DNA from: Streptantibioticus rubrisoli
GTDB lineage: Bacteria; Actinomycetota; Actinomycetes; Streptomycetales; Streptomycetaceae
DNA length: 64,000 nucleotides
Direction of reading: 5' to 3'
Assembly: GCF_024436055.1 (NCBI RefSeq)
Contig: NZ_JANFNH010000007.1
Span: forward strand, 62,001 to 126,000
A program made the position numbers and the translations under genes. Under the pieces are notes generated by a model. It saw only the letters and a program-made list of their open reading frames with translations. It was not told the origin of the DNA and searched no databases. This document shows positions 1 through 64,000 of the stretch, in pieces (the stretch's first letter is position 1; the number at the start of each line of letters is the position of its first letter).

Positions 1-651
1 AAAGGCGGGCTGGAACTGTCGCCATGGCTCCCCCGACTGTCCGCGCTGGCCATCAACCGGAAACAGGCCAGATCGCTCCTCGATGCGCTGGCCACAGAGC
101 TGGACAAGCGCATGGCCGTGTGCCGGATAGCCGGGGTGCGCAACATCTGGGAGTTGAGCGACGATGAACGCCCGGTGCCCCTGGTCCTGGTCGTGGATGA
201 GATAGCGGAGCTGTACCTGTCGGACGGATCCAGGGAAGCCCGAGACGAGGTCACGGCGTGCTCGGTGCTGCTGCTGCGGCTGGCACAACTCGGCGCCGCT
301 CTCGGACTTCACCTCGTGGTCGCCGGTCAGCGATTCGGCGCCGAACTCGGTCCCGGAGTAACGGCGCTGCGGGCTCAACTCTCCGGACGCATAGCGCACC
401 GCGTGAACGATCCGACGACGGCGGAAATGGCACTCGGCGACATGGCACCAGACGCCGTCGACGCCGCCCAGATGATCACCGAGCACGAACAAGGGGTGGC
501 GATCACCACCATTGGCGGCCGGTGGCTGCGGGCTCGCTCCCACATGGTCACCACCGATGAGGCGCGCGCTATCGCTGCCCAACACGCAGACCTTCGGCCG
601 GACTTCCCGGCACTTGTATCCGCCACAGCAGAAGGAATCGAGGCGGAATGA
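1..651 (+). CDS. FtsK/SpoIIIE-family conjugal translocase (Tra), C-terminal part
   Basis: This is the 3' part of a hexameric double-strand DNA pump that moves AICE DNA between mycelia. The window opens inside the FtsK KGG motif (KGGLEL) in frame 1. A Walker B strand follows (PLVLVVDEIAELY), then the AGQRFGAE segment typical of TraB/TraSA proteins and a region resembling 'RIAHRVNDPTTAEMALGD'. The N-terminal part with Walker A lies upstream, so the gene is partial here. Its stop overlaps the next ATG by 4 bases (ATGA), indicating co-translation. Assignment as Tra rather than host FtsK rests on the repSA/int neighbours. Confidence 0.85.
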   Translation, partial: KGGLELSPWLPRLSALAINRKQARSLLDALATELDKRMAVCRIAGVRNIWELSDDERPVPLVLVVDEIAELYLSDGSREARDEVTACSVLLLRLAQLGAALGLHLVVAGQRFGAELGPGVTALRAQLSGRIAHRVNDPTTAEMALGDMAPDAVDAAQMITEHEQGVAITTIGGRWLRARSHMVTTDEARAIAAQHADLRPDFPALVSATAEGIEAE

Positions 652-854
652 AAACAACACCCCTCAACCCGGCAGAAATCTACGTCGTTGAGATCGTCCT
701 GTTCACTATCTGGTTCATGGCCGTACGAAGCAAGGAAATCCGCGTATGGATGGTCGTCGTCATCGGCGTCTTCTTCTTCGAAATCGGCATGACCCCCGTG
801 GGCTACGGCGTCGCCTGGGTCGTCAACGGAATCTTGCATCTCTTCCTCCCCTGA
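648..854 (+). CDS. Small membrane protein (Spd-like position)
   Basis: A 68-aa protein starting in an ATGA overlap with tra. It has two hydrophobic segments, about residues 10-25 and 32-65, separated by a short basic loop (VRSKEIR). Small membrane proteins between tra and rep in AICEs and Streptomyces plasmids are usually spread (spd) genes for intramycelial plasmid spreading. That role is inferred from position and topology only; I see no conserved motif. Confidence 0.6.
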   Translation: MKTTPLNPAEIYVVEIVLFTIWFMAVRSKEIRVWMVVVIGVFFFEIGMTPVGYGVAWVVNGILHLFLP

Positions 855-987
855 ACGGGGGGACGCGCCAACTGTCCACGTGCGGCGGGGACTTGCCCTC
901 CGCGACCGACAAGGAACCCATGGCTTCCCCACCCCATTCCAGTCTCCGCGCCGTGCGTTGGGGCGCTCCTCTTGGAAGGTCTCCGCC

Positions 988-2427
988 GTGATCGGTAACC
1001 CCCACATCGACACTCAAGCGCGGCGCTCAGTTCTCGAACAGACTGAGCGCCAGCGCACGCTTTCCCCCACCATCGCCGATATGGTCCGCGTAGCCAACGA
1101 GCCGGGCTTTCGCCGGTGGCTGGAACAAATACGCGCTACCGGCGGCTGCGCACACCCCATTTACCTATCCGGGCATACCACCTGGGCTGACCCGGTATCC
1201 GGCGACATCATTCGGCGCTACTCCACCGAATCCGAGCCTGCCGGGCGGCTTGCCCTGCGGTGCAACAACCGGCGGTCCTCGCGCTGTGAGCCGTGCTCCT
1301 ACCTGCACGCTGGCGACACGTACCACCTGGTGCGCTCGGGCCTGACCGGCGGTAAGGGTGTCCCGGCCGAAGTCCGAGAGCATCCCCGGTTGTTCGTGAC
1401 GCTGACAGCTCCGTCCTTCGGCAGGGTGCACCGTGCGGACGGCCGGTGCCATCCTCGACGCCACGGCGGCCTGTGCGATCACGGGCGCCCGCTCGGCTGC
1501 GGCCAGACCCACCAAGACACCGACGCTTGCGTCGGCCAGCCGCTGTGCCCGGACTGCTACGACTACGCGGGGCACGTGCTCTGGCATGCCCTGGCAGGCA
1601 CGCTGTGGTCCCGCTGGGCACACGCCGTACGGCGTCACCTGGCGACCGCTGCGGGCATCCCACAGACTCATTTCCCGCGCTACGCCCGACTGTCATTCGC
1701 CAAAGTCGCGGAGTTCCAACGGCGCGGCGCCGTGCACTTTCACGCGGTCATACGCCTCGACGGACCAGACGGCCCGGACACGCCCCCACCGCCATGGGGC
1801 ACCGCCGAACGGCTGCAAGAGGCGGTCCTAGCGGCCACTGGGCAGGTAGCTGTGCACGCCCCCTACTCGCCAGCCGTCGGCGACCGAGTCGTCAAGTGGG
1901 GCACACAAGTAGACGTACACCCGATACAAGCGGTCGGCGACGCGGTGGTAAGCGATGACACGGTAGCGGCGTACGTCGCGAAATACACATCGAAAAGCGT
2001 GGGCGACGCGGGCGGCACAGACCAACGCGTCACCTCCTTAGCGGAAATATCAATCGTAGCCGTAAGTCCGCACATACGGGCACTCATGAGGGCATGCTGG
2101 CGGCTCGGCGGCCTAGTCGAATTCGCTGACCTCAACCTGCGGGCATGGGCTCACACACTCGGATTTCGCGGCCACGTACTCACCAAATCACGTTCCTACT
2201 CCACCACCTATACCGCTCTGCGCTCCGCCCGTGCGGACCACCAACGGCAGGTTGCGGGCGAAACGGCTTCGGGAGTGGTGGTCGTTGAGTCGGCCTGGCG
2301 GTACGTCACCAGCGGTCACACGCTCGGGCAAGCCTGGTTCGCGAAAGCCATCGCAGACCAGCAGGCGCATGCTCGCAATGACGCCAGAGACGCGCGGGCC
2401 GTGAGGTGTTTCGATGTCGCAGCATAA
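988..2427 (+). CDS. RepSA-like replication initiator
   Basis: A 479-aa initiator of the RepSA family, which lets AICEs replicate by rolling circle after excision. Cys pairs near the N-terminal third (CNNRRSSRCEPC) and again later (PLCPDC) look like zinc ligands. The block RRGAVHFHAVIRLDG contains the HxH-type signature of rolling-circle Rep proteins. The GTG at 988 is preferred because GGAAGG at 974-979 gives 8-nt spacing; an earlier in-frame GTG at 880 lacks a good site. The stop overlaps the next small gene by 14 bases. Confidence 0.85.
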   Translation: MIGNPHIDTQARRSVLEQTERQRTLSPTIADMVRVANEPGFRRWLEQIRATGGCAHPIYLSGHTTWADPVSGDIIRRYSTESEPAGRLALRCNNRRSSRCEPCSYLHAGDTYHLVRSGLTGGKGVPAEVREHPRLFVTLTAPSFGRVHRADGRCHPRRHGGLCDHGRPLGCGQTHQDTDACVGQPLCPDCYDYAGHVLWHALAGTLWSRWAHAVRRHLATAAGIPQTHFPRYARLSFAKVAEFQRRGAVHFHAVIRLDGPDGPDTPPPPWGTAERLQEAVLAATGQVAVHAPYSPAVGDRVVKWGTQVDVHPIQAVGDAVVSDDTVAAYVAKYTSKSVGDAGGTDQRVTSLAEISIVAVSPHIRALMRACWRLGGLVEFADLNLRAWAHTLGFRGHVLTKSRSYSTTYTALRSARADHQRQVAGETASGVVVVESAWRYVTSGHTLGQAWFAKAIADQQAHARNDARDARAVRCFDVAA

Positions 2428-2584
2428 GCGCGACGAAGAGGCATTGGATTGGGAGTGGGCGAGGAACCATGCCCGGAAGGCTCCCAAATGGTCCGATGAG
2501 AAGTGGCGGCGAATGAACTCACTCTTGCGCATAGCGGTGTCGGATTGCACCGAGTCACGCCGCCACTATCCCTCTGCCTCGTAG
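2414..2584 (+). CDS. Small basic protein in the excisionase position
   Basis: A 56-aa ORF beginning inside the repSA 3' end (14-nt overlap), which suggests translational coupling. It is rich in Lys, Arg, Glu and Trp and contains KAPKWSDEKWRRMNSLL, plausibly one amphipathic helix. In AICEs the gene between repSA and int is usually the recombination directionality factor (xis). This protein is shorter than typical Xis and shows no clear helix-turn-helix, so the role is positional inference. Confidence 0.55.
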   Translation: MSQHKRDEEALDWEWARNHARKAPKWSDEKWRRMNSLLRIAVSDCTESRRHYPSAS

Positions 2585-2606
2585 CACTGTTAAATGGATC
2601 CTGCTG

Positions 2607-4235
2607 TTAGTCGCTTTCAGCGGTCAGCGGGACTAGGCGCTCACGCAGTGGCACCCGTGAGCCCTTACCAACCGGCAGAACGACAATGGCCGTAAATGCT
2701 TGTTCTACATAGGCCCGCTTCTCCGCAAGCGTGATGTCCGGCCGTGCCCACTCCTTGGCAATGTCGATGGGGCGCCCTTGGTTCGCCAGAGCCTTGCGCT
2801 GCCAAGCGTTACGCGCTTTCTTGAGCTGCTGCTCCTCGGCTTCGTACTCGGCCAGATCCCTGTAGTACCGTTCGGCACTGATCTGGCGATTCCTGCGGGC
2901 CTGCTTCAAGTCCTCGATGTCTTCGTGGACCCTGGCTAGCTGCTCCTCTTTCGGCCACGGTTCGGCGGCTGTGACAGCCTGACGCCTTTTGGCTTGCTCC
3001 TCATGGTGTGCAATCAAGAGTTTCTTAACCAATTCGTCGGTCTGCGGTCCGGCTATGGACACGCCCCCACATCCCTGGCCGGTGGCCTTGCCCGCGCACA
3101 TGTAGTAGAAATGCCCTTCTGGCTTTCCGTGACTTGGCGGTGCCTTCATGGCGCGGAGCTTCGCTCCACAGTTGTCCTTACCACATCGCAGGGTGCCAGT
3201 CAGAAGGTACTTGCGCGCGTTGTGACCACTGCCGCGCTTCGGCCCCTCTTCAAGAATCGCGGTGATCGCCTGCCACTCGGCGACCGTCAGAATCGGCTGG
3301 TGCTGCCCAACAACTGGTTTCCCTTCGTCGTCGTAGACAGCAACGATGCTCCAACTTTCAGTACCTGTCTCGGGGTTGAACTCAACGGCGGTTCGAGAAC
3401 GATAGCCGCAGATACGCGGATTACTCATCACCTCTTGCAGCACACGCACGGACCACTTCTTCCCCTTAGCGGATACGATTCCCTTCTCGTTCCACTCCGC
3501 CACGATCGCGTACCACGGGGCTCCATCGATAAGGCGTTTCGCAGCGTCGCGGATGAGCTTCGCTTGATCGGGCTCTACCGTCCGCCGGTCTTCCTTCCAA
3601 CCAAACGGGCGGGTTCCGCCTGCTGGGATACCTTTCTGCTGCATGGCCTTGTGCTTCCGCTTCACTCGTCGGGAGGTGTCCGCCGATTGCTTGTTCGCCA
3701 TGGCGACGATTACGCGGGCCATCGCCCGACCGTTGTCCGTCAGAAGGTCCAAGGTACCGGTGATGTCGATGATCGGCCGGTGGTAGTGCTCGACCGTCTC
3801 TATGGCGTCTTCTAGATGCCGGGGGTCACGGGTCAACCGGTCCACGTCATACACGATGAGGCCGTCGACTCGTTCGCCGTTCGGGGCTCGTCCCGCTTTG
3901 AGATCGCCTAGGGCTCCTTCGAACACGGGGCGTACGACGCGGTAGGCGACTCGTCCATCGGGAAGGCGTACACGCCTGCGCTTCCACGCGGACGTGTCCG
4001 GTTCGGTGTAGACGAAGACGACGCGACCGCCGCGAGCCTCGATGAACTCTCGGCTGTCCTTCTCCTGCTCGGCCGTGCTCTTGATGTCCCGGCCGGTCAT
4101 GTAGCGGTTGGCTGACTTGCCGTCAGGTTCTAACTCCTCGCCTTCTGTCTCCTCGGTTGAAAGGCGGGTCAGTACGGCGAAGTTCATACCGTCGAAGTGG
4201 CCCCACTGCGCACGCTGGATCAGTTCGTCGCTCAT
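2607..4235 (-). CDS. int: Large serine recombinase (integrase)
   Basis: A 542-aa serine integrase. The N-terminal resolvase domain holds the likely nucleophile Ser26 in VLTRLSTEE, followed by the conserved YDVDRLTRDPRHLED block near residues 115-130. Next come a recombinase domain (GTRPFGW at about 205-215) and a zinc ribbon with CGKDNCG and a CxxxxxxxxC partner (about 350-395). A coiled coil follows (EDIEDLKQARRNRQ). Such enzymes cut attP and attB at a 2-bp core and integrate in one direction unless a directionality factor is present. It converges on repSA and its start lies immediately beside the truncated permease, as expected for an int next to attR or attL. Confidence 0.93.
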   Translation of the reverse strand: MSDELIQRAQWGHFDGMNFAVLTRLSTEETEGEELEPDGKSANRYMTGRDIKSTAEQEKDSREFIEARGGRVVFVYTEPDTSAWKRRRVRLPDGRVAYRVVRPVFEGALGDLKAGRAPNGERVDGLIVYDVDRLTRDPRHLEDAIETVEHYHRPIIDITGTLDLLTDNGRAMARVIVAMANKQSADTSRRVKRKHKAMQQKGIPAGGTRPFGWKEDRRTVEPDQAKLIRDAAKRLIDGAPWYAIVAEWNEKGIVSAKGKKWSVRVLQEVMSNPRICGYRSRTAVEFNPETGTESWSIVAVYDDEGKPVVGQHQPILTVAEWQAITAILEEGPKRGSGHNARKYLLTGTLRCGKDNCGAKLRAMKAPPSHGKPEGHFYYMCAGKATGQGCGGVSIAGPQTDELVKKLLIAHHEEQAKRRQAVTAAEPWPKEEQLARVHEDIEDLKQARRNRQISAERYYRDLAEYEAEEQQLKKARNAWQRKALANQGRPIDIAKEWARPDITLAEKRAYVEQAFTAIVVLPVGKGSRVPLRERLVPLTAESD

Positions 4236-4237
4236 AC

Positions 4238-4290
4238 CTAGAAACTACATTCAGCGACCTGCTGACCGCCGTAGGTGAACGAGTTCTGCA
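4238..4290. other. Probable element-host attachment junction
   Basis: Permease homology reads through FTYGG and then departs, giving the foreign tail QQVAECSF and a stop at 4238. The change therefore lies at about 4250-4270, only 15-35 nt from the integrase start. Serine integrases keep just a few identical bases between att sites, so the core cannot be read from one junction. Confidence 0.55.
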
Positions 4291-4858
4291 CCTCGGCCGC
4301 GTCGTTGGCCCAGAACTGGAAGGCGGCGCCGGTGGTGTAGACGGCGGCGAAGATCGCGGCGCCGCTGACCAGCATCACCGGGACGAGGGCCACGTTGACC
4401 GCCGTCCACGCCACCTGGATCCGGGTGGCCGACCAGCCGAGCACCACCGCCGCCTGGCTGATCCGACCGAGCCTGCGCAGCGCGAAGCGGTCGGCGGTGG
4501 CCTGCGCGTAGACCGGGACCGGCCGCACCAGCAGGGTGTCCAGCGTGCCGTCCCGCACTCGCCGCCCGAGCTGGTCCAGGTTGCCGACCGCGAGGTCCGC
4601 CAGGCCCAGGGCGACGCCCGAACTCCCGTACAGGAAGGCGGTTTCGGTGAGCGTGAAGCCGCCGAGCACCCGGGTGTGGCCGAAGATGATGGCCACCGCC
4701 GCGAAGTCCAGCGCGGTCATCGCGAAGTTGCCCACCGTCATCAGGACGAACGAGGTGCGGTAGACCATCGTGGAGCGGATCCACATCCCGGCGATCAGCA
4801 GGTACGCGCGCACCCCGTCGACCGCCAGCGCGGCCCGGGACCGTACCGCGTCAGCCAC
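4238..4858 (-). pseudogene. ABC-2 family permease, 3' end replaced by the integrated element
   Basis: A 206-codon remnant of an ABC-2 type exporter permease. Hydrophobic segments surround AYLLIAGMW, and the conserved loop DGTLDTLLVRPVPVY is present. The usual length is about 260-270 aa; here the last 50-60 residues, including the final membrane segments, are missing and eight foreign residues follow. GTG at 4858 is used because it overlaps the stop of the upstream permease by 8 nt. The protein is probably inactive while the element is integrated; the lost 3' end should lie beyond the element's left end, outside the window. Confidence 0.8.
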
Positions 4859-5669
4859 CCTGCACCACCACCTTGCGGGTCGCCACCGACTGCACCAGTT
4901 GCCCCACGCCCAGCAGCGCCACCGCCCATCCGGCCTGGAACGCCAGCGCCCACAGCACCCCGCTGCCGTGGTGCCGCCCGAGGAAGACATCGGCGGGCAC
5001 CTGGAGCTGCGCCGACCACGGCAGCGCCCGGGCCAGCGTGCCGAGCCAGCCGGGAAAGACGGTGAGCGGCAGCACCATGCCGGAGAAGAACGTCGCCAGC
5101 AAGGCCGCCATCAGCAGCACTCCCGCGCCGTCCAGCAGCCAGAAGGTGGTGAGGGCCAGCAGATAGCGGATGGCGAAGCTGACCACCACCCCCAGCGCGA
5201 CCGAGACCAGGAAGCAGCCCCAGACGGCCGCGCCGGTGGGCCAGGCCAGCCGGAACACCAGCGAGGCGGCGGCCATCGGCAGCAGCCCCCGACCGACCAG
5301 GTGGAACGCCGCCCGGCCGAGATCGGTGGCCAGCCACCACAGTTGCAGGTTCGCCGGGCGGTACAGGTCGATGGCCACGTCACCGGACCTGATGCGCTCC
5401 ACGAGTTCCGCCTCGTGCCCGCCGCCGAGCAGCGCGGTGGTCATCAGCAGCGCCTGCCCGAGCCAGACGAAGGTCACCGCGTGTGGCAGGTCGTAGCCGC
5501 CCAGCCGGGGCCGTACGCTCCACAGCGCGATGTAGGTGTAGGCGACGATGAAGCCGAAGACGGTGTTGGTGAACACCCCGGCGAAGGTGGCCATCCGGTA
5601 CGTCGCATAGCGGCGGAAGCCGCGCACCGCGACGGCCGCGTACAACCGCGCGCCACCACGCAGCCCCAT
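4851..5669 (-). CDS. ABC-2 family permease (DUF990-like)
   Basis: A 272-aa integral membrane protein with about six hydrophobic segments and the loop RIRSGDVAIDLYRPANLQ typical of the first of two paired ABC-2 permeases. Two adjacent ATGs exist; the second (5669) has better spacing from GAGGG (7 nt). It overlaps the following permease, which is truncated by the element. No ATPase subunit is visible here; it is expected beyond the integration, so the transporter may be non-functional. Substrate unknown. Confidence 0.82.
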   Translation of the reverse strand: MGLRGGARLYAAVAVRGFRRYATYRMATFAGVFTNTVFGFIVAYTYIALWSVRPRLGGYDLPHAVTFVWLGQALLMTTALLGGGHEAELVERIRSGDVAIDLYRPANLQLWWLATDLGRAAFHLVGRGLLPMAAASLVFRLAWPTGAAVWGCFLVSVALGVVVSFAIRYLLALTTFWLLDGAGVLLMAALLATFFSGMVLPLTVFPGWLGTLARALPWSAQLQVPADVFLGRHHGSGVLWALAFQAGWAVALLGVGQLVQSVATRKVVVQGG

Positions 5670-5776
5670 CATCCGTCCCTCGCCCAGTGCGGGTCCGACC
5701 ACCAGTGATCCACCGTCAGGCGGAAGTTCCGCAGTGTACGGGCGCGGATCCAACCGCTGCCACAGGTTTTGTGATC

Positions 5777-5791
5777 CGTTCCAGTGGAACG
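5777..5791. promoter_or_regulatory. Inverted repeat between divergent permease and PBP genes
   Basis: CGTTCC-AGT-GGAACG is a perfect 6-bp dyad in the 273-bp divergent intergenic region, about 108 nt upstream of the permease start and 152 nt from the PBP start. It is a possible operator; no regulator family is recognised. Confidence 0.3.
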
Positions 5792-5942
5792 AGACAGCCG
5801 TTCGGGCCGTGGGACGGCCGTCGGGGTGCGCCCGCCGTGGGCGCGGAGCCTGATGGTGCGAGAGTGTCCCGCGGGACATCGCCTTTCCGCGGCGTTCGGG
5901 CCGCGGCGCAACCCCCACGGCGGCCAAGGAGTCCGTACAGAC

Positions 5943-8342
5943 ATGAGCGACGAGCAGCCGGAGCGTCAGGGACGCGGCACGGGGGACGGGGCCGCGCGCT
6001 CCCGGCGGACCGGTCTGCGCCGTCTCGTCCCCACCTGGCGGTTCACGCTCGGTGCGGTGCTGGTGTTCCTGATCGCGGCGTGCGGCGCGTTCATCGCCGG
6101 ATACCTGCTGGTGCGGATCCCGGCGGCGAACACCATGGCGACCGCGCAGAGCAACGTCTTCCTCTACTCGGACGGCAAGACCGAACTGGCCCGCAGCGGC
6201 GCGGTCAACCGGGAGGAGATCCCGCTCAGCCAGGTGCCGCGCAGCACCCAGTACGCGGTGCTGGCCGCCGAGGACCGCGGCTTCTACCACGAGTCCGCGA
6301 TCGACCCGCAGGCGATGGTACGGGCCGCCTGGAACACCGTCAGCGGCAAGGGCACCCAGTCGGGTTCGACCATCACCCAGCAGTACGTGAAGAACTACTA
6401 CCTCAACCAGCAGCAGACCATCAGCCGCAAGGTCAAGGAGTTCTTCATCGCGATCAAGCTCGACCGCGAGCAGTCCAAGGACGAGATCCTCGAAGGCTAT
6501 CTGAACACCAGTTACTTCGGCCGCAACGCCTACGGCATCCAGGCCGCCGCCCAGGCGTACTACGGCAAGGACGCCAGCAAGCTGAGCACCGCCGAGGGCG
6601 CCTACCTGGCCTCGCTGCTCAACGCGCCCAGCGCCTTCGACGTGGTCGCCGACCCGCAGAACAAGGACCGCGCGCTGGCCCGCTGGAACTACGTGCTGGA
6701 CGGCATGGTCAAGCAGCACTGGCTGTCCGAGTCGCAGCGGGCGCACATGGCCTTCCCGACGCCCGGCAAGGCCAAGGCCAGCTCGGGCCTTTCCGGTCAG
6801 CGCGGCTATCTGGTGGAGGCGGTCAAGAACTACCTCACCCAGAACAAGATCATCGACGAGCAGACCCTGGCCGCGGGCGGCTACCGGATCACCACCACCA
6901 TCGACAAGGGCAGACAGGACGCGTTCGTCAAGGCCGCCCAGGACCAACTCATCGGCAAACTCGACCCGTCGACCAACCCGACCGACAAGTACGTACGGGC
7001 GGGCGGCGTCTCCATCGACCCGGCCACCGGCAACGTGGTGGCGATGTACGGCGGCGTCGACTTCACCAAGCAGTACGTGAACAACGCGACCCGGCGCGAC
7101 TACCAGGTCGGCTCCACCTTCAAGCCGTTCGTGTTCGCCTCCGCGGTGCAGAACAACTCCACCACCCAGGACGGCGAACCGATCACCCCTAACACCGTCT
7201 ACGACGGCACCAACCACCGCCAGGTACAGGGCCCCGACGGGCCGGTGAACTACGCGCCCGCGAACGAGGACGACGTCGACTACGGCCAGATCAACGTCTC
7301 CACCGCGACCAACAAGTCGGTCAACGCCGTCTACGCGCAGATGGCCGAGGACGTCGGCCCGGACAAGGTGAAGGCCACCGCCACAAGCCTCGGACTGCCC
7401 GCCAGCACACCGGACTTGAGCGCCTACCCGTCCATCGCGCTCGGCGTGGCCACCGCCAGCCCACTGGACATGGCGCAGGCCTACGCGACGCTGGACAACC
7501 ACGGCACGTACATCCCGTACAGGCTGGTGAGCAGCGTGGTCAAGGGCGGCAACCCGGTGTCGCTGCCGGGCCGCGACCACCGCCAGGCGGTGACCCGGGA
7601 GGCCGCCGACACCACCACCTCCATGCTGCAGAACGTGGTCAACGCCCCCGACGGCACCGGCACCGCCGCACAGGCCTCCGGGGTGCCGTCGGCGGGCAAG
7701 ACCGGCACCGCCGAGGACGACAAGGCCGCCTGGTTCGCGGGCTACACCCCGAACCTGGTCACCGTGGTCGCCGTGATGGGCCAGAACTCCGACACCGGCC
7801 AGCAGATGAAGCTGTACGGCGCCACCGGCCTCGACCGGGTCAACGGCGGCGGTTTCCCGGCGCAGATCTGGGCGCAGTACACCGCGGACGCCGAGCGCGG
7901 CCAGTCGGTACCCGACTTCGACCTGCACCTGCAGTCCGGTGCCAGCCCGTCGCCCAGCGACTCCGCACCGGACACCAGCGCCCCACCGGAGGAGAGCTCC
8001 CCGCCGGACAGCGGCCCGCCGCAAAGCGGCCCACCGGACTCCCCGCCCGACTCACCGCCGCAGATGAGCCCGGTCACCGGCGGCCTGAACGGCGGCTTCG
8101 ACCAGGGCGCCAGCGGCGGCCCGGACGGCGGCACGGGCAACGGCGGCCCCAGCGGCTCCACCGGGAGCCCCGGCTCGGGCGGCACGTCGACGGGCGCGGC
8201 GGGCGGCACCTCGTCCGGCACCTCGGACGGCGCGGGCTCCGGCGGCCCCGGCCCGGGCGGTGGCGGTGGTGGCGGTGCGAGCGGTACGCCGAGCGGCGGG
8301 CCGGGGGCGACCAGCGGGCCGCCCAGGACGTTCGCGCCGTAG
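5943..8342 (+). CDS. Class A penicillin-binding protein
   Basis: A 799-aa bifunctional peptidoglycan synthase. A basic cytoplasmic tail is followed by one membrane anchor (about residues 30-58). The GT51 glycosyltransferase domain has EDRGFYHE (about 109) and GSTITQQYVKN. The transpeptidase domain has the SxxK nucleophile in GSTFKPF (Ser391/Lys394) and KTGTAE near residue 586. The last 140 residues form an extracytoplasmic Pro/Ser then Gly/Ser-rich low-complexity tail. ATG at 5943 follows AAGGAG at 5926-5931. Position and content agree with S. coelicolor SCO2897 as I recall it. Confidence 0.93.
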   Translation: MSDEQPERQGRGTGDGAARSRRTGLRRLVPTWRFTLGAVLVFLIAACGAFIAGYLLVRIPAANTMATAQSNVFLYSDGKTELARSGAVNREEIPLSQVPRSTQYAVLAAEDRGFYHESAIDPQAMVRAAWNTVSGKGTQSGSTITQQYVKNYYLNQQQTISRKVKEFFIAIKLDREQSKDEILEGYLNTSYFGRNAYGIQAAAQAYYGKDASKLSTAEGAYLASLLNAPSAFDVVADPQNKDRALARWNYVLDGMVKQHWLSESQRAHMAFPTPGKAKASSGLSGQRGYLVEAVKNYLTQNKIIDEQTLAAGGYRITTTIDKGRQDAFVKAAQDQLIGKLDPSTNPTDKYVRAGGVSIDPATGNVVAMYGGVDFTKQYVNNATRRDYQVGSTFKPFVFASAVQNNSTTQDGEPITPNTVYDGTNHRQVQGPDGPVNYAPANEDDVDYGQINVSTATNKSVNAVYAQMAEDVGPDKVKATATSLGLPASTPDLSAYPSIALGVATASPLDMAQAYATLDNHGTYIPYRLVSSVVKGGNPVSLPGRDHRQAVTREAADTTTSMLQNVVNAPDGTGTAAQASGVPSAGKTGTAEDDKAAWFAGYTPNLVTVVAVMGQNSDTGQQMKLYGATGLDRVNGGGFPAQIWAQYTADAERGQSVPDFDLHLQSGASPSPSDSAPDTSAPPEESSPPDSGPPQSGPPDSPPDSPPQMSPVTGGLNGGFDQGASGGPDGGTGNGGPSGSTGSPGSGGTSTGAAGGTSSGTSDGAGSGGPGPGGGGGGGASGTPSGGPGATSGPPRTFAP

Positions 8343-8369
8343 CCGTTCAGCGCCCGCGGGTGGCCTCAT

Positions 8370-8689
8370 TCAGTGCCCGCGGGGGGCCTCCAGGCCGACC
8401 ACGGCGACGACCAGCAGACAGACGAAGAAGACCCGGGCGGCGGTGACCGGCTCGTGGAACAGCATCATGCCCAGCACCGCAGTGCCCACCGCGCCGATGC
8501 CCACCCACATCCCGTAGGCGGTGCCGATCGGCAGTTGCGCACCGCGAGCGCGAGCAACGCCATACTCGCCGCGATCCCGGCCACCGTGCCCAGGCTCGGC
8601 CACAGCCGGGTGAACCCCTCGCTGAACTTCATGCCGACCGACCAGGCGATCTCCAGCAGACCGGCGAGGAACCACAGGACCCAGGCCAT
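8370..8689 (-). pseudogene. SMR-family guanidinium exporter (SugE/Gdx-type), frameshifted
   Basis: The two halves of a four-helix small multidrug resistance protein lie in different frames. The first reads MAWVLWFLAGLLEIAWSVG...ALLALAVR from the ATG at 8689. The second continues LPIGTAYGMWVGIGAVG... to the stop at 8370. The join is at about 8534-8537, where one base is missing after the LALAVR codons. The catalytic Glu in LLEIAW and the Gdx-type KFSEGFTRLWPS block are intact. A 22-bp direct repeat (8346-8367, 8369-8390) duplicates the end of the gene. This is either a real 1-bp deletion or a sequencing error. Confidence 0.8.
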
Positions 8690-8723
8690 GACGGCACCTC
8701 CGTGGTGGATGTCGCTACGGGGT

Positions 8724-8764
8724 GCGTCGTCTTTGCGGGTCCCGGTACGGCGCGTCTCGTCGGG
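8724..8764 (-). promoter_or_regulatory. Guanidine-III riboswitch-like element
   Basis: On the minus strand this 41-nt stretch closely resembles the Thermobifida fusca guanidine-III aptamer as I remember it. A CCCG/CGGG stem encloses ACGAGACGCGCCGTAC, followed by a purine-rich linker and AAAGACGACGC. The GCGCCGT loop and ACGACGC tail can form the expected pseudoknot with one C-A mismatch. It sits 35 nt upstream of a SugE-type start with GGAGG between them, which is exactly where this class occurs. Confidence 0.7.
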
Positions 8765-8801
8765 TACCGCCGACCGTAACAAAGGCACGATGAAAGCGAC
8801 G

Positions 8802-8833
8802 AAGCGGGCGGTGACCGGGATCACCGCCCGCTT
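8802..8833 (-). terminator. Hairpin downstream of the GroES-like gene
   Basis: A perfect 13-bp stem (AAGCGGGCGGTGA / TCACCGCCCGCTT) with a 6-nt loop begins 17 nt after the stop of the minus-strand gene. It is followed on that strand by a modest T-rich run. It separates the gene from the riboswitch-SugE unit. Confidence 0.75.
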
Positions 8834-8849
8834 CCCGCGGAAACCGCGG

Positions 8850-9224
8850 TTACAGATACAGGCCCGTGGAGTCCTCCGAGCCCTGGAGCCGCTCGGCGGC
8901 CACCGCGTGCAGGTCCCGCTCGCGCATCAGCACGTACCCGACACCGCGCACCTCGACCTCCGCGCGGTCCTCCGGGTCGAACAGCACCCGGTCACCGACC
9001 TCCACGGTCCGTACGTTCTGCCCGACCGCGACCACCTCGGCCCAGGCCAGCCGACGGCCCACCGCCGCCGTCGCCGGAATGAGGATGCCGCCGGACGAGC
9101 GGCGCTCGCCCTCCGAGATGTCGGTGCGTACCAGCACCCGGTCGTGCAGCATGCGGATGGGCAGCTTGTCGTGCGTACGCGCGTGCTGCGCGCCGCCACC
9201 GTCGAGGGACGTATTCGAGCTCAC
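8850..9224 (-). CDS. GroES-family (Cpn10-like) protein
   Basis: A 124-aa protein with a co-chaperonin fold signature: the start strand PIRMLHDRVLVRTD, a mobile-loop region ERRSSGGILIPATA, and GDRVLFDPEDRAEVEV. It is longer than GroES (about 97-100 aa) because of an N-terminal extension, and no groEL lies beside it. The GTG at 9224 is chosen because it begins the well-composed region; no clear Shine-Dalgarno is seen. It is a divergent paralogue rather than the main GroES; its client is unknown. Confidence 0.75.
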   Translation of the reverse strand: MSSNTSLDGGGAQHARTHDKLPIRMLHDRVLVRTDISEGERRSSGGILIPATAAVGRRLAWAEVVAVGQNVRTVEVGDRVLFDPEDRAEVEVRGVGYVLMRERDLHAVAAERLQGSEDSTGLYL

Positions 9225-9313
9225 GGGCACGACGTTACCTGGCGTCCGGCGGGTGTGGCTCCCCGGCGCCCGGGATGAGCCGTTACACAACGCACAGCAC
9301 GGGCCAAAACACG

Positions 9314-9667
9314 CTACTTCCGCTTGCCCCTGCCCCTGCCCCTGCCCCTGCCCCTGCCCTTGGCCGACCGCCCGGCCACCACCACGGCCAGCCCCACCAC
9401 GACGACCGCCGCGGGCACGATGCGCTCCATCCGCGGTGCGCCGTCCGAGGCGAACAACTCGCCGCGCACACTGGTCACCGCCCGGTTCAACGCCACGTAC
9501 GCGCGCCCGGCGGTGCGGTCCACCGTCTGTCGCACCGAAGCCGACGCGTTGCCGACGATGGTCCTGGGGTGCACCCGCACCCCGATCTCGTCCAGCGTCA
9601 CGGCGAGCTCCTGCCGCCTGCGGACGATGTCCGCCTCGATCTGAGCGGGAGTCCTGCCCTCCGACAC
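9314..9667 (-). CDS. DUF3618 membrane protein with Gly-Arg tail
   Basis: A 117-aa protein. The DUF3618 motif RTPAQIEADIVRRRQELAVT at the N-terminus is followed by one membrane helix (IVPAAVVVVGLAVVVAG) and a C-terminal run of alternating Gly and Arg ending GKRK. GTG at 9667 has GGAGG about 8 nt upstream. The tail is encoded by a hexanucleotide tandem repeat (9325-9360). Family function is unknown. Confidence 0.82.
   Translation of the reverse strand: MSEGRTPAQIEADIVRRRQELAVTLDEIGVRVHPRTIVGNASASVRQTVDRTAGRAYVALNRAVTSVRGELFASDGAPRMERIVPAAVVVVGLAVVVAGRSAKGRGRGRGRGRGKRK
9325..9360. repeat. Hexanucleotide tandem repeat (TGCCCC)n
   Basis: Five perfect TGCCCC units and one TGCCCT unit lie inside the DUF3618 gene and encode its (Gly-Arg) tail. 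In-frame slippage would change tail length without a frameshift. Confidence 0.9.
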
Positions 9668-9822
9668 CGCGCTGCCTCCGTCACCTAGGCCGATACAACC
9701 GACATACCTTGCCGATCAGTTTGTCAGCTCCCCTTACGCCGCGCTGCCTGGCACCCCGATTAGGCTCACTGGGTAGCGAATCCGAGCCGTACCCGAGCCG
9801 TATCCGACGAGGAGCCCCAGCC

Positions 9823-10290
9823 ATGAGCGAGCGCCTGACGCCCGGCGACACCGCCCCCGACTTCACCCTGCCGGACGCGGACGGCAACCCCGTCTCCCTC
9901 GCCGACCGCCGCGGCCGCAAGGTCATCGTCTACTTCTACCCCGCCGCCCTCACCCCCGGCTGCACCAAGCAGGCCTGCGACTTCACCGACAACCTCGAAC
10001 TGCTCGCGGGCGCCGGGTACGAGGTCATCGGAGTCTCCCCCGACAAGCCGGAGAAGCTGGCGAAGTTCCGCGAGAAGGAGGACCTCAAGGTCACCCTGGT
10101 CGCCGACCCGGACAAGGAGGTGCTGTCGGCGTACGGCGCGTTCGGCGAGAAGAAGCTGTACGGGAAGACGGTGACCGGCGTGATCCGCTCCACCGTCATC
10201 GTCGACGAGCAGGGCAAGGTGGAGCGCGCCCTGTACAACGTCAAGGCGACCGGCCATGTCGCCAAGATCATCAAGGATCTGGGGATCTGA
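9823..10290 (+). CDS. bcp: Thiol peroxidase of the Bcp/PrxQ family
   Basis: A 155-aa peroxiredoxin reducing hydroperoxides via a cysteine sulfenate. Conserved parts are GDTAPDFTLPDADG, the peroxidatic Cys in TPGCTKQACDF (Cys47) with a second Cys five residues later (C52), and VIGVSPDKPEKLAKF. ATG at 9823 follows GAGGAG at 9809-9814. It matches the usual Bcp length and, by recalled synteny, SCO2901. Confidence 0.95.
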   Translation: MSERLTPGDTAPDFTLPDADGNPVSLADRRGRKVIVYFYPAALTPGCTKQACDFTDNLELLAGAGYEVIGVSPDKPEKLAKFREKEDLKVTLVADPDKEVLSAYGAFGEKKLYGKTVTGVIRSTVIVDEQGKVERALYNVKATGHVAKIIKDLGI

Positions 10291-10330
10291 ACGCGCGCCA
10301 TGGACGAGGCCCCGGCGCGGCGGGCCCTCA

Positions 10331-10646
10331 ATGGAGGGCACTCGGTGGAGCCGGGATGTGCTCACCGAAGCGGTCACGGTGTCGGCGAACATGAACGATG
10401 TCCTACGCCACCTCGGTCGGCACGTCGTGGGCAGGCATCACACCCACGACACCCGCCGGGTCAGGGCATTGGGAATCGATACATCACACTTCACCCGGGC
10501 AGCAGGCGGGAATGCGCACCCCAACTCGCCACGCGGCAAAGGCAGATCACCGGTACGGCGACCGGCTGGACGACCGGCCTGCCAACCTGCGGTTGTTGTG
10601 CCCCAACTGCCATGCCACGACGGGTACCTGGTGCCGTGGAAGTAGG
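10331..10646 (+). pseudogene. HNH endonuclease remnant beside tRNA-Leu
   Basis: Fragments of one gene lie in two frames. The first, from ATG 10331, reads WSRDVLTEAV...VLRHLGRHV...LGIDTSHFTR, the usual N-terminus of Streptomyces HNH proteins. After about 10545 another frame carries DDRPANLRLLCPNCHATT, the distal half of the HNH motif. The middle, including the first Cys pair and the DHI(D/N)G part, is missing. Small HNH genes are common next to tRNAs in streptomycetes. Confidence 0.65.
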
Positions 10647-10718
10647 TGTAGGTGGGCAACGCTCTTGGCCACCAGCCCGCAGTCGCGGCGCGACTACCCG
10701 CTACTATGGATCCATCTT

Positions 10719-10804
10719 GCGGCGGTGGCGCAGTTGGTTGACGCAGCAGACTTAGGATCTGTGGCCCCTGACCGGGCTTGAGGGTTCGAATCCCTTCCGC
10801 CGCA
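10719..10804 (+). tRNA. tRNA-Leu (anticodon UAG)
   Basis: An 86-nt tRNA with a GCGGCGG/CCGCCGC acceptor stem, the long variable arm of a class II tRNA, anticodon loop CTTAGGA (reads CUA/CUG) and T-loop GTTCGAATC. The CCA end is not encoded (A is followed by CCG). Confidence 0.93.
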
Positions 10805-10812
10805 CCGGCGGG

Positions 10813-10850
10813 GCCTGCGATTCCCAGGAGGGATCGCAGGCTCCTTTCTT
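10813..10850 (+). terminator. Terminator of tRNA-Leu
   Basis: Nine-base arms GCCTGCGAT / ATCGCAGGC are followed directly by TCCTTTCTT, 9 nt past the tRNA. Confidence 0.88.
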
Positions 10851-10865
10851 AGCCCAGTTCTCGGC

Positions 10866-11468
10866 TCACCCCAGCACTTCCCGAACCACCGGAACCAGTG
10901 CCCGGAACGCCTTGCCGCGGTGGCTGATGGCGTTCTTCTCCTGGGGCGTCAGCTGGGCGCAGGTGCGGGTCTCGCCCTCGGGTTGCAGGATCGGGTCGTA
11001 GCCGAAGCCGCCGTCGCCTTCGGGGGCGTGGCGCAGGGTGCCGTCCAGGCGGCCCTCCACCACGTGTTCGGTGCCGTCCGGCAGGGCTAGGGCGGCGGCG
11101 CAGGCGAAGTGGGCGGCGCGGTGTTCGCTGTCGATGTCGGCGAGTTGGGCCAGCAGCAGTTCGAGGTTGGCCTGGTCGTCCCCGTGCCGTCCGGCCCAGC
11201 GGGCGGAGAAGATGCCGGGGGCGCCGCCGAGCACGTCGACGCACAGGCCGGAGTCGTCGGCGATGGCGGGCAGTCCGGTGGCCTGGGCGAGGGCGTGCGC
11301 CTTCAGCAACGCGTTCTCGGCGAAGGTGACGCCGGTCTCCTTGGTGTCCGGGACCTGCGGGTACGCGTCGGCGCCGACCAGTTCCACGTCCAGTCCGGCG
11401 TCGGCGAGGATGGCCCGCAGTTCGGCGACCTTGTTGGCGTTGCGGGTGGCGAGCACGAGCCGCTGCAT
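10866..11468 (-). CDS. rdgB: XTP/dITP diphosphatase (RdgB/Ham1)
   Basis: A 200-aa house-cleaning enzyme hydrolysing non-canonical purine nucleoside triphosphates. Signature segments are LVLATRNANKVAEL at the start, TFAENALLKA, IADDSGLCVDVLGGAPG, GGFGYDPI and NAISHRGKAF. ATG at 11468 matches the family start. An ATG four codons upstream (11480) overlaps the lipoprotein stop as ATGA and has GGAA nearby, so translation may instead begin there. It forms an operon rph-lipoprotein-rdgB. Confidence 0.95.
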   Translation of the reverse strand: MQRLVLATRNANKVAELRAILADAGLDVELVGADAYPQVPDTKETGVTFAENALLKAHALAQATGLPAIADDSGLCVDVLGGAPGIFSARWAGRHGDDQANLELLLAQLADIDSEHRAAHFACAAALALPDGTEHVVEGRLDGTLRHAPEGDGGFGYDPILQPEGETRTCAQLTPQEKNAISHRGKAFRALVPVVREVLG

Positions 11469-11476
11469 GGTCTGGA

Positions 11477-11848
11477 TCATCCCTTTCCGCACGAGGAAGT
11501 GAGCGCGCCCGCCGCCGCGTTGATCGGCCGGAGGTCGACGGGCTCTCCCTTGTCGAGCGCGTTCTTCGCGTTGGAGGCGGCCAGCGACAGGTCGGCCACC
11601 GCCTTGGTGGTGGCGCTGTTGCCGCCGCTGGTGAGCTGGTCGAGGTTGAGTTGGAGCTTGCGCAGCGCGGTGGCGGCGTCGCGCGGGTTGCCGGTGCCCT
11701 TGGCGACGGCGGCGCGCAGGTCCTTGACGTTGCCGTTCACAGCGTCGGCCACGGATGCGCAGTCGTGCTTGCCGCTCTGGCCGCCGCAGCCGGTGAGCAG
11801 CGCGAGGGCCAGGGCCGCGGCGGCGGTGGTGGTCAGTGCGGTACGCAT
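11477..11848 (-). CDS. Small lipoprotein
   Basis: A 123-aa secreted protein. The signal peptide MRTALTTTAAAALALALL ends in lipobox LTGC, so Cys22 would be lipidated. The mature part is helical and contains one further Cys pair (HDCASVADAV and SSCGKG) that could form a disulphide. It starts 5 nt downstream of the rph stop and overlaps rdgB. Function unknown; the position between rph and rdgB is shared with other streptomycetes as I recall. Confidence 0.82.
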   Translation of the reverse strand: MRTALTTTAAAALALALLTGCGGQSGKHDCASVADAVNGNVKDLRAAVAKGTGNPRDAATALRKLQLNLDQLTSGGNSATTKAVADLSLAASNAKNALDKGEPVDLRPINAAAGALTSSCGKG

Positions 11849-11853
11849 GACGG

Positions 11854-12588
<735 letters not shown>

Positions 12589-12666
12589 GGGCACGACCCT
12601 ATCGACAAACCGGACGGGGTCCGCTCCGGGTGTGGAGCGGACCCCGTCCGGGCGCTTGGCGGCGCC

Positions 12667-12900
12667 TTACATCATGTCCTCGATCTCGGCGGCGATCGGG
12701 TCGGCGTCGGTGCCGATGACGACCTGGATGGCGGTGCCCATCTTCACCACGCCGTGTGCGCCGGCGGCCTTGAGGGCGGCCTCGTCGACCAGGGAGGGGT
12801 CGTTGACCTCGGTGCGCAGCCGCGTGATGCAGCCCTCGACCTCTTCGATGTTGTCGAGCCCGCCGAGCCCGGCGACGATCTTCTCAGCCTTGCTGGCCAT
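12667..12900 (-). CDS. nagF: PTS system GlcNAc-specific EIIB component
   Basis: A 77-aa EIIB domain carrying the phosphocysteine in EEVEGCITRLRTEV (Cys24). It receives phosphate from EIIA and passes it to GlcNAc during uptake through NagE-type EIIC permeases. It is divergent from nagE1/nagE2, as for nagF in S. coelicolor. The downstream GlcNAc catabolic genes are not in this window. Regulation by DasR is expected from the shared intergenic operator. Confidence 0.93.
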   Translation of the reverse strand: MASKAEKIVAGLGGLDNIEEVEGCITRLRTEVNDPSLVDEAALKAAGAHGVVKMGTAIQVVIGTDADPIAAEIEDMM

Positions 12901-13077
12901 GTCCACTCCTGTTGTCTCAGGCCCTCGGCAGCCCGCGTTCGCGTACCGCGCGCGCCGTGAAGAATCCACACGTTAACGCACGTTTGGCCCACCTTCGCGA
13001 GCGGTTGGCCGCCATCTGCCGAATGATGACGATCGCTGGCGGCGCACCCGCTGGGGCAGTCCAACACCCGCACTGTG

Positions 13078-13093
13078 ACTGGTCTACACCATC
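13078..13093. promoter_or_regulatory. DasR-responsive element (dre) for nagF/nagE1
   Basis: ACTGGTCTACACCATC matches the dre consensus (ACTGGTCTAGACCACT) closely. It lies in the nagF-nagE1 divergent region, 47-62 nt upstream of the nagE1 start. DasR is a GntR repressor released by glucosamine-6-phosphate. Confidence 0.9.
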
Positions 13094-13139
13094 TTGTGGT
13101 GCCCGCCAAACCCGGCAACAGCCCGCCAGGAGGTGGCCG

Positions 13140-14435
13140 ATGAGCTCGCAGGGCGCCACCGGTCGGGCGCCGGTTCGGAAGTGGACGGCGTCGCTGTTCC
13201 AGGGCGCGCAGAAGATGGGCCGCAGCCTTCAGCTGCCGATCGCCGTGCTGCCCGCGGCGGGCATCCTCAACCGGCTCGGTCAGGACGATGTGTTCGGTCG
13301 CGCCGGGCTGGGCTGGAGTGGTGTGGCCAGGGTTTTCGCGGGCGCGGGTGGGGCGCTGTTGGACTCCTCGCTGGGGCTGCCGCTGCTGTTCTGTGTGGGG
13401 GTGGCCATCGGGATGGCGAAGAAGGCGGACGGCTCCACGGCGCTCGCCGCGGTCGCCGGGTTCCTGGTCTACTACGGCATCCTGCACCAGTTCCCGCGGT
13501 GCCCGGCGGGCGCGCGGTTCGCTGCGGCGAGTTGTCTTGCCGGGTCCGGCGCCACCGTGCCCGTGTACCAGAACCCGGGCGTATTCGGCGGGATCGTGCT
13601 GGGGCTGCTGACCGCCTTCTTCTGGCAGCGCTTCCATCGGGTGCGGCTGGTGGACTGGCTGGGCTTCTTCAACGGCCGCCGTCTGGTGCCGATCGTGATG
13701 TCCTTCGTGGCGCTGGTCTTCGCGGTGCTGTGCCTGTTGGTCTGGCCGCCGGTGGGTGCCGGACTGACCACGTTCAGCAAATGGATCAGCGATCTGGGTG
13801 CGATCGGGTCCGGGGTGTTCGGGGTGGCCAACCGGGCGCTGCTGGTGGTGGGGCTGCACCAGTTCCTCAACACCTTCGTGTGGTTCCAGTTCGGCAGTTA
13901 CACCAAGCCGGACGGCACGGTGGTGCACGGTGACATCAACCGTTTCCTGGCGGGCGATCCGGCGGCCGGGCAGTTCACCTCCGGGTTCTTCCCGATCATG
14001 ATGTTCGCGCTGCCCGCCGCGGCGCTGGCGATCACCCACTGCGCGCGTCCCGACCGGCGCAAGGCGATCGGCGGGATGATGCTCTCGGTCGGTCTGACCT
14101 CGTTCGTCACCGGCATCACCGAGCCGATCGAGTACTCGTTCTTGTTCATCGCGCCGCTGCTGTACGCGGTGCACGCGGTGCTCACCGGCGTTTCGATGGC
14201 GATCACCTGGGGCCTCGGTGTGCATGACGGGTTCAGTTTCTCGGCCGGGCTGATCGACTACGTGATCAACTGGAGCCTGGCGACGAAGCCCTGGCTGATC
14301 ATTCCGATCGGGCTGTGCTTCGCGGTCGTCTACTACGTGGTCTTCCGTTTCGCGATCACCAGGTTCGACCTGCCGACACCAGGCCGTGAACCGGAAGAAG
14401 ACGCTGAGGACACCACGGACACCACCAAGGCGTAG
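13140..14435 (+). CDS. nagE1: PTS GlcNAc-specific EIIC permease, copy 1
   Basis: A 431-aa membrane permease of the glucose/GlcNAc PTS superfamily. Features include LQLPIAVLPAAGIL, DWLGFFNGRRLVPI, the substrate region GITEPIEYSFLFIAPLLY and GLGVHDGFSFSAGLIDY. It lacks fused IIB/IIA domains and so depends on NagF and a separate EIIA. AGGAGG at 13128-13133 fixes ATG 13140. Compared with copy 2 it has an unusual loop of about 25 residues with two cysteines (ASCLAGSG) after LVYYGILHQF, so its transport activity may differ. Confidence 0.93.
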   Translation: MSSQGATGRAPVRKWTASLFQGAQKMGRSLQLPIAVLPAAGILNRLGQDDVFGRAGLGWSGVARVFAGAGGALLDSSLGLPLLFCVGVAIGMAKKADGSTALAAVAGFLVYYGILHQFPRCPAGARFAAASCLAGSGATVPVYQNPGVFGGIVLGLLTAFFWQRFHRVRLVDWLGFFNGRRLVPIVMSFVALVFAVLCLLVWPPVGAGLTTFSKWISDLGAIGSGVFGVANRALLVVGLHQFLNTFVWFQFGSYTKPDGTVVHGDINRFLAGDPAAGQFTSGFFPIMMFALPAAALAITHCARPDRRKAIGGMMLSVGLTSFVTGITEPIEYSFLFIAPLLYAVHAVLTGVSMAITWGLGVHDGFSFSAGLIDYVINWSLATKPWLIIPIGLCFAVVYYVVFRFAITRFDLPTPGREPEEDAEDTTDTTKA

Positions 14436-14529
14436 GACCTGGCGGTATAGCGGGCGTCATAACGGATTGGCGGCGTGTCGGCGTTGCTTGAAATCATGGA
14501 TTCCTTTATGCGGCTCCGACGTGTTACAA

Positions 14530-14559
14530 CAGGTCTACACCACTGAGTGGTGTAGACCA
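14530..14559. promoter_or_regulatory. Double dre palindrome upstream of nagE2
   Basis: GGTCTACACCACT-G-AGTGGTGTAGACC (14532-14558) is a perfect 27-bp palindrome made of two dre-like half elements (AGGTCTACACCA and TGGTGTAGACCA). It is centred about 65 nt upstream of the nagE2 ATG. Confidence 0.88.
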
Positions 14560-14609
14560 GAGCCGCGGGCCGTCCCCCTCAGAGCCCGCCTCTCACCAGG
14601 AGGAATCTG

Positions 14610-15857
14610 ATGAGTACGGCCACCGCTTCGGCGGCGCCCGCGACCGCGAAGAAGCGGGGCGCCAGCTTCATGCAGGGTATGCAGAAGGTCGGCCGCAGCC
14701 TGCAGCTGCCCGTCGCCGTTCTGCCCGCCGCCGCCATCCTGCTGCGGCTCGGCCAGGACGACGTCTTCGGCAAAGCCGGGCTGCACTGGGGCAAGGTCGC
14801 CACGGTCTTCGCCACCGCGGGCGGCGCCCTCTTCGACAACCTGCCGCTGCTGTTCTGCATCGGTGTCGCCATCGGCTACGCGAAGAAGGCCGACGGTTCC
14901 ACCGCGCTCGCCGCTCTAGTCGGTTATCTGGTCTACCACAACGTACTGACCGCTTTCCCGGTTGCCGGTTCCGTCACCAAGGCGCTTCCGCAGGGCACCC
15001 CGCAGAACCCGGGCGTGCTCGGTGGCATCGTGATCGGTCTGGTGAGCGCCATCGTCTGGCAGCGGTTCCACCGCACCAAGCTGGTGGACTGGCTGGGCTT
15101 CTTCAACGGCCGCCGTCTGGTGCCGATCCTGATGGCCTTCATCGGCACCGGCTTCGGCGTGCTGTTCGGTCTGCTGTGGGGTCCGATCGGCACCGGACTG
15201 GGTCGCTTCAGCGACTGGCTGACCGGTCTGGGCTCGGCGGGCGCCGGTATCTACGGCGTGGCCAACCGGGCGCTGATCCCGGTCGGCATGCACCAGTTCC
15301 TCAACACCTTCTTCCAGCAGCAGGTCGGTACCTTCACGCACGCCGGGAAGGTCGTCCACGGTGACATCCCGCGGTTCTTCGCGGGCGACCCGACCGCTGG
15401 CCAGTTCATGTCCGGCTTCTTCCCGATCATGATGTTCGGCCTGCCCGCCGCCGCGATCGCGATCGCGCACTGCGCCCGCCCCGAGCGCCGCAAGGCCGTG
15501 ATGGGCATGATGATCTCGGTCGCGCTGACCGCCTTCGTCACCGGTGTCACCGAGCCGATCGAGTTCACCTTCTTGTTCATCGCCCCGGTGCTGTACGCCA
15601 TTCACGCGGTGCTCACCGGTATATCCATGGCCGTCACCTGGGGCCTGGGCGTACACGACGGCTTCGGGTTCTCGGCCGGGCTGATCGACTACCTGCTCAA
15701 CTGGAACCTGGCCACCAAGCCCTGGCTGATCATCCCGATCGGCCTGTGCTTCGCGGTCGTCTACTACGTGGTGTTCCGCTTCGCGATCACCAAGTTCAAC
15801 ATCCCCACCCCGGGCCGCGAGCCCGAGGAGGAGGTCGAGGAACTCACCAAGGCGTAA
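14610..15857 (+). CDS. nagE2: PTS GlcNAc-specific EIIC permease, copy 2
   Basis: A 415-aa EIIC permease, clearly paralogous to the upstream copy through most of its length (shared DWLGFFNGRRLVPI, GVTEPIEFTFLFIAPVLY, GLGVHDGFGFSAGLIDY, C-terminal PTPGREPEE). In S. coelicolor NagE2 is the main GlcNAc transporter. AGGAGG lies about 7 nt before ATG. The closely spaced double operator and own terminator make this an independent unit. Confidence 0.95.
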   Translation: MSTATASAAPATAKKRGASFMQGMQKVGRSLQLPVAVLPAAAILLRLGQDDVFGKAGLHWGKVATVFATAGGALFDNLPLLFCIGVAIGYAKKADGSTALAALVGYLVYHNVLTAFPVAGSVTKALPQGTPQNPGVLGGIVIGLVSAIVWQRFHRTKLVDWLGFFNGRRLVPILMAFIGTGFGVLFGLLWGPIGTGLGRFSDWLTGLGSAGAGIYGVANRALIPVGMHQFLNTFFQQQVGTFTHAGKVVHGDIPRFFAGDPTAGQFMSGFFPIMMFGLPAAAIAIAHCARPERRKAVMGMMISVALTAFVTGVTEPIEFTFLFIAPVLYAIHAVLTGISMAVTWGLGVHDGFGFSAGLIDYLLNWNLATKPWLIIPIGLCFAVVYYVVFRFAITKFNIPTPGREPEEEVEELTKA

Positions 15858-15866
15858 GGCCGGTAC

Positions 15867-15900
15867 AAGGCCCCGGAACCTGGCGGTTCCGGGGCCTTTT
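15867..15900 (+). terminator. Terminator of nagE2
   Basis: A 14-bp stem AAGGCCCCGGAACC / GGTTCCGGGGCCTT with TGGC loop and a TTTT tail, 10 nt past the stop. Confidence 0.93.
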
Positions 15901-15963
15901 CGTGTGCGGCGGGGGGATCGGGGCTCGCCGACCGCGCCCCCGGGCGGGCAAAGCCGCGTGGGC

Positions 15964-16716
15964 CTACAGCTCGTACACCGCGCCGCTGCGGGCCAGCTCC
16001 ACGGGGCCGTCGTACGCGACGCGCGCGTCGGCGAGGCTGACCTGGGGGTCGGTCCACGGGGGGATGTGGGTCAGCACCAGTCGGTGGACCCCGGCCCGGG
16101 TGGCGTGCTCGCCCGCCTCGCGGCCGTTCAGATGCAGCGCGGGCACGTCCTCCTTGCCGTAGGTGAACGACGCCTCGCACAGGAAGAGGTCGGTGCCCCG
16201 CGCGAGGGAGAGCAGCGACTCGCACGGCCCGGTGTCCCCGGAGTACGTCAGTGACCGCCCGCCGTGCTCCACCCGGAACGCGAACGCCTCCACCGGATGG
16301 CAGACTCGCTCGGTGCGCACGGTGAACGGGCCGACGCAGAAGGTGCCCGGGGTGAGGGTGCGGAAGTCGAAGACCTCGCTCATGGACTTGTCGTCCGGCT
16401 CCTCCCCGTACGCGGTGGCCAGCCGGGCCTCGGTGCCCTCCGGTCCGTAGACCGGGATCGGGTCCGGCATGCCGCCGTCGTAGCGGTAGTAGCGGGCGAC
16501 GAAGTAGCCGCACATGTCGACGCAGTGGTCCGCGTGCAGATGGCTCAGCAGGACCGCGTCCAGGTCGTACAGGCCGATGTGGCGCTGCAGTTCGCCAAGG
16601 GCGCCGTTGCCCATGTCGAGGAGCAGCCGGAAGCCGTCGGCTTCGACGAGGTAGCTCGAACAGGCCGAGTCCGCGGACGGGAACGACCCCGAGCAGCCGA
16701 CGACGGTGAGCTTCAT
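15964..16716 (-). CDS. MBL-fold metallohydrolase (RNase Z-like)
   Basis: A 250-aa metallo-beta-lactamase-fold protein. Metal ligands are visible in LLSHLHADHCVDM (HxHxDH), SGDTGPCESL and the late His in VLTHIPPW. It starts MKLTVVGCSGSFPSADSACSSYLVEADG, like the Streptomyces cAMP phosphodiesterase/RNase Z-like group. GGAGG 8 nt upstream supports ATG 16716. Its place next to cysM is conserved in streptomycetes by memory; substrate unknown. Confidence 0.88.
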   Translation of the reverse strand: MKLTVVGCSGSFPSADSACSSYLVEADGFRLLLDMGNGALGELQRHIGLYDLDAVLLSHLHADHCVDMCGYFVARYYRYDGGMPDPIPVYGPEGTEARLATAYGEEPDDKSMSEVFDFRTLTPGTFCVGPFTVRTERVCHPVEAFAFRVEHGGRSLTYSGDTGPCESLLSLARGTDLFLCEASFTYGKEDVPALHLNGREAGEHATRAGVHRLVLTHIPPWTDPQVSLADARVAYDGPVELARSGAVYEL

Positions 16717-16972
16717 GCAGGAGCCTCCAGGCTTGGGTCCGGGGGTCTTGCGCGGTCGGGTGCGGTCACCCACCCGGAGGCATCACTTCGTCGTGAGCGC
16801 GCCGCCGGGTGCGTGGTGCGGATTCCATGGCCCGCCATTGTGCAGTCGAGAGTAAGGCGGGGTGACCGTCGGCGCGCCTTAGCCAGGCACGGTTGTGGGC
16901 GGAATCACCAGTCCGTGTTCCGCCAAGCCGGTTGTCGGATCGCCCTGATCCGTTGCTGTCGCCGCGGGGGCG

Positions 16973-18476
<1,504 letters not shown>

Positions 18477-18552
18477 GCGGACATCGTATCGATTCCCCTC
18501 GTCAGCCCCAGTGCGTTGTCCCAGCATGCGGACAGCGGTGGGCGCACCCGAA

Positions 18553-18984
18553 CTAAGCCGCGTAGCTTGCCACGATTTCCACCGGTTCCTCGGTGACCTC
18601 GCCATCCACGATGCGGAACGAGCGGAACGACACCGGTCCCTCGTCATTGCCGCACTCGGCGGTGGATACCAGGACATAGTGGGCGCCCGGCTCGTTGGCG
18701 TACGAGATGTCGGTACGGGAGGGGTAGGCCTCGGTGGCGGTGTGCGAGTGGTAGATGACGACCGGTTCCTCGTCGCGGTCGTCCATCTCGCGGTAGAGCT
18801 TGAGCAGGTCCGTGGAGTCGAACTCGTAGAACGTGGGCGAACGGGCCGCGTTCAGCATCGGGACGAAGCGCTCGGCGCGTCCGGTACCGGCCGGTCCCGC
18901 GACGACCCCGCACGCCTCGTCGGGGTGGTCGGCCCGCGCATGGGCGACGATGGCGTCGTACAGGGCCTGGGTGATGGTGAGCAT
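18553..18984 (-). CDS. mec: Mec-type JAMM (MPN+) metalloprotease
   Basis: A 143-aa zinc peptidase. JAMM ligands are in HSHTATEAYPSRTD (HxHx7-8SxxD) with the general-base Glu in HPDEACGVVAG. The mycobacterial homologue Mec (Rv1334) releases cysteine from CysO-Cys. Placement just upstream of the leader-cysO-cysM unit supports the same role; here it may also trim the CysO tail. ATG at 18984 lies just downstream of a duplicated 40-bp segment. Confidence 0.92.
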   Translation of the reverse strand: MLTITQALYDAIVAHARADHPDEACGVVAGPAGTGRAERFVPMLNAARSPTFYEFDSTDLLKLYREMDDRDEEPVVIYHSHTATEAYPSRTDISYANEPGAHYVLVSTAECGNDEGPVSFRSFRIVDGEVTEEPVEIVASYAA

Positions 18985-18992
18985 GCACTAGA

Positions 18993-19086
18993 GCATAAGA
19001 GTGACGCGGAGCGTCTCGATTGAGGGTGGTGGTGGGCGACGGGCGGGCATAAGAGTGAAGCGGAGCGTCTCGATTGAGGGTGGTGG
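18993..19086. repeat. Two 40-bp direct repeats in the mec promoter region
   Basis: Copies at 18993-19032 and 19047-19086 differ at one base. On the minus strand each ends CACTCTTATGC, a plausible -10 region, so the mec promoter may be duplicated. Confidence 0.85.
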
Positions 19087-19094
19087 CACGGGAA

Positions 19095-19124
19095 AGGGCC
19101 GCCCCGGGCAGTTGGGGCGGCCCT
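19095..19124 (-). terminator. Terminator of the amino acid permease
   Basis: An 11-bp stem AGGGCCGCCCC / GGGGCGGCCCT 10 nt after the permease stop; no strong T run on either strand. Confidence 0.8.
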
Positions 19125-19134
19125 CCTCGTGTCC

Positions 19135-20589
19135 TTACGCCTCGACGCGCTCGGCCTCGCGCTCGACCTGGACGTCCTTCTTCGCGAAGACCTCCGGGCG
19201 GCGGGCCCGGATCCCGAAGTATGAGACGACCATGATCAGCGCCCAGATCGGGGCGCAGTACAGCGAGACCCGGGCGTCCTGGTCGACACCCATCTCCACG
19301 ATCACCAGGCCGATGAAGGCCAGCGCGATCCAGCTCGTCCACGGCGCGCCCGGCATCCGGAAGTCGGAGGCCGGGAGCCGACCGAGCCGAACCGCCCGGC
19401 GGTACCGCAGATGGGAGCAGAGGATCATGATCCAGGCCCACATACCGGAGATGGTCGCGAACGAGACCACGTAGTTGAACGCGTTCGACGGCCACTGGTA
19501 GTTGATCCACACGCCGACCAGCATGAAGGCACCGGAGACGGTGGTGCCCAGCAGCGGTGTGCCGTTGCGGGTGAGCTTGGTGAACGCCTTCGGGCCCTGG
19601 CCGTTGAGCGCGAGGTCGCGCAGCATGCGGCCGGTGGAGTACATACCGGAGTTGCAGGACGACAACGCCGCACTCAGCACGACGAAGTTGACGATTCCGG
19701 CGCCGAGCGGCAGCCCGACCTTGGCGAAAGCGGCGACGAACGGGCTTACGCCGGGCTTGAATTCGGTCCACGGCACCAGCGACATGATGATGACGAGCGC
19801 GCCGACGTAGAACAGCCCGATGCGCCACGGCACCGTGTTGATCGCCTTGGGCAGCACGGTCTTCGGGTCCTTGGACTCGCCCGCGGTGACACCCACCAAC
19901 TCCACGGCGAGGAAGGCGAACATCACGACCTGAAGGGTCATCAGCGTGCCGCCGATGCCCTTGGGGAAGAACCCGCCGTCATGCCACAGGTGGGTGATCG
20001 ACGCGGTGTCACCGGCCTTGGAGAAGCCGAGGGTGAGCACTCCGACGCCGATCAGGATCATGCCGATGATCGCGGTCACCTTGACCATCGAGAACCAGAA
20101 CTCCAACTCACCGAAGAGTTTCACGGAGATGAGGTTCACGAAGTACAGGGCGATGGTGAAGACCAGCGCTGACGTCCACTGCGGAACGCCCGGCCACCAG
20201 TACTGGACGTAGCTCGCGGCGGCGGTCACCTCGGTGATGCCGGTGACCACCCAGAAAAGCCAGTAGGTCCAGCCGGTGACATAGCCGAAGAACGAGCCGA
20301 GGAATTCCCGGGCGTACTCGGAGAAGCTTCCCGACACCGGGCGGTACATGAGCAGTTCGCCCAGCGCCCGCATGATGAGGAAGATGACGATGCCGACCAC
20401 GGCGTACGCCAGGATGAGACTGGGACCGGCCTTGGAGATCGCCTTTCCGGCGCCGAGGAAAAGACCGGTGCCGATCGCGCCGCCAATGGCGATCATCTGG
20501 ATCTGACGGTTGCCGAGCCCTCGGTGATAACCCTCTTCGGAGGATTCCGCCGCGCTGTCGTCGATTGGTTTGACCTGCTCTGAGGTCAT
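19135..20589 (-). CDS. APC-family amino acid permease
   Basis: A 484-aa transporter with about 12 membrane helices. The AAT-family signature GLGNRQIQMIAIGGAIGTGL near residue 25 begins helix 1, and LMYRPVSGSFSEYARE follows helix 2. It resembles GabP/ProY/AroP transporters; substrate not assignable. GGAGAAAGG about 11 nt upstream supports ATG 20589. A Crp-type palindrome lies further upstream. Confidence 0.9.
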   Translation of the reverse strand: MTSEQVKPIDDSAAESSEEGYHRGLGNRQIQMIAIGGAIGTGLFLGAGKAISKAGPSLILAYAVVGIVIFLIMRALGELLMYRPVSGSFSEYAREFLGSFFGYVTGWTYWLFWVVTGITEVTAAASYVQYWWPGVPQWTSALVFTIALYFVNLISVKLFGELEFWFSMVKVTAIIGMILIGVGVLTLGFSKAGDTASITHLWHDGGFFPKGIGGTLMTLQVVMFAFLAVELVGVTAGESKDPKTVLPKAINTVPWRIGLFYVGALVIIMSLVPWTEFKPGVSPFVAAFAKVGLPLGAGIVNFVVLSAALSSCNSGMYSTGRMLRDLALNGQGPKAFTKLTRNGTPLLGTTVSGAFMLVGVWINYQWPSNAFNYVVSFATISGMWAWIMILCSHLRYRRAVRLGRLPASDFRMPGAPWTSWIALAFIGLVIVEMGVDQDARVSLYCAPIWALIMVVSYFGIRARRPEVFAKKDVQVEREAERVEA

Positions 20590-20911
20590 GGTGGTGTGCG
20601 CCTTTCTCCACGTCTGCACGCCCGGCCGGTACTACATGACCGGACCGGGTACCGATTCCCCCGGATGGAGTCGCACGCCGACGATCGGTCGGCACAGCGC
20701 CGCCGTGTGGACATGGGTGGCGTCCTACGGCTGGTCGTGGATTCCTATCACGAGTCTGAGGATGATCGACGCACACGTATGTGACGGAGGTCACCGATAA
20801 GCAGGGTGAAAACCGGCATATGCGGACGAAGCCCGTATCACGGGTAACCCGATCGTTATGCGGAGTTGAGCGTCCGCTGAGCGAACAACCGGTGAACCGC
20901 CGGGTACGGCA
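20590..20911. other. Intergenic region with permease promoter and Crp-like site
   Basis: No coding potential is seen in this 322-nt stretch. It holds the permease leader and the candidate Crp operator at 20780-20795. Confidence 0.6.
20780..20795. promoter_or_regulatory. Candidate Crp binding site
   Basis: TGTGACGGAGGTCACC contains the perfect dyad GTGAC-GGAG-GTCAC and fits the Streptomyces Crp pattern GTG-N6-GNCAC. It lies about 190 nt upstream of the permease start. Confidence 0.45.
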
Positions 20912-21502
20912 CTACGGCAGCAGCGTCTCGATCAGTGACTCCTGCAGGCCCCCCAGCCACATGTACGCCATCATCAGCGGCTTGCGCGGATCGTCGTCCG
21001 GCAGCCGGTACAGGTCGCTGTCCGGATCGTCGTCCACTTCCAGCCGGGTGCCGATGGTCAGCCGCAGGTCGTTGAGCGCGCCGAGCCAGTGCTGGGCCTG
21101 GTCGCCGGTCACCTTGAGCACCGCTCCCCGGTCGCCGGCCGGGGTGAGCGCGTCGAGCGCACGGACCACGGCGAGCGCGTCCTCGCGCTTGCGGGCCCGC
21201 AGGTCGTTCTCGGTGTAGCGGCGGAACTCGGCGGAGGCCGCCTCGGCCGCGGCGTCCGACGCCCGCTCCGGGTCGCAGTAGGCGTTGGGGAACAGCCGGG
21301 CGAGCGCGGGGTCGGACGGCGGTTGGGTGGGTCCCTCGGCGAGCAGCGCGGCCAGCGGGTCGCTGTCGTCCGCGGACCCGCCGGGCCCGGGGCCGATCAG
21401 CTCCAGGAACTGGACGGCGAGGCTGCGGAGGATGGAGATCTCCACCTCGTCGAGGGCGATCGCGGCTCCGCCGTCGGGGGCGGCTTCGAAGTATCCGGCC
21501 AT
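20912..21502 (-). CDS. DUF2017 protein
   Basis: A 196-aa soluble acidic protein of the DUF2017 family, found next to clpS in actinobacteria. Typical segments are ALDEVEISILRSLAVQFLEL near the start, RLFPNAYCDP and AYMWLGGLQESLI at the end. It lies 32 nt downstream of clpS on the same strand. Biochemical role unknown. Confidence 0.85.
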   Translation of the reverse strand: MAGYFEAAPDGGAAIALDEVEISILRSLAVQFLELIGPGPGGSADDSDPLAALLAEGPTQPPSDPALARLFPNAYCDPERASDAAAEAASAEFRRYTENDLRARKREDALAVVRALDALTPAGDRGAVLKVTGDQAQHWLGALNDLRLTIGTRLEVDDDPDSDLYRLPDDDPRKPLMMAYMWLGGLQESLIETLLP

Positions 21503-21534
21503 GAGGCCCGTATGTCTCCGGGTAGTCGAAGGGG

Positions 21535-21846
21535 TCAGCGGTCCTGGCTGAGCGTGGCCCACAGACCGTAGCCGTGCATGGCCTGTACGTCGCGTTCCAT
21601 CTCTTCACGGGTACCGCTGGAGACGACGGCGCGGCCCTTGTGGTGGACGTCCAGCATCAGCTTCTTGGCCTTGTCCTTCGGATAACCGAAGTAGGCCTGG
21701 AAGACGTAGGTCACGTAGCTCATCAGGTTGACCGGGTCGTTGTGGACGATCGTCACCCAAGGGACGTCGGGTTTCGGCTGCTCGGAGACGGCCTCGCTCG
21801 ACTCGGTCCGCTCGATCTCCATGGGTGCGACACTCACCCTTCCCAT
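21535..21846 (-). CDS. clpS: ClpS adaptor protein
   Basis: A 103-aa N-end-rule adaptor that delivers substrates to ClpAP/ClpCP. The substrate pocket motif [17 protein letters not shown] and the VHHKGRAVV block are present. Three in-frame starts compete (ATG 21846, GTG 21837, ATG 21822). The longest is listed since none has a clean Shine-Dalgarno. Confidence 0.92.
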
Positions 21847-21997
21847 GCTACGGCGCCACCGACTCGCGTCAGATGGCGCCCACCGTTGGGCGCGGCGCGC
21901 TTCCGCTCCGCGGGGGTTGGGGGCCTCGGCGCCCTTGTGGATTCTCGGGGTGCGGTTCCGGATTCTCGGGCGCGGTGGGTTCGAGACCGCCGGGCTC

Positions 21998-22142
21998 CTT
22001 GGGTGTGGTTGTCCGCCGTCGCGGCGGGGAGTTCTTTCCGGCGGAACCTTCGGCTGATCGCTCGTCGAGTCACCCGCGTCCGCTGCGAGCGAGACCTCCG
22101 GACCGCTTGGGTGTAGTTGCCCGCCGTCGCGGCGGGGAGTTC
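21998..22142. repeat. Paired 37-bp intergenic repeats
   Basis: CTTGGGTGTGGTTGTCCGCC... occurs at 21998-22034 and again, with two changes, at 22106-22142. Each contains a CCGCCGTCGCGGCGG hairpin core. Confidence 0.75.
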
Positions 22143-22317
22143 GTTGCGGGCCAGCCGATTACCCGGCGGGAACTTCCTACCGGCGGATCAACTGCCGCTG
22201 ACTGCCCGCCGGGTTACCCCTCTGCGCCGCAGCGGCGAGCAACCACGTTCATGGAGCCCGGTGGTTCGACGGTGGCGAACCGTCAGGGCGCGGTACGAGA
22301 GCGACGCAGATCACGCC

Positions 22318-22354
22318 CCCGGTAATCGTCACAATGACGATTACCGGGTAGCAT
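22318..22354 (+). promoter_or_regulatory. pncB promoter covered by a 31-bp palindrome
   Basis: CCCGGTAATCGTCA-CAA-TGACGATTACCGGG (22318-22348) has perfect 14-nt arms. A -10 candidate TAGCAT (22349-22354) with a TCGTCA -35 candidate at 22326-22331 (17-nt spacer) places the transcript start at or near the pncB ATG. The operator would block polymerase. The regulator is unknown; an NrtR-type NAD repressor is one guess. Confidence 0.65.
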
Positions 22355-22361
22355 CGCACAC

Positions 22362-23714
22362 ATGGACACTCCAGCGATGTTGGCCGGGTCTGCTCTCGGG
22401 CTGCCGGTCGCGGTGCCGTCGACCGCGCTGTTCACGGACCGGTACGAGCTGACGATGCTGCAGGCCGCGCTGCGCAGCGGAGCGGCCCGTCGCCACTCGG
22501 TCTTCGAGGTCTTCACCCGCCGCCTGCCGGAAGGCCGCCGCTACGGCGTCGTCGCGGGCACCGGCCGGGTGCTGGACGCGGTGGAGAACTTCCGGTTCGA
22601 CGCCGACGTGCTGAGCTTCCTCTCCCGCGAGAAGGTCGTCGACCGCGCCACCTTGGACTGGCTGGCCGATTTCCGCTTCACCGGCGACATCCACGGCTAC
22701 CCCGAGGGCGAGGTCTACTTCCCCGGCTCGCCGATCCTGCGGGTCGAGGGCACGTTCGGCGAAGCCATCCTGCTGGAGACGCTGATCCTGTCGATCCTCA
22801 ACCACGACTCGGCGGTCGCCGCCGCCGCGTCCCGGATGGCGGTCGCCGCGGGCAGCCGCCCGCTGATCGAGATGGGCGCCCGCCGTACCCACGAACTGGC
22901 CGCGGTGGCCGCGGCCCGCGCCGCGTACGTGGGCGGCTTCGCCACCACCTCAGACCTGGCCACGGGCTTCCGCTACAACATCCCGACGGTCGGCACCAGC
23001 GCCCACGCCTTCACCCTGCTGCACGACACCGAGCGCGACGCGTTCACCGCCCAGGTGGACGCCCTCGGTGCCGGAACGACTCTGCTGGTCGACACCTACG
23101 ACCTGAGCGAAGCGGTGCGCACCGCCGTGGAGGTCGCCGGACCCGAGCTGGGCGCCGTCCGCATCGACTCGGGCGACCTGCTGCTGCTCGCCCACCGGGT
23201 GCGCCAGCAACTCGACTCGCTGGGCGCGCAGAACACCAAGATCGTGGTCACCTCCGACCTGGACGAGTACGCCATCGCCTCGCTGGCCGCCGCCCCCGTC
23301 GACGCGTACGGCGTGGGCACCTCGCTGGTCACCGGCAGCGGCCATCCGACCTGCTCGATGGTCTACAAGCTGGTCGCCCGCGCCCGGCGCGACGCCGACG
23401 GCCCGGACAGCCCGCTGGTCCCGGTGGCGAAGAGGTCGCTGGGCGGCAAGGCCAGCATCGGCGGCCGCAAGTGGGCGGCCCGCCGACTGGACGCGGACGG
23501 TGTCGCCGAGGCCGAGGTGGTCGGCACCGGACCGATACCGGCCGAGCTGGCCGACCAGCAGCTGCTGGTCCCGCTGGTGCTGCGCGGCGAGGTGGTGGCC
23601 CGCGAGCCGCTGGACGCGGCGCGCACCCGGCACATCCAGGCGCGGGCCGGACTGCCGCTGTCCGCGACCCAGTTGTCGCGCGGTGAGCCGGTGCTGCCCA
23701 CGGATTTCGTGTGA
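22362..23714 (+). CDS. pncB: Nicotinate phosphoribosyltransferase
   Basis: A 450-aa enzyme joining nicotinate to PRPP in NAD salvage. Family segments include FTDRYELTMLQAAL, EMGARRTHELAAV, PTVGTSAHAF, RIDSGDLLLL and SIGGRKWAARR. No Shine-Dalgarno precedes ATG 22362 and the likely -10 is 7 nt away, so the mRNA may be leaderless. pncA follows 81 nt later on the same strand. Confidence 0.95.
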   Translation: MDTPAMLAGSALGLPVAVPSTALFTDRYELTMLQAALRSGAARRHSVFEVFTRRLPEGRRYGVVAGTGRVLDAVENFRFDADVLSFLSREKVVDRATLDWLADFRFTGDIHGYPEGEVYFPGSPILRVEGTFGEAILLETLILSILNHDSAVAAAASRMAVAAGSRPLIEMGARRTHELAAVAAARAAYVGGFATTSDLATGFRYNIPTVGTSAHAFTLLHDTERDAFTAQVDALGAGTTLLVDTYDLSEAVRTAVEVAGPELGAVRIDSGDLLLLAHRVRQQLDSLGAQNTKIVVTSDLDEYAIASLAAAPVDAYGVGTSLVTGSGHPTCSMVYKLVARARRDADGPDSPLVPVAKRSLGGKASIGGRKWAARRLDADGVAEAEVVGTGPIPAELADQQLLVPLVLRGEVVAREPLDAARTRHIQARAGLPLSATQLSRGEPVLPTDFV

Positions 23715-23795
23715 CCGATACCCGGCTGGGTACTGACAGGTGGGGCAACTCCCCGATCCGGTACTACGCTTAGGGCCTTACGAAAGGCGTGCACC

Positions 23796-24404
23796 ATGCA
23801 CCGGGCACTGATCGTCGTTGACGTACAGAACGACTTCTGTGAGGGCGGCAGTCTGGCGGTGGAGGGCGGGGCCGACGTGGCCGCCGCGATCACCGACCTG
23901 GTCGGCGCCACCGGAAGCGTGTATCGGCATGTGGCGGCCACCAGGGACTGCCACATCGCACCAGGAGCCCACTTCTCCGACCACCCCGACTTCCAGGACA
24001 GTTGGCCCACGCACTGTGTGGCGGGCACCGAGGGCGTGGGCTTCCATCCGAACTTCGCGCCCGCCGTGGCCTCCGGCGCGATCGACGCGGTCTTCGACAA
24101 GGGCGCCTACGCGGCCGCGTACAGCGGCTTCGAGGGCGTGGACGAGAGCGGGCTGGGCCTCGCCCAGTGGCTGCGCGACCGTGGCGTGGACGAGGTCGAC
24201 ATCGTCGGCATCGCCACCGACCACTGTGTGCGCGCCACCGCGCTGGACGCGGTGCGCGAGGGCTTCGCCACCCGGGTGCTGCTCGACCTGACCGCGGGCG
24301 TGCTGCCGGAGACCACCGAGCGGGCGCTGGAGGAGATGCGCCGGGCCGGGGTGGAACTGAGCGGCACACCGGTGGTGGGCGGCAAGCCGGTGGTGGCGGA
24401 CTGA
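23796..24404 (+). CDS. pncA: Nicotinamidase
   Basis: A 202-aa cysteine hydrolase converting nicotinamide to nicotinate, the substrate of PncB. Catalytic Asp9 is in IVVDVQNDFCEGGS, metal ligands in TRDCHIAPGAHF, Lys in DKGAYAA and the nucleophile in IATDHCVRATA. It forms a salvage pair with pncB. Confidence 0.95.
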   Translation: MHRALIVVDVQNDFCEGGSLAVEGGADVAAAITDLVGATGSVYRHVAATRDCHIAPGAHFSDHPDFQDSWPTHCVAGTEGVGFHPNFAPAVASGAIDAVFDKGAYAAAYSGFEGVDESGLGLAQWLRDRGVDEVDIVGIATDHCVRATALDAVREGFATRVLLDLTAGVLPETTERALEEMRRAGVELSGTPVVGGKPVVAD

Positions 24405-24409
24405 CGTCC

Positions 24410-24730
24410 TCAGCTGGCCGTGCCGAGTCGGCGCAGCGCCCGTAGCGGATGCCACAGCTCGGTGTCGTCGGCGTGCCGGGGCCGCCAGACCAGGCCGTCC
24501 GGATGGTGCAGCACGGCGCTGATCTCGTCCGGGGTGGGCGGCTCCGCGTTGCCGCTCAGCCGGACCGCGCGGAAGCCGAGGTTCCGCACCCGGGTCAGGG
24601 CGCGCTGCCGGTTGACCGCGTACACCAGCACCCGTACGGCGGCGGCGTGGCCGTCGCCGCCGGGGCGGGGCAGCGTCAGCGCCACGACAACGTTGCCGTT
24701 GGGAAGCTTGGCGAAACCACCGGCGGCCAC
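24410..24730 (-). CDS. Conserved hypothetical protein
   Basis: A 106-aa soluble basic protein converging on pncA. Visible segments are GGFAKLPNGNVVVALTLPR and NLGFRAVRLSGNAEPPTPDE. GTG at 24730 follows GGAGA at about 6 nt. Codon use and position look genuine, but I recognise no family. Confidence 0.65.
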   Translation of the reverse strand: MAAGGFAKLPNGNVVVALTLPRPGGDGHAAAVRVLVYAVNRQRALTRVRNLGFRAVRLSGNAEPPTPDEISAVLHHPDGLVWRPRHADDTELWHPLRALRRLGTAS

Positions 24731-25049
24731 GGCGTCTCCTCACGAGTGGGACATACCGACAAGAACGATGATCAGGCCGAGGGGCTTCCCTCCGCCAGAC
24801 GGCGTTGTCCCACGCTCGGGTCATCCCGCGGGGTTGCGCGAGATCTGTACGTGAGGCTTTGGCAGGCGCACTGTGAATCCGTGCGCCCCCTGTGCTCCGT
24901 ACGATCGGTTAGGTCACGCTTACCGGACGTTCCCATCGGGCATGCGGACTCGTAGAGTCATCGGGCGACACATCAAACACGCGAACGACGAAGAACGGAC
25001 AACGCCCGACCGACTGACGTACCCCCCCGCATCGAGGACGGATACCGCC
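24731..25049. other. Intergenic region, nothing recognised
   Basis: A 319-nt divergent region holding the starts of two genes. I see no RNA, repeat or strong dyad. Confidence 0.5.
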
Positions 25050-25349
25050 ATGCCGCGCCCGACTCCCGCCCAGCTCGCCTATGGTTCGGCCACCGTCGTC
25101 TTCTCCACCATCGCCATGCTGCTGCTCTCCCGAGCCAGTTCGGGTGCGGGAGTCATCGTGATCGCGCTCGCCGGGCTGGCGCTCGGGGTGCTCGTCGCAC
25201 TGACCTTCACCCTGCCCTGGGGAGCGCAGACCACCCGGCAGTCCCGATCGGCCGAGCCGACCGCCCCGGCGCGTGGACACCGGGTGCCGCGTGCCCGTAC
25301 CGGAGGCGCCGCCGAGCCGGTGCTCAGCGATCACTCGCTGCCGCACTGA
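25050..25349 (+). CDS. Small membrane protein
   Basis: A 99-aa protein with two hydrophobic helices (about residues 10-26 and 32-54) and a basic, flexible cytoplasmic-type tail. GAGGA lies about 10 nt before ATG. It converges on the RDD gene. No family recognised. Confidence 0.6.
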   Translation: MPRPTPAQLAYGSATVVFSTIAMLLLSRASSGAGVIVIALAGLALGVLVALTFTLPWGAQTTRQSRSAEPTAPARGHRVPRARTGGAAEPVLSDHSLPH

Positions 25350-25364
25350 ACCGGGCGCCCGCGG

Positions 25365-26030
25365 TCACTGCGCGGAGACCACCACGGTCCTCGCGGCCTT
25401 GTCGTGCAGTGCGTGGTGGTACGGCTCGTCCCACAGCAGCCACAGGACGTTGATCAGCCAGAACAGCGAACCGCAGCACGGCACGATCGGCGGCAGCGCG
25501 TAGACGGCCGCGCGGGTCCAGCCGGGTTGACCGGCCGGTACCGCGCCGTCGCGCAGCATCGCGACACGGATCTTCATCGCCATCTTGCCGAAGGTCTGGC
25601 CGCGGGTGGTGAGCATGTAGCCGTCGTAGCCGAAGTACACCACGGCGTAGATGATTTCCTGCCAGAAGCTGCGGCCCGCCCGGTTGTAGTCGTAGCCGCC
25701 GAAGGCGAAGCCCAGGATGATGCTGAGCGGGATGCCGACGATCAGCGCGTCGATGATCCTGGCGACCAGCCGCTTGAGCCGGTTGGCGAGCGGCGGCATC
25801 CCGGCCAGCGGATCGGCCTCGGTACGGTCGCCGACCGGCGGTGGCGGCATCCGGCCGTACGGCGGCTCGCCCGCGGCACCGCTGGGCTCACCGGTGGGGC
25901 GGCCGGGTTCACCCCCGGGGCCGCTGGGCTCGCCGGGGCCGCTGGGTCGCTGTGGTGGCTCCTCGCCGGGGCCGCTGGGGCGCTCCGGGGGCTCCTCGCC
26001 CGGACCGGGCGTCGGCTGATCGGTGCTCAT
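25365..26030 (-). CDS. RDD-family membrane protein
   Basis: A 221-aa protein. The first 75 residues are Pro/Gly/Glu-rich with repeated GEEPP(E/Q)RPSGP units. The RDD domain begins LKRLVARIIDALIVGIP and ends DKAARTVVV, with three membrane helices. Function is unknown in this family; some members are transport-related. Confidence 0.85.
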   Translation of the reverse strand: MSTDQPTPGPGEEPPERPSGPGEEPPQRPSGPGEPSGPGGEPGRPTGEPSGAAGEPPYGRMPPPPVGDRTEADPLAGMPPLANRLKRLVARIIDALIVGIPLSIILGFAFGGYDYNRAGRSFWQEIIYAVVYFGYDGYMLTTRGQTFGKMAMKIRVAMLRDGAVPAGQPGWTRAAVYALPPIVPCCGSLFWLINVLWLLWDEPYHHALHDKAARTVVVSAQ

Positions 26031-26101
26031 GGACCGAGTCAAACCCGGCTGTCAGCGCTCCGCCCGTGGTCACACCCGTTCGGGGGACGCCGGTGTACGG
26101 C

Positions 26102-27706
26102 TCAGCTGCCGCCCGCGACGAAGGTGCGGGCCGCCTTGTCGTGCCAGCACTGCCGCCACGGGCGGTCGAACAGGCACCACACGACGTTGACCACGCCCAC
26201 CACCAGGAAGTCGAGCAACTGGCGCACCAGCATGCGGCGCAGCGCCTGGCCGAAGCCCGGGGTGAGCTGCGACTCGATGTCGAGCACCCGAAGGTTGAGC
26301 AGCTTCTTGCCCAGCGTGCGGCCCCACTTGGCGGTGGGCAGCGCCTCGTAGAGCACTCCGGCCACGAGCAACACGGCCAGCACGATGCCCAGGTAGAGGC
26401 CGGTGGTGCCGTCGATCAGCCAGACCTGGACATTCTCGCCGCTCTGCCGGGCGGCGTCGATCTTGTCCTGGACGTGCCGTACGGAGGCGGTGACCAGCGG
26501 GAAGGCGGCCGCCGCGACCACTGCCCCGACCAGCAGGCTGTCGATGATCCGGGCGACCAGTCGGCGCCCGGTACCGGCCGGGCGGGCCTGCTCCTGGGCC
26601 TGCAGGAAGGGGTTGGCGGCCGGTGGACGCCACGGCAGCGCCTGCCCCGCCGCGCCGCCGTCACCGGCCAGCTCCTGCACCTGCCGCTGCCACGGCACGG
26701 GGTCGCTGCCCGCCTGGGGATAGCCGTAGCCGCCCGGCACCGGCTCGCCGCCCGGTTGCGGGAACCCGTAGCCGCCCGGCACGGGAGCCTGCGGCGGGTA
26801 GGCGTAGGCGGCCTGGCCGGGGGCGAGAGGGGTGCCGCTCCCGGCGCTCTGGGGGTACGAGTAGCCCCCGGGTGGCTGCGCGGCTGGCGTCCCGCCAGGT
26901 GCCGCCTCCGGCACGACCGCGGGCGCCCCCGCCGCCGGGCCGGAAACCGGCACCCCGGACCCCGGCGGACCGAACCCGGCCACCGCCCCGCCACCGGGCA
27001 CACCGGCCCCAGCACCGGGCGCGCCGGTCCCAGCCCCCGGCGCCCCAGCACCCGCGCCGGGAGCCCCGGAACCAGCGGCACCGACCCCAACACCGGGCGC
27101 CGCCGAACCAGGAGCACCGCCACCCACACCGGTCGCGCCGGAGCCACTGGCACCGCCACCCACACCCGGCGCCCCCGACCCAGCCGCACCGCCCGCCGCC
27201 CCGCCGGAACCACCCGTACCGGCGACAGCCGCGCCCCCCGAGGCGCCCGTACCGGCGACAGCCGCGCCCCCCGGGGCGCCCGCGCCGGGGTCCGCGGTAC
27301 CGGTACCGGCCGCGTCCGCCGTGGAACCGGCCTCGCCCTCCGAACCCCACCTCACCTTGCGGGCGGCCTCGCCAACCCCGGTCTGCTGGGCCGGATCCGC
27401 CTTCCAGGAGGTCTCGGACGTGGTGGCGGTCTGCGCCACCGGCGCCGCCGGGTCCTCGTCGAGGAACATCGGACCGGACTCGTCGATCGCCGGGGTCCGC
27501 GGCGGCGCCTGCGGGGTCACCGAGGGCGGCACCACCTTCGCGGCGGCCGGGGGCGGGGCGAGAGTCTCGCCCGGCGCGGGCGCCGGGCGGCTGGTTCCGG
27601 GAACCCACGCCGCACCGTTCCAGTACCGGACATATCCCGGAATCGACGGGTCTGGGTAATACCCTTCGCGCGGCACCTGCTCACCACCGTCACCGGAGGT
27701 CACCAC
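26102..27706 (-). CDS. RDD-family protein with DUF2510-like start and long Gly/Ala/Pro region
   Basis: A 534-aa protein. It opens with a DUF2510-like WW-type motif (GYYPDPSIPGYVRYWNGAAW). About 200 residues of Gly-Ala-Pro low complexity follow, then GGYGYPQ-type repeats and a C-terminal RDD domain (RLVARIIDSLLVGAVVA to DKAARTFVAGG). It is paralogous to the RDD gene just downstream. GTG 27706 is preferred to a TTG at 27763. The low-complexity block makes alignment-based calls unreliable. Confidence 0.75.
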   Translation of the reverse strand: MVTSGDGGEQVPREGYYPDPSIPGYVRYWNGAAWVPGTSRPAPAPGETLAPPPAAAKVVPPSVTPQAPPRTPAIDESGPMFLDEDPAAPVAQTATTSETSWKADPAQQTGVGEAARKVRWGSEGEAGSTADAAGTGTADPGAGAPGGAAVAGTGASGGAAVAGTGGSGGAAGGAAGSGAPGVGGGASGSGATGVGGGAPGSAAPGVGVGAAGSGAPGAGAGAPGAGTGAPGAGAGVPGGGAVAGFGPPGSGVPVSGPAAGAPAVVPEAAPGGTPAAQPPGGYSYPQSAGSGTPLAPGQAAYAYPPQAPVPGGYGFPQPGGEPVPGGYGYPQAGSDPVPWQRQVQELAGDGGAAGQALPWRPPAANPFLQAQEQARPAGTGRRLVARIIDSLLVGAVVAAAAFPLVTASVRHVQDKIDAARQSGENVQVWLIDGTTGLYLGIVLAVLLVAGVLYEALPTAKWGRTLGKKLLNLRVLDIESQLTPGFGQALRRMLVRQLLDFLVVGVVNVVWCLFDRPWRQCWHDKAARTFVAGGS

Positions 27707-28043
27707 GGCCCCCAACTCCCATCTGGCCAACGTGCCCGGGCGCGACACCCCCGGGAAGGACAACTAGCGAAGACATTAACGAACAACCGTGACCTCGGTA
27801 GACGGCCGCGGACACGGACCCGAGCACCGTCAACACGTGCGACGCACGCCCGTACGGACGCACCCGCCCACCGGTCCTCTTTAGCCGCTCCGGGCCCACG
27901 CTGACGGCGGTTCCGGAAAATCTCAACATCGCGGTCCGAAGTCGCGTAATGGTGTCGGAGGAATGCGCTCTCTCCCGGTGCGGCCCCCGCAGCGTCCGCT
28001 GCGTCACTCCGCCAGGGGCCGCCGAGGAAAGGACGTCGACTTC
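27707..28043. other. Divergent region between RDD gene and ssgG
   Basis: A 337-nt intergenic stretch with the promoters of two divergent genes; no further gene, RNA or repeat is seen. Confidence 0.5.
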
Positions 28044-28520
28044 ATGCGCACCGTCGTGGAACGTGAACTCGAACTGACCCTGGTGCTGTCGCCCGAGCGC
28101 AGCGTCCCCGTACCGGCCCGGGTGGTCTACCGGACGGACGACCCGTTCGCCGTGCACATCACCTTCCATATCGGCTCGGACTCGCCGGTGAACTGGAGCT
28201 TCTCCCGGGAACTGCTGGTCGAGGGGGTGTTCCGGCCGTCCGGCCACGGCGATGTGCGGATCTGGCCGACGAAGGTGGAGGGCCGCAGTGTGATCTGCCT
28301 GGCGCTCAACTCACCGGACGGCAGTGCGCTGTTGGAGGTGCCCTCCTCCCCTGTGGCCGCCTGGCTGGAGCGCACGCTGCGCGTCGTGCCGCCGGGCACC
28401 GAGCACGAACAGCTGGGCATGGACGACGAACTGAGCCGACTGCTCGCCCCCAGCACGCTGGACGATCTGTGGCCGCACGGGGGTTGGCCGGGCGACGACA
28501 CGCCGGAGGCCGGGGCGTAG
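28044..28520 (+). CDS. ssgG: SsgA-like sporulation/cell-division regulator (SsgG type)
   Basis: A 158-aa SALP family protein. Conserved segments are RVVYRTDDPFAVHITFHI, WSFSRELLVEGVFRP and GDVRIWP. SALPs guide septum placement and peptidoglycan turnover in sporulating actinomycetes. The ssgG name comes from location (SCO2924-equivalent position beside the FAD oxidase and HPPD) and is less certain than the family. AAAGGA upstream supports ATG 28044. Confidence 0.88.
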   Translation: MRTVVERELELTLVLSPERSVPVPARVVYRTDDPFAVHITFHIGSDSPVNWSFSRELLVEGVFRPSGHGDVRIWPTKVEGRSVICLALNSPDGSALLEVPSSPVAAWLERTLRVVPPGTEHEQLGMDDELSRLLAPSTLDDLWPHGGWPGDDTPEAGA

Positions 28521-28542
28521 CGCCAGAGTGTTCCGTGGGGGT

Positions 28543-29910
28543 TCAGAACAGTTTGCCGGGATTGAGGAGTCCCAGCGGGTCGAAGACCTGCTTGATGCCG
28601 CGTTGCAACTCCACGCCCACCGGGCCGAGTTCGCGGGCCAGCCAGTCCTTCTTCAGCACCCCGACGCCGTGTTCACCGGTGATCGTGCCGCCCAGTTCCA
28701 AGCCGAGCGCCATGATCTCGTCGAAGGACGCCCTCGCCCGCCGGGTGGCGTCGGGTTCGTGGGCGTCGAAGCAGACCACGGGGTGGGTGTTGCCGTCTCC
28801 GGCGTGCGCGCACACCCCGATCACCAGGTCGTACTTCTCGGCGATGGCGGCCACCCCGTCCAGCATCGCCGCCAGTCGCGAGCGCGGTACCGCGACATCG
28901 TCGATCATGGTGGCGCCGGTGATACGCTCCAGCGCGGGCAGCCCCATCCGCCGTGCCTGCAGCAGGAGTTCGGATTCGGCGGGGTCCTCGGCGGGTACCA
29001 CCGTGGTCGCCCCGGCGGCCGTGCACAGTTCGCCGAGCGCGGCCAGGTCGGCCGCCGGGTCGGGGGTGTCGAAGGCGGCCAGCAGCAGCGCCTCGGTGGT
29101 CTGCGGCAGCCCCATCCGCGTCATGTCGTTGACCGCCCGGATGGTGGTGCGGTCCATCAGTTCGAGCAGCGACGGCACGTGTCCGGCCGACATGATCGCG
29201 CAGATCGCCTCGCAGGCGGTGGCGTTCGACGGGAACTCGGCGGCCAGCGCCAACTGCGCCCGCGGCGCGGGCCGCAGCGCCAGCACGGCCTTGACGACGA
29301 TGCCCAAGGTGCCCTCGGAGCCGACGAACAGCCGGGTGAGGTCGTAGCCCGCGACGCCCTTGGCGGTGCGCCGCCCGGTGCGCAGCAACCGCCCGTCGGC
29401 CAGCACGACTTCGAGGCCGAGCACGTACTCGGCGGTGACCCCGTACTTCACGCAGCACAGCCCGCCGGAGCCGGTGCCGATGTTGCCGCCGATGGTGCAC
29501 TGCTCCCAACTCGACGGATCCGGTGGGTAGTACAGGCCGTGCTCGGCGACGGCGCGGGAGAGCACCGCGTTGACCACGCCCGGTTCGACCACCGCGGTGC
29601 GGTTGACGGTGTCGATCTCCAGGACGCGGTCCATCCTGACCAGGGACAGCACGATGCAGCCGTCGCTGGCGTTGGCCGCGCCGGACAGGCCGGTGCGGGC
29701 GCCCTGCGGGACCACCGGGACGCGCAGTTCGGTCGCGGTGCGCATGACGTGCTGCACCTGCTCCACCGTGCGCGGCAGCACGACGACGGCCGGTGCGCCC
29801 GCGTCGCAGAGGCTGGCCATGTCCCGGGCGTACGCGGCGGTGACGTCCGGGTCGGTCATCACCGCGTCGTCCGGGAGGCCGGTGCGCAGCCGTTCCGCAA
29901 GATCCGTCAT
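28543..29910 (-). CDS. FAD-linked oxidase (glycolate/D-lactate dehydrogenase type)
   Basis: A 455-aa flavoprotein. The PP-loop FAD domain has VPVVPQGARTGLSGAANA and the second FAD segment is TIGGNIGTGSGGLCCVKYG. The C-terminal cap carries VCAHAGDGNTHPV and ITGEHGVG, with NPGKLF at the end. This places it in the GlcD/D-2-hydroxyacid dehydrogenase group; substrate unproven. It lacks a fused iron-sulfur subunit. Confidence 0.9.
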   Translation of the reverse strand: MTDLAERLRTGLPDDAVMTDPDVTAAYARDMASLCDAGAPAVVVLPRTVEQVQHVMRTATELRVPVVPQGARTGLSGAANASDGCIVLSLVRMDRVLEIDTVNRTAVVEPGVVNAVLSRAVAEHGLYYPPDPSSWEQCTIGGNIGTGSGGLCCVKYGVTAEYVLGLEVVLADGRLLRTGRRTAKGVAGYDLTRLFVGSEGTLGIVVKAVLALRPAPRAQLALAAEFPSNATACEAICAIMSAGHVPSLLELMDRTTIRAVNDMTRMGLPQTTEALLLAAFDTPDPAADLAALGELCTAAGATTVVPAEDPAESELLLQARRMGLPALERITGATMIDDVAVPRSRLAAMLDGVAAIAEKYDLVIGVCAHAGDGNTHPVVCFDAHEPDATRRARASFDEIMALGLELGGTITGEHGVGVLKKDWLARELGPVGVELQRGIKQVFDPLGLLNPGKLF

Positions 29911-30085
29911 GGACTCAGCGTCCCACCGGGCGGCCGCGTGCGAAAGCACGCGGCCGCTGGCCGGGGTAGGGGTTTTCGGGGGCGTCGCCCCCGGCCCCTT
30001 TTCCGGGGCTGCGCCCTCTGGCCCCCTCGGGGGCCGCGCCCCGAACCCCTCGAGGGTGCGCCCGGGAGGGTTGCTTGCGGGGTGC

Positions 30086-31297
<1,212 letters not shown>

Positions 31298-31331
31298 TCA
31301 ATCTGTACATGATGACCATCGAGGAGGCGCT

Positions 31332-31805
31332 ATGGGCATCGACGCGCTCGACGGGCGGCTGATCAAGCTGCTGGAGCGGGAGCCGAGGATCGGGGTACTG
31401 GAGGCGTCCCGGCAGCTCGGAGTGGCGCGCGGCACGGTCCAGGCGCGGCTGGACCGCCTGCGGGCCAAAGGGGTGATCCGGGGCTTCGGCCCCCAGGTGG
31501 ATCCGGCGGCGCTCGGCTATCCGGTCACCGCCTTCGCCACGCTGGAGATCAAGCAGGGCCAAGGCCCGGATGTGCGGGCTCACTTGGCGGCCGTTCCCGA
31601 GGTGCTGGAGCTGCACACCACCACCGGGGAGGGGGACATGCTGTGCCGACTGGTGGCCCGTTCGAACGCCGACCTCCAACGTGTGATCGACCGGGTCGTG
31701 GGTTTTGATGGCATCGTGCGGGCTTCCACGGCGATCGTCATGGAAAATCCGGTTCCGTACCGGATCATCCCGCTGGTGGAGCAGGCATCGCAGGACGGAA
31801 CGTAG
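31332..31805 (+). CDS. Lrp/AsnC-family regulator
   Basis: A 157-aa regulator. The N-terminal winged helix reads ALDGRLIKLLEREPRIGV and VARGTVQARLDRLRAKGVI; the C-terminal RAM domain has TGEGDMLCRLVARS. GAGGAGG is 5 nt before ATG 31332. It probably controls the divergent hpd in response to an aromatic amino acid. Confidence 0.92.
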   Translation: MGIDALDGRLIKLLEREPRIGVLEASRQLGVARGTVQARLDRLRAKGVIRGFGPQVDPAALGYPVTAFATLEIKQGQGPDVRAHLAAVPEVLELHTTTGEGDMLCRLVARSNADLQRVIDRVVGFDGIVRASTAIVMENPVPYRIIPLVEQASQDGT

Positions 31806-31862
31806 ACGCCCCGTGGACGCCCTCGCGCGGCCGTCAGTACGGTGATTCGTCGGGAGGCCGAC

Positions 31863-32510
31863 GTGGACTTCTGGAGCTTCGTCAGCGACCGGCGTCAGCA
31901 GCTGCTGATGGACACCTACCAGCACGCCAGCGCGGTGTTCCAGTGCATGGTGGTCGCCTCCGTGGTCGGCGTCGGCATCGGCGTGCTGACGTACCGCAAC
32001 GACCGGGCCGGTCGGCTGGCCATCGCCACCACCGTGACGATCATGACCGTGCCGTCGTACGCCCTGCTCGGCCTGCTGATCCCGGTGCTCGGCCTGGGCG
32101 TGCCGCCCACCGTGACGGCGCTGGTGCTCTACGCGCTGCTGCCCATCGTGCGCAACGCCATCGTGGGGCTGCGCGGGGTCGACCCCACCCTGGTGGACGC
32201 CGCCAAGGGCATCGGGATGAGCCGGGCCGCCCAGATCCTGCGGGTCGAACTGCCGCTGGCCTGGCCGTCCATCCTGACCGGTATCCGGGTGGCCACCCAG
32301 ATGCTGATGGGCATCGCGGCCGTCGCCGCCTTCGCCTCGGGACCGGGCCTGGGCAACGATATCTTCACCGGCATCTCCAGCCTGGGCAGTGCCAACGCGC
32401 TCAACCAGGTGCTGGCCGGAACGCTCGGCATCGTCGTACTGGCCCTGCTGTTCGACTTCGCCCTGGTGCTCATCGGACGGCTGACCACTTCGAGGGGGAT
32501 CCGTGGCTGA
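31863..32510 (+). CDS. OpuC-like ABC transporter permease 1
   Basis: A 215-aa membrane permease of the glycine betaine/choline family. The EAA loop is VDPTLVDAAKGIGMSRAAQ, followed by VELPLAWPSILTGIRVA. GTG at 31863 has GGGAGG 5 nt upstream; an earlier GTG at 31842 is less likely. It overlaps the ATPase gene by 8 nt; the five-gene operon permease-ATPase-permease-SBP-SBP is tightly coupled throughout. Confidence 0.9.
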   Translation: MDFWSFVSDRRQQLLMDTYQHASAVFQCMVVASVVGVGIGVLTYRNDRAGRLAIATTVTIMTVPSYALLGLLIPVLGLGVPPTVTALVLYALLPIVRNAIVGLRGVDPTLVDAAKGIGMSRAAQILRVELPLAWPSILTGIRVATQMLMGIAAVAAFASGPGLGNDIFTGISSLGSANALNQVLAGTLGIVVLALLFDFALVLIGRLTTSRGIRG

Positions 32511-33750
32511 CCGGCAGCGGGCCGTCACCGGCGCGGTGATTGAGCTGGACGACCTCACCAAGCACTACCCGGGCAGCCAGCTGCCCGCGGTGGACGGCGT
32601 CAACATGGAGATAGCCGCCGGGGAGACGGTCATCCTGGTCGGCCCGTCCGGCTGCGGCAAGTCCACCACGCTGCGGATGATCAACCGGCTGATCGAGCCC
32701 AGCTCCGGCCGGATCAGGATCGACGGGGAGGACGTCACCGACATCGACCCGGTGCGGCTGCGCCGCCGGATCGGCTACGCCATCCAGTCCTCCGGCCTCT
32801 TCCCGCACATGACGGTCGCGGAGAACATCGCGCAGGTGCCGAGGATGGTCGGCTGGTCCAAGGCCCGGATCAGGGACCGGGTCGAGGAGATGCTGGACCT
32901 GGTCGGACTCGATCCGCGCGAGTTCCACTCGCGCTACCCCCGCCAGCTCTCCGGCGGCCAGCAGCAGCGCGTCGGGGTGGCCAGGGCGCTGGCCGCCGAT
33001 CCGCCGGTGCTGCTGATGGACGAGCCGTTCGGCGCGGTCGACCCGATCACCCGCGACCACCTGCAGGACGAACTGATCAGGCTGCAGCACGAGTTGCACA
33101 AGACGATCGTCTTCGTCACCCATGACTTCGACGAGGCGATCAAACTCGGCGACCGCATCGCGGTGTTGCGCGAGCAGTCGCACATCGCCCAGTTCGACAC
33201 CCCCGAGGCGATCCTCACCAACCCGTCGGACGACTTCGTCTCCGGCTTCGTCGGCGCGGGCGCCGCGCTGAAGAGGCTCAACCTGACCCGGGTGCGCGAT
33301 GTGACGATCGAGGACGTCCCCACCGTCACCATGGACGACCCGCTGCAAGAGATCTTCGACAAGCTGCGCGAACGCGGCGGCAACGAACTGCTGCTGCTCG
33401 ACCGGCGGCGGCGCCCGTACAAGTGGCTGCGGCGCGGCGACCTGATGCGTGCCAAGGGCTCGTTGGCCAGGGCGGGCACGCTGGTCAGCCACCACGTCAC
33501 CCGGGACGCCACGCTGCGCGACGCGCTGGAGGCGGTGCTCACCGACAGCGCGGGCCGGGTGCCGGTCACCGGGCGGCGCGGTGAGTACGTGGGCGTGGTC
33601 GACATGGAGACGCTGCTGAACTCGGTGCACGAGCTGCTGGAGGCCGACCGGATGGCCGCCCTGGAGCACCGGCACGATCTGGAGGAGGCGCGCGCCCACC
33701 AGACCCAGGAGCGGTTGGAGACCGGCTTCGCCGGAGGCGAGCGGCCATGA
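32503..33750 (+). CDS. OpuC-like ABC transporter ATPase with CBS domains
   Basis: A 415-aa ATPase. Walker A GPSGCGKST, signature LSGGQQQR and Walker B LLMDEPFGAVD are intact. Two CBS-type repeats occupy residues 260-385 (ending TGRRGEYVGVVDMETL), which in OpuA-type systems sense ionic strength or a nucleotide. Overlaps both neighbours. Confidence 0.95.
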   Translation: MADRQRAVTGAVIELDDLTKHYPGSQLPAVDGVNMEIAAGETVILVGPSGCGKSTTLRMINRLIEPSSGRIRIDGEDVTDIDPVRLRRRIGYAIQSSGLFPHMTVAENIAQVPRMVGWSKARIRDRVEEMLDLVGLDPREFHSRYPRQLSGGQQQRVGVARALAADPPVLLMDEPFGAVDPITRDHLQDELIRLQHELHKTIVFVTHDFDEAIKLGDRIAVLREQSHIAQFDTPEAILTNPSDDFVSGFVGAGAALKRLNLTRVRDVTIEDVPTVTMDDPLQEIFDKLRERGGNELLLLDRRRRPYKWLRRGDLMRAKGSLARAGTLVSHHVTRDATLRDALEAVLTDSAGRVPVTGRRGEYVGVVDMETLLNSVHELLEADRMAALEHRHDLEEARAHQTQERLETGFAGGERP

Positions 33751-34583
33751 CCGGCGGCCCGGAGAAGTACGAGCGGCTGGCCGAACGGCAGGACCCGGCG
33801 GGCGAGCCGGAGCAACCGCTCGCCTCGGCGCTGCCCGGCACCCCCGGCCGCAGGGTCTCCACCAGGCGGCTGGTGCTCACCCCGGTCGTGATCGCGCTGG
33901 CGCTGGCCGCCACCTATCTGTGGATCAGCAACGTCCGGCTGGACTCCATCGAACGCAACTCGCTCAGTGGCGGCGCGGTCGGCCAGGCGCTGTGGCAACA
34001 GGTCAAACTGGTCGCCTACTCCACCTTCTTCGTGCTGGTGATCGCCATCCCGCTGGGCATCGCGCTCACCCGCAGGCGGTTGCGCGCCGCCGCCCCGTTG
34101 GCCACCGCGGTGGCCAACCTCGGCCAGTCCATCCCGTCCATCGGCCTGCTGGCGCTGCTCACCTTCTGGCTGGGCATCGGACCGCACACCGCGCTGGTCG
34201 GCATGGTGGCGTACGCGGTGCTGCCGGTGCTCAGCAACACCATGAGCGGACTGCGGGCGATCGACCCGAGCCTGGTGGACGCGGCGCGCGGCATCGGGAT
34301 GTCCGGCTGGGGCGTGCTGCGCAAGGTCGAACTGCCGCTGGCGGTACCACTGATCCTCGCCGGGGTGCGCAACGCACTGGTGCTCAACGTGGGCACCGGC
34401 ACGCTCGCCGGGTTCGTCAGCGGCGGCGGTCTGGGCACGATCATCACCAACGGCATCGTCACCCAGCGCACCAGGGTGCTGATCGTGGGCTCGGTGCTCG
34501 CGGTGGCACTGGCGCTGCTGGTGGACTGGCTGGCGGCACTGGCCGAGCTGCGGATGACCCCGCACGGGCTGGAGGCGGGGTGA
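33747..34583 (+). CDS. OpuC-like ABC transporter permease 2
   Basis: A 278-aa permease starting in an ATGA overlap. About 45 hydrophilic residues precede the first helix. The EAA loop is IDPSLVDAARGIGMSGWGV. It pairs with the first permease to form the membrane pore. Confidence 0.92.
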   Translation: MTGGPEKYERLAERQDPAGEPEQPLASALPGTPGRRVSTRRLVLTPVVIALALAATYLWISNVRLDSIERNSLSGGAVGQALWQQVKLVAYSTFFVLVIAIPLGIALTRRRLRAAAPLATAVANLGQSIPSIGLLALLTFWLGIGPHTALVGMVAYAVLPVLSNTMSGLRAIDPSLVDAARGIGMSGWGVLRKVELPLAVPLILAGVRNALVLNVGTGTLAGFVSGGGLGTIITNGIVTQRTRVLIVGSVLAVALALLVDWLAALAELRMTPHGLEAG

Positions 34584-35542
34584 GCCGTGCGCTGTGCGCC
34601 GTACTGGCGCTGCTCGGGGCGCTGTCCGGGTGCGGGCTGCACAGCGGCTCGGACATCGCGGACACCGTGCGGCCGGGTTCGGTGGGCGCCGGAAAGCCGC
34701 TGTCCGGCGCCCAGTTGACGGTGGCCTCCAAACAGGACACCGAGCAGCGCGTCCTGGGCCAGATCACCGGCCTGGTGCTCAAGGCGGCCGGTGCCACGGT
34801 ACGGGACCACACCGGCATCAGCGGCTCGATCGGCGCCCGCCAGTCGATGCTCACCGGCGCGGCGGACGCGATGTACGACTACACCGGCACCGCCTGGATC
34901 ACCTATCTCGGCCACACCGGAACCGTCCCCGACCCACAGGCCCAGTGGCGGGCGGTACGCGACGAGGACGCCCGCAACGGACTGGCCTGGCTGCCCATGG
35001 CGCGGTTGAACAACACCTACGCCTTCGCCGTCAACCGGGCCAACGCCGCGCGCTACCGGCTGCGTTCGCTCTCCGACGTGGCCGCGCTGGCCCGGCGCTC
35101 GCCGTCGGCGCTGACCATCTGCGCGGACAACGAGTTCGCGGTGCGCGACGACGGACTGCCCGGTGTGCTGCGGGCCTACGGCATCTCGGTGCCGAAGTCG
35201 CGGATCATGACGATGGACGCCGGACTGATCTACACCCAGGTCGCGGCGGGCAGTCCATGCCTGATCGGCGACGTGTACGCCACCGACGGCCGGATCGAGG
35301 CGGACCGGCTGACCGTGCTCACCGACGACCGGCACTTCTTCCCCGACTACAACGCGGCCCCGGTCGTCTACGGCCCGACCCTGCGGCGCTATCCCCAACT
35401 CGCCGGGCTGCTCGGCCCGGTGACCGCGAGGCTCACCACCCAGGAGGCGCGCAGGCTCGGCGCCGAGGTCGACGTCCAGGGCAAGGACCCGCGGGAGGTG
35501 GCGAAGTCATGGCTGATCGACCAGGGCTTCCTGCGCCGGTGA
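34580..35542 (+). CDS. Substrate-binding lipoprotein 1 (OpuCC-like)
   Basis: A 320-aa glycine betaine/choline-type binding protein. The signal peptide ends in LSGC (Cys about 18). The N-lobe opens LTVASKQDTEQRVLGQ, and the conserved GAADAMYDYTGTAWITYLG segment follows. The GTGA start overlaps the permease stop. Its SKQDTEQ differs from the usual S(K)NFTEQ and suggests an altered ligand. Confidence 0.9.
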   Translation: MSRALCAVLALLGALSGCGLHSGSDIADTVRPGSVGAGKPLSGAQLTVASKQDTEQRVLGQITGLVLKAAGATVRDHTGISGSIGARQSMLTGAADAMYDYTGTAWITYLGHTGTVPDPQAQWRAVRDEDARNGLAWLPMARLNNTYAFAVNRANAARYRLRSLSDVAALARRSPSALTICADNEFAVRDDGLPGVLRAYGISVPKSRIMTMDAGLIYTQVAAGSPCLIGDVYATDGRIEADRLTVLTDDRHFFPDYNAAPVVYGPTLRRYPQLAGLLGPVTARLTTQEARRLGAEVDVQGKDPREVAKSWLIDQGFLRR

Positions 35543-36522
35543 CCGCGGTACGGGCGGTGGCGCTCGGCGCGGCCCTCGCACTGTGCGGCGCGGCCGTGCT
35601 GTCCGGCTGCGGGCTGAGGAGCGGCCAGGCCATCGCGGATCCCGTGCGGCCCGGTTCGGTCGGTCGGGGCGAACCGCTCAGGGGCGTGACGCTGACCGTC
35701 ACCTCCAAGAACTTCAGCGAACAGATCATCCTCGGCGAGATGATGGGCCTCGCGCTGAAGGCGGCGGGCGCCACCGTCATCGACAAGACCGACATCCAAG
35801 GCTCCGTCGGCGCCCGGCAGGCGGTGCTCAAGGGCACGGCCGACGCGATGTACGAGTACACCGGCACCGCCTGGATCACCTACCTCGGCCACACCAGACC
35901 CATCCCCGACCCACAGGGCCAGTGGCGCGCGGTACGCGACGAGGACGCCCGCAACGGACTGACCTGGCTGCCGCCCGCCACCTTGGACAACACCTACGCG
36001 CTGGCGACGAACCAGGCCAACCAGGAGCGGTACGGCTACTCCAACCTCTCCGAGGTGGCCGCCCTGTCCCGGTCGGACCCGAGCGCGGTCACGCTGTGCG
36101 TCAACAACGAGTTCGACGTGCGCGACGACGGCCTGCCCGGCATGAGCAGGGCGTACCGGATGGACGTCCCGGCCCGGAACGTGCGGGTGATGGACAGCGG
36201 CATCGTCTACACCCAGGTCGCCCAGGGCACCTCCTGCGCGCTGGGCGAGGTGTTCACCACCGACGGCCGGATCCCCGCCAAGCACCTGCGGGTGCTCGAT
36301 GACGACCGGCACTTCTTCCCGAACTACAACGCGGCCCCGGAGATCAACAGCCGTACGCTGCGGGCCCATCCGGCGATCGCCACCGTGCTCGAACCCATCA
36401 CGGCGAAGCTGACCACCGCCAACCAGCAGCAGCTCAACGCCAGGGTGGACGTGGACGGTCAGGACCCGCGCGCGGTCGCCAAGGACTGGCTGGTCCGGGA
36501 GGGGTTCATCAAGTCCGGCTGA
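35509..36522 (+). CDS. Substrate-binding lipoprotein 2 (OpuCC-like)
   Basis: A 337-aa paralogue of the preceding protein, similar along its whole length. It has the canonical LTVTSKNFSEQIILGE opening and GTADAMYEYTGTAWITYLG. Lipobox LSGC follows a hydrophobic signal. ATG 35509 has GGGAGG about 10 nt upstream; a GTG at 35539 overlapping the previous stop (GTGA) is an alternative. This copy looks like the standard binding protein. Confidence 0.9.
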   Translation: MADRPGLPAPVTAVRAVALGAALALCGAAVLSGCGLRSGQAIADPVRPGSVGRGEPLRGVTLTVTSKNFSEQIILGEMMGLALKAAGATVIDKTDIQGSVGARQAVLKGTADAMYEYTGTAWITYLGHTRPIPDPQGQWRAVRDEDARNGLTWLPPATLDNTYALATNQANQERYGYSNLSEVAALSRSDPSAVTLCVNNEFDVRDDGLPGMSRAYRMDVPARNVRVMDSGIVYTQVAQGTSCALGEVFTTDGRIPAKHLRVLDDDRHFFPNYNAAPEINSRTLRAHPAIATVLEPITAKLTTANQQQLNARVDVDGQDPRAVAKDWLVREGFIKSG

Positions 36523-36525
36523 ACA

Positions 36526-37323
36526 TCAGCAACTCGGCAGCGGCGCGCCGGAGCGCAGCGCGGCCAGGGAGTTCAACGCGTCGCCCAAGGTGCTGACCGG
36601 GATCAGCCGCATGCCACCGGGCAGTTCCGCCTTGGCGTCGGAGCACTCGTCCCTGGGGGTGAGGAAGACGGAGGCGCCGTCCCGCTTGGCGGCCTGCTCC
36701 TTGAGCGCCACACCGCCGACCGCGCCGACCGTGCCGTCCTGGTCGATGGTTCCGGTACCGGCGATGGTGCGGCCACCGGTGAGGTCGTTGCCCCTGCCGT
36801 CGCCCTGGACCCGGTCGATGATCCCGAGGGTGAACATCAGTCCGGCGCTGGGGCCGCCCACGTCCGCGAGCTTGAGGTCCACCTTCACCTGCGAGGGCGA
36901 CAGTCCCATGTGCTTCAGGGCGGCGGCGGTGGCCGCCTGCTGGGACTGCTTCATCTCGTTGAGGTTCTGCTGGGTGACCTGCTGGACGCTGCCGCCGCCC
37001 GGGTAGACGGCGCTGCGCGGCATCACCGCCTGGCTCCGGGACCACCACGCCGTCCACACGTCGGTGAAGTGCACGTCCGCGTTGGGCCCGGTGGCGACGA
37101 TGGTGACCATCCGCAGCTGGCCGCTGGTGGGGCGGACCTTGGTTCCGGAGACGCTGATCACCTGCTGTCCGTTGTTCGCGCCGAGGACGTTGGCGGTCAT
37201 GCCCGGGTAGGCGATCGTGATCGGCAGCGGGGCGAACAGTGCCACCGCGAGCAGCGCGACGACGACGGCGGAGCAGACGGCTAGGATCCTGGCGCGAGAA
37301 GACACACTGGCATTACACAGCAT
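36526..37323 (-). CDS. YlbL-like membrane-anchored PDZ/Lon-type protease
   Basis: A 265-aa protein with an N-terminal membrane anchor (ILAVCSAVVVALLAVALFAP), a degenerate PDZ region and a C-terminal S16 (Lon) domain. The catalytic Ser is in DVGGPSAGLMFTLG and Lys in VALKEQAAKRDGA. Such proteases act outside the membrane in Bacillus and actinobacteria. The gene ends 3 nt after the ABC operon in opposite orientation. ATG 37323 preferred over GTG 37356. Confidence 0.87.
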   Translation of the reverse strand: MLCNASVSSRARILAVCSAVVVALLAVALFAPLPITIAYPGMTANVLGANNGQQVISVSGTKVRPTSGQLRMVTIVATGPNADVHFTDVWTAWWSRSQAVMPRSAVYPGGGSVQQVTQQNLNEMKQSQQAATAAALKHMGLSPSQVKVDLKLADVGGPSAGLMFTLGIIDRVQGDGRGNDLTGGRTIAGTGTIDQDGTVGAVGGVALKEQAAKRDGASVFLTPRDECSDAKAELPGGMRLIPVSTLGDALNSLAALRSGAPLPSC

Positions 37324-37417
37324 TTCCCGGGGGACGACCCCCGTACCCCCAGCCACGCTCGCTTACCGGCACCAGACCGTCACCGCAGGTTCGCAAGCGC
37401 CTCCGGCGCCACGGTGG

Positions 37418-38122
37418 CTACCGCAGTGCCTCCGCGACCTCCCGTGCCGCGGCCACCACGCGCTGGCCCACCCGTTCCGGGACGGACTCCGCGAGCATCA
37501 CCACGCCGACGCTGCCCTCGATGCCGGTGACGCCGAGCAGTGGCGCGGCGGCACCGCTGGCGCCCGCCTCAAGCTCGCTGTGGGTGAGGACGTAGCCGGG
37601 CGCTCCGTTGAGTTCCGCCTGCGGGACCGGACCACCGGCGCCCGCGGCGGCGGGGACGGCGGGGCGGGACGCGTTCCACAGGCGGCCCTCCAGGATCGCC
37701 TTGCCCGCCGCGCCACGGTCCAGCGCGTGGCGGAAGCCGGTGCGGTAGGCGACGTGGTAGTCGGTCCAGCTGGGCTCCACCACGGCGACGGCGAGCGCCT
37801 CGTTGCCGTCCACCAGCGTCAGGTGCGCGGTCGCGCCGATGTCCTCGGCGAGCGAGCGCAGCGCGGGCAGCGCGGCCTCGCGCAGCAGCGGATGCACCTG
37901 GTGGGCCAGCCGCAGCACGCCCAGCCCGACCCTGGCGCGACCGCCCAGGTCGCGGCGCACCAGGGCGTGCTGTTCCAGCGTGGCGAGCAGCCGGTACACC
38001 ACGGTGCGGTTCACGCCGAGCTTCGCCGCGAGTTCGGTGACGGTGAGCCCGTGATCGGTGTCGGCCAGCAGTTTGAGGACCCGCAGTCCCCGGTCGAGCG
38101 TCTGTGAGGTCTCCGTGGTCAC
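37418..38122 (-). CDS. IclR-family transcriptional regulator
   Basis: A 234-aa regulator. The N-terminal winged helix has LTVTELAAKLGVNRTVVYRLLATLEQHAL and the C-terminal effector domain has GFRHALDRGAAGKAIL and GYVLTHSELEAGASGAAAPL. GTG 38122 has GGAGGGG upstream. No obvious target is adjacent, so its regulon is unknown. Confidence 0.9.
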   Translation of the reverse strand: MTTETSQTLDRGLRVLKLLADTDHGLTVTELAAKLGVNRTVVYRLLATLEQHALVRRDLGGRARVGLGVLRLAHQVHPLLREAALPALRSLAEDIGATAHLTLVDGNEALAVAVVEPSWTDYHVAYRTGFRHALDRGAAGKAILEGRLWNASRPAVPAAAGAGGPVPQAELNGAPGYVLTHSELEAGASGAAAPLLGVTGIEGSVGVVMLAESVPERVGQRVVAAAREVAEALR

Positions 38123-38253
38123 GACGCCCCCTCCTCAGGTGAGTGGCGGCCGGGCGCGGTGGACCGCTGCCGACAGCGCGGCAGCGCGCGCAGAGGCCGC
38201 CGGTCGCGTGGTACCCGGCTGCGCTCCGCGGCGGCGTTGCCACGGCGCGTGCG

Positions 38254-38285
38254 TGAGCGGGACAGTAGCTTTACTGTCCCGCTCA
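38254..38285. terminator. Strong hairpin with 14-bp arms
   Basis: TGAGCGGGACAGTA-GCTT-TACTGTCCCGCTCA is a perfect inverted repeat. It may act as a bidirectional terminator for the convergent-side transcripts, although no T tail is present. Confidence 0.6.
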
Positions 38286-38330
38286 GCGGAAGAGTCCGTC
38301 CAGAATCCGGGCAGATACCTTTACTTTCTC

Positions 38331-38560
38331 TTGGGGGCTCCGCCCCCAAACCCCCGGGCGAGCTCGGGGGCTGCGCCCCCCAAGCCCCGGACGGGCCGCG
38401 CCCCGGACTTCGGGGGCTTCGCCCCCCCTTGGGCTGCGGCCCAGCCCCGGGCCAGCTTGGGGCTGCGCCCTCGCCCCTTGGGGCCGCGCCCCACACCCGG
38501 GCGAGGTTGGGGCTGCGGCCCCAAACCCCGGACGGGCTGCGGCCCCGCTCTCCTGCTGTG
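38331..38560. repeat. Array of GGGGCTGCGCCCC-type dyads
   Basis: About eight short dyads of the form GGGGC-(T/C)NCG-GCCCC are spaced by CAAACCCCGGACGGG-like links. A similar shorter tract lies at 29970-30060. These are common Streptomyces intergenic repeats. Confidence 0.75.
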
Positions 38561-38573
38561 GCGGCCGTTGTGG

Positions 38574-40352
38574 TTAGCGGTGGCGGGTGGCCCACTCCTG
38601 GATCTTTTTGATGCGTTCCTTGATCTGGCCCGCCGTCGCCTCCGCGCTCGGGGGGCCGCCGCAGGCGCGGCGGAGTTCGTTGTGGATCACGCCGTGCGGC
38701 TTGCCGCTCTGGTGGTTGTAGGCGGAGACCATGGTGTTGAGCCGCTTGCGCAGCTCGAGGAGTTCCTTGTGGCTGACCACCGGGCGGCGTTCCGCCGGGA
38801 GTTCCACCAGGTCCGCCTCCGTATCCGGCTTCTTGCGGCTGTGGGCGATCTGGCGAGCCTGCCTGCGCTGGAGCAGCAACTGGACCTGGTCGGGCTCAAG
38901 TAGGCCCGGAATGCCCAGATAGTCCTGCTCCTCCTCGCTGCCGGGGTGCGCCTGCATACCGAACTCGGCGCCGTCGTACAGCACCCGGTCGAAGACCGCG
39001 TCCGACTCCAGTGCCTCGAAGGGGAGTTGGTCCTCGGTGACCTCGTCCTTCCCCTTCTCCGCCTCCGCGAGGAGCTTTTCCTCCTCCGCGTAGATGTCGT
39101 CCTCGCCCGACTTCTTCGGCTTGTCGAGCACGTGGTCGCGCTCGACCTCCATCTCGTTGGCGAAGCCGAGCAGCATCGGAATGGTGGGCAGGAACACCGA
39201 CGCCGTCTCCCCGCGCCGCCGGGACCGTACGAAACGGCCCACGGCCTGCGCGAAGAACAGCGGGGTCGAGATCGTCGTGGCGTAGACGCCCACCGCGAGC
39301 CGCGGTACGTCCACGCCCTCGGAGACCATCCGGACCGCGACCATCCACCGCTCGTCGGACCCGCTGAACTCGTCGATCTTCTTGGACGCGCCCGCGTCGT
39401 CCGACAGCACCACCGTCGCCTTGGTCCCGGTGATCTCCCGGATCAGCTTGGCGTACGCGCGGGCCGCGTCCTGGTCGGAGGCGATCACCAGACCGCCCGC
39501 GTCCGGAATGCCCTTTCTGACCTCGGTCAACCGCTGATCCGCTGCGCGCAGCACGTTGGGGATCCACTCACCGGTCGGCGCCAGCGCGGTGCGCCAGGCC
39601 TGGCCGATGGCGTCCTTGGTCATCGGGTCGCCGAGCCGGGCGGCGATCTCGTCGCCCGCCTTGGTGCGCCACCGCATGTTCCCGCTGTACGAGAGGAAGA
39701 TGACCGGCCGCACCACACCGTCGGCGAGCGCGTTGCCGTATCCGTAGGTGTAGTCGGCCACCGAGCGCCGGATGCCGTCCGGACCCTCCGCGTAGGAGAC
39801 GAACGGGATGGGGTTGGTGTCGGAACGGAACGGCGTACCGGTGAGCGCCAGCCGCCGGGCCGCCGGTTCGAACGCCTCGAAGCAGGCCTCGCCCCAGGAC
39901 TTGGTGTCGCCGGCGTGGTGGATCTCGTCCAGGATGACCAGCGTCTTGCGCTGCTCGCAGCGGTTGCGGTGCAGCATCGGACGCACCCCGACACCCGCGT
40001 ACGTCACCGCGACGCCGTGGTACTCCCTCGACACCGGGCCCGCGCTGTAGTCGGGGTCGAGCTTGATGCCTATCCGCGCGGCCGCCTCGGCCCACTGCTT
40101 CTTCAGGTGCTCGGTGGGCGCGACCACCGTGACCTGCTGCACCACGTGGTTGTGCAGCAGGTACGAGGCGAGGGTCAGCGCGAACGTGGTCTTGCCCGCG
40201 CCCGGCGTCGCCACGGCGAGGAAGTCACGCGGCTGACGCTGCACGTACGAGTCGAGTGCGGCCTGCTGCCAGGCACGCAGCTTCCCGGCCGTACCCCACG
40301 GGGCACGACCGGGAAAGGCGGGTGAGAGGTGGTGCGAGGCGGTGGTAGTCAC
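38574..40352 (-). CDS. DEAD/DEAH-box helicase
   Basis: A 592-aa superfamily 2 helicase. Motif I is ATPGAGKTTFAL (about residue 48), motif II DEIHH, motif III LTGTPFR and motif VI QAVGRFVRSRRRG. The C-terminal quarter is charged and helical (KKSGEDDIYAEEEKLLAEAE). Related to Streptomyces YprA/RadD-like helicases; no partner genes adjacent. GTG 40352 start. Confidence 0.9.
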   Translation of the reverse strand: MTTTASHHLSPAFPGRAPWGTAGKLRAWQQAALDSYVQRQPRDFLAVATPGAGKTTFALTLASYLLHNHVVQQVTVVAPTEHLKKQWAEAAARIGIKLDPDYSAGPVSREYHGVAVTYAGVGVRPMLHRNRCEQRKTLVILDEIHHAGDTKSWGEACFEAFEPAARRLALTGTPFRSDTNPIPFVSYAEGPDGIRRSVADYTYGYGNALADGVVRPVIFLSYSGNMRWRTKAGDEIAARLGDPMTKDAIGQAWRTALAPTGEWIPNVLRAADQRLTEVRKGIPDAGGLVIASDQDAARAYAKLIREITGTKATVVLSDDAGASKKIDEFSGSDERWMVAVRMVSEGVDVPRLAVGVYATTISTPLFFAQAVGRFVRSRRRGETASVFLPTIPMLLGFANEMEVERDHVLDKPKKSGEDDIYAEEEKLLAEAEKGKDEVTEDQLPFEALESDAVFDRVLYDGAEFGMQAHPGSEEEQDYLGIPGLLEPDQVQLLLQRRQARQIAHSRKKPDTEADLVELPAERRPVVSHKELLELRKRLNTMVSAYNHQSGKPHGVIHNELRRACGGPPSAEATAGQIKERIKKIQEWATRHR

Positions 40353-40546
40353 GGTCTCCGGGCGGGTCCGTCGGATCTGTCGGTCACGTCGGTCGGATAC
40401 GAAAACCGTGACAGCTTACCGGCGCCCCCTCCCCGCCCCCCGCGGAACGCGGCGAGTCCACGCGGCGGTGCGACACAGCTCACAGCGGCCCGTCCGCGGC
40501 GGCCGGTTGACGCACCCGGCACCAAGTCCCGTACCGCGCCCGGGCG

Positions 40547-42001
40547 TTACCGCTCGGGCCGCAGCCTGCCCGCCACCGCGACGCCGACCAGCGCGACCGC
40601 CGTCGCCAGGCAGAACACCGCCGCGAAGGCCGCCGGATGAGCGTGCGCGCCCGCCGTGGGACCACCGGCGGCGACCGTACCGCCGCCCAGCGCGGCGAAC
40701 AGCACTCCCCCGGCGGCCACCAACACCACGTTGGACAGCGCGTCGCACACCTGGAGCGCCGCCGAGTTGGCGCCCGCCTCCTGTGGTGGCGAGTACGTCA
40801 GCAGCAGCACGCTCATCGAGGCGATCACCAGCCCCATACCGAGCCCGCCCACGCACCACGCCACCGCCACGATCCACGCCGGTACCACCGGCAGCAGCGC
40901 CAGCGCCGCGCCGACCACCGCCATGCCGACCAGTCCCATCCCGGCCCGCACCAACCGCTCGCGGTACGGCTCCAGGCGCGGCCGGGACTGCACGAAGCTG
41001 CCCAGCGCCCAGGTCAGACCGCCCCCGGCGAGCGACAGCCCGGCCAGCGTCGGGGAGAGCTGGCGCCGGGTCACCAGCATCAGCGGAAGGAAGCTCTCGG
41101 CGGTCAGGAAGGATCCGGCCGCGATGCCGCGCAACAACACCACCGACGGCAGCCCGCGTCCGGCGCGGAACGTTCCCGGCGGCAGCAGCCGTACCGCCGA
41201 CGGCACCAGCAGCGCCGCCCCCGCGACCGCGGGCGGCAGCGCCCACCAGTCGTGCACGTCCTGGCCCGCGTACTGCAGCAGCGCCGCGCCCGCCGAGATG
41301 CCCAGCGCCAGCGGGATCCGGCGCCGGTCGCGCACCGCGGCGGCGGCCTGGTCCGGGGGCGGTTCGACCGCCGCCCGGCGCAGCGCGGGCAGCGCGACCG
41401 AGACCGGCAGCGCCACCAGGACCGGGATGCCGAGGAACACCCAGCGCCAGCCCAGCTGTTCGGTCACCGCGCCGGAGACCAGCGGCCCGACGATGGACGG
41501 CACCACCCAGGACGCGGCGAACGCGGCCAGCACCGCGGGCCGCAGCCGCTGCGGGTAGGCGCGGCCCACCACCACGTAGAGCGCGACGATCAACAGCCCG
41601 CCGCCGACGCCCTGTACCGCCCGGCCCGCGATGAACGGCCACATGGCCCGCGCCGTGCCGGACACCACCAAACCGGCGGCGAAGCAGCCGATGCCGGTGC
41701 TCAGCGGTGCCAGCGGCCCCGACCGGTCGCACCACTGGCCGGACACCACCATCGCGACCAGGCTGGTGGTGAAGTAGCCGGAGAAGGCGAAGCCGTACAG
41801 CGACAGCCCGTGCAGATCGCGTGCCGCGACCGGCATCGCGGTGCCGACGGCGGTCGCCTCGAAGGCGACCAGCAGCACGACCGAGACGATCCCCAGTGTC
41901 AACGCGCGGTAGCGACGGCTCAGCACCGTCTCCACCTGGTGCGTTGCGCCCGATATGGGCGGTATTTGCTGGTCGTTGAGGGGATCGTTCAGCGCGGCCA
42001 T
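40547..42001 (-). CDS. MFS transporter (DHA2-like)
   Basis: A 484-aa major facilitator with about 14 hydrophobic segments. Motif A-like SGQWCDRSGPLAP lies after helix 2, and motif C-like VVPSIVGPLVSGAVTEQLGWRWVF in helix 5 marks a drug:H+ antiporter. Substrate unknown. Divergent from tRNA-Cys. Confidence 0.88.
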   Translation of the reverse strand: MAALNDPLNDQQIPPISGATHQVETVLSRRYRALTLGIVSVVLLVAFEATAVGTAMPVAARDLHGLSLYGFAFSGYFTTSLVAMVVSGQWCDRSGPLAPLSTGIGCFAAGLVVSGTARAMWPFIAGRAVQGVGGGLLIVALYVVVGRAYPQRLRPAVLAAFAASWVVPSIVGPLVSGAVTEQLGWRWVFLGIPVLVALPVSVALPALRRAAVEPPPDQAAAAVRDRRRIPLALGISAGAALLQYAGQDVHDWWALPPAVAGAALLVPSAVRLLPPGTFRAGRGLPSVVLLRGIAAGSFLTAESFLPLMLVTRRQLSPTLAGLSLAGGGLTWALGSFVQSRPRLEPYRERLVRAGMGLVGMAVVGAALALLPVVPAWIVAVAWCVGGLGMGLVIASMSVLLLTYSPPQEAGANSAALQVCDALSNVVLVAAGGVLFAALGGGTVAAGGPTAGAHAHPAAFAAVFCLATAVALVGVAVAGRLRPER

Positions 42002-42176
42002 GGCGCCAGCGTAGGTCGGCTGGAGCTGGTCGGCGCCTGGCCGTGGCCGGTTTTCCCCGTCGTCCGATGGTCCTAGGCCGACCGTTCGTGAACGCGGCGT
42101 GGCGGTCACGTTGCGACCCGCGCCCAACCGTTGACCCCGCCCCGGGGCGTCGGCCTATCGTCAAGAACATCAACCC

Positions 42177-42251
42177 GGCCGTGTGCCCGAGTGGTTGAGG
42201 GGCTCGCCTGCAAAGCGAGTTACACCGGTTCGATTCCGGTCACGGCCTCCA
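42177..42251 (+). tRNA. tRNA-Cys (anticodon GCA)
   Basis: Acceptor stem GGCCGTG/CACGGCC, anticodon stem CTCGC/GCGAG with loop CTGCAAA, T-arm ACCGGTTCGATTCCGGT, discriminator U, and an encoded CCA (42249-42251). It is followed by two 113-bp derived repeats. Confidence 0.9.
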
Positions 42252-42476
42252 GACAAGGAGCAACCACACCCGCCCGAGCGGTTGAGGGGCTCGCCTGCGC
42301 AGCATCCATCAGCGGGCTCCGCCCGCGGGGAGTTACACCGGTTCGATTCCCGCCACGGCCTCCAGACAAGGAGCAACCACACCCGCCCGAGCGGTTGAAG
42401 GGCTCGCCTGCGCAGCATCCATCAGCGGGCTCCGCCCGCGGGGAGTTACACCGGTTCGATTCCCGCCACGGCCTCC
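42251..42476 (+). repeat. Two 113-bp tandem repeats derived from tRNA-Cys
   Basis: Copies at 42251-42363 and 42364-42476 differ at one base. Each contains the tRNA-Cys D-arm, anticodon 5' stem, T-loop and 3' acceptor. A segment with its own GCGGGC-TCC-GCCCGC hairpin replaces the anticodon 3' side, making this section about 26 nt longer. The 5' acceptor half is lost and the T-stem is mispaired, so they are not functional tRNAs as read. Confidence 0.85.
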
Positions 42477-42492
42477 TGCGGAAAACAAAGTC

Positions 42493-42523
42493 GGCGCCCA
42501 CCGGTGAATTCACCGTGGGCGCC
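42493..42523 (-). terminator. Hairpin between tRNA-Cys repeats and transglycosylase gene
   Basis: GGCGCCCAC / GTGGGCGCC arms enclose an inner GGTGAATTCACC palindrome. On the minus strand GACTTTGTTTT follows, giving an intrinsic terminator 17 nt after the CDS; it may also end tRNA transcripts. Confidence 0.85.
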
Positions 42524-42540
42524 ACCCTTTATGGAACCGG

Positions 42541-43284
42541 TCAGTACGCCGAGTTCACGTTGTCCATCGAACCGTAGCGGTGCGCCGCGTAATTGCAGGC
42601 GGCGGTGATGTTCGCGACCGGGTCGTAGATGTCGTGCGAAGTACCCGACACGTGGTACGCGTTGAACGTCGGGTCGATCACCTGCAGCAGGCCCTTGGAC
42701 GGAATGCCGTTGCGGGCGTTGATGTCCCAGTTGTTGATGGCGTACGGGTTGCCGCTGGACTCACGCATGATGTTGCGCTTGATGCCCTCGTAGCTGCCGG
42801 GGATGCCGTGCTGGTGCATGATGTCCAGCGCCTGGCGGATCCAGCCGTCGAGGTTGTTCGGGTACGAGGGGGCCGGAGCGGCCTGCGCCGGGGCGGCCGG
42901 GCGGGACTCCGAGCGGCTCGCGGCCTGCGGCTGGTGGCGGCGGGCCTCGTTGGCCTTGTGCTGCGCGGCCTGGTGCTGCGCGGCCGCGTGCTGCTTGACC
43001 GCCTTGGCGGCCTGGGCGGCCTGCTGGGCGATGTCGGCCTGCTGGCTCTGGCTCTGGGCGGCCGAGCCGCTGTCGGACGTGCCGAACGCCATGGCGGCGG
43101 ACATCACCGGGTTGCTGGGGTTGGCAGCGTGCGCCGATCCCGGAGCGACCGAAAAGGCCAGGACTGAGGCGCCGGCAACGGCGACACCGGCCGCGGAGAG
43201 CTTGTGCTTCCGGGTCAGGCCGTCGAGGTGCGTCAGGGTCGTCCGGGTCATGCGGTGAAGGGCGGGAAAGGCGGGCATGGGCAT
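42541..43284 (-). CDS. Secreted lytic transglycosylase (SLT-like)
   Basis: A 247-aa exported wall hydrolase. A signal peptide (KLSAAGVAVAGASVLAFSVAPGSAHA) is followed by an Ala/Gln/His-rich linker (QQAAQAAKAVKQHAAAQHQ). The C-terminal SLT domain has catalytic-type Glu in IMRESSGNPYAINNWD and GIPSKGLLQVIDPTFNAY. ATG 43284 has GGAGGA 11 nt upstream. A structured leader precedes it. Confidence 0.9.
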   Translation of the reverse strand: MPMPAFPALHRMTRTTLTHLDGLTRKHKLSAAGVAVAGASVLAFSVAPGSAHAANPSNPVMSAAMAFGTSDSGSAAQSQSQQADIAQQAAQAAKAVKQHAAAQHQAAQHKANEARRHQPQAASRSESRPAAPAQAAPAPSYPNNLDGWIRQALDIMHQHGIPGSYEGIKRNIMRESSGNPYAINNWDINARNGIPSKGLLQVIDPTFNAYHVSGTSHDIYDPVANITAACNYAAHRYGSMDNVNSAY

Positions 43285-43309
43285 GGGTGAGTTGGTCCTC
43301 CAGGTCGCT

Positions 43310-43405
43310 GAGCCGCAGTCGCCCGTCCGGCACCTGAGTCCGGGCGACGCCTTCGCCTTTTCGGCGATAGGCGCCGCGTTCATGTCCCACGGCGCCCTGC
43401 GGCTC
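43310..43405 (-). ncRNA. Structured 5' leader of the transglycosylase gene
   Basis: On the minus strand a 9-bp closing stem (CTGCGGCTC-type arms at 43310-43318 and 43397-43405) encloses three hairpins: 43318-43348 (GTCGCCC/GGGCGAC), 43354-43365 (CGCC/GGCG) and 43370-43396 (GGCGCC/GGCGCC). This makes a four-way junction ending 8 nt before the Shine-Dalgarno. It does not match the c-di-AMP (ydaO) motif. Confidence 0.45.
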
Positions 43406-43496
43406 GGCAATTCTTAGCGACCGGAAAATCGGCTCGCAAAGATGTGACCTACTACCCGCACTAGTGGAAAAGGGGTCGACCAGCGGGCACGAAAAA

Positions 43497-43519
43497 GGCC
43501 GCCACAGCACGTGGCGGCC
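43497..43519 (-). terminator. Terminator of the xanthine dehydrogenase-type operon
   Basis: GGCCGCCAC / GTGGCGGCC arms with a 5-nt loop; TTTTTC follows on the minus strand. Confidence 0.88.
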
Positions 43520-43659
43520 CTGTTTACGGCACCTTTACGATTCCACTACGCGTCTTCGTAAGTGACCTGCGCCCTATGCGGAGGCTCACACACCGGGCGC
43601 CTTTCCGTCACCGTCCGTACCGCGCCCGTCACGCGGCCCGCGCAGACCGGACCCGGCGC

Positions 43660-46011
43660 TCAGCCCTGCCGGGCCACCGCCGTCTGCGGGCGGATCGGCA
43701 GCCGTCCCACCGGTCGGCCGGTCGCCGCCCGTACCGCCGCCGCGACCGCGGCGGGCGAGACCACCACCGGCACCGCGCTGACCGCCTTCGCCCCGAAGGG
43801 CGCCACCACGTCCCGCTCCTCCACCAGCTTCACGATCCGCACCGGCGGCGCGTCCAGCGCCGTGGGCAGCGCGTAGCCGGTGAGCGACGGCCGCTTGACC
43901 GCGCCGCGCCCGGTACGCAGGTCCTCCATCAGCGCCATGCCCACACCCTGTGTGACGCCCGCCTCGATACGGGCCGCGACCTGGCGGGGGTTGAGCACCC
44001 GGCCGACGTCCTGGGCGACCGCCATGTCCACCACCCGGACGGTGCCGAGCTCGATGTCGACGTCGACCACCGCCCGGATCGCCGCGAAGGCCAGACCCAC
44101 GAAGGCGTCCCCCTGGCCGGTCTCGTCCAGCTTCTCGGTGGGGTGCGGACGGCACTGCGCGGTGGCCCACAGTTCCTTGCCCTGGAGCGTCTCGGCGACC
44201 GTGGTGCTCAGTACTCCGTCGTACGAGGTGATCTTGCCGTCGGCGATGGTGAGCAACTCCACCGACATCCCGAACTTGGCGGCCAGCGGTTGCAGCAGCT
44301 GGGTGCGGACCATCTTCGCGGCGCGCTCGACCGCACCGCCGGACACCCAGGTGTGACGGCCACGGGCGGACGGCCCCGCGGGCGGCTGGTCGGTGTCGGC
44401 GGGCAGCACCGCCACCTCCTCCACTCCGAGGACCTCCTGCACGATCTGCCGGGCGAGGGTGGCGAAGCCCTGCCCGGTCTCCACCGCCGAGCAGATCACG
44501 GTCGCGGTGCCGCCCTGCACCCGGACGGTCGCCGTGGACACCTCGTCATGCCCCTCGGCGCCCAGCATGTGCACCATGCCCAGCGCGTAGCCGACCCCGC
44601 GGCGCACCGCCCCCGGCTCGCCCGCGCCCTCCGGGCCGCCCGGCAGCAGCCACTCCGCCTCGTCCTCGGCGGACGGCAGCGGCGGCAGTTCGGCGTCCCG
44701 TACCGCCCCCAGCAGTTCGGCGACCGGCGCCGGGCAGGTCACGGTCTGACCGGTGGGCAGCAGGTCGCCGGTGGCCATCACATTGCGCATCCGCAGCTCG
44801 GCCGGGTCCAGGCCCAGCTTGGCGGCGAGCTTGTCCATCTGCCCCTCGTACGCGGCGCACACCTGCATCGCACCCTCACCGCGCACATGCCCCGACGGCG
44901 GGTTGTTGGTGCGCACCGCCCAGCCCTCGACGAAGACGTGCGGCACCACATAGGGACCGGCGGCGAACGCCACCGCGGCGGCCAGCGCGTCGGAGGAGGC
45001 GTCCGCGTAGGCGCCCGCGTCCAGCAGCAGCTGCGCCTCGACCTTGACCAGCCGGCCCTCGGCATCGGCGTGGTGCCGGTAGCGCAGCAGCGCCGGATGC
45101 CGGTGGGCGTGCCCCAGGAAGGACTCCTCGCGGGTGGCGACCAGCTTGACCGGATGGCCGGTCTTCAACGCCAGCAGTCCCAGCGGGAGTTGGAAGCCGG
45201 GGTCCTCGCGGTCGGCCATCGCCCCGGGCACCCCGGTGACCACCACCTTGACCCGGTCGGTCTCAAGTCCGAAGCAGGCGGCAGCCATGTCGCGGTCGGC
45301 GTGCGGATCGGTGGAGGCCACGTACAGCTCGACCCCGCCGTCCGGGCGCGGTACGGCGAGCCCGGCCTCCGCGCCGATCGGGGCCGGGTCCTGGCGGCCG
45401 ACCCGGTAGACGCCCTCGACCACCACCTCACCGGCCGCCGAGGGGTCGCCGAAGCGCAGCGGGATGTGCCGGATCAGATTGCCGTCCGGGTGCAACGGCG
45501 GTGCCTCGAACGCCTTCTCGGGGTCGGTGACCGGTTCCAGCACCTCGTACTCGACGATGATCGCGGCGGCGGCCAGCCGTGCGGTGTCGGGGTGGTCGGC
45601 GGCCACCGCGGCGATCGGCTCGCCGTGGTGGCGGACCACGTCGTGCGCGAAGACCGGGCGGTCGGCGACCCGGCGGCCGTGCATGGCGTCACCGGGTACG
45701 TCCGTGTGCGTGATGACCGCGCGCACTCCGGGCATCTCGGCGGCGTGCGTGGTGTCGATGGAGACGATGCGGGCGTGCGGGTGCGGGGAGCGCAGCACGG
45801 CCGCCCACAGCAGTCCCTCGGCCCACAGGTCGGCGGCGTACGGGAAGACGCCCTGGGTCTTGGCCGCCGCGTCGGCGGGCAGCAGGGAGGCACCGAGGCC
45901 GTGCTGGCTCTCCACGGCGGCGGGCGGAACGACCACGGTGGGGATCGCGGTCGCGGCGTCGGACCCAGCCGTTCCGTCCCCGCCCACGGAGGTGCCACGC
46001 ACGGCGCTCAT
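43660..46011 (-). CDS. Xanthine dehydrogenase-family molybdopterin-binding subunit
   Basis: A 783-aa large subunit of a molybdenum hydroxylase. N-terminal a/b hammerhead (GVFPYAADLWAEGLLWAAVL), then cofactor-binding blocks NNPPSGHVRGEGAMQ, ETGQGFATLARQI and GVTQGVGMALMED. It lacks the ~30-residue signal and so is cytoplasmic. Third gene of FAD-FeS-Mo order. GGAG upstream supports ATG 46011. Substrate could be xanthine, hypoxanthine or another N-heterocycle. Confidence 0.92.
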   Translation of the reverse strand: MSAVRGTSVGGDGTAGSDAATAIPTVVVPPAAVESQHGLGASLLPADAAAKTQGVFPYAADLWAEGLLWAAVLRSPHPHARIVSIDTTHAAEMPGVRAVITHTDVPGDAMHGRRVADRPVFAHDVVRHHGEPIAAVAADHPDTARLAAAAIIVEYEVLEPVTDPEKAFEAPPLHPDGNLIRHIPLRFGDPSAAGEVVVEGVYRVGRQDPAPIGAEAGLAVPRPDGGVELYVASTDPHADRDMAAACFGLETDRVKVVVTGVPGAMADREDPGFQLPLGLLALKTGHPVKLVATREESFLGHAHRHPALLRYRHHADAEGRLVKVEAQLLLDAGAYADASSDALAAAVAFAAGPYVVPHVFVEGWAVRTNNPPSGHVRGEGAMQVCAAYEGQMDKLAAKLGLDPAELRMRNVMATGDLLPTGQTVTCPAPVAELLGAVRDAELPPLPSAEDEAEWLLPGGPEGAGEPGAVRRGVGYALGMVHMLGAEGHDEVSTATVRVQGGTATVICSAVETGQGFATLARQIVQEVLGVEEVAVLPADTDQPPAGPSARGRHTWVSGGAVERAAKMVRTQLLQPLAAKFGMSVELLTIADGKITSYDGVLSTTVAETLQGKELWATAQCRPHPTEKLDETGQGDAFVGLAFAAIRAVVDVDIELGTVRVVDMAVAQDVGRVLNPRQVAARIEAGVTQGVGMALMEDLRTGRGAVKRPSLTGYALPTALDAPPVRIVKLVEERDVVAPFGAKAVSAVPVVVSPAAVAAAVRAATGRPVGRLPIRPQTAVARQG

Positions 46012-46051
46012 TCCCTGTCTCCGATCTCGCCGATCCCGCCGCTGCCAGGCG

Positions 46052-47185
46052 TCATACCAGTCCCCCGTCGTCCGCCGCACCCGAGGCCTGGTGCGGGATC
46101 AACGGAACCACGTTCTCCGGGGCCGGGTCCTGGCTCTCCTCGTCCTCTGCCTCATCCACCGCCGCGCGCTCGGCGACCACCTGCCGTACCGCGTCGAGCA
46201 CGCCCCGGTAGCCGGAGCAGCGGCACAGGTTGCCGCTGAGCGCCTGCCGGGTCTCCAGTTCGGTCGGCCGGTGGTTGCCCGCGAGCAGGTCGTGCAGCGT
46301 CATCGCCATCCCGGGCGCGCAGAAGCCGCACTGCACCGCGCCGCAGTCGACCAGCGCCCGCTGTACGTCGGAGAGCTGGCCGCCCTGGGCCAGGCCCTCC
46401 ACGGTGCGCACATCGCAACCGGCGGCGGTGGCGGCGGGCATCAGGCAGGAGGCGACCAGCCGTCCGTCGACCTGCACCGAGCACGCGCCGCACTCGCCCT
46501 GCTCGCAGCCGTCCTTGGCACCGGCGAGACCGAGCCGTTCGCGCAGCACGTACAGCAGGGACTCACCCAGCCAGGCGTCGGTGACCGGCCGGTCGGCGCC
46601 GTTGACCCGCAGCACATAGGAGGCGAGGGGGTGTTCGCTGTGCGGATCGGGCTCGGCGGCGGGCGGCTCGGGCTCCGGCTCGGCCGCGGCGTCAACCGGC
46701 GCCTGCGCATGGGCGGTTGGCGTCTCGGCCGCGGCGGGCTGGTCGCTCCACTCGCCGGGTGGGACGTGCGCGGGTTCCCGCGGGGCGGCCACCACCTGCC
46801 CCAGCGCGTACTCGCCGGACTCGTCACCGGAGTCGTCCGCGAACGGGACCGTCCACTGCTGGGGGGCGGCCGCGTCGGCGGCGTCCGGCCCGGGGTCGGG
46901 CAGGGACGTCGTCGGCCACTCGCCGGAACCGCCGTGGTCGGTGGGCGTGTCCCAACCGGCCGCGTCGCGCGGCGGTACGTAGCCGTGGCCGGGGGCGGCC
47001 AGCGGATCGGTGCCGGACGGGGTGGCCGCCAGGTCGTGGAACCGGTCGGCGAACGAGACGTGCATGGTCGCGTCGGCGTCGTACTCACCGCCGGGCGTCA
47101 GCGGCTGCCACACACCGTCGCCCGGCGCGAAGTCGTGCTCGGGCTGTCCGTTCATGCCCGCACCCGTCGTCCCGTCATCGCTCAC
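46052..47185 (-). CDS. Xanthine dehydrogenase-family [2Fe-2S] subunit with long N-terminal extension
   Basis: A 377-aa protein, about twice normal length. The C-terminal half is the standard two-cluster subunit: plant-type CEQGECGACSV and the second cluster CGFCAPGMAM with LCRCSGY. The first 190 residues are acidic, Pro/Ala-rich and without recognised domains. GTG 47185 overlaps the FAD-subunit stop (GTGA) and has GGGGAGGG 7 nt upstream, so the long start is well supported. Confidence 0.9.
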   Translation of the reverse strand: MSDDGTTGAGMNGQPEHDFAPGDGVWQPLTPGGEYDADATMHVSFADRFHDLAATPSGTDPLAAPGHGYVPPRDAAGWDTPTDHGGSGEWPTTSLPDPGPDAADAAAPQQWTVPFADDSGDESGEYALGQVVAAPREPAHVPPGEWSDQPAAAETPTAHAQAPVDAAAEPEPEPPAAEPDPHSEHPLASYVLRVNGADRPVTDAWLGESLLYVLRERLGLAGAKDGCEQGECGACSVQVDGRLVASCLMPAATAAGCDVRTVEGLAQGGQLSDVQRALVDCGAVQCGFCAPGMAMTLHDLLAGNHRPTELETRQALSGNLCRCSGYRGVLDAVRQVVAERAAVDEAEDEESQDPAPENVVPLIPHQASGAADDGGLV

Positions 47186-48084
47186 GAAAGTGCCCTCCCC
47201 AGTGCCCGGCGGGCCAGTGCGGCCACCGTACGCCGCAGATGCGCGACCGCGGGCGGCAGCGCGCCCGCGTCCTGACCCGCCGGATCCGCCGGGTCGCCCA
47301 CCGGGTCCGGGATGCAGGCCATGGCCACATAGTCGCCGAACGCGGTGCACACCCGCGGGTCCAGGGTGCGTGCGCCGTCCCAGTCGATCAGCGAGGCCAC
47401 CCACTGCTCGGCCTCCAGCGGACGCAACGGCATCGGCGCCACCGCGCCGACCGCGCACCGCACCCCGCGCCGCGCCGGGTCGAGCACCAGCGCGACCGAT
47501 GCCATGGCCCGGCCGGGACCGGTGCGCGCGGTCGCCTTCAAGAAGACCTGCGGGGCGTGCAGCAGCGGAGCCCTTACGAACGCCAGCAGTTCACCCGGGC
47601 GCAGCGGGTCCATCCCGGTCAGCAGATGACTGACCGGAACCTCCCGGCTGCCGTTCGGACCGGTCAGGACGACGCTGGCCTCCAACGCGGCGAGCACCGG
47701 CAGCGCGTCACCGGTCGGCGCGGCGGAGGCGATGTTGCCGCCCAGCGTCCCGGCGTTGCGGATCTGCGGCGGACCGGCGGCGCGCGCCGCGGCGGCCAGG
47801 GCGGGGATGAGCGCGGCGAAGTCGGGCCGCCCCATACGGGCGTGGGTGAGCCCGGCACCGAGCAGGGCGTGTCCGTCGGCGTACTGCCAGCCGCGGATCT
47901 CGCTGATCCGGCCCAGGCCGACGAGCCCCGCGGGGCGCAGCAGGCCGGAGTTGACGGCGGCCATCAGATCGGTGCCACCGGCCACCGGCACGGCCGTGGG
48001 CATGGCGGCGAGCGCCGCCACCGCCTCGTCGAGCGAGGCGGGCAGCATCACCGTGCGTCCCGTCTGCCGTGCGTACGTGCTCAC
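47182..48084 (-). CDS. Xanthine dehydrogenase-family FAD-binding subunit
   Basis: A 300-aa CoxM/CutM-type subunit. FAD contacts are in VPVAGGTDLMAAVNSG and IRNAGTLGGNIASAAPTGD. First gene of the operon. GTG 48084 has AAGGGA upstream. Electrons run Mo to FeS to FAD. Confidence 0.92.
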   Translation of the reverse strand: MSTYARQTGRTVMLPASLDEAVAALAAMPTAVPVAGGTDLMAAVNSGLLRPAGLVGLGRISEIRGWQYADGHALLGAGLTHARMGRPDFAALIPALAAAARAAGPPQIRNAGTLGGNIASAAPTGDALPVLAALEASVVLTGPNGSREVPVSHLLTGMDPLRPGELLAFVRAPLLHAPQVFLKATARTGPGRAMASVALVLDPARRGVRCAVGAVAPMPLRPLEAEQWVASLIDWDGARTLDPRVCTAFGDYVAMACIPDPVGDPADPAGQDAGALPPAVAHLRRTVAALARRALGRALS

Positions 48085-48411
48085 GGAGTGTCCCTTCCTC
48101 CCCGCAGCCTTGAGGGCGCGGGCGGTACTCCCTGCGCCCACAGCCCATCCGGCCCTGTCGCGGCCCATACCGGTCCGTCGCCGTACGGTACGTGCTGACA
48201 GTCCGGTCACGGCAACTCTGGCACATGTTCCGGGCCGATCAACCCGAGGGTCCATGAAGGGTAGTTCTGTCCGTGTGAGGAACGATGGTCCCGATGACCA
48301 TCACCTCTCCCTTACTTGGGCTTTGGCGCACTTCGGGCGCGTTGTACGGTTTCTCCTGCCGCCCAACCGTGCCAGCACCGCCCCGGAGACGGCGAGATGA
48401 TGCGCTCCGGC
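48085..48411. other. Intergenic region upstream of the xanthine dehydrogenase-type operon
   Basis: A 327-nt stretch holding the operon promoter. A 41-codon plus-strand ORF (48274-48399) exists but has no convincing ribosome-binding site. Confidence 0.5.
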
Positions 48412-50064
48412 TCACACGATTGGGGGCGCCCCTTCGATCGGGCGTCCGATGACTCCTGGGCGCCGCTGCCAGGGGTGCGGCCCGGCGGGCGGCCGGTATT
48501 CGACGCCGAGTGCGTCAAGTCGCCGGTAGTGGGCCGCCATTCGGGCGGTGAAGTCCTGGTAGTCGCGCTGCTCGGGAGCGGGCAGCCGGGACCAGGCCAC
48601 CTCGGCGAAGGCGGCCAGCCTCGGGAAGGCCAGGTAGTCCGCGGCGCGCACCGAGTCGAGGGTCTCGGTCCACAGGTTCGCCTGGGTGCCGATGACGTGC
48701 CGGGCCTGCTCGCCGCGCAGCTGCGGCGGTACGGGCTCGAACCGGTAGACGTCCTCCAGGGTGCGTACGTATCCGATGGGCACCGGTTCGTCGGGGCCGT
48801 CGTGCTGCCGGTGGTCGAGGTAGACCTGCTGCTCCGGGCACATCACCACGTCATGTCCGGCCAGCGCGGCGGCGATACCGCCCGCGTAGCCGCGCCAGGA
48901 CGAGACGGCCGCGCCGGGTGCCAGGCCGTACTCCGTCACCTCGCCTCCGGCAGGGGCGCCCCGGTTCCCGCCTTCCAGGATCTCGTCCCAGCCGATGAGG
49001 CGGCGGCCGCGGTCCGCCAGCCAGCGGTCGAAGTGCCGGATGAACCAGCTCTGCAACCCGTCCTCGTCCGCCAGGCCCAGCTCCTCGATCCGGGCCTGCG
49101 CGGCCTTCGACGCCCGCCACTGGTCCTTGGGGCACTCGTCCCCGCCGATGTGCACGAACGTGGACGGGAACAGCTCCAACACCTCGGTCAGCACGCCCTC
49201 GTAGAACCGCAGGGTGTTGTCGGTGGGGGCCAGTACGTTGGGGTTGACGCCCCAACTGGTCAGCACGGGAAGGGTGGTGGTGTCGATGACGTCCTGGTTG
49301 CCCAGCTCCGGGTAGGCGGCGATGGCGGCCTGCGAGTGCCCGGGCATGTCGATCTCGGGAACGACGGTGATGTGCCGCTCCGCGGCGTAGGCGACGATCT
49401 CGCGGATATCGTCCTGTGTGTAGTAGCCGCCGTGCGGCCGCTCGTCCCACAGCGGCGAGTCCCGCAGGCCCACCTTGGTACGGGTGCGCCACGCGCCGAC
49501 CTCGGTCAGCCGTGGGTAGCGCCTGATCTCGATCCGCCAGCCCTGGTCGTCGGTCAGGTGCAGGTGCAGCACGTTGAGTTTGTGCGCCGCGAGCAGGTCG
49601 ACGTAGCGCAGCACCACGTCCTTGGGCATGAAGTGCCGTGCCACGTCGAGCATGAAGCCGCGCCAGCCGAAGCGCGGCACGTCCTCGATGTCGGCGCACG
49701 GCACGTGTGGCGACGCTTTGTGCAGCGGTGCCCGGCGGAAGGCGTCCGGCCCGAGGAGTTGACGCAGGGTCTGGGCGCCCCAGAAGACCCCGGCCGGGCC
49801 GCCGCCGGTGATGCCGATCCCGTCGGCGCGCACCGTCAGCCGGTACGCCTCGGCGGCCAGCGACTCGTCGGTGCGCAGCCGGATGGCGGGATCGCTTTCG
49901 CCGGGCGCGAGGTCCAGCCCGGTGGCCGCACCCACGGTGCCCCGCAGCCACCGCGCCACGCCCTCGGTGCCGGGCGCGGCGTCGATCCGCGTCGAGCCGC
50001 CGAGCGTGAAGGGGTCGTTGCCGGGGGCGGGGTGGAGGTGGGTGGGGGCGGGGATGAGGTCCAT
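48412..50064 (-). CDS. GH20 beta-N-acetylhexosaminidase
   Basis: A 550-aa glycosidase removing terminal GlcNAc from chito-oligosaccharides. The catalytic Asp-Glu pair is in FVHIGGDECPKDQW (about residue 309), with WRGFMLDVARHFMP and HLHLTDDQGWRIEI before it. No signal peptide is seen, so it likely acts on imported chitobiose. It suits the GlcNAc PTS genes at 12.6-15.9 kb. Confidence 0.94.
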   Translation of the reverse strand: MDLIPAPTHLHPAPGNDPFTLGGSTRIDAAPGTEGVARWLRGTVGAATGLDLAPGESDPAIRLRTDESLAAEAYRLTVRADGIGITGGGPAGVFWGAQTLRQLLGPDAFRRAPLHKASPHVPCADIEDVPRFGWRGFMLDVARHFMPKDVVLRYVDLLAAHKLNVLHLHLTDDQGWRIEIRRYPRLTEVGAWRTRTKVGLRDSPLWDERPHGGYYTQDDIREIVAYAAERHITVVPEIDMPGHSQAAIAAYPELGNQDVIDTTTLPVLTSWGVNPNVLAPTDNTLRFYEGVLTEVLELFPSTFVHIGGDECPKDQWRASKAAQARIEELGLADEDGLQSWFIRHFDRWLADRGRRLIGWDEILEGGNRGAPAGGEVTEYGLAPGAAVSSWRGYAGGIAAALAGHDVVMCPEQQVYLDHRQHDGPDEPVPIGYVRTLEDVYRFEPVPPQLRGEQARHVIGTQANLWTETLDSVRAADYLAFPRLAAFAEVAWSRLPAPEQRDYQDFTARMAAHYRRLDALGVEYRPPAGPHPWQRRPGVIGRPIEGAPPIV

Positions 50065-50176
50065 GACCGACCAGTCTGGACGACGGCCCCGGTGAGCTGA
50101 AGCAGGTGACAGGACATCTCATCTCCCGGCCACGAAGTCCAGCGTTTCACCGGCGCTTCACCCGTGCGGGTGAGGT

Positions 50177-50395
50177 GTGCGGCGTGGCGCCGCCGCGATA
50201 CGGCAAGATCGCCACATCGACCTCTTCCGCCTCCGCAACGACACCTGCTTCCGCTGCTTCGCCACGGGAGTACGGCTTACCGTGACCTGCGCCACGGGTG
50301 AACAACCACCGGTCCTGCACTGCGAGTCGTGCCGCGCCCTGTCCGAGGCGGCCCGGTACGCGCAGGCGATGTTGCGGGAGACGGTGACCGAGTAG
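50177..50395 (+). CDS. Small Cys-rich protein
   Basis: A 72-aa ORF with CFRC and HCESC pairs that could bind zinc (DTCFRCFATGVRLTVTC..LHCESC). GTG start with a weak GAGG upstream. It is not covered by another gene. Family unrecognised. Confidence 0.45.
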   Translation: MRRGAAAIRQDRHIDLFRLRNDTCFRCFATGVRLTVTCATGEQPPVLHCESCRALSEAARYAQAMLRETVTE

Positions 50396-50405
50396 CGGTC
50401 ACCCT

Positions 50406-50720
50406 TCAGAGCCGCGCGGCGAACTCCACGAAGCGCGACCACGCTTGGGGGGTGAAGGAGAGGACGGGGCCGGACTTGTCCTTGGAATCACGGACGTGAA
50501 CGGTGGTGGGGCAGGTCGCGACCTCGACGCACTGGCCGCCGTGTTCGCTGCTGTGGCTGCTCTTTCGCCAGTCCATGGCGACTTCGATGCACTGGCCGCC
50601 GCCGCTCCCGCTGTAGCTGCTCGTCCGCCAGTCCAGGGCCACTTCGATGCAAGCGCCGCCTTCGCCGCTGCTGTAGCTGCTCTTGAACCAGGTCAACTGG
50701 TCTATCGCGCCGGTGCTCAT
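50406..50720 (-). CDS. DUF397 protein with three DUF397-like units
   Basis: A 104-aa protein of the small acidic DUF397 family that partners XRE/DUF5753 regulators in Streptomyces (WhiJ/AbaA-type loci). The first half is three copies of a W(F/R)(K/T)SS(Y/H)S-GG-C(I/V)EVA unit, at about residues 11-29, 31-49 and 51-69; only the last leads into the VHVRDSKD..FTPQAW core. It starts in an ATGA overlap with the XRE gene. Confidence 0.88.
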   Translation of the reverse strand: MSTGAIDQLTWFKSSYSSGEGGACIEVALDWRTSSYSGSGGGQCIEVAMDWRKSSHSSEHGGQCVEVATCPTTVHVRDSKDKSGPVLSFTPQAWSRFVEFAARL

Positions 50721-51532
50721 GCCTCTCCCAGCAACTTCTCGATGAAGGTCATCGACTCCTGTGGCGTAAGAGCCTGGGCTCGGATGATCCCATACTGAGC
50801 TTCCAGTTCCCGCACCATCTTCCGCTCGGTGAGCAGGCGACTCACGTTGGCAACCTCCACGTAGGCGACTCTCTGATGCCCGGCGGTTTCCATAAGGATC
50901 AAATGCCCACCTAGCCCTGCGTGATCCTCCCTGTCAGTGGGCATCACCTGGATCTCCACATTCCGCTTCTGACCGATCAGTAGCAGTTGTTCCAACTGCC
51001 CCCGTAGCACGGATTCACCGCCGATCGGCCGTCGCAGCAGGACCTCCTCGATGACAAAACTCATCAGAGGAGCTGGCCAGCGGGAGAAGATCTCCTGGCG
51101 CGCTAGTCGCGCCGTCACGCGCTGCTCGATCGTCTCCTCGGCCAGTAGCGGGCGTCGCATGGTGAAGACCGCCCGCGCGTACTCCTCGGTCTGCAACAGC
51201 CCGTTGATCACCTGGCAGTCATACGCATGACACTCAACCGCCTCCGCCTCCAACCGGGCCGCGTCGCGGAAGAACGCCGGGTACCGGACCTGGGCGACCT
51301 CGTCCTTCATCGCCTTGAGGACGCCGTGGGCGTTCAGCACCTCGTCCACCATGTCGATGAACGCGGGCTTGGGGATCCGTCGCCCCTGTTCGACCGAAGA
51401 GACCTGGTCCTCGCCGTAGTTGAGCCGCTTGGCCAGTTCCGCCTGGGTGAGCCCGGCCAACTCGCGGAACAACTTCATCTGCTTGCCGAAGCACTTGAGG
51501 AACCCCGCGCCCGCGTCGTCCCGTTCCGCCAT
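50717..51532 (-). CDS. XRE-family regulator with DUF5753
   Basis: A 271-aa regulator. The helix-turn-helix is LAGLTQAELAKRLNYGEDQVSSVEQGRRIP (residues 25-55), followed by a DUF5753 domain (YDCQVINGLLQTEEYARA to LEAQYGIIRAQAL). Divergent from an ATPase-fold gene, giving the well-known three-gene development/antibiotic-control arrangement. Confidence 0.9.
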   Translation of the reverse strand: MAERDDAGAGFLKCFGKQMKLFRELAGLTQAELAKRLNYGEDQVSSVEQGRRIPKPAFIDMVDEVLNAHGVLKAMKDEVAQVRYPAFFRDAARLEAEAVECHAYDCQVINGLLQTEEYARAVFTMRRPLLAEETIEQRVTARLARQEIFSRWPAPLMSFVIEEVLLRRPIGGESVLRGQLEQLLLIGQKRNVEIQVMPTDREDHAGLGGHLILMETAGHQRVAYVEVANVSRLLTERKMVRELEAQYGIIRAQALTPQESMTFIEKLLGEA

Positions 51533-51680
51533 CCCGCCACCTCCGGCGCACCCCAACGATCATCCGTCGCACCTGGTACGGGTCACAAGACCGACAGCGC
51601 ACACCACGTGCCCGTACAGCCACCGTCCGTACCCAGCGTCTCGCTGGTCAGGCTACGCATGGCCGACCACGCTCGTGGTC

Positions 51681-52142
51681 ATGACGACCGAAACTCCACC
51701 CTCCGTGCGCACCGCCCAAGCCCCGCCGCACAAGCACGAGTTCGCGATGAACTTCACCTCCACCCCGCGCGGTGCGCGCCTGGCACGGCGGCTGGTGTCG
51801 CACCGGCTCGACGAATGGGGGCACCCGTATGCGTCGTACGCCAACGAGACGGTCACGCTCATCGCCGCCGAACTCGCCGCCAACGCGGTGCGCCACGGTC
51901 ACGTCCCCGGCAGGGACTTCCGCCTGCGGCTTGTCGAGAGTTCTGCCCCGGCGACGATTCGCGTGGAGGTCAGCGACACCCGTACGGAACGGCGCCCGTC
52001 ATGTGCCGAGCCGGAGCCGGACGCCGAATCGGGGCGCGGCCTCCTGCTCGTCTCACGACTGGCCGCCCGCTGGGGCGTCACCGCCCGCCCCGGCGGCCCG
52101 GGCAAAACGGTGTGGGCGGAGGTGCCGCTCCGCCAGACGTAG
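51681..52142 (+). CDS. GHKL-fold ATP-binding protein (anti-sigma/regulatory type)
   Basis: A 153-aa HATPase_c protein. The N box is AAELAANAVRHG and the G box DAESGRGLLLVSRLAARWGV. It lacks histidine kinase dimerisation parts, as for RsbW-like proteins. ATG 51681 has no good Shine-Dalgarno. It probably acts with the divergent XRE/DUF397 pair. Confidence 0.87.
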   Translation: MTTETPPSVRTAQAPPHKHEFAMNFTSTPRGARLARRLVSHRLDEWGHPYASYANETVTLIAAELAANAVRHGHVPGRDFRLRLVESSAPATIRVEVSDTRTERRPSCAEPEPDAESGRGLLLVSRLAARWGVTARPGGPGKTVWAEVPLRQT

Positions 52143-52235
52143 GTATCCGTATGGACACCATCAAAAAACGGTGATCACGTTAAGCTCATGACGCCTGCGC
52201 AAGCATCGACAGGACCAGACGCCGGGGGGCCAAAC

Positions 52236-52700
52236 ATGCCGAGCAGTTCGGGGAGTTCGAACATAATCGACCGCCTCATGCCGAAGGGCGACAGCCAGCC
52301 CCTGACCTTGGACTCGGCCCACGACTCCGGCACCTCGCAGCCCGATGCCATCACCCCCATAGCCTCGGTCGCCGACGACGTGAAGCTGGCCAGTTACGAC
52401 CTGAAGGTCTCCCCCGACGGCTTGAAGAAGGCGTCCACCGCATCAGATGAACTAGCCCAAAGCACCGGTCAGGCCCACGACAAGCTCACCCAAGCCCATG
52501 ACGGCCTGGCCAAGGCCACAGACGGCTTCACCTTCGCCACCACCTTGGGCGAGGTACTCAAATCGTGGCAGTCCCGACTGGACATGATCCACCGCGACTG
52601 CCAGGACCTCAGCGGCCTGTTCAAACTGGCCGTCGACGCCCACCACGACAACGACGACACGATCCGAGCCAAGGTCGCAGCGATGCGGAAGGGGCTCTGA
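52236..52700 (+). CDS. WXG100-like helical protein
   Basis: A 154-aa Ser/Asp-rich protein. Residues 60-150 form a long helical hairpin (LKKASTASDELAQSTGQAH ... TTLGEVLKSWQSRLDMIHRD), with a Trp-x-Ser turn typical of ESX/type VII targets. ATG 52236 follows a G-rich ribosome-binding-like stretch; ATG 52188 is an alternative. Convergent with the lipoprotein-hydrolase pair. Confidence 0.6.
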   Translation: MPSSSGSSNIIDRLMPKGDSQPLTLDSAHDSGTSQPDAITPIASVADDVKLASYDLKVSPDGLKKASTASDELAQSTGQAHDKLTQAHDGLAKATDGFTFATTLGEVLKSWQSRLDMIHRDCQDLSGLFKLAVDAHHDNDDTIRAKVAAMRKGL

Positions 52701-52856
52701 GCGCGGGCGCGGCATCTGCGATGTAGCGCCGGACCACGAGCCCGCCCCAAGTCCGTCGTGCTTGATATGCCGGAAAGCGGCATCACGGCCAAGCCCGAGA
52801 TCGATGTGGCGCGAAAGCCCCCAAGAGCAGCCACGGCATTCCTGCCCGTGTCAGGG

Positions 52857-53393
52857 CTACGTCGGGTCAGATCCAGCTGGTTCCTCGTACGCCGGAGAAG
52901 TCAGTAGCACCCCAATCTCCGGCTGATCGGTGGCAGTGGGGGCATCCCCAGGGGATTTCCCCTTAATCCACTCAATGAGCACGGTGTAGTGGTCCTGCGC
53001 GTGCTCCGCTTTGATCGTGAGCTGCCGCGCCTCTGAATGGGCAGGGCCGTACGACGTGATCTTCCACCCATTCTGTGGAAGCGCCTCATGGAGATTTTTC
53101 ATCCCGGTTTCCAGCACGTCATTAGGCAAGCCGTAGATTGCCCAGTCATGCCGCATATAGTACTTGTTCGACTGGGATCCGTAACTAACAGGAAGGGGGC
53201 CGGAGTCGGTCACCTTGCCATGCATCCTCGAGAGCTTGAGGATCTGGCTGGACAGTTGAGCCGCCCTTGCTCTGGCAGTACCCTCCGCCATTTTACTAGC
53301 GTTATTCATACATCCTGCAATCATCGAGAAAGCCGCAAGAAGGACAGGGAGGATTACCAGGTTCTTAAGTCGCCGAGATCCAGTCTTAGTCAA
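52857..53393 (-). CDS. Putative lipoprotein
   Basis: A 178-aa exported protein. Signal NLVILPVLLAAFSMIAGC ends in a lipobox; the mature part has a helical stretch and a SLTVK-like beta region. It starts with TTG 53393, overlapping the hydrolase stop (GGAGAGG 6 nt upstream), and so is translationally coupled to it. GC lower than the surrounding genes. Family unrecognised. Confidence 0.7.
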   Translation of the reverse strand: MTKTGSRRLKNLVILPVLLAAFSMIAGCMNNASKMAEGTARARAAQLSSQILKLSRMHGKVTDSGPLPVSYGSQSNKYYMRHDWAIYGLPNDVLETGMKNLHEALPQNGWKITSYGPAHSEARQLTIKAEHAQDHYTVLIEWIKGKSPGDAPTATDQPEIGVLLTSPAYEEPAGSDPT

Positions 53394-55182
53394 GGGTAAC
53401 CTCTCCGTACTTCCCGGTGACGACACGAGCCTGATTCAGGAGACTCTCCGAATCCGAGTCCCAATAGGCGCTGTGACCACTGGTGTCGACATGCATTCTG
53501 TTGGCCCCAAAGGCTTCGTCCGATGGGACTTGGGGGTTGTACCCGACATTGTAAGGAATGCCGTGAAATCTATCCACGGCCCAAGCGTTCCCAGGCAGCT
53601 GACTCAGATACTTACCCATCTCGGGTACGGGATCGTCCGATGCAGCCTCGGACCAAACGTGATTCGCGCCCACGTGGAGATCCTTCGCATTTCCTACCTC
53701 CACACCGGGACTTCCAGCTACGACAATGTCGTTCGTCGCGATATGGCCGTGACTCGCCGCAACACCGACAAGGGTGGACCCGTAGCTGTGGCCAATCATC
53801 GTGGTATGGGCTGCCGTGTCTCCGTCGTGTGCTGCTGCAAGACCGCCCATGAAACTGCTGAGAGCCGGAGCACCCTGATCGGCGTACTTTCGCAACGTTG
53901 CCGCCCCTAGGTCCTGGGGGGCGTCATAGCCTAGATATGTGATCGTCGATGTCTGCTGATCAGATGCCAGTCGGTGAGCACTTTGCCACAGGGCGTCCAT
54001 CCGATTGAGATCACTACCGAGCCCCGACAGTTTCGCCCCCGTCCCCGGCACGTAGACCGCCGTATTCTGTGCCGTATCCGGGTTCCCGTTCGCAACGATG
54101 GCATGGCCATTGCCACGGGTATCGAAGCCCAGGAGGTACTTCTCCGGAAGACCATTGCCGCCCACACTGTCAAGGGCGTTCTGCACGACATCAGTCCCCT
54201 TGATCCTGTCTTCGAGCGACTGAACCTTGTTCTCCCAGTCCTGGTACTCAGGGGTCGGTGCTTCTGGTCTGCCTTCGGGGTACTTCGCGGGTTCTTTCTG
54301 CTTCAGTTCGTCCAACTGAGCTTCAAGGCTCGCCCGTGACTCCCGCAGGACCACCCGGTTCGCCTCGTCGCGCACCGTGGCGGGGAGACCGTCAATGGCA
54401 CCGATGCGGTCGGGGTAAAGGGCCAAGTACTCTTCCTGCTGCTCCTTGGTGAGATGCTTCCACCAGGCAGCGTTCTTCTTCGGATCGCTGTTGTCCGGTA
54501 GGCGATCCAGATGGAGATCGTTACCGACGAGATCCTGGGTGTCCTTACCCTCGGCGGCCACGGCCGCCCAGGTCTTGTCCGTGATGCGCCAGTCCTGTTG
54601 GGACTTGACCTTGGCGAGCATTTTGGCGTAGCGCTCGTCTATTTCGGTGGCCTGGCTGACGGCCTTCGCTATCCGGTTCGCGATGGCCTCGGCCGTGTCG
54701 TGCTGGGAATTCTGCAGCTCCAACGGGCTCTGCCCGCGCGCGTAGGGAACCTGGACCGGCGTCACCGGCTCGCCCGGTTTGGCGCTACCAGCGGGCTGCG
54801 GGAGCAATGGAACGGGCGCAGGCCCTGCCGGGTAGCTGACGCTGCCGTCGGCCTCGACCGTGAACCCGTCGCGCTGCGCCTCCTCTATGGCGTCGTGTAA
54901 CTGTTTTTGAACTGGCCTCAGTTCGTCGACCAGGGCGGCTAGAACGGTCCGCAGATAGCCGCTCTCCTGGTACACGTACTGGTAGTTCTGACTGAGCTGG
55001 CTCAGCCGGTCGTGCATCGCATTGGCGGCTTCGCCCTTCTGGTCCATGTCCAGGGGCTTCGCGATGCCGTTGGTCGACTTCGACCGGGCCGCGTCCATCC
55101 TGGCCATCAGATCGCCCCAGCCATCGGCAGCCGCCGACACCTTGGTCAAGTCGAGATCAGCCAGCTGCTGCCTTGTCACCAT
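53386..55182 (-). CDS. Alpha/beta hydrolase with WXG-like N-terminal region
   Basis: A 598-aa protein. The first 200 residues are helical with a WGDLMARMDAARS segment resembling type VII substrates (LAEWKAQADKM). Residues 330-590 hold a DUF1023-type alpha/beta hydrolase: nucleophile Ser in MIGHSYGSTLVG, an Asp in EAASDDPVPEMGKY, and the terminal His in DTSGHSAYWD. No N-terminal signal peptide. Operon with the lipoprotein. Confidence 0.85.
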   Translation of the reverse strand: MVTRQQLADLDLTKVSAAADGWGDLMARMDAARSKSTNGIAKPLDMDQKGEAANAMHDRLSQLSQNYQYVYQESGYLRTVLAALVDELRPVQKQLHDAIEEAQRDGFTVEADGSVSYPAGPAPVPLLPQPAGSAKPGEPVTPVQVPYARGQSPLELQNSQHDTAEAIANRIAKAVSQATEIDERYAKMLAKVKSQQDWRITDKTWAAVAAEGKDTQDLVGNDLHLDRLPDNSDPKKNAAWWKHLTKEQQEEYLALYPDRIGAIDGLPATVRDEANRVVLRESRASLEAQLDELKQKEPAKYPEGRPEAPTPEYQDWENKVQSLEDRIKGTDVVQNALDSVGGNGLPEKYLLGFDTRGNGHAIVANGNPDTAQNTAVYVPGTGAKLSGLGSDLNRMDALWQSAHRLASDQQTSTITYLGYDAPQDLGAATLRKYADQGAPALSSFMGGLAAAHDGDTAAHTTMIGHSYGSTLVGVAASHGHIATNDIVVAGSPGVEVGNAKDLHVGANHVWSEAASDDPVPEMGKYLSQLPGNAWAVDRFHGIPYNVGYNPQVPSDEAFGANRMHVDTSGHSAYWDSDSESLLNQARVVTGKYGEVTLD

Positions 55183-55658
55183 GGCCGCTTCACCTGCCCA
55201 GCTTCACGGACTGGTCGTCTCGCGCCGCAGCAGCGCCGGTCATGCGTCCCCCCGAATCACGTCCGTCAACAGTGGTCTAGCAGGCTATCGGAAGCGCTCA
55301 AGGCCGTGGCCTCCGTGGAGTTGCTCAGACGGCAGCTTCGCCAACCACTTCAGCACAGCGTCAAATCGCTGGTGTCAGAGGAGATTTCGAAACGTTACGG
55401 CGACGACGTATGCGTCGGCGTACGTGGCGGCCTCGATGTCGCAGCCCCTGGCAGGCGATGCGACAAACCGGCGAGGGCCTCAAGGCGGCGTTCCCAGTCG
55501 GCTCGACGGACGCGGAGCCGGTCGGAAAGACGATCCCCTTCCGGGCCGCTGGGAGGTCCCGAGAATCTCCGCCAGCGCGCTATGGCGCAACATGGTCGCC
55601 ACCCCGGCATCGCGGGGCGGCGGCCATGTGGAGGGGTCGCGGGGAGGCGTCGGGGCTA
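55183..55658. other. Region without a recognised gene
   Basis: A 476-nt stretch between the hydrolase start and DUF3039. It contains lower-GC DNA (55200-55430) that may be the hydrolase promoter and a remnant at the edge of the accessory stretch; no frame has a credible protein. Confidence 0.5.
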
Positions 55659-55940
55659 CTACTTGCCGCCCTTGTCGTTGTCTCCGCCGCCGATCTCCAT
55701 GGACTCGAAGATCTCCTTGCACATCGGGCAGACCGGGTACTTCTTGGGGTCGCGGCCCGGGACCCAGACCTTGCCGCAGAGCGCGACCACCGGCGATCCG
55801 GAGAGCGCGCTCTCCATGATCTTGTCCTTCTGTACGTAGTGGGCGAAGCGCTCGTGGTCGCCGTCGCCGTGGGACACCTGTGGTGTCGGCTCGACCAGGG
55901 TTCCGGTACCCGCCCCGCGCTCGGGCTCAAGAGTGCTCAT
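55659..55940 (-). CDS. DUF3039 protein
   Basis: A 93-aa family member with the zinc-knuckle-like CPMCKEIFE near the C-terminus and ALCGKVWVPGRDPKKYPVCP. Conserved in actinobacteria near yqgE and murA. Function unknown. Confidence 0.88.
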   Translation of the reverse strand: MSTLEPERGAGTGTLVEPTPQVSHGDGDHERFAHYVQKDKIMESALSGSPVVALCGKVWVPGRDPKKYPVCPMCKEIFESMEIGGGDNDKGGK

Positions 55941-55976
55941 GTCGAACTAGCCTAATTGACCGACCGGCCGACCGGC

Positions 55977-56555
55977 CTAATTGAGGGACGGATCATCCGG
56001 GTAGGTGGCCACCATCGCCAACTCGTTGCGTTGACGCCGCAGCACGGAACGCCACAGCCGCTCGGGGTCGGGCGAGGAGACGTCCCCCGGCTCGGACTCG
56101 ACCACGTACCACGCCCCCTCCACCAGCTCGTCCTCCAGCTGGCCCGGGCCCCAGCCGGAGTACCCGGCGAAGATCCGCAGCGAGCCCAGCTCGGCGGCGA
56201 GCAGTTCCGGCGGCGCCTCCAGGTCGACCAGGCCGATCGCACCGTGCACCCGCCGCCACCCCAGCGGCTCGCCCGCATCGCCCTCGCGCGCCTCACCGGG
56301 CACCACCGCCAGGCCGAGCGCGGAGTCCAGCGAGACCGGACCGCCCTGGAAGACCACCTGCGGGGCGCCCGCCAGTTGCGCCCACGCCTCCAGCACATCA
56401 CCGACCCCCACCGGGGTCGGCCGGTTGAGGACGACGCCGAGCGTCCCCTCCTCGTCATGGTCGAGGAGGAGAACCACCGCCCGGTCGAAGTTCGGGTCCG
56501 CCAGGGCCGGGGTCGCCACTAGCAGCCGACCGGTGAGCGAGGACACCTCCGTCAT
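55977..56555 (-). CDS. YqgE/AlgH-family protein
   Basis: A 192-aa protein starting MTEVSSLTGRLLVATPAL, with GTLGVVLNRPT, FQGGPV and FAGYSGWGPGQLEDEL. Widely conserved, function unknown. ATG 56555 fits the family start. Confidence 0.92.
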   Translation of the reverse strand: MTEVSSLTGRLLVATPALADPNFDRAVVLLLDHDEEGTLGVVLNRPTPVGVGDVLEAWAQLAGAPQVVFQGGPVSLDSALGLAVVPGEAREGDAGEPLGWRRVHGAIGLVDLEAPPELLAAELGSLRIFAGYSGWGPGQLEDELVEGAWYVVESEPGDVSSPDPERLWRSVLRRQRNELAMVATYPDDPSLN

Positions 56556-56927
56556 GCCCACATGATCCCGCATCCCGGCCCGGTGTGGGCAGTTCTCATC
56601 GGGATCATTGGGGGGCGGAGACCTCCGCGCCCCCGCCACCGGCTACCGCGGTGTGTCCGCTTGGCCGGTTCCGGTTCGTGCCCCCGGCGGTTCGTGACAA
56701 GGTGGTGAGCGATGTGCTGCACCTCCGTGACAAGGGGGCCGAGCCGTGCAAGGGCTTGACGGGGGCGGTCGCTGAGCGCATTACCATTTCTTCCGGTGCC
56801 GCGCCCCGACTACCGGTCGGGAGTTGCTGCGTGTAGGGCGCGGACCGACGTGCGCACGGGACCCCGTGTGGACGTCAGGCGTATCGCCTCTCCCCCGTTC
56901 TGCCACATCTCCAGGAACGCGAGCCCC
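56556..56927. promoter_or_regulatory. Upstream region of murA
   Basis: No gene is seen in this 372-nt divergent region. A candidate -35 TTGACG (56756-56761) and TACCAT (56782-56787) are 20 nt apart, longer than usual. The sequence CGTGACAAGG occurs twice (about 56693 and 56726). Confidence 0.35.
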
Positions 56928-58262
56928 ATGACCGACGACATCCTGCTTGTCCACGGCGGCACCCCGCTTGAGGGCGAGATCCGTGTGCGCGGTGCGAAGA
57001 ACCTCGTACCCAAGGCCATGGTGGCCGCCCTGCTCGGCAGTGGGCCGAGCCGTCTGCGCAACGTTCCGGACATTCGGGACGTGCGGGTGGTACGCGGACT
57101 GCTCCAGCTGCACGGCGTGACCGTCGGCCCCGGCGAGGAGGCCGGTGAGCTGGTGCTCGACCCGTCGCATGTGGAGAGCGCGAACGTCGCGGACATCGAC
57201 GCGCACGCGGGCTCCTCGCGCATCCCGATCCTGTTCTGCGGCCCGCTGCTGCACCGGCTGGGCCACGCCTTCATCCCGGGCCTGGGCGGCTGCGACATCG
57301 GCGGGCGGCCGATCGACTTCCACTTCGAGGTGCTGCGGCAGTTCGGCGCGACCATCGACAAGCGGCCCGAGGGCCTGTACCTGGAGGCGCCGCACCGGCT
57401 GCGCGGCACCAAGATCCGGCTGCCGTACCCGTCGGTCGGCGCGACCGAGCAGGTGCTGCTGACGGCGGTGCTCGCGGAGGGCGTCACCGAGCTGGCGAAC
57501 GCGGCCGTGGAGCCGGAGATCGAGGACCTGATCTGCGTGCTGCAGAAGATGGGCGCGATCATCTCCATGGACACCGACCGGACGATCCGGATCACCGGTG
57601 TGGACACGCTCGGCGGCTACAACCACCGGGCGCTGCCGGACCGCCTGGAGTCGGCGTCCTGGGCCAGCGCGGCGCTGGCGACCAAGGGCAACGTGTACGT
57701 ACGCGGCGCCAGCCAGCGCGAGATGATGACGTTCCTCAACACGTACCGCAAGGTCGGCGGCGCGTTCGAGATCGACGACGAGGGCATCCGGTTCTGGCAC
57801 CCGGGCGGCGCGCTGAACGCCATCGCGCTGGAGACGGACGTGCACCCCGGTTTCCAGACCGACTGGCAGCAGCCGCTGGTGGTGGCGTTGACGCAGGCGT
57901 CGGGGCTGTCGATCGTGCACGAGACGGTGTACGAGTCGCGCCTCGGTTTCACCTCGGCGCTGAACCAGATGGGGGCGCACATCCAGCTGTACCGGGAGTG
58001 CCTGGGCGGTACGCCGTGCCGGTTCGGCCAGCGGAACTTCCTGCACTCGGCGGTGGTGTCCGGGCCGACGAAGCTGCAGGGGGCGGATCTGGTCATTCCC
58101 GATCTGCGGGGCGGCTTCTCCTACCTGATCGCCGCGCTCGCCGCGGAGGGCACGTCGCGGGTGCACGGCATCGACCTGATCAACCGCGGCTACGAGAACT
58201 TCATGGACAAGCTCCGTGCGTTGGGTGCGGACGTGGAGCTGCCGACGGCCGTCACCGTCTGA
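56928..58262 (+). CDS. murA: UDP-GlcNAc 1-carboxyvinyltransferase
   Basis: A 444-aa enzyme transferring enolpyruvate to UDP-GlcNAc, the first committed peptidoglycan step. The catalytic Cys is in LGGCDIGGRPIDFHF (about residue 121); RVRGAKNLVPKAM holds the substrate Lys-Asn. It is recognisably MurA, with the fosfomycin-target Cys kept. AGGAA upstream of ATG 56928. Confidence 0.94.
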   Translation: MTDDILLVHGGTPLEGEIRVRGAKNLVPKAMVAALLGSGPSRLRNVPDIRDVRVVRGLLQLHGVTVGPGEEAGELVLDPSHVESANVADIDAHAGSSRIPILFCGPLLHRLGHAFIPGLGGCDIGGRPIDFHFEVLRQFGATIDKRPEGLYLEAPHRLRGTKIRLPYPSVGATEQVLLTAVLAEGVTELANAAVEPEIEDLICVLQKMGAIISMDTDRTIRITGVDTLGGYNHRALPDRLESASWASAALATKGNVYVRGASQREMMTFLNTYRKVGGAFEIDDEGIRFWHPGGALNAIALETDVHPGFQTDWQQPLVVALTQASGLSIVHETVYESRLGFTSALNQMGAHIQLYRECLGGTPCRFGQRNFLHSAVVSGPTKLQGADLVIPDLRGGFSYLIAALAAEGTSRVHGIDLINRGYENFMDKLRALGADVELPTAVTV

Positions 58263-58477
58263 GCGCCCCCGTCGGGGGCACACCCCCCGCCACGTCGCAG
58301 GCGAGCCACCGTGCCGCCTGCGGCGGGCTTTTCCCCACCCGCCCGCCGGTTTCGCCCGGCGGGCTCTTCCTACCCACCCGCGCCGTTGCCGCCTGTGGCG
58401 GGCGGGGAGCCGCCCTGTGGCGGCCGTGGGCGGCTTAGGGGCTTGCCCCCAGAAGAACAGCGCCCTGGGCATGCGTA

Positions 58478-58505
58478 AGGGCGGCCACCCGTGGGTGGCC
58501 GCCCT
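58478..58505 (-). terminator. Hairpin between murA and hupA
   Basis: AGGGCGGCCACCC / GGTGGCCGCCCT with GTG loop; serves convergent murA and hupA transcripts, without a T run. Confidence 0.8.
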
Positions 58506-58544
58506 GGGGGACGGGCTGGGCCCGTCAAGGTAGAGGGCGAGTGA

Positions 58545-58826
58545 TTACTTGCCCTTCGCGGCTTCCTTGAGCTTGGAGCCCGCGGCGACCTTCACGGTGT
58601 ACCCGGCCGGGATCTCGATGGGGTCGCCGGTCTGCGGGTTGCGCGCGGTGCGAGCGGCACGGTGGGTGCGCTCGAAGGTCAGGAAGCCAGGGATGGTGAC
58701 CTTCTCGTCGCCCTTGGCGACGACCTCGCCGACGGTCTCGGCGAAAGCGGCCAGCACTGCGTCGGCATCCTTGCGGGTCACCTCGGCGCGGTCAGCCACT
58801 GCGGCCACCAGCTCACTGCGGTTCAT
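58545..58826 (-). CDS. hupA: HU-family nucleoid protein
   Basis: A 93-aa bacterial HU. Starts MNRSELVAAVADRAEVTRKDADAVL; the DNA-binding arm is TARNPQTGDPIEIPAGYTVK. It lacks the long Lys-rich tail of the sporulation-type HupS, so it is the vegetative HupA type. Confidence 0.95.
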   Translation of the reverse strand: MNRSELVAAVADRAEVTRKDADAVLAAFAETVGEVVAKGDEKVTIPGFLTFERTHRAARTARNPQTGDPIEIPAGYTVKVAAGSKLKEAAKGK

Positions 58827-59124
58827 AATTCGTACTCCCGTGTTTTTCTTGCCATTAAGGCGTGAGTTTGAAGCCGATGCTGCCAAGCCACTCGGACACC
58901 CAATGGTCCGGGGCTGCCGCAAGAACCTCTCGCCCGGGTACGCATCCTGCCCGTACCTGCGGCGGGAAAGCCAATCCGGCGCCCGCGAGAGTCACACGAA
59001 AAGCGCCACTGCGGTGGCTTGGTGACGCTCCGTCCGCTCCTGACAGCGCAGCGCAGGGATTTCTCCGGCCGCGGCTGCGGCAACCTTATGGGCTGCGCAG
59101 TCGCGACCGGCAACGACGCGCGGG

Positions 59125-60567
59125 CTACCGCACGTCGTTCGGCATCGAGTGCGGGGCGGCCACACCCTGTGCCTTGGCGGCCTCACGGACCGCTTCGGCG
59201 ACCGCGCTGGCCACCTTGTCGTTGAAGACGCTCGGGATGATGTAGTTGGCGTTGATCTGGTCGTCTCCGACGACCTCCGCCAGCGCCCGAGCGGCGGCCA
59301 GCATCATCTCGGTGTTCACGGTACGCGACTGCGCGTCCAGCAGGCCGCGGAAGACGCCCGGGAAGACCAGCACGTTGTTGATCTGGTTGGGGAAGTCACT
59401 GCGGCCGGTGGCGACCACCGCGGCGGTCTCCCGGGCCACCGCCGGGTCGACCTCGGGGTCGGGGTTGGCCAGCGCGAAGACGATCGCGCCGTCCGCCATG
59501 GCGGCCACGTCCGTGCCGTCCAGCACGTTGGGGGCGGAGACGCCGATGAACACGTCGGCGCCGCGTACCGCCTCCTTGAGGGTGCCGGTGACGTTGTCGG
59601 GGTTGGTGTTGTCGGCGATCCAGCGGAGCGGCGACTCGGGGTCGGCGTCCACCAGGTCGTCACGGCCGCTGTGCACCACGCCGTGGATGTCGGCGACGAC
59701 AGCGTGCCGTACGCCCGCCGCGATCAGCAGCTTGAGGATCGCGGTGCCGGCCGCGCCGGCGCCGGACATGACGACCCGGATGTCCTCGATCTTCTTGCCG
59801 ACCACCCGCAGCGCGTTGGTCAGCGCGGCGAGCACCACGATCGCGGTGCCGTGCTGGTCGTCGTGGAAGACCGGGATGTCCAGCGCCTCGCGCAGCCGCG
59901 CCTCGATCTCGAAGCAGCGGGGGGCGGAGATGTCCTCCAGGTTGATGCCCGCGAAGCCGGGAGCGATGGCCTTGACGATCTCCACGATGGCGTCGGTGTC
60001 CTGGGTGTCCAGGCAGATCGGCCAGGCGTCGATGCCCGCGAAGCGCTTGAAGAGGGCCGCCTTGCCCTCCATCACCGGAAGCGCGGCCTTGGGGCCGATG
60101 TTGCCCAGGCCCAGCACCGCGGAGCCGTCGGTGACGACCGCGACGCTGTTGCGCTTGATGGTCAACCGCCGTGCGTCATCGGGGTTGTTGGCGATCGCCA
60201 TGCAGACCCGGGCGACACCCGGGGTGTAGACCATGGACAGGTCGTCACGGTTGCGGATGGGGTGCTTGGACGCCATCTCGATCTTGCCACCGAGGTGCAT
60301 CAGGAAGGTACGGTCGGAGACCTTGCCGATGACCAGGCCCTCGATGCCGCGCAGCTTCTCGACTATCTGGTCGGCGTGCGCGGTCGAGGTGGCCGCGATG
60401 GTCACGTCGATGCGGAGTTTCTCGTGTCCGGACGCGGTGACGTCGAGGCCGGTGACGGACCCGCCGGACGACTCCACCGCGGTGGTGAGCTGACTGACCG
60501 CGGTCCCGCTCGCCGGGACCTCCAGGCGGACCGTGATCGAGTAAGAGACGCTCGGCGCCGTTGCCAT
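59125..60567 (-). CDS. NAD-dependent malic enzyme with ACT domain
   Basis: A 480-aa malate decarboxylase. An N-terminal ACT-like domain (residues 5-85) precedes the malic enzyme core: VYTPGVARVCMAI, GSAVLGLGNIGPKAALPVMEGKA, FHDDQHGTAIVVLAA and the nucleotide motif SGAGAAGTAI. The ACT domain suggests amino acid or metabolite control. GGAGGAAAG upstream of ATG 60567. Confidence 0.94.
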   Translation of the reverse strand: MATAPSVSYSITVRLEVPASGTAVSQLTTAVESSGGSVTGLDVTASGHEKLRIDVTIAATSTAHADQIVEKLRGIEGLVIGKVSDRTFLMHLGGKIEMASKHPIRNRDDLSMVYTPGVARVCMAIANNPDDARRLTIKRNSVAVVTDGSAVLGLGNIGPKAALPVMEGKAALFKRFAGIDAWPICLDTQDTDAIVEIVKAIAPGFAGINLEDISAPRCFEIEARLREALDIPVFHDDQHGTAIVVLAALTNALRVVGKKIEDIRVVMSGAGAAGTAILKLLIAAGVRHAVVADIHGVVHSGRDDLVDADPESPLRWIADNTNPDNVTGTLKEAVRGADVFIGVSAPNVLDGTDVAAMADGAIVFALANPDPEVDPAVARETAAVVATGRSDFPNQINNVLVFPGVFRGLLDAQSRTVNTEMMLAAARALAEVVGDDQINANYIIPSVFNDKVASAVAEAVREAAKAQGVAAPHSMPNDVR

Positions 60568-61096
60568 GCCGACTTTCCTCCGCATTGTCCGTGTCGTGTC
60601 CATGGGTCGGGCACGAGACACTCGATGGTCGCACCTACTGACTGGTAGGCGGTAACCGGCCCCACTCGCGACGGAACGGTCATTCCGCGATGCGATATGT
60701 CAGGATGATCAGAATCGGTCACGGTCCGTCATGTACGCCGTCCGGGCCGCCCCGATCGGGCAATTTCCGCGCCAGGAACGGCCAACCCGCAACGTTTGTT
60801 AGTCTGGTTACGGCACCGGCTCGATCCAAGCCCCCGGGCCCAACCATTGTCGCTACGAGCGACCTCTTGCCGCGAGGCGAGCATGGCGGGTCGGTGTCGC
60901 AGACGTAAGCGCGAAGGGCGCCCCTCCTCGGAGGGGCGCCCTTCGTCGTGCGTACTCAGTGCCTTTTCAGGGGGCCAGCTCGGTGCCTGTTCAGGGACCC
61001 GCTCAGTGCCTGTTCAGGGGCCCGCTCAGTGCCTGTTCAGGGACCCGCTCAGTGCCTGTTCAGGGGCCCGCTCAGGCCCGCCTGCTCAGTGCCTGT
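60568..61096. other. Region with orphan hairpin and tandem repeats
   Basis: This 529-nt stretch holds the malic-enzyme promoter, the hairpin at 60912-60945 and the 23-bp repeats at 60955-61097. No protein gene is supported. Confidence 0.7.
60912..60945. terminator. Long perfect hairpin
   Basis: CGAAGGGCGCCCCTCC-TC-GGAGGGGCGCCCTTCG: 16-bp arms. It may terminate helD on the minus strand or a small RNA on the plus strand. Confidence 0.8.
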
Positions 61097-61097
61097 T
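60955..61097. repeat. 23-bp tandem repeat downstream of helD
   Basis: Four near-perfect units CTCAGTGCCTGTTCAGGGACCCG lie at 60979-61070, alternating GGGA and GGGG, flanked by degenerate copies at 60955 and 61085. It begins at the helD stop. Confidence 0.92.
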
Positions 61098-63445
61098 CAG
61101 TCCCGCAGCAGATCGGGCACGCCGGTCCCGTCGGGCTGGTCCCGCTCCCCCGCGACCACGGTCAGCTGCTGGGTGGCCCGGGTCAGCGCCACGTACAGCA
61201 CCCGCAGCCCGGCGGGCGACTCGTCGGCGATCTCGGCGGGCGAGACCACCACCGTGGCGTCGTACTCCAAGCCCTTGGCCTCCAGGCTGCCCAGCGGCAC
61301 CACGCGGTCCCCGAGCCCGGCCAGCCACCGCCGCGCCTCGGCCCTGCGGCCCATCGCCACCACGACGCCGACCGTGCCCTCCACCTCGGCCAGCAGCCGT
61401 GCCGCCTCGGCCCGCACGGTCTGCCTCAACTCCCCGTCGGCGACGGTGAATCGGGGCACCACACCCGTCGAGCGCACCGCGGAGGGCGGCTGCATGCCCG
61501 GCATCGCCAACCGCAGCACCTTCGCCGCCAGGTCCGCGATCTCCGCCGGGTTGCGGTAGTTGACGGTCAGAGTGAAGCGGCGGCGGACCCGGGCGCCCAG
61601 CGCCTCGTCCCGGGCGCGCGCCGCCTCCTCCGGGTCGCTCCACGAACTCTGCGCCGGATCGCCGACCACCGTCCAGGTGGCGCTGGTGCCGCGCCGGGCC
61701 ACCATCCGCCACTGCATCGGGGTCAGGTCCTGCGCCTCGTCCACGATGACGTGCGCGTACTCGGTGCGCTCCTGCTCGATCCGCTCGGCACGGGTGCGGC
61801 GAGCGGCGTAGGCGCGGTCGGCGTAGGTGGTCACCTCGTCCAGGCCGGTCAGCTCGTCCAGCGGGTCCACCTCACGCGGCTTGACCGGGCGCGGCGCGGC
61901 GCCCAGCAGCACCCGCAGCTCGTCCAGCAGCGCCACGTCGTGCACGCTCAGCGGGCCCAGGCCGTGCTCGTCCAGGCGGGACAGCGAGCGGGCCAACTGC
62001 CGTACCTCGCGCGGGTTGAGCGTCCGGCGCGCCCACCGGCCCAGCCGCTTCTCGTCGGCCATGGCCGCCAGCACCCGGCGCGGGGTGAGCACCGGCCACC
62101 ACGCCTCAAGGAACGCCAGGAAGTCGTCCTCGGTCGCCACGTCCTCGTCGAACCCCTCGCGGGCCTCGGCGATCAGCTCCGGGTCGGCCAGGTGCGTACC
62201 GCGCCCGGACTTCGCCCACAGCGCGTCCAGCAGCAGCCTGCGGGCGCGCGGGCGCATCAGGTTCACCGGCGCGGTACCGGCGAGCACGCTGCGGCGGATA
62301 CCGGCCAGCTCCCGCTCGTCCAGCTCCAGCCTGCGGCCGAACGCCACCACCCGCAGCGACGTGGGCACCCCGCCACCCAGGTCCAGCGCGCCCCTGGCGG
62401 CCTTGCGCAGCACCGGCAGCATCCGCGACGAACCCTTGATCCGGGCCACCGCCGGGCTGTCGTAGGTGGTCGCCTCGGCGCCGTCGACCAGCGAACCGAC
62501 CGCGCGGATCGCCACCTGGCCCTCCTCGCCGAGCGACGGCAGCACGCCCTCGGTGTACGAGACCAGCAGAGGCGTCGGGCTGACCACCAGGATCCCGCCG
62601 GAGTACCGGCGCCGGTCCTGGTAGAGCAGGTACGCGGCCCGGTGCAGCGCCACCGCGGTCTTGCCGGTACCGGGGCCGCCAGTGACCTCGGTGACACCCG
62701 GGGCGGGTGCGCGGATCACCATGTCCTGCTCGGCCTGGATGCTCGCCACGATGTCGCGCATCGTGTGGCTGCGGGCCCGGCCCAGGGCGGCCATCAGCGC
62801 ACCGTCGCCGACGATGGCCAGTTCCTCGCCCGCGAGCCGGGTGGCCAGCTCCGGGCGCATCAGGTCGTCCTCGACGCCCAGCACCCGGCGGCCCTTGCTG
62901 CGGATCACCCGGCGGCGCACCACCCGCCCGGGGTCCTTGGGGGTGGAACGGTAGAACGGCGCGGCGGCGGGCGCCCGCCAGTCGATGACCAGCGGTGCGT
63001 AGTCGGCGTCCAGCACCCCTATCCGGCCGATGTGCAGGGTCTCCGCGATGTCGGCGGTGTTGTCCGGGCGCACCGCGTCCTCGGCGACCTCGGTCGCGGT
63101 GAACGCGCCGTCCGGGCCGCGCTTGCCGTCCTTGCCGCGCAGCAGGTCGATCCGCCCGAAGAGGAAGTCCTCGAACTCGGAGTTGAGCCGGTTGAGGTGC
63201 ACACCGGCCTGGAAGACCTGCGCGTCGCGCTCCGCCAGCGCGCCCGGCGTACCGACCTGACCGCGCTTCTCCGCGTCGTCCACCAGGAACTCCGCCTCGT
63301 GGATCTTCTCCTCCAGGCGGCGGTAGACGCGGTCGAGATGCCGCTGCTCAGCGGCCAGCTCGCGGTCGACGACCGCGGTCCCGGCCTCTTCCTGCGCGGT
63401 GTGGCCCACGTGCTCGGCCACGTCCCGCGCGTCCTGCGCGCTCAC
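61097..63445 (-). CDS. helD: HelD-type RNA polymerase-associated helicase-like protein
   Basis: A 782-aa SF1 UvrD/Rep-like protein. A coiled-coil N-terminus (RELAAEQRHLDRVYRRLEE) is typical of HelD. Walker A GGPGTGKTAVALHR (about 255), VDEAQDLTPMQ (about 567) and VLYVALTRATQQL near the end are intact. HelD releases stalled RNA polymerase from DNA, and HelR homologues give rifamycin tolerance. GTG 63445 has GAAGGGGG upstream. Confidence 0.9.
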   Translation of the reverse strand: MSAQDARDVAEHVGHTAQEEAGTAVVDRELAAEQRHLDRVYRRLEEKIHEAEFLVDDAEKRGQVGTPGALAERDAQVFQAGVHLNRLNSEFEDFLFGRIDLLRGKDGKRGPDGAFTATEVAEDAVRPDNTADIAETLHIGRIGVLDADYAPLVIDWRAPAAAPFYRSTPKDPGRVVRRRVIRSKGRRVLGVEDDLMRPELATRLAGEELAIVGDGALMAALGRARSHTMRDIVASIQAEQDMVIRAPAPGVTEVTGGPGTGKTAVALHRAAYLLYQDRRRYSGGILVVSPTPLLVSYTEGVLPSLGEEGQVAIRAVGSLVDGAEATTYDSPAVARIKGSSRMLPVLRKAARGALDLGGGVPTSLRVVAFGRRLELDERELAGIRRSVLAGTAPVNLMRPRARRLLLDALWAKSGRGTHLADPELIAEAREGFDEDVATEDDFLAFLEAWWPVLTPRRVLAAMADEKRLGRWARRTLNPREVRQLARSLSRLDEHGLGPLSVHDVALLDELRVLLGAAPRPVKPREVDPLDELTGLDEVTTYADRAYAARRTRAERIEQERTEYAHVIVDEAQDLTPMQWRMVARRGTSATWTVVGDPAQSSWSDPEEAARARDEALGARVRRRFTLTVNYRNPAEIADLAAKVLRLAMPGMQPPSAVRSTGVVPRFTVADGELRQTVRAEAARLLAEVEGTVGVVVAMGRRAEARRWLAGLGDRVVPLGSLEAKGLEYDATVVVSPAEIADESPAGLRVLYVALTRATQQLTVVAGERDQPDGTGVPDLLRD

Positions 63446-63797
63446 GCACGGACCCCCTTCTTGCCTTGCTTGCTTCACACTCCGTGCGGGAGTGGTGTCA
63501 CTCCGCGGGAGCCCACTCCTTAAGAGGAGCAGCCTGTCACCGTATATGAGTACGGGCGTTTTCTCACGGGGTGAGCGGGTCTGGGCGATAAACCAAAGGG
63601 GGCGGTGCACGCGCAGGGACCGGTGCTCCGCCAGGGGCACGGATGGCCAAGGGGTGCCATGGCAGGGGCGCGGCCACCAAATGCAGGGGGGAAGCCCGAC
63701 CGCCGAAAGGGGGTGCGGCCGCCAAAGGCCGCCGTGAGCCCGGCCGCCCAAGGGGGTGCGGGTGGCGAAGCCCCCGCGACGCGCGGCGAAGCCGCGC
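63446..63797. other. Intergenic region upstream of helD
   Basis: About 350 nt containing the helD promoter and GC-rich dyads such as GCGCGGC-GAA-GCCGCGC (63781-63797). No rifamycin-associated element was recognised. Confidence 0.5.
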
Positions 63798-63849
63798 AAA
63801 AAGCGACGAAGGCGACGCGGCCCACGCTGTCCGTGGGCATGCGTCGCCT
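63798..63849 (-). terminator. Terminator of ssrA
   Basis: On the minus strand an AGGCGACGC / GCGTCGCCT stem encloses an inner CCCAC/GTGGG hairpin and runs into TCGTCGCTTTTT, 11 nt after the tmRNA 3' end. Confidence 0.85.
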
Positions 63850-63859
63850 ATCGCCTTCG

Positions 63860-64000
63860 TGGAGATGGCGGGAATCGAACCCGCGTCCTACGGTGCAGAA
63901 CCAGGGCTTCTCCGAGCGCAGTCTGCTGTGCTTTTCTCGGCCCCGGCAGTCACGCAGACAAGCTGCCGACGGGCTCAGCCACTGTTTGGTTTCCCACTAG
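63860..64000 (-). ncRNA. ssrA: tmRNA, 3' part
   Basis: The minus strand reads ACGCGGGTTCGATTCCCGCCATCTCCA at its end: T-arm and 3' acceptor half of the tRNA-like domain, with encoded discriminator A but not CCA. The preceding 110 nt match the pseudoknot region of actinobacterial tmRNA. The tag-peptide frame and 5' end lie beyond the window. Confidence 0.93.

Follow-up and report, generated by a model that had tools for sequence, protein, structure and literature searches.

The guanidine-II (mini-ykkC, RF01068) and guanidine-I (RF00442) riboswitches bind the same ligand as the guanidine-III class and precede similar genes, with folds that differ from it. Within the guanidine-III class (ykkC-III, RF01763) the closest described system is the ykkC aptamer of T. 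fusca (PDB 5NWQ), which lies before a gene for an SMR exporter. In Huang et al. 2017 (PMC5696562) this 41-nt RNA, crystallised without a 5′ hairpin, is described as having a helix P1 between positions 1–4 and 21–24 (the pseudoknot helix) and a helix P2 between 12–18 and 35–41. According to the same paper, C6, G7 and G17 contact the ligand and a third strand follows the P2 major groove, G9 lying on C16–G37, G10 on C15–G38 and U11 on G14–C39.

The window considered here, that is the whole stretch of 64,000 nucleotides from Streptantibioticus rubrisoli that was analysed, had received an initial annotation from its letters alone, in which a guanidine-III-like riboswitch was placed at 8724–8764 ahead of a SugE-type start and the Rfam guanidine-III model was named as the check. 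Run on the window, that model (RF01763) matches the minus strand at 8791–8721 with 42.0 bits over a cut-off of 36, and both the class and the position are thus confirmed, as is the SugE/Gdx-type ATG downstream, preceded by GGAGG. The E value of the match is 2.2e-5 when the entire window is searched with every Rfam family, and 6.0e-7 at the scale of the whole 7.26-Mb genome, where it is the sole match to the model at E ≤ 0.001. RF01068 has no match in the same genome, and RF00442 has one below its cut-off only (46.3 of 63 bits, G000:C16:357991-358121, minus strand), which could be a further ykkC-superfamily member.

The core of the window aptamer is 41 nt long, as is the crystallised T. fusca aptamer, such that the T. 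fusca numbering transfers to it one to one (Table 1). The two share the H-type pseudoknot of P1 and P2, the core and the ligand contacts. Indeed, bases 5–9 (ACGAG), 16–21 (CGUACC) and 29 together with 32–37 (AAGACG) agree with the conserved core, C6, G7 and G17 are present at 8759, 8758 and 8748, and the aptamer is, like that of T. fusca, upstream of an exporter gene, in this case gdx/SugE for guanidine export, which matches PF00893 in two frames. Judged by the aptamer features that were tested, the 5′ hairpin of the Rfam model excepted, the element is a genuine member of the guanidine-III class. Positions 30–31 read CA in the window and, as we take it, AC in T. fusca. The remaining differences lie in and around the third strand, where T. 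fusca has G10, C15–G38 and U11 (PMC5696562) and the window A10, C15–A38 and C11.

Table 1. Features of the guanidine-III locus, in window coordinates (position numbers within the aptamer follow the T. fusca RNA).
Feature	Coordinates	Strand	Evidence
Guanidine-III aptamer core, 41 nt, positions 1–41	8764 down to 8724	minus	Rfam RF01763, 42.0 bits; compared with 206 further aptamers
P1 5′ strand CCCG, positions 1–4, one half of the pseudoknot helix	8761..8764	minus	Perfect pairing with 8744–8741
P1 3′ strand CGGG, positions 21–24	8741..8744	minus	P1 paired in 47/47 haplotypes
P2 5′ strand GCGCCGU, positions 12–18, with C15 at 8750	8747..8753	minus	Rfam match; sequence
P2 3′ strand ACGACGC, positions 35–41, with A38 at 8727; also in the predicted helix covering the ribosome-binding site	8724..8730	minus	
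A10, third-strand base of the 10/15–38 triplet layer (G10 in T. fusca)	8755	minus	Layer from PMC5696562
Promoter −10-like TACGGT, 8 nt before P1	8773..8778	minus	Conservation of TAnnnT
Stretch that Rfam aligns to the 5′ hairpin; probably promoter DNA without an actual hairpin	8765..8791	minus	One non-standard pair
Strong hairpin lying between the riboswitch and the groES-like gene upstream of it, where the upstream transcript perhaps ends	8801..8834	minus	Inverted repeat
Shine–Dalgarno sequence GGAGG of gdx	8697..8701	minus	Sequence; present in most relatives listed
gdx/SugE N-terminal part, first frame, start ATG 8689–8687	8534..8689	minus	PF00893 positions 1–52
gdx/SugE C-terminal part, other frame, open reading frame to 8370	8370..8537	minus	PF00893 positions 52–93 at 8537–8412

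A C–A mismatch had been noted at the outset and assigned to the pseudoknot. The mismatch does exist, its assigned place does not stand: C1C2C3G4 pairs with C21G22G23G24 by Watson–Crick pairs throughout, and the C–A is formed by C15 opposite A38, the fourth pair of P2, the other six of the seven P2 pairs being standard. The Rfam model does not flag 15–38 as a bad pair, and a shift in the register of P2 that would avoid the apposition was rejected on inspection, as the 5′ strand has no free U for A38. Moreover, the initial annotation would have been refuted by a pseudoknot unable to form in related species, and this is not so, P1 being paired in 47/47 core haplotypes and in 128/128 C–A aptamers (the search pattern dictates C21 but leaves the other seven bases to vary). 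P1 covaries, with pair 3–22 occurring as G–C, C–G or U–A and in 0/47 haplotypes unpaired. In T. fusca, presumably, the P1 letters at 3–22 also differ from those of the window, both partners having been swapped with compensation. One further C–A/A10 aptamer (L233, genome G469), ahead of an SMR-like start, has a compensated P1 of CTGG with CCAG, in which pair 2–23 is a new U–A.

At its 5′ end the locus departs from the Rfam model, which has a hairpin where the window has promoter-like sequence and one non-standard pair in the aligned stretch. In aptamers of the window's form the folding energy of this stretch shows no excess over shuffled sequence (−3.84 versus −3.69), whereas in the other forms it does (−9.39 versus −5.88). 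The hairpin lies outside the crystallised 41-nt aptamer, and so was not counted as defining the class. A TAnnnT motif stands 6–13 nt before P1 in 105/108 aptamers of the window's form as against 8/99 others, its frequency in shuffled sequence being 19% over a wider stretch; a scan for the sigma-70 consensus found no promoter here. From the conserved −10 element, the transcript probably starts at or just before the 5′ end of the aptamer. In this regard, a review (PMC12186494) describes folding of guanidine-III as also shielding the mRNA from scanning by RNase E, and such protection would fit an aptamer at the extreme 5′ end. Further upstream, the hairpin at 8801–8834 was seen as an inverted repeat through sub-threshold matches to miRNA look-alikes; it was not reported by the terminator scan, which found no terminator-like site. 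The Rfam near-matches at 8793–8900 (two miRNA families, Ms1, rpfG and P17) are far below their cut-offs, largely reflect this hairpin and were set aside.

How the aptamer may act on gdx can be sketched from the class mechanism in the literature and from predicted folds. In the absence of guanidine, a helix is predicted in which the 3′ strand of P2 and the bases that follow it cover the ribosome-binding site and the start region. When guanidine is bound, P1, P2 and the third strand in the major groove would, as in the class mechanism, close around the ligand, and this closure would remove the P2 3′ strand from the ribosome-binding site and thereby allow translation. The pseudoknot-free minimum free energy fold of the window has positions 34–37 and 40–48 paired with the Shine–Dalgarno sequence and start region, A38 and C39 being bulged. 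Across 108 C–A loci, of any P1 type, the duplex between the P2 3′ strand and the Shine–Dalgarno region has an average energy of −15.9 kcal/mol, as against −11.1 kcal/mol with shuffled Shine–Dalgarno regions. Only in 44/106 loci does the P2 3′ strand find its best partner in this region, and on average 7% of other stretches are equally good. When P2 is imposed in a pseudoknot-free calculation, the Shine–Dalgarno sequence of the window is still mostly paired, with an unpaired probability of 0.03–0.24 per base. Translational ON control is likely by analogy, mainly on the strength of the class literature, the calculations pointing weakly to release of the Shine–Dalgarno sequence.

Relatives of the locus were gathered in two ways. 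RF01763 searches gave a match in 3/3 genomes of the window's genus, in 352/394 genomes of its family (127/150 in a second sample from the same genomes) and in 51/396 of the phylum; a scan with the gdx protein contributed named genomes, the best 80 of at least 487 relatives. A search of a plasmid collection (23 records) gave distant matches only. The aptamers were then read with a regular expression for the core, which fixes several bases, such that pairs 17–36 and 18–35 are paired by construction. Applied to 223/227 loci, it missed 16 and, after removal of one spurious match (L078), left 207 aptamers, 5 of which are exact repeats of another locus. C15–A38 is present in 128/207 (78 from the gdx scan, 50 from the aptamer searches). 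By eye, a further six of the missed loci (L088, L114, L189, L190, L210 and L219) have C–A with A10, L174 has C–A with G10, L168–L170 have A–A at 15–38 with G10, while the last six fall into other or degenerate forms. The sequences counted are related, and the counts are to be read as non-independent events.

With a wider pattern, the mismatch is found in 80/80 named Streptomyces loci, where gdx runs uninterrupted over 100–110 aa in every case, these loci having been picked through a full-length gdx protein as the best 80 of at least 487. In the largest genus of the family (g2, presumably Streptomyces) it is found in 28/31 genomes that match RF01763, and 27 of these 28 have the window's CCCG form. 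The other three (G481, G496 and G499) have other aptamer forms; G10 with C15–G38 occurs in some genomes of this genus, for example at L042 and L045. The two congeners (G001 and G002) have C15–A38 in an aptamer that equals the window's save for loop positions, ahead of an intact gdx of 106 aa. By sequence comparison, then, C15–A38 is the usual, though not universal, form among Streptomyces relatives. In all, gdx is intact in 106/108 loci of the window's aptamer form, including L080 with an open reading frame of 107 aa; among the 30 of these found by aptamer rather than by gdx, it is intact in 28 and broken in two, the window and L178 (genome G404, of another genus), where the same aptamer form precedes a gdx broken across three frames.

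That the downstream gene is broken in the window, as the initial annotation had proposed, is borne out by the PF00893 match, which falls into two pieces in different frames, the reading frame being split at 8534–8537. In Streptomyces sp. RPT161 (L068), which has the same aptamer form, the same Shine–Dalgarno sequence and a groES-like gene upstream, gdx is intact, whereas that of the window is split between frames. The intact congener protein has SugE as its best NCBIfam match (117.2 bits, just under the cut-off of 126). The dN/dS of the window gdx against the two congeners is 0.35 and 0.50, and that of the intact congener pair 0.37; for the separate gdx parts the estimates are noisy, with a range of 0.31 to 0.78 in the window. 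Both parts seem, from these substitutions, to have evolved as coding sequence until recently. The pattern resembles that of the intact congeners and, therefore, the break is either recent or an assembly error, and is unrelated to the mismatch. Two additional SMR genes are present in the genome, of which the first is most similar to EmrE and the second to SugE; at neither did the genome search give an RF01763 match.

The initial annotation had offered two readings of the mismatch, decay shared with the gene or a tolerated variant. For the riboswitch and gdx to be degenerating together, with the C–A as part of the process, speak the broken gene of the window genome and the second broken case in another genus. 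We regard this as highly improbable, since the mismatch accompanies an intact gdx in all the named loci and in both congeners, the window aptamer differs from theirs in loop positions only, and gdx is broken in only two of the 30 aptamer-selected loci. The same mismatch beside intact genes means that it precedes the break and is independent of it; the reading as a tolerated variant is, by contrast, supported by both congeners, the named loci and the g2 genomes. As to the break itself, it may be no more than an error of sequencing or assembly, the gene being intact in the organism. The genome is a draft of 103 contigs, one small length difference would suffice, and both parts of gdx have a coding-like substitution pattern. 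Against this stand 41 coding-like neighbours without another clear break, and we consider an error alone quite possible while leaning mildly against it. These neighbours come from a comparison of open reading frames of congener G002 with the window, in which a filter on codon-position GC left 53, 43 had a match and 41 were compared, gdx lying outside the 41; one of the 41 looked split, over a weak N-terminal stretch of 72% identity. Further frameshifts suggested by a first comparison were dismissed, the four inspected having proved to be matches in the wrong frame or at gene ends within GC-rich DNA.

A tolerated mismatch could still be a neutral one, C15–A38 being borne uncompensated and A10 being a founder change that hitch-hiked with it. 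A10 replaces G10 at the layer of 15–38 in the T. fusca RNA, and hence the mismatch and the third-strand change share one layer. A10 is present in 125/128 C15–A38 aptamers (121/124 with exact repeats removed), the three others (L182, L187 and L194) having G10. In the converse direction, an A as first third-strand base always occurs with A38 (127/127 aptamers read by the regular expression, 125 with C–A and two with U15–A38). Where the third strand has at least two bases and there is no C–A, 38/38 aptamers have G, C or T at position 10, and where the third strand is one base shorter, pair 15–38 is standard in 41/41. Among 29 unique haplotypes with a third strand of at least two bases, the counts of 6/0 versus 3/20 give a Fisher P of 1.8e-4, a value that ignores relatedness. 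Neutrality is opposed by the A that never occurs without A38 and by the standard pair beside every shorter third strand. It is favoured by the C–A with G10 in three of the 128 aptamers and in L174, four overall, by other mismatches in P2 (pair 13–40 is unpaired in 13/47 haplotypes, and 15–38 is A–A in L168–L170), and by the origin of most C–A aptamers in one bacterial family. On the other side, the C–A/A10 form occurs in two further families of the phylum (f16 and f42) as well as the window's own, and precedes, in addition to gdx, genes for an MBL-fold hydrolase (PF00753), a putative small multidrug exporter (PF06695) and a CBU_0592-family membrane protein; with several gene types and families, it is not one gene copy counted repeatedly. 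A neutral origin is thus a possibility that we treat with rather more doubt than credence. The counts suggest an exchange of G10/G38 for A10/A38 within one base-triple layer, and our reading of them is that A10 requires A38, whereas A38 prefers A10 without strictly needing it. The C15–A38 apposition with A10 appears to replace the C15–G38/G10 layer and to be maintained.

The other gene contexts have features of their own. C–A/A10 aptamers stand directly before a gene for an MBL-fold hydrolase in several genera of the family (L180, L192, L196, L201, L203, L205–L208 and L211), the assignment to PF00753 having been made by Pfam on L180 alone and by a similar N-terminus at the others; P2 looks two pairs longer in these aptamers, and the hydrolase is a possible guanidine-linked gene. 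Guanidine-III aptamers precede the putative small multidrug exporter at L013, L031 and L150 (PF06695, tested on L013) and an 83–86 aa membrane protein of the CBU_0592 family at L060, L066, L187 and L194 (tested on L060). Elsewhere in the window, tandem CCCCTG repeats at 9325–9360 encode a Gly-Arg repeat near the C-terminus of a minus-strand open reading frame (9314–9667), and the 3′ part of a tmRNA gene lies on the minus strand at 63857–64000, cut by the window end.

The overall picture, which we hold with considerable confidence, is of a guanidine-III riboswitch of the usual Streptomyces form, controlling a gdx guanidinium exporter, with C15–A38/A10 as a lineage layer and with gdx recently broken, or misassembled, independently of it. 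The earlier reading of decay is in this way corrected, the mismatch belonging to the usual Streptomyces aptamer. A literature search, which did not take in the main biochemical paper on the class (Sherlock and Breaker 2017), found nothing on a 15–38 mismatch or a 10/15–38 triple layer in guanidine-III. In everything but the A10/A38 layer, the locus is an ordinary example of an established riboswitch class. Actinobacterial aptamers may have two interchangeable versions of this layer, G10 with C15–G38 (or U15–G38) and A10 with C15–A38, the latter perhaps a protonated A+–C wobble; the A10 version would predominate in Streptomyces and stand ahead of several types of gene, and it may give the aptamer a pH-dependent affinity for its ligand, a proposal that we hold tentatively, the balance falling only just on the side of doubt. 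The triplet layer seemingly changes as a unit, and covariation of the secondary structure alone would score it as a plain mismatch.
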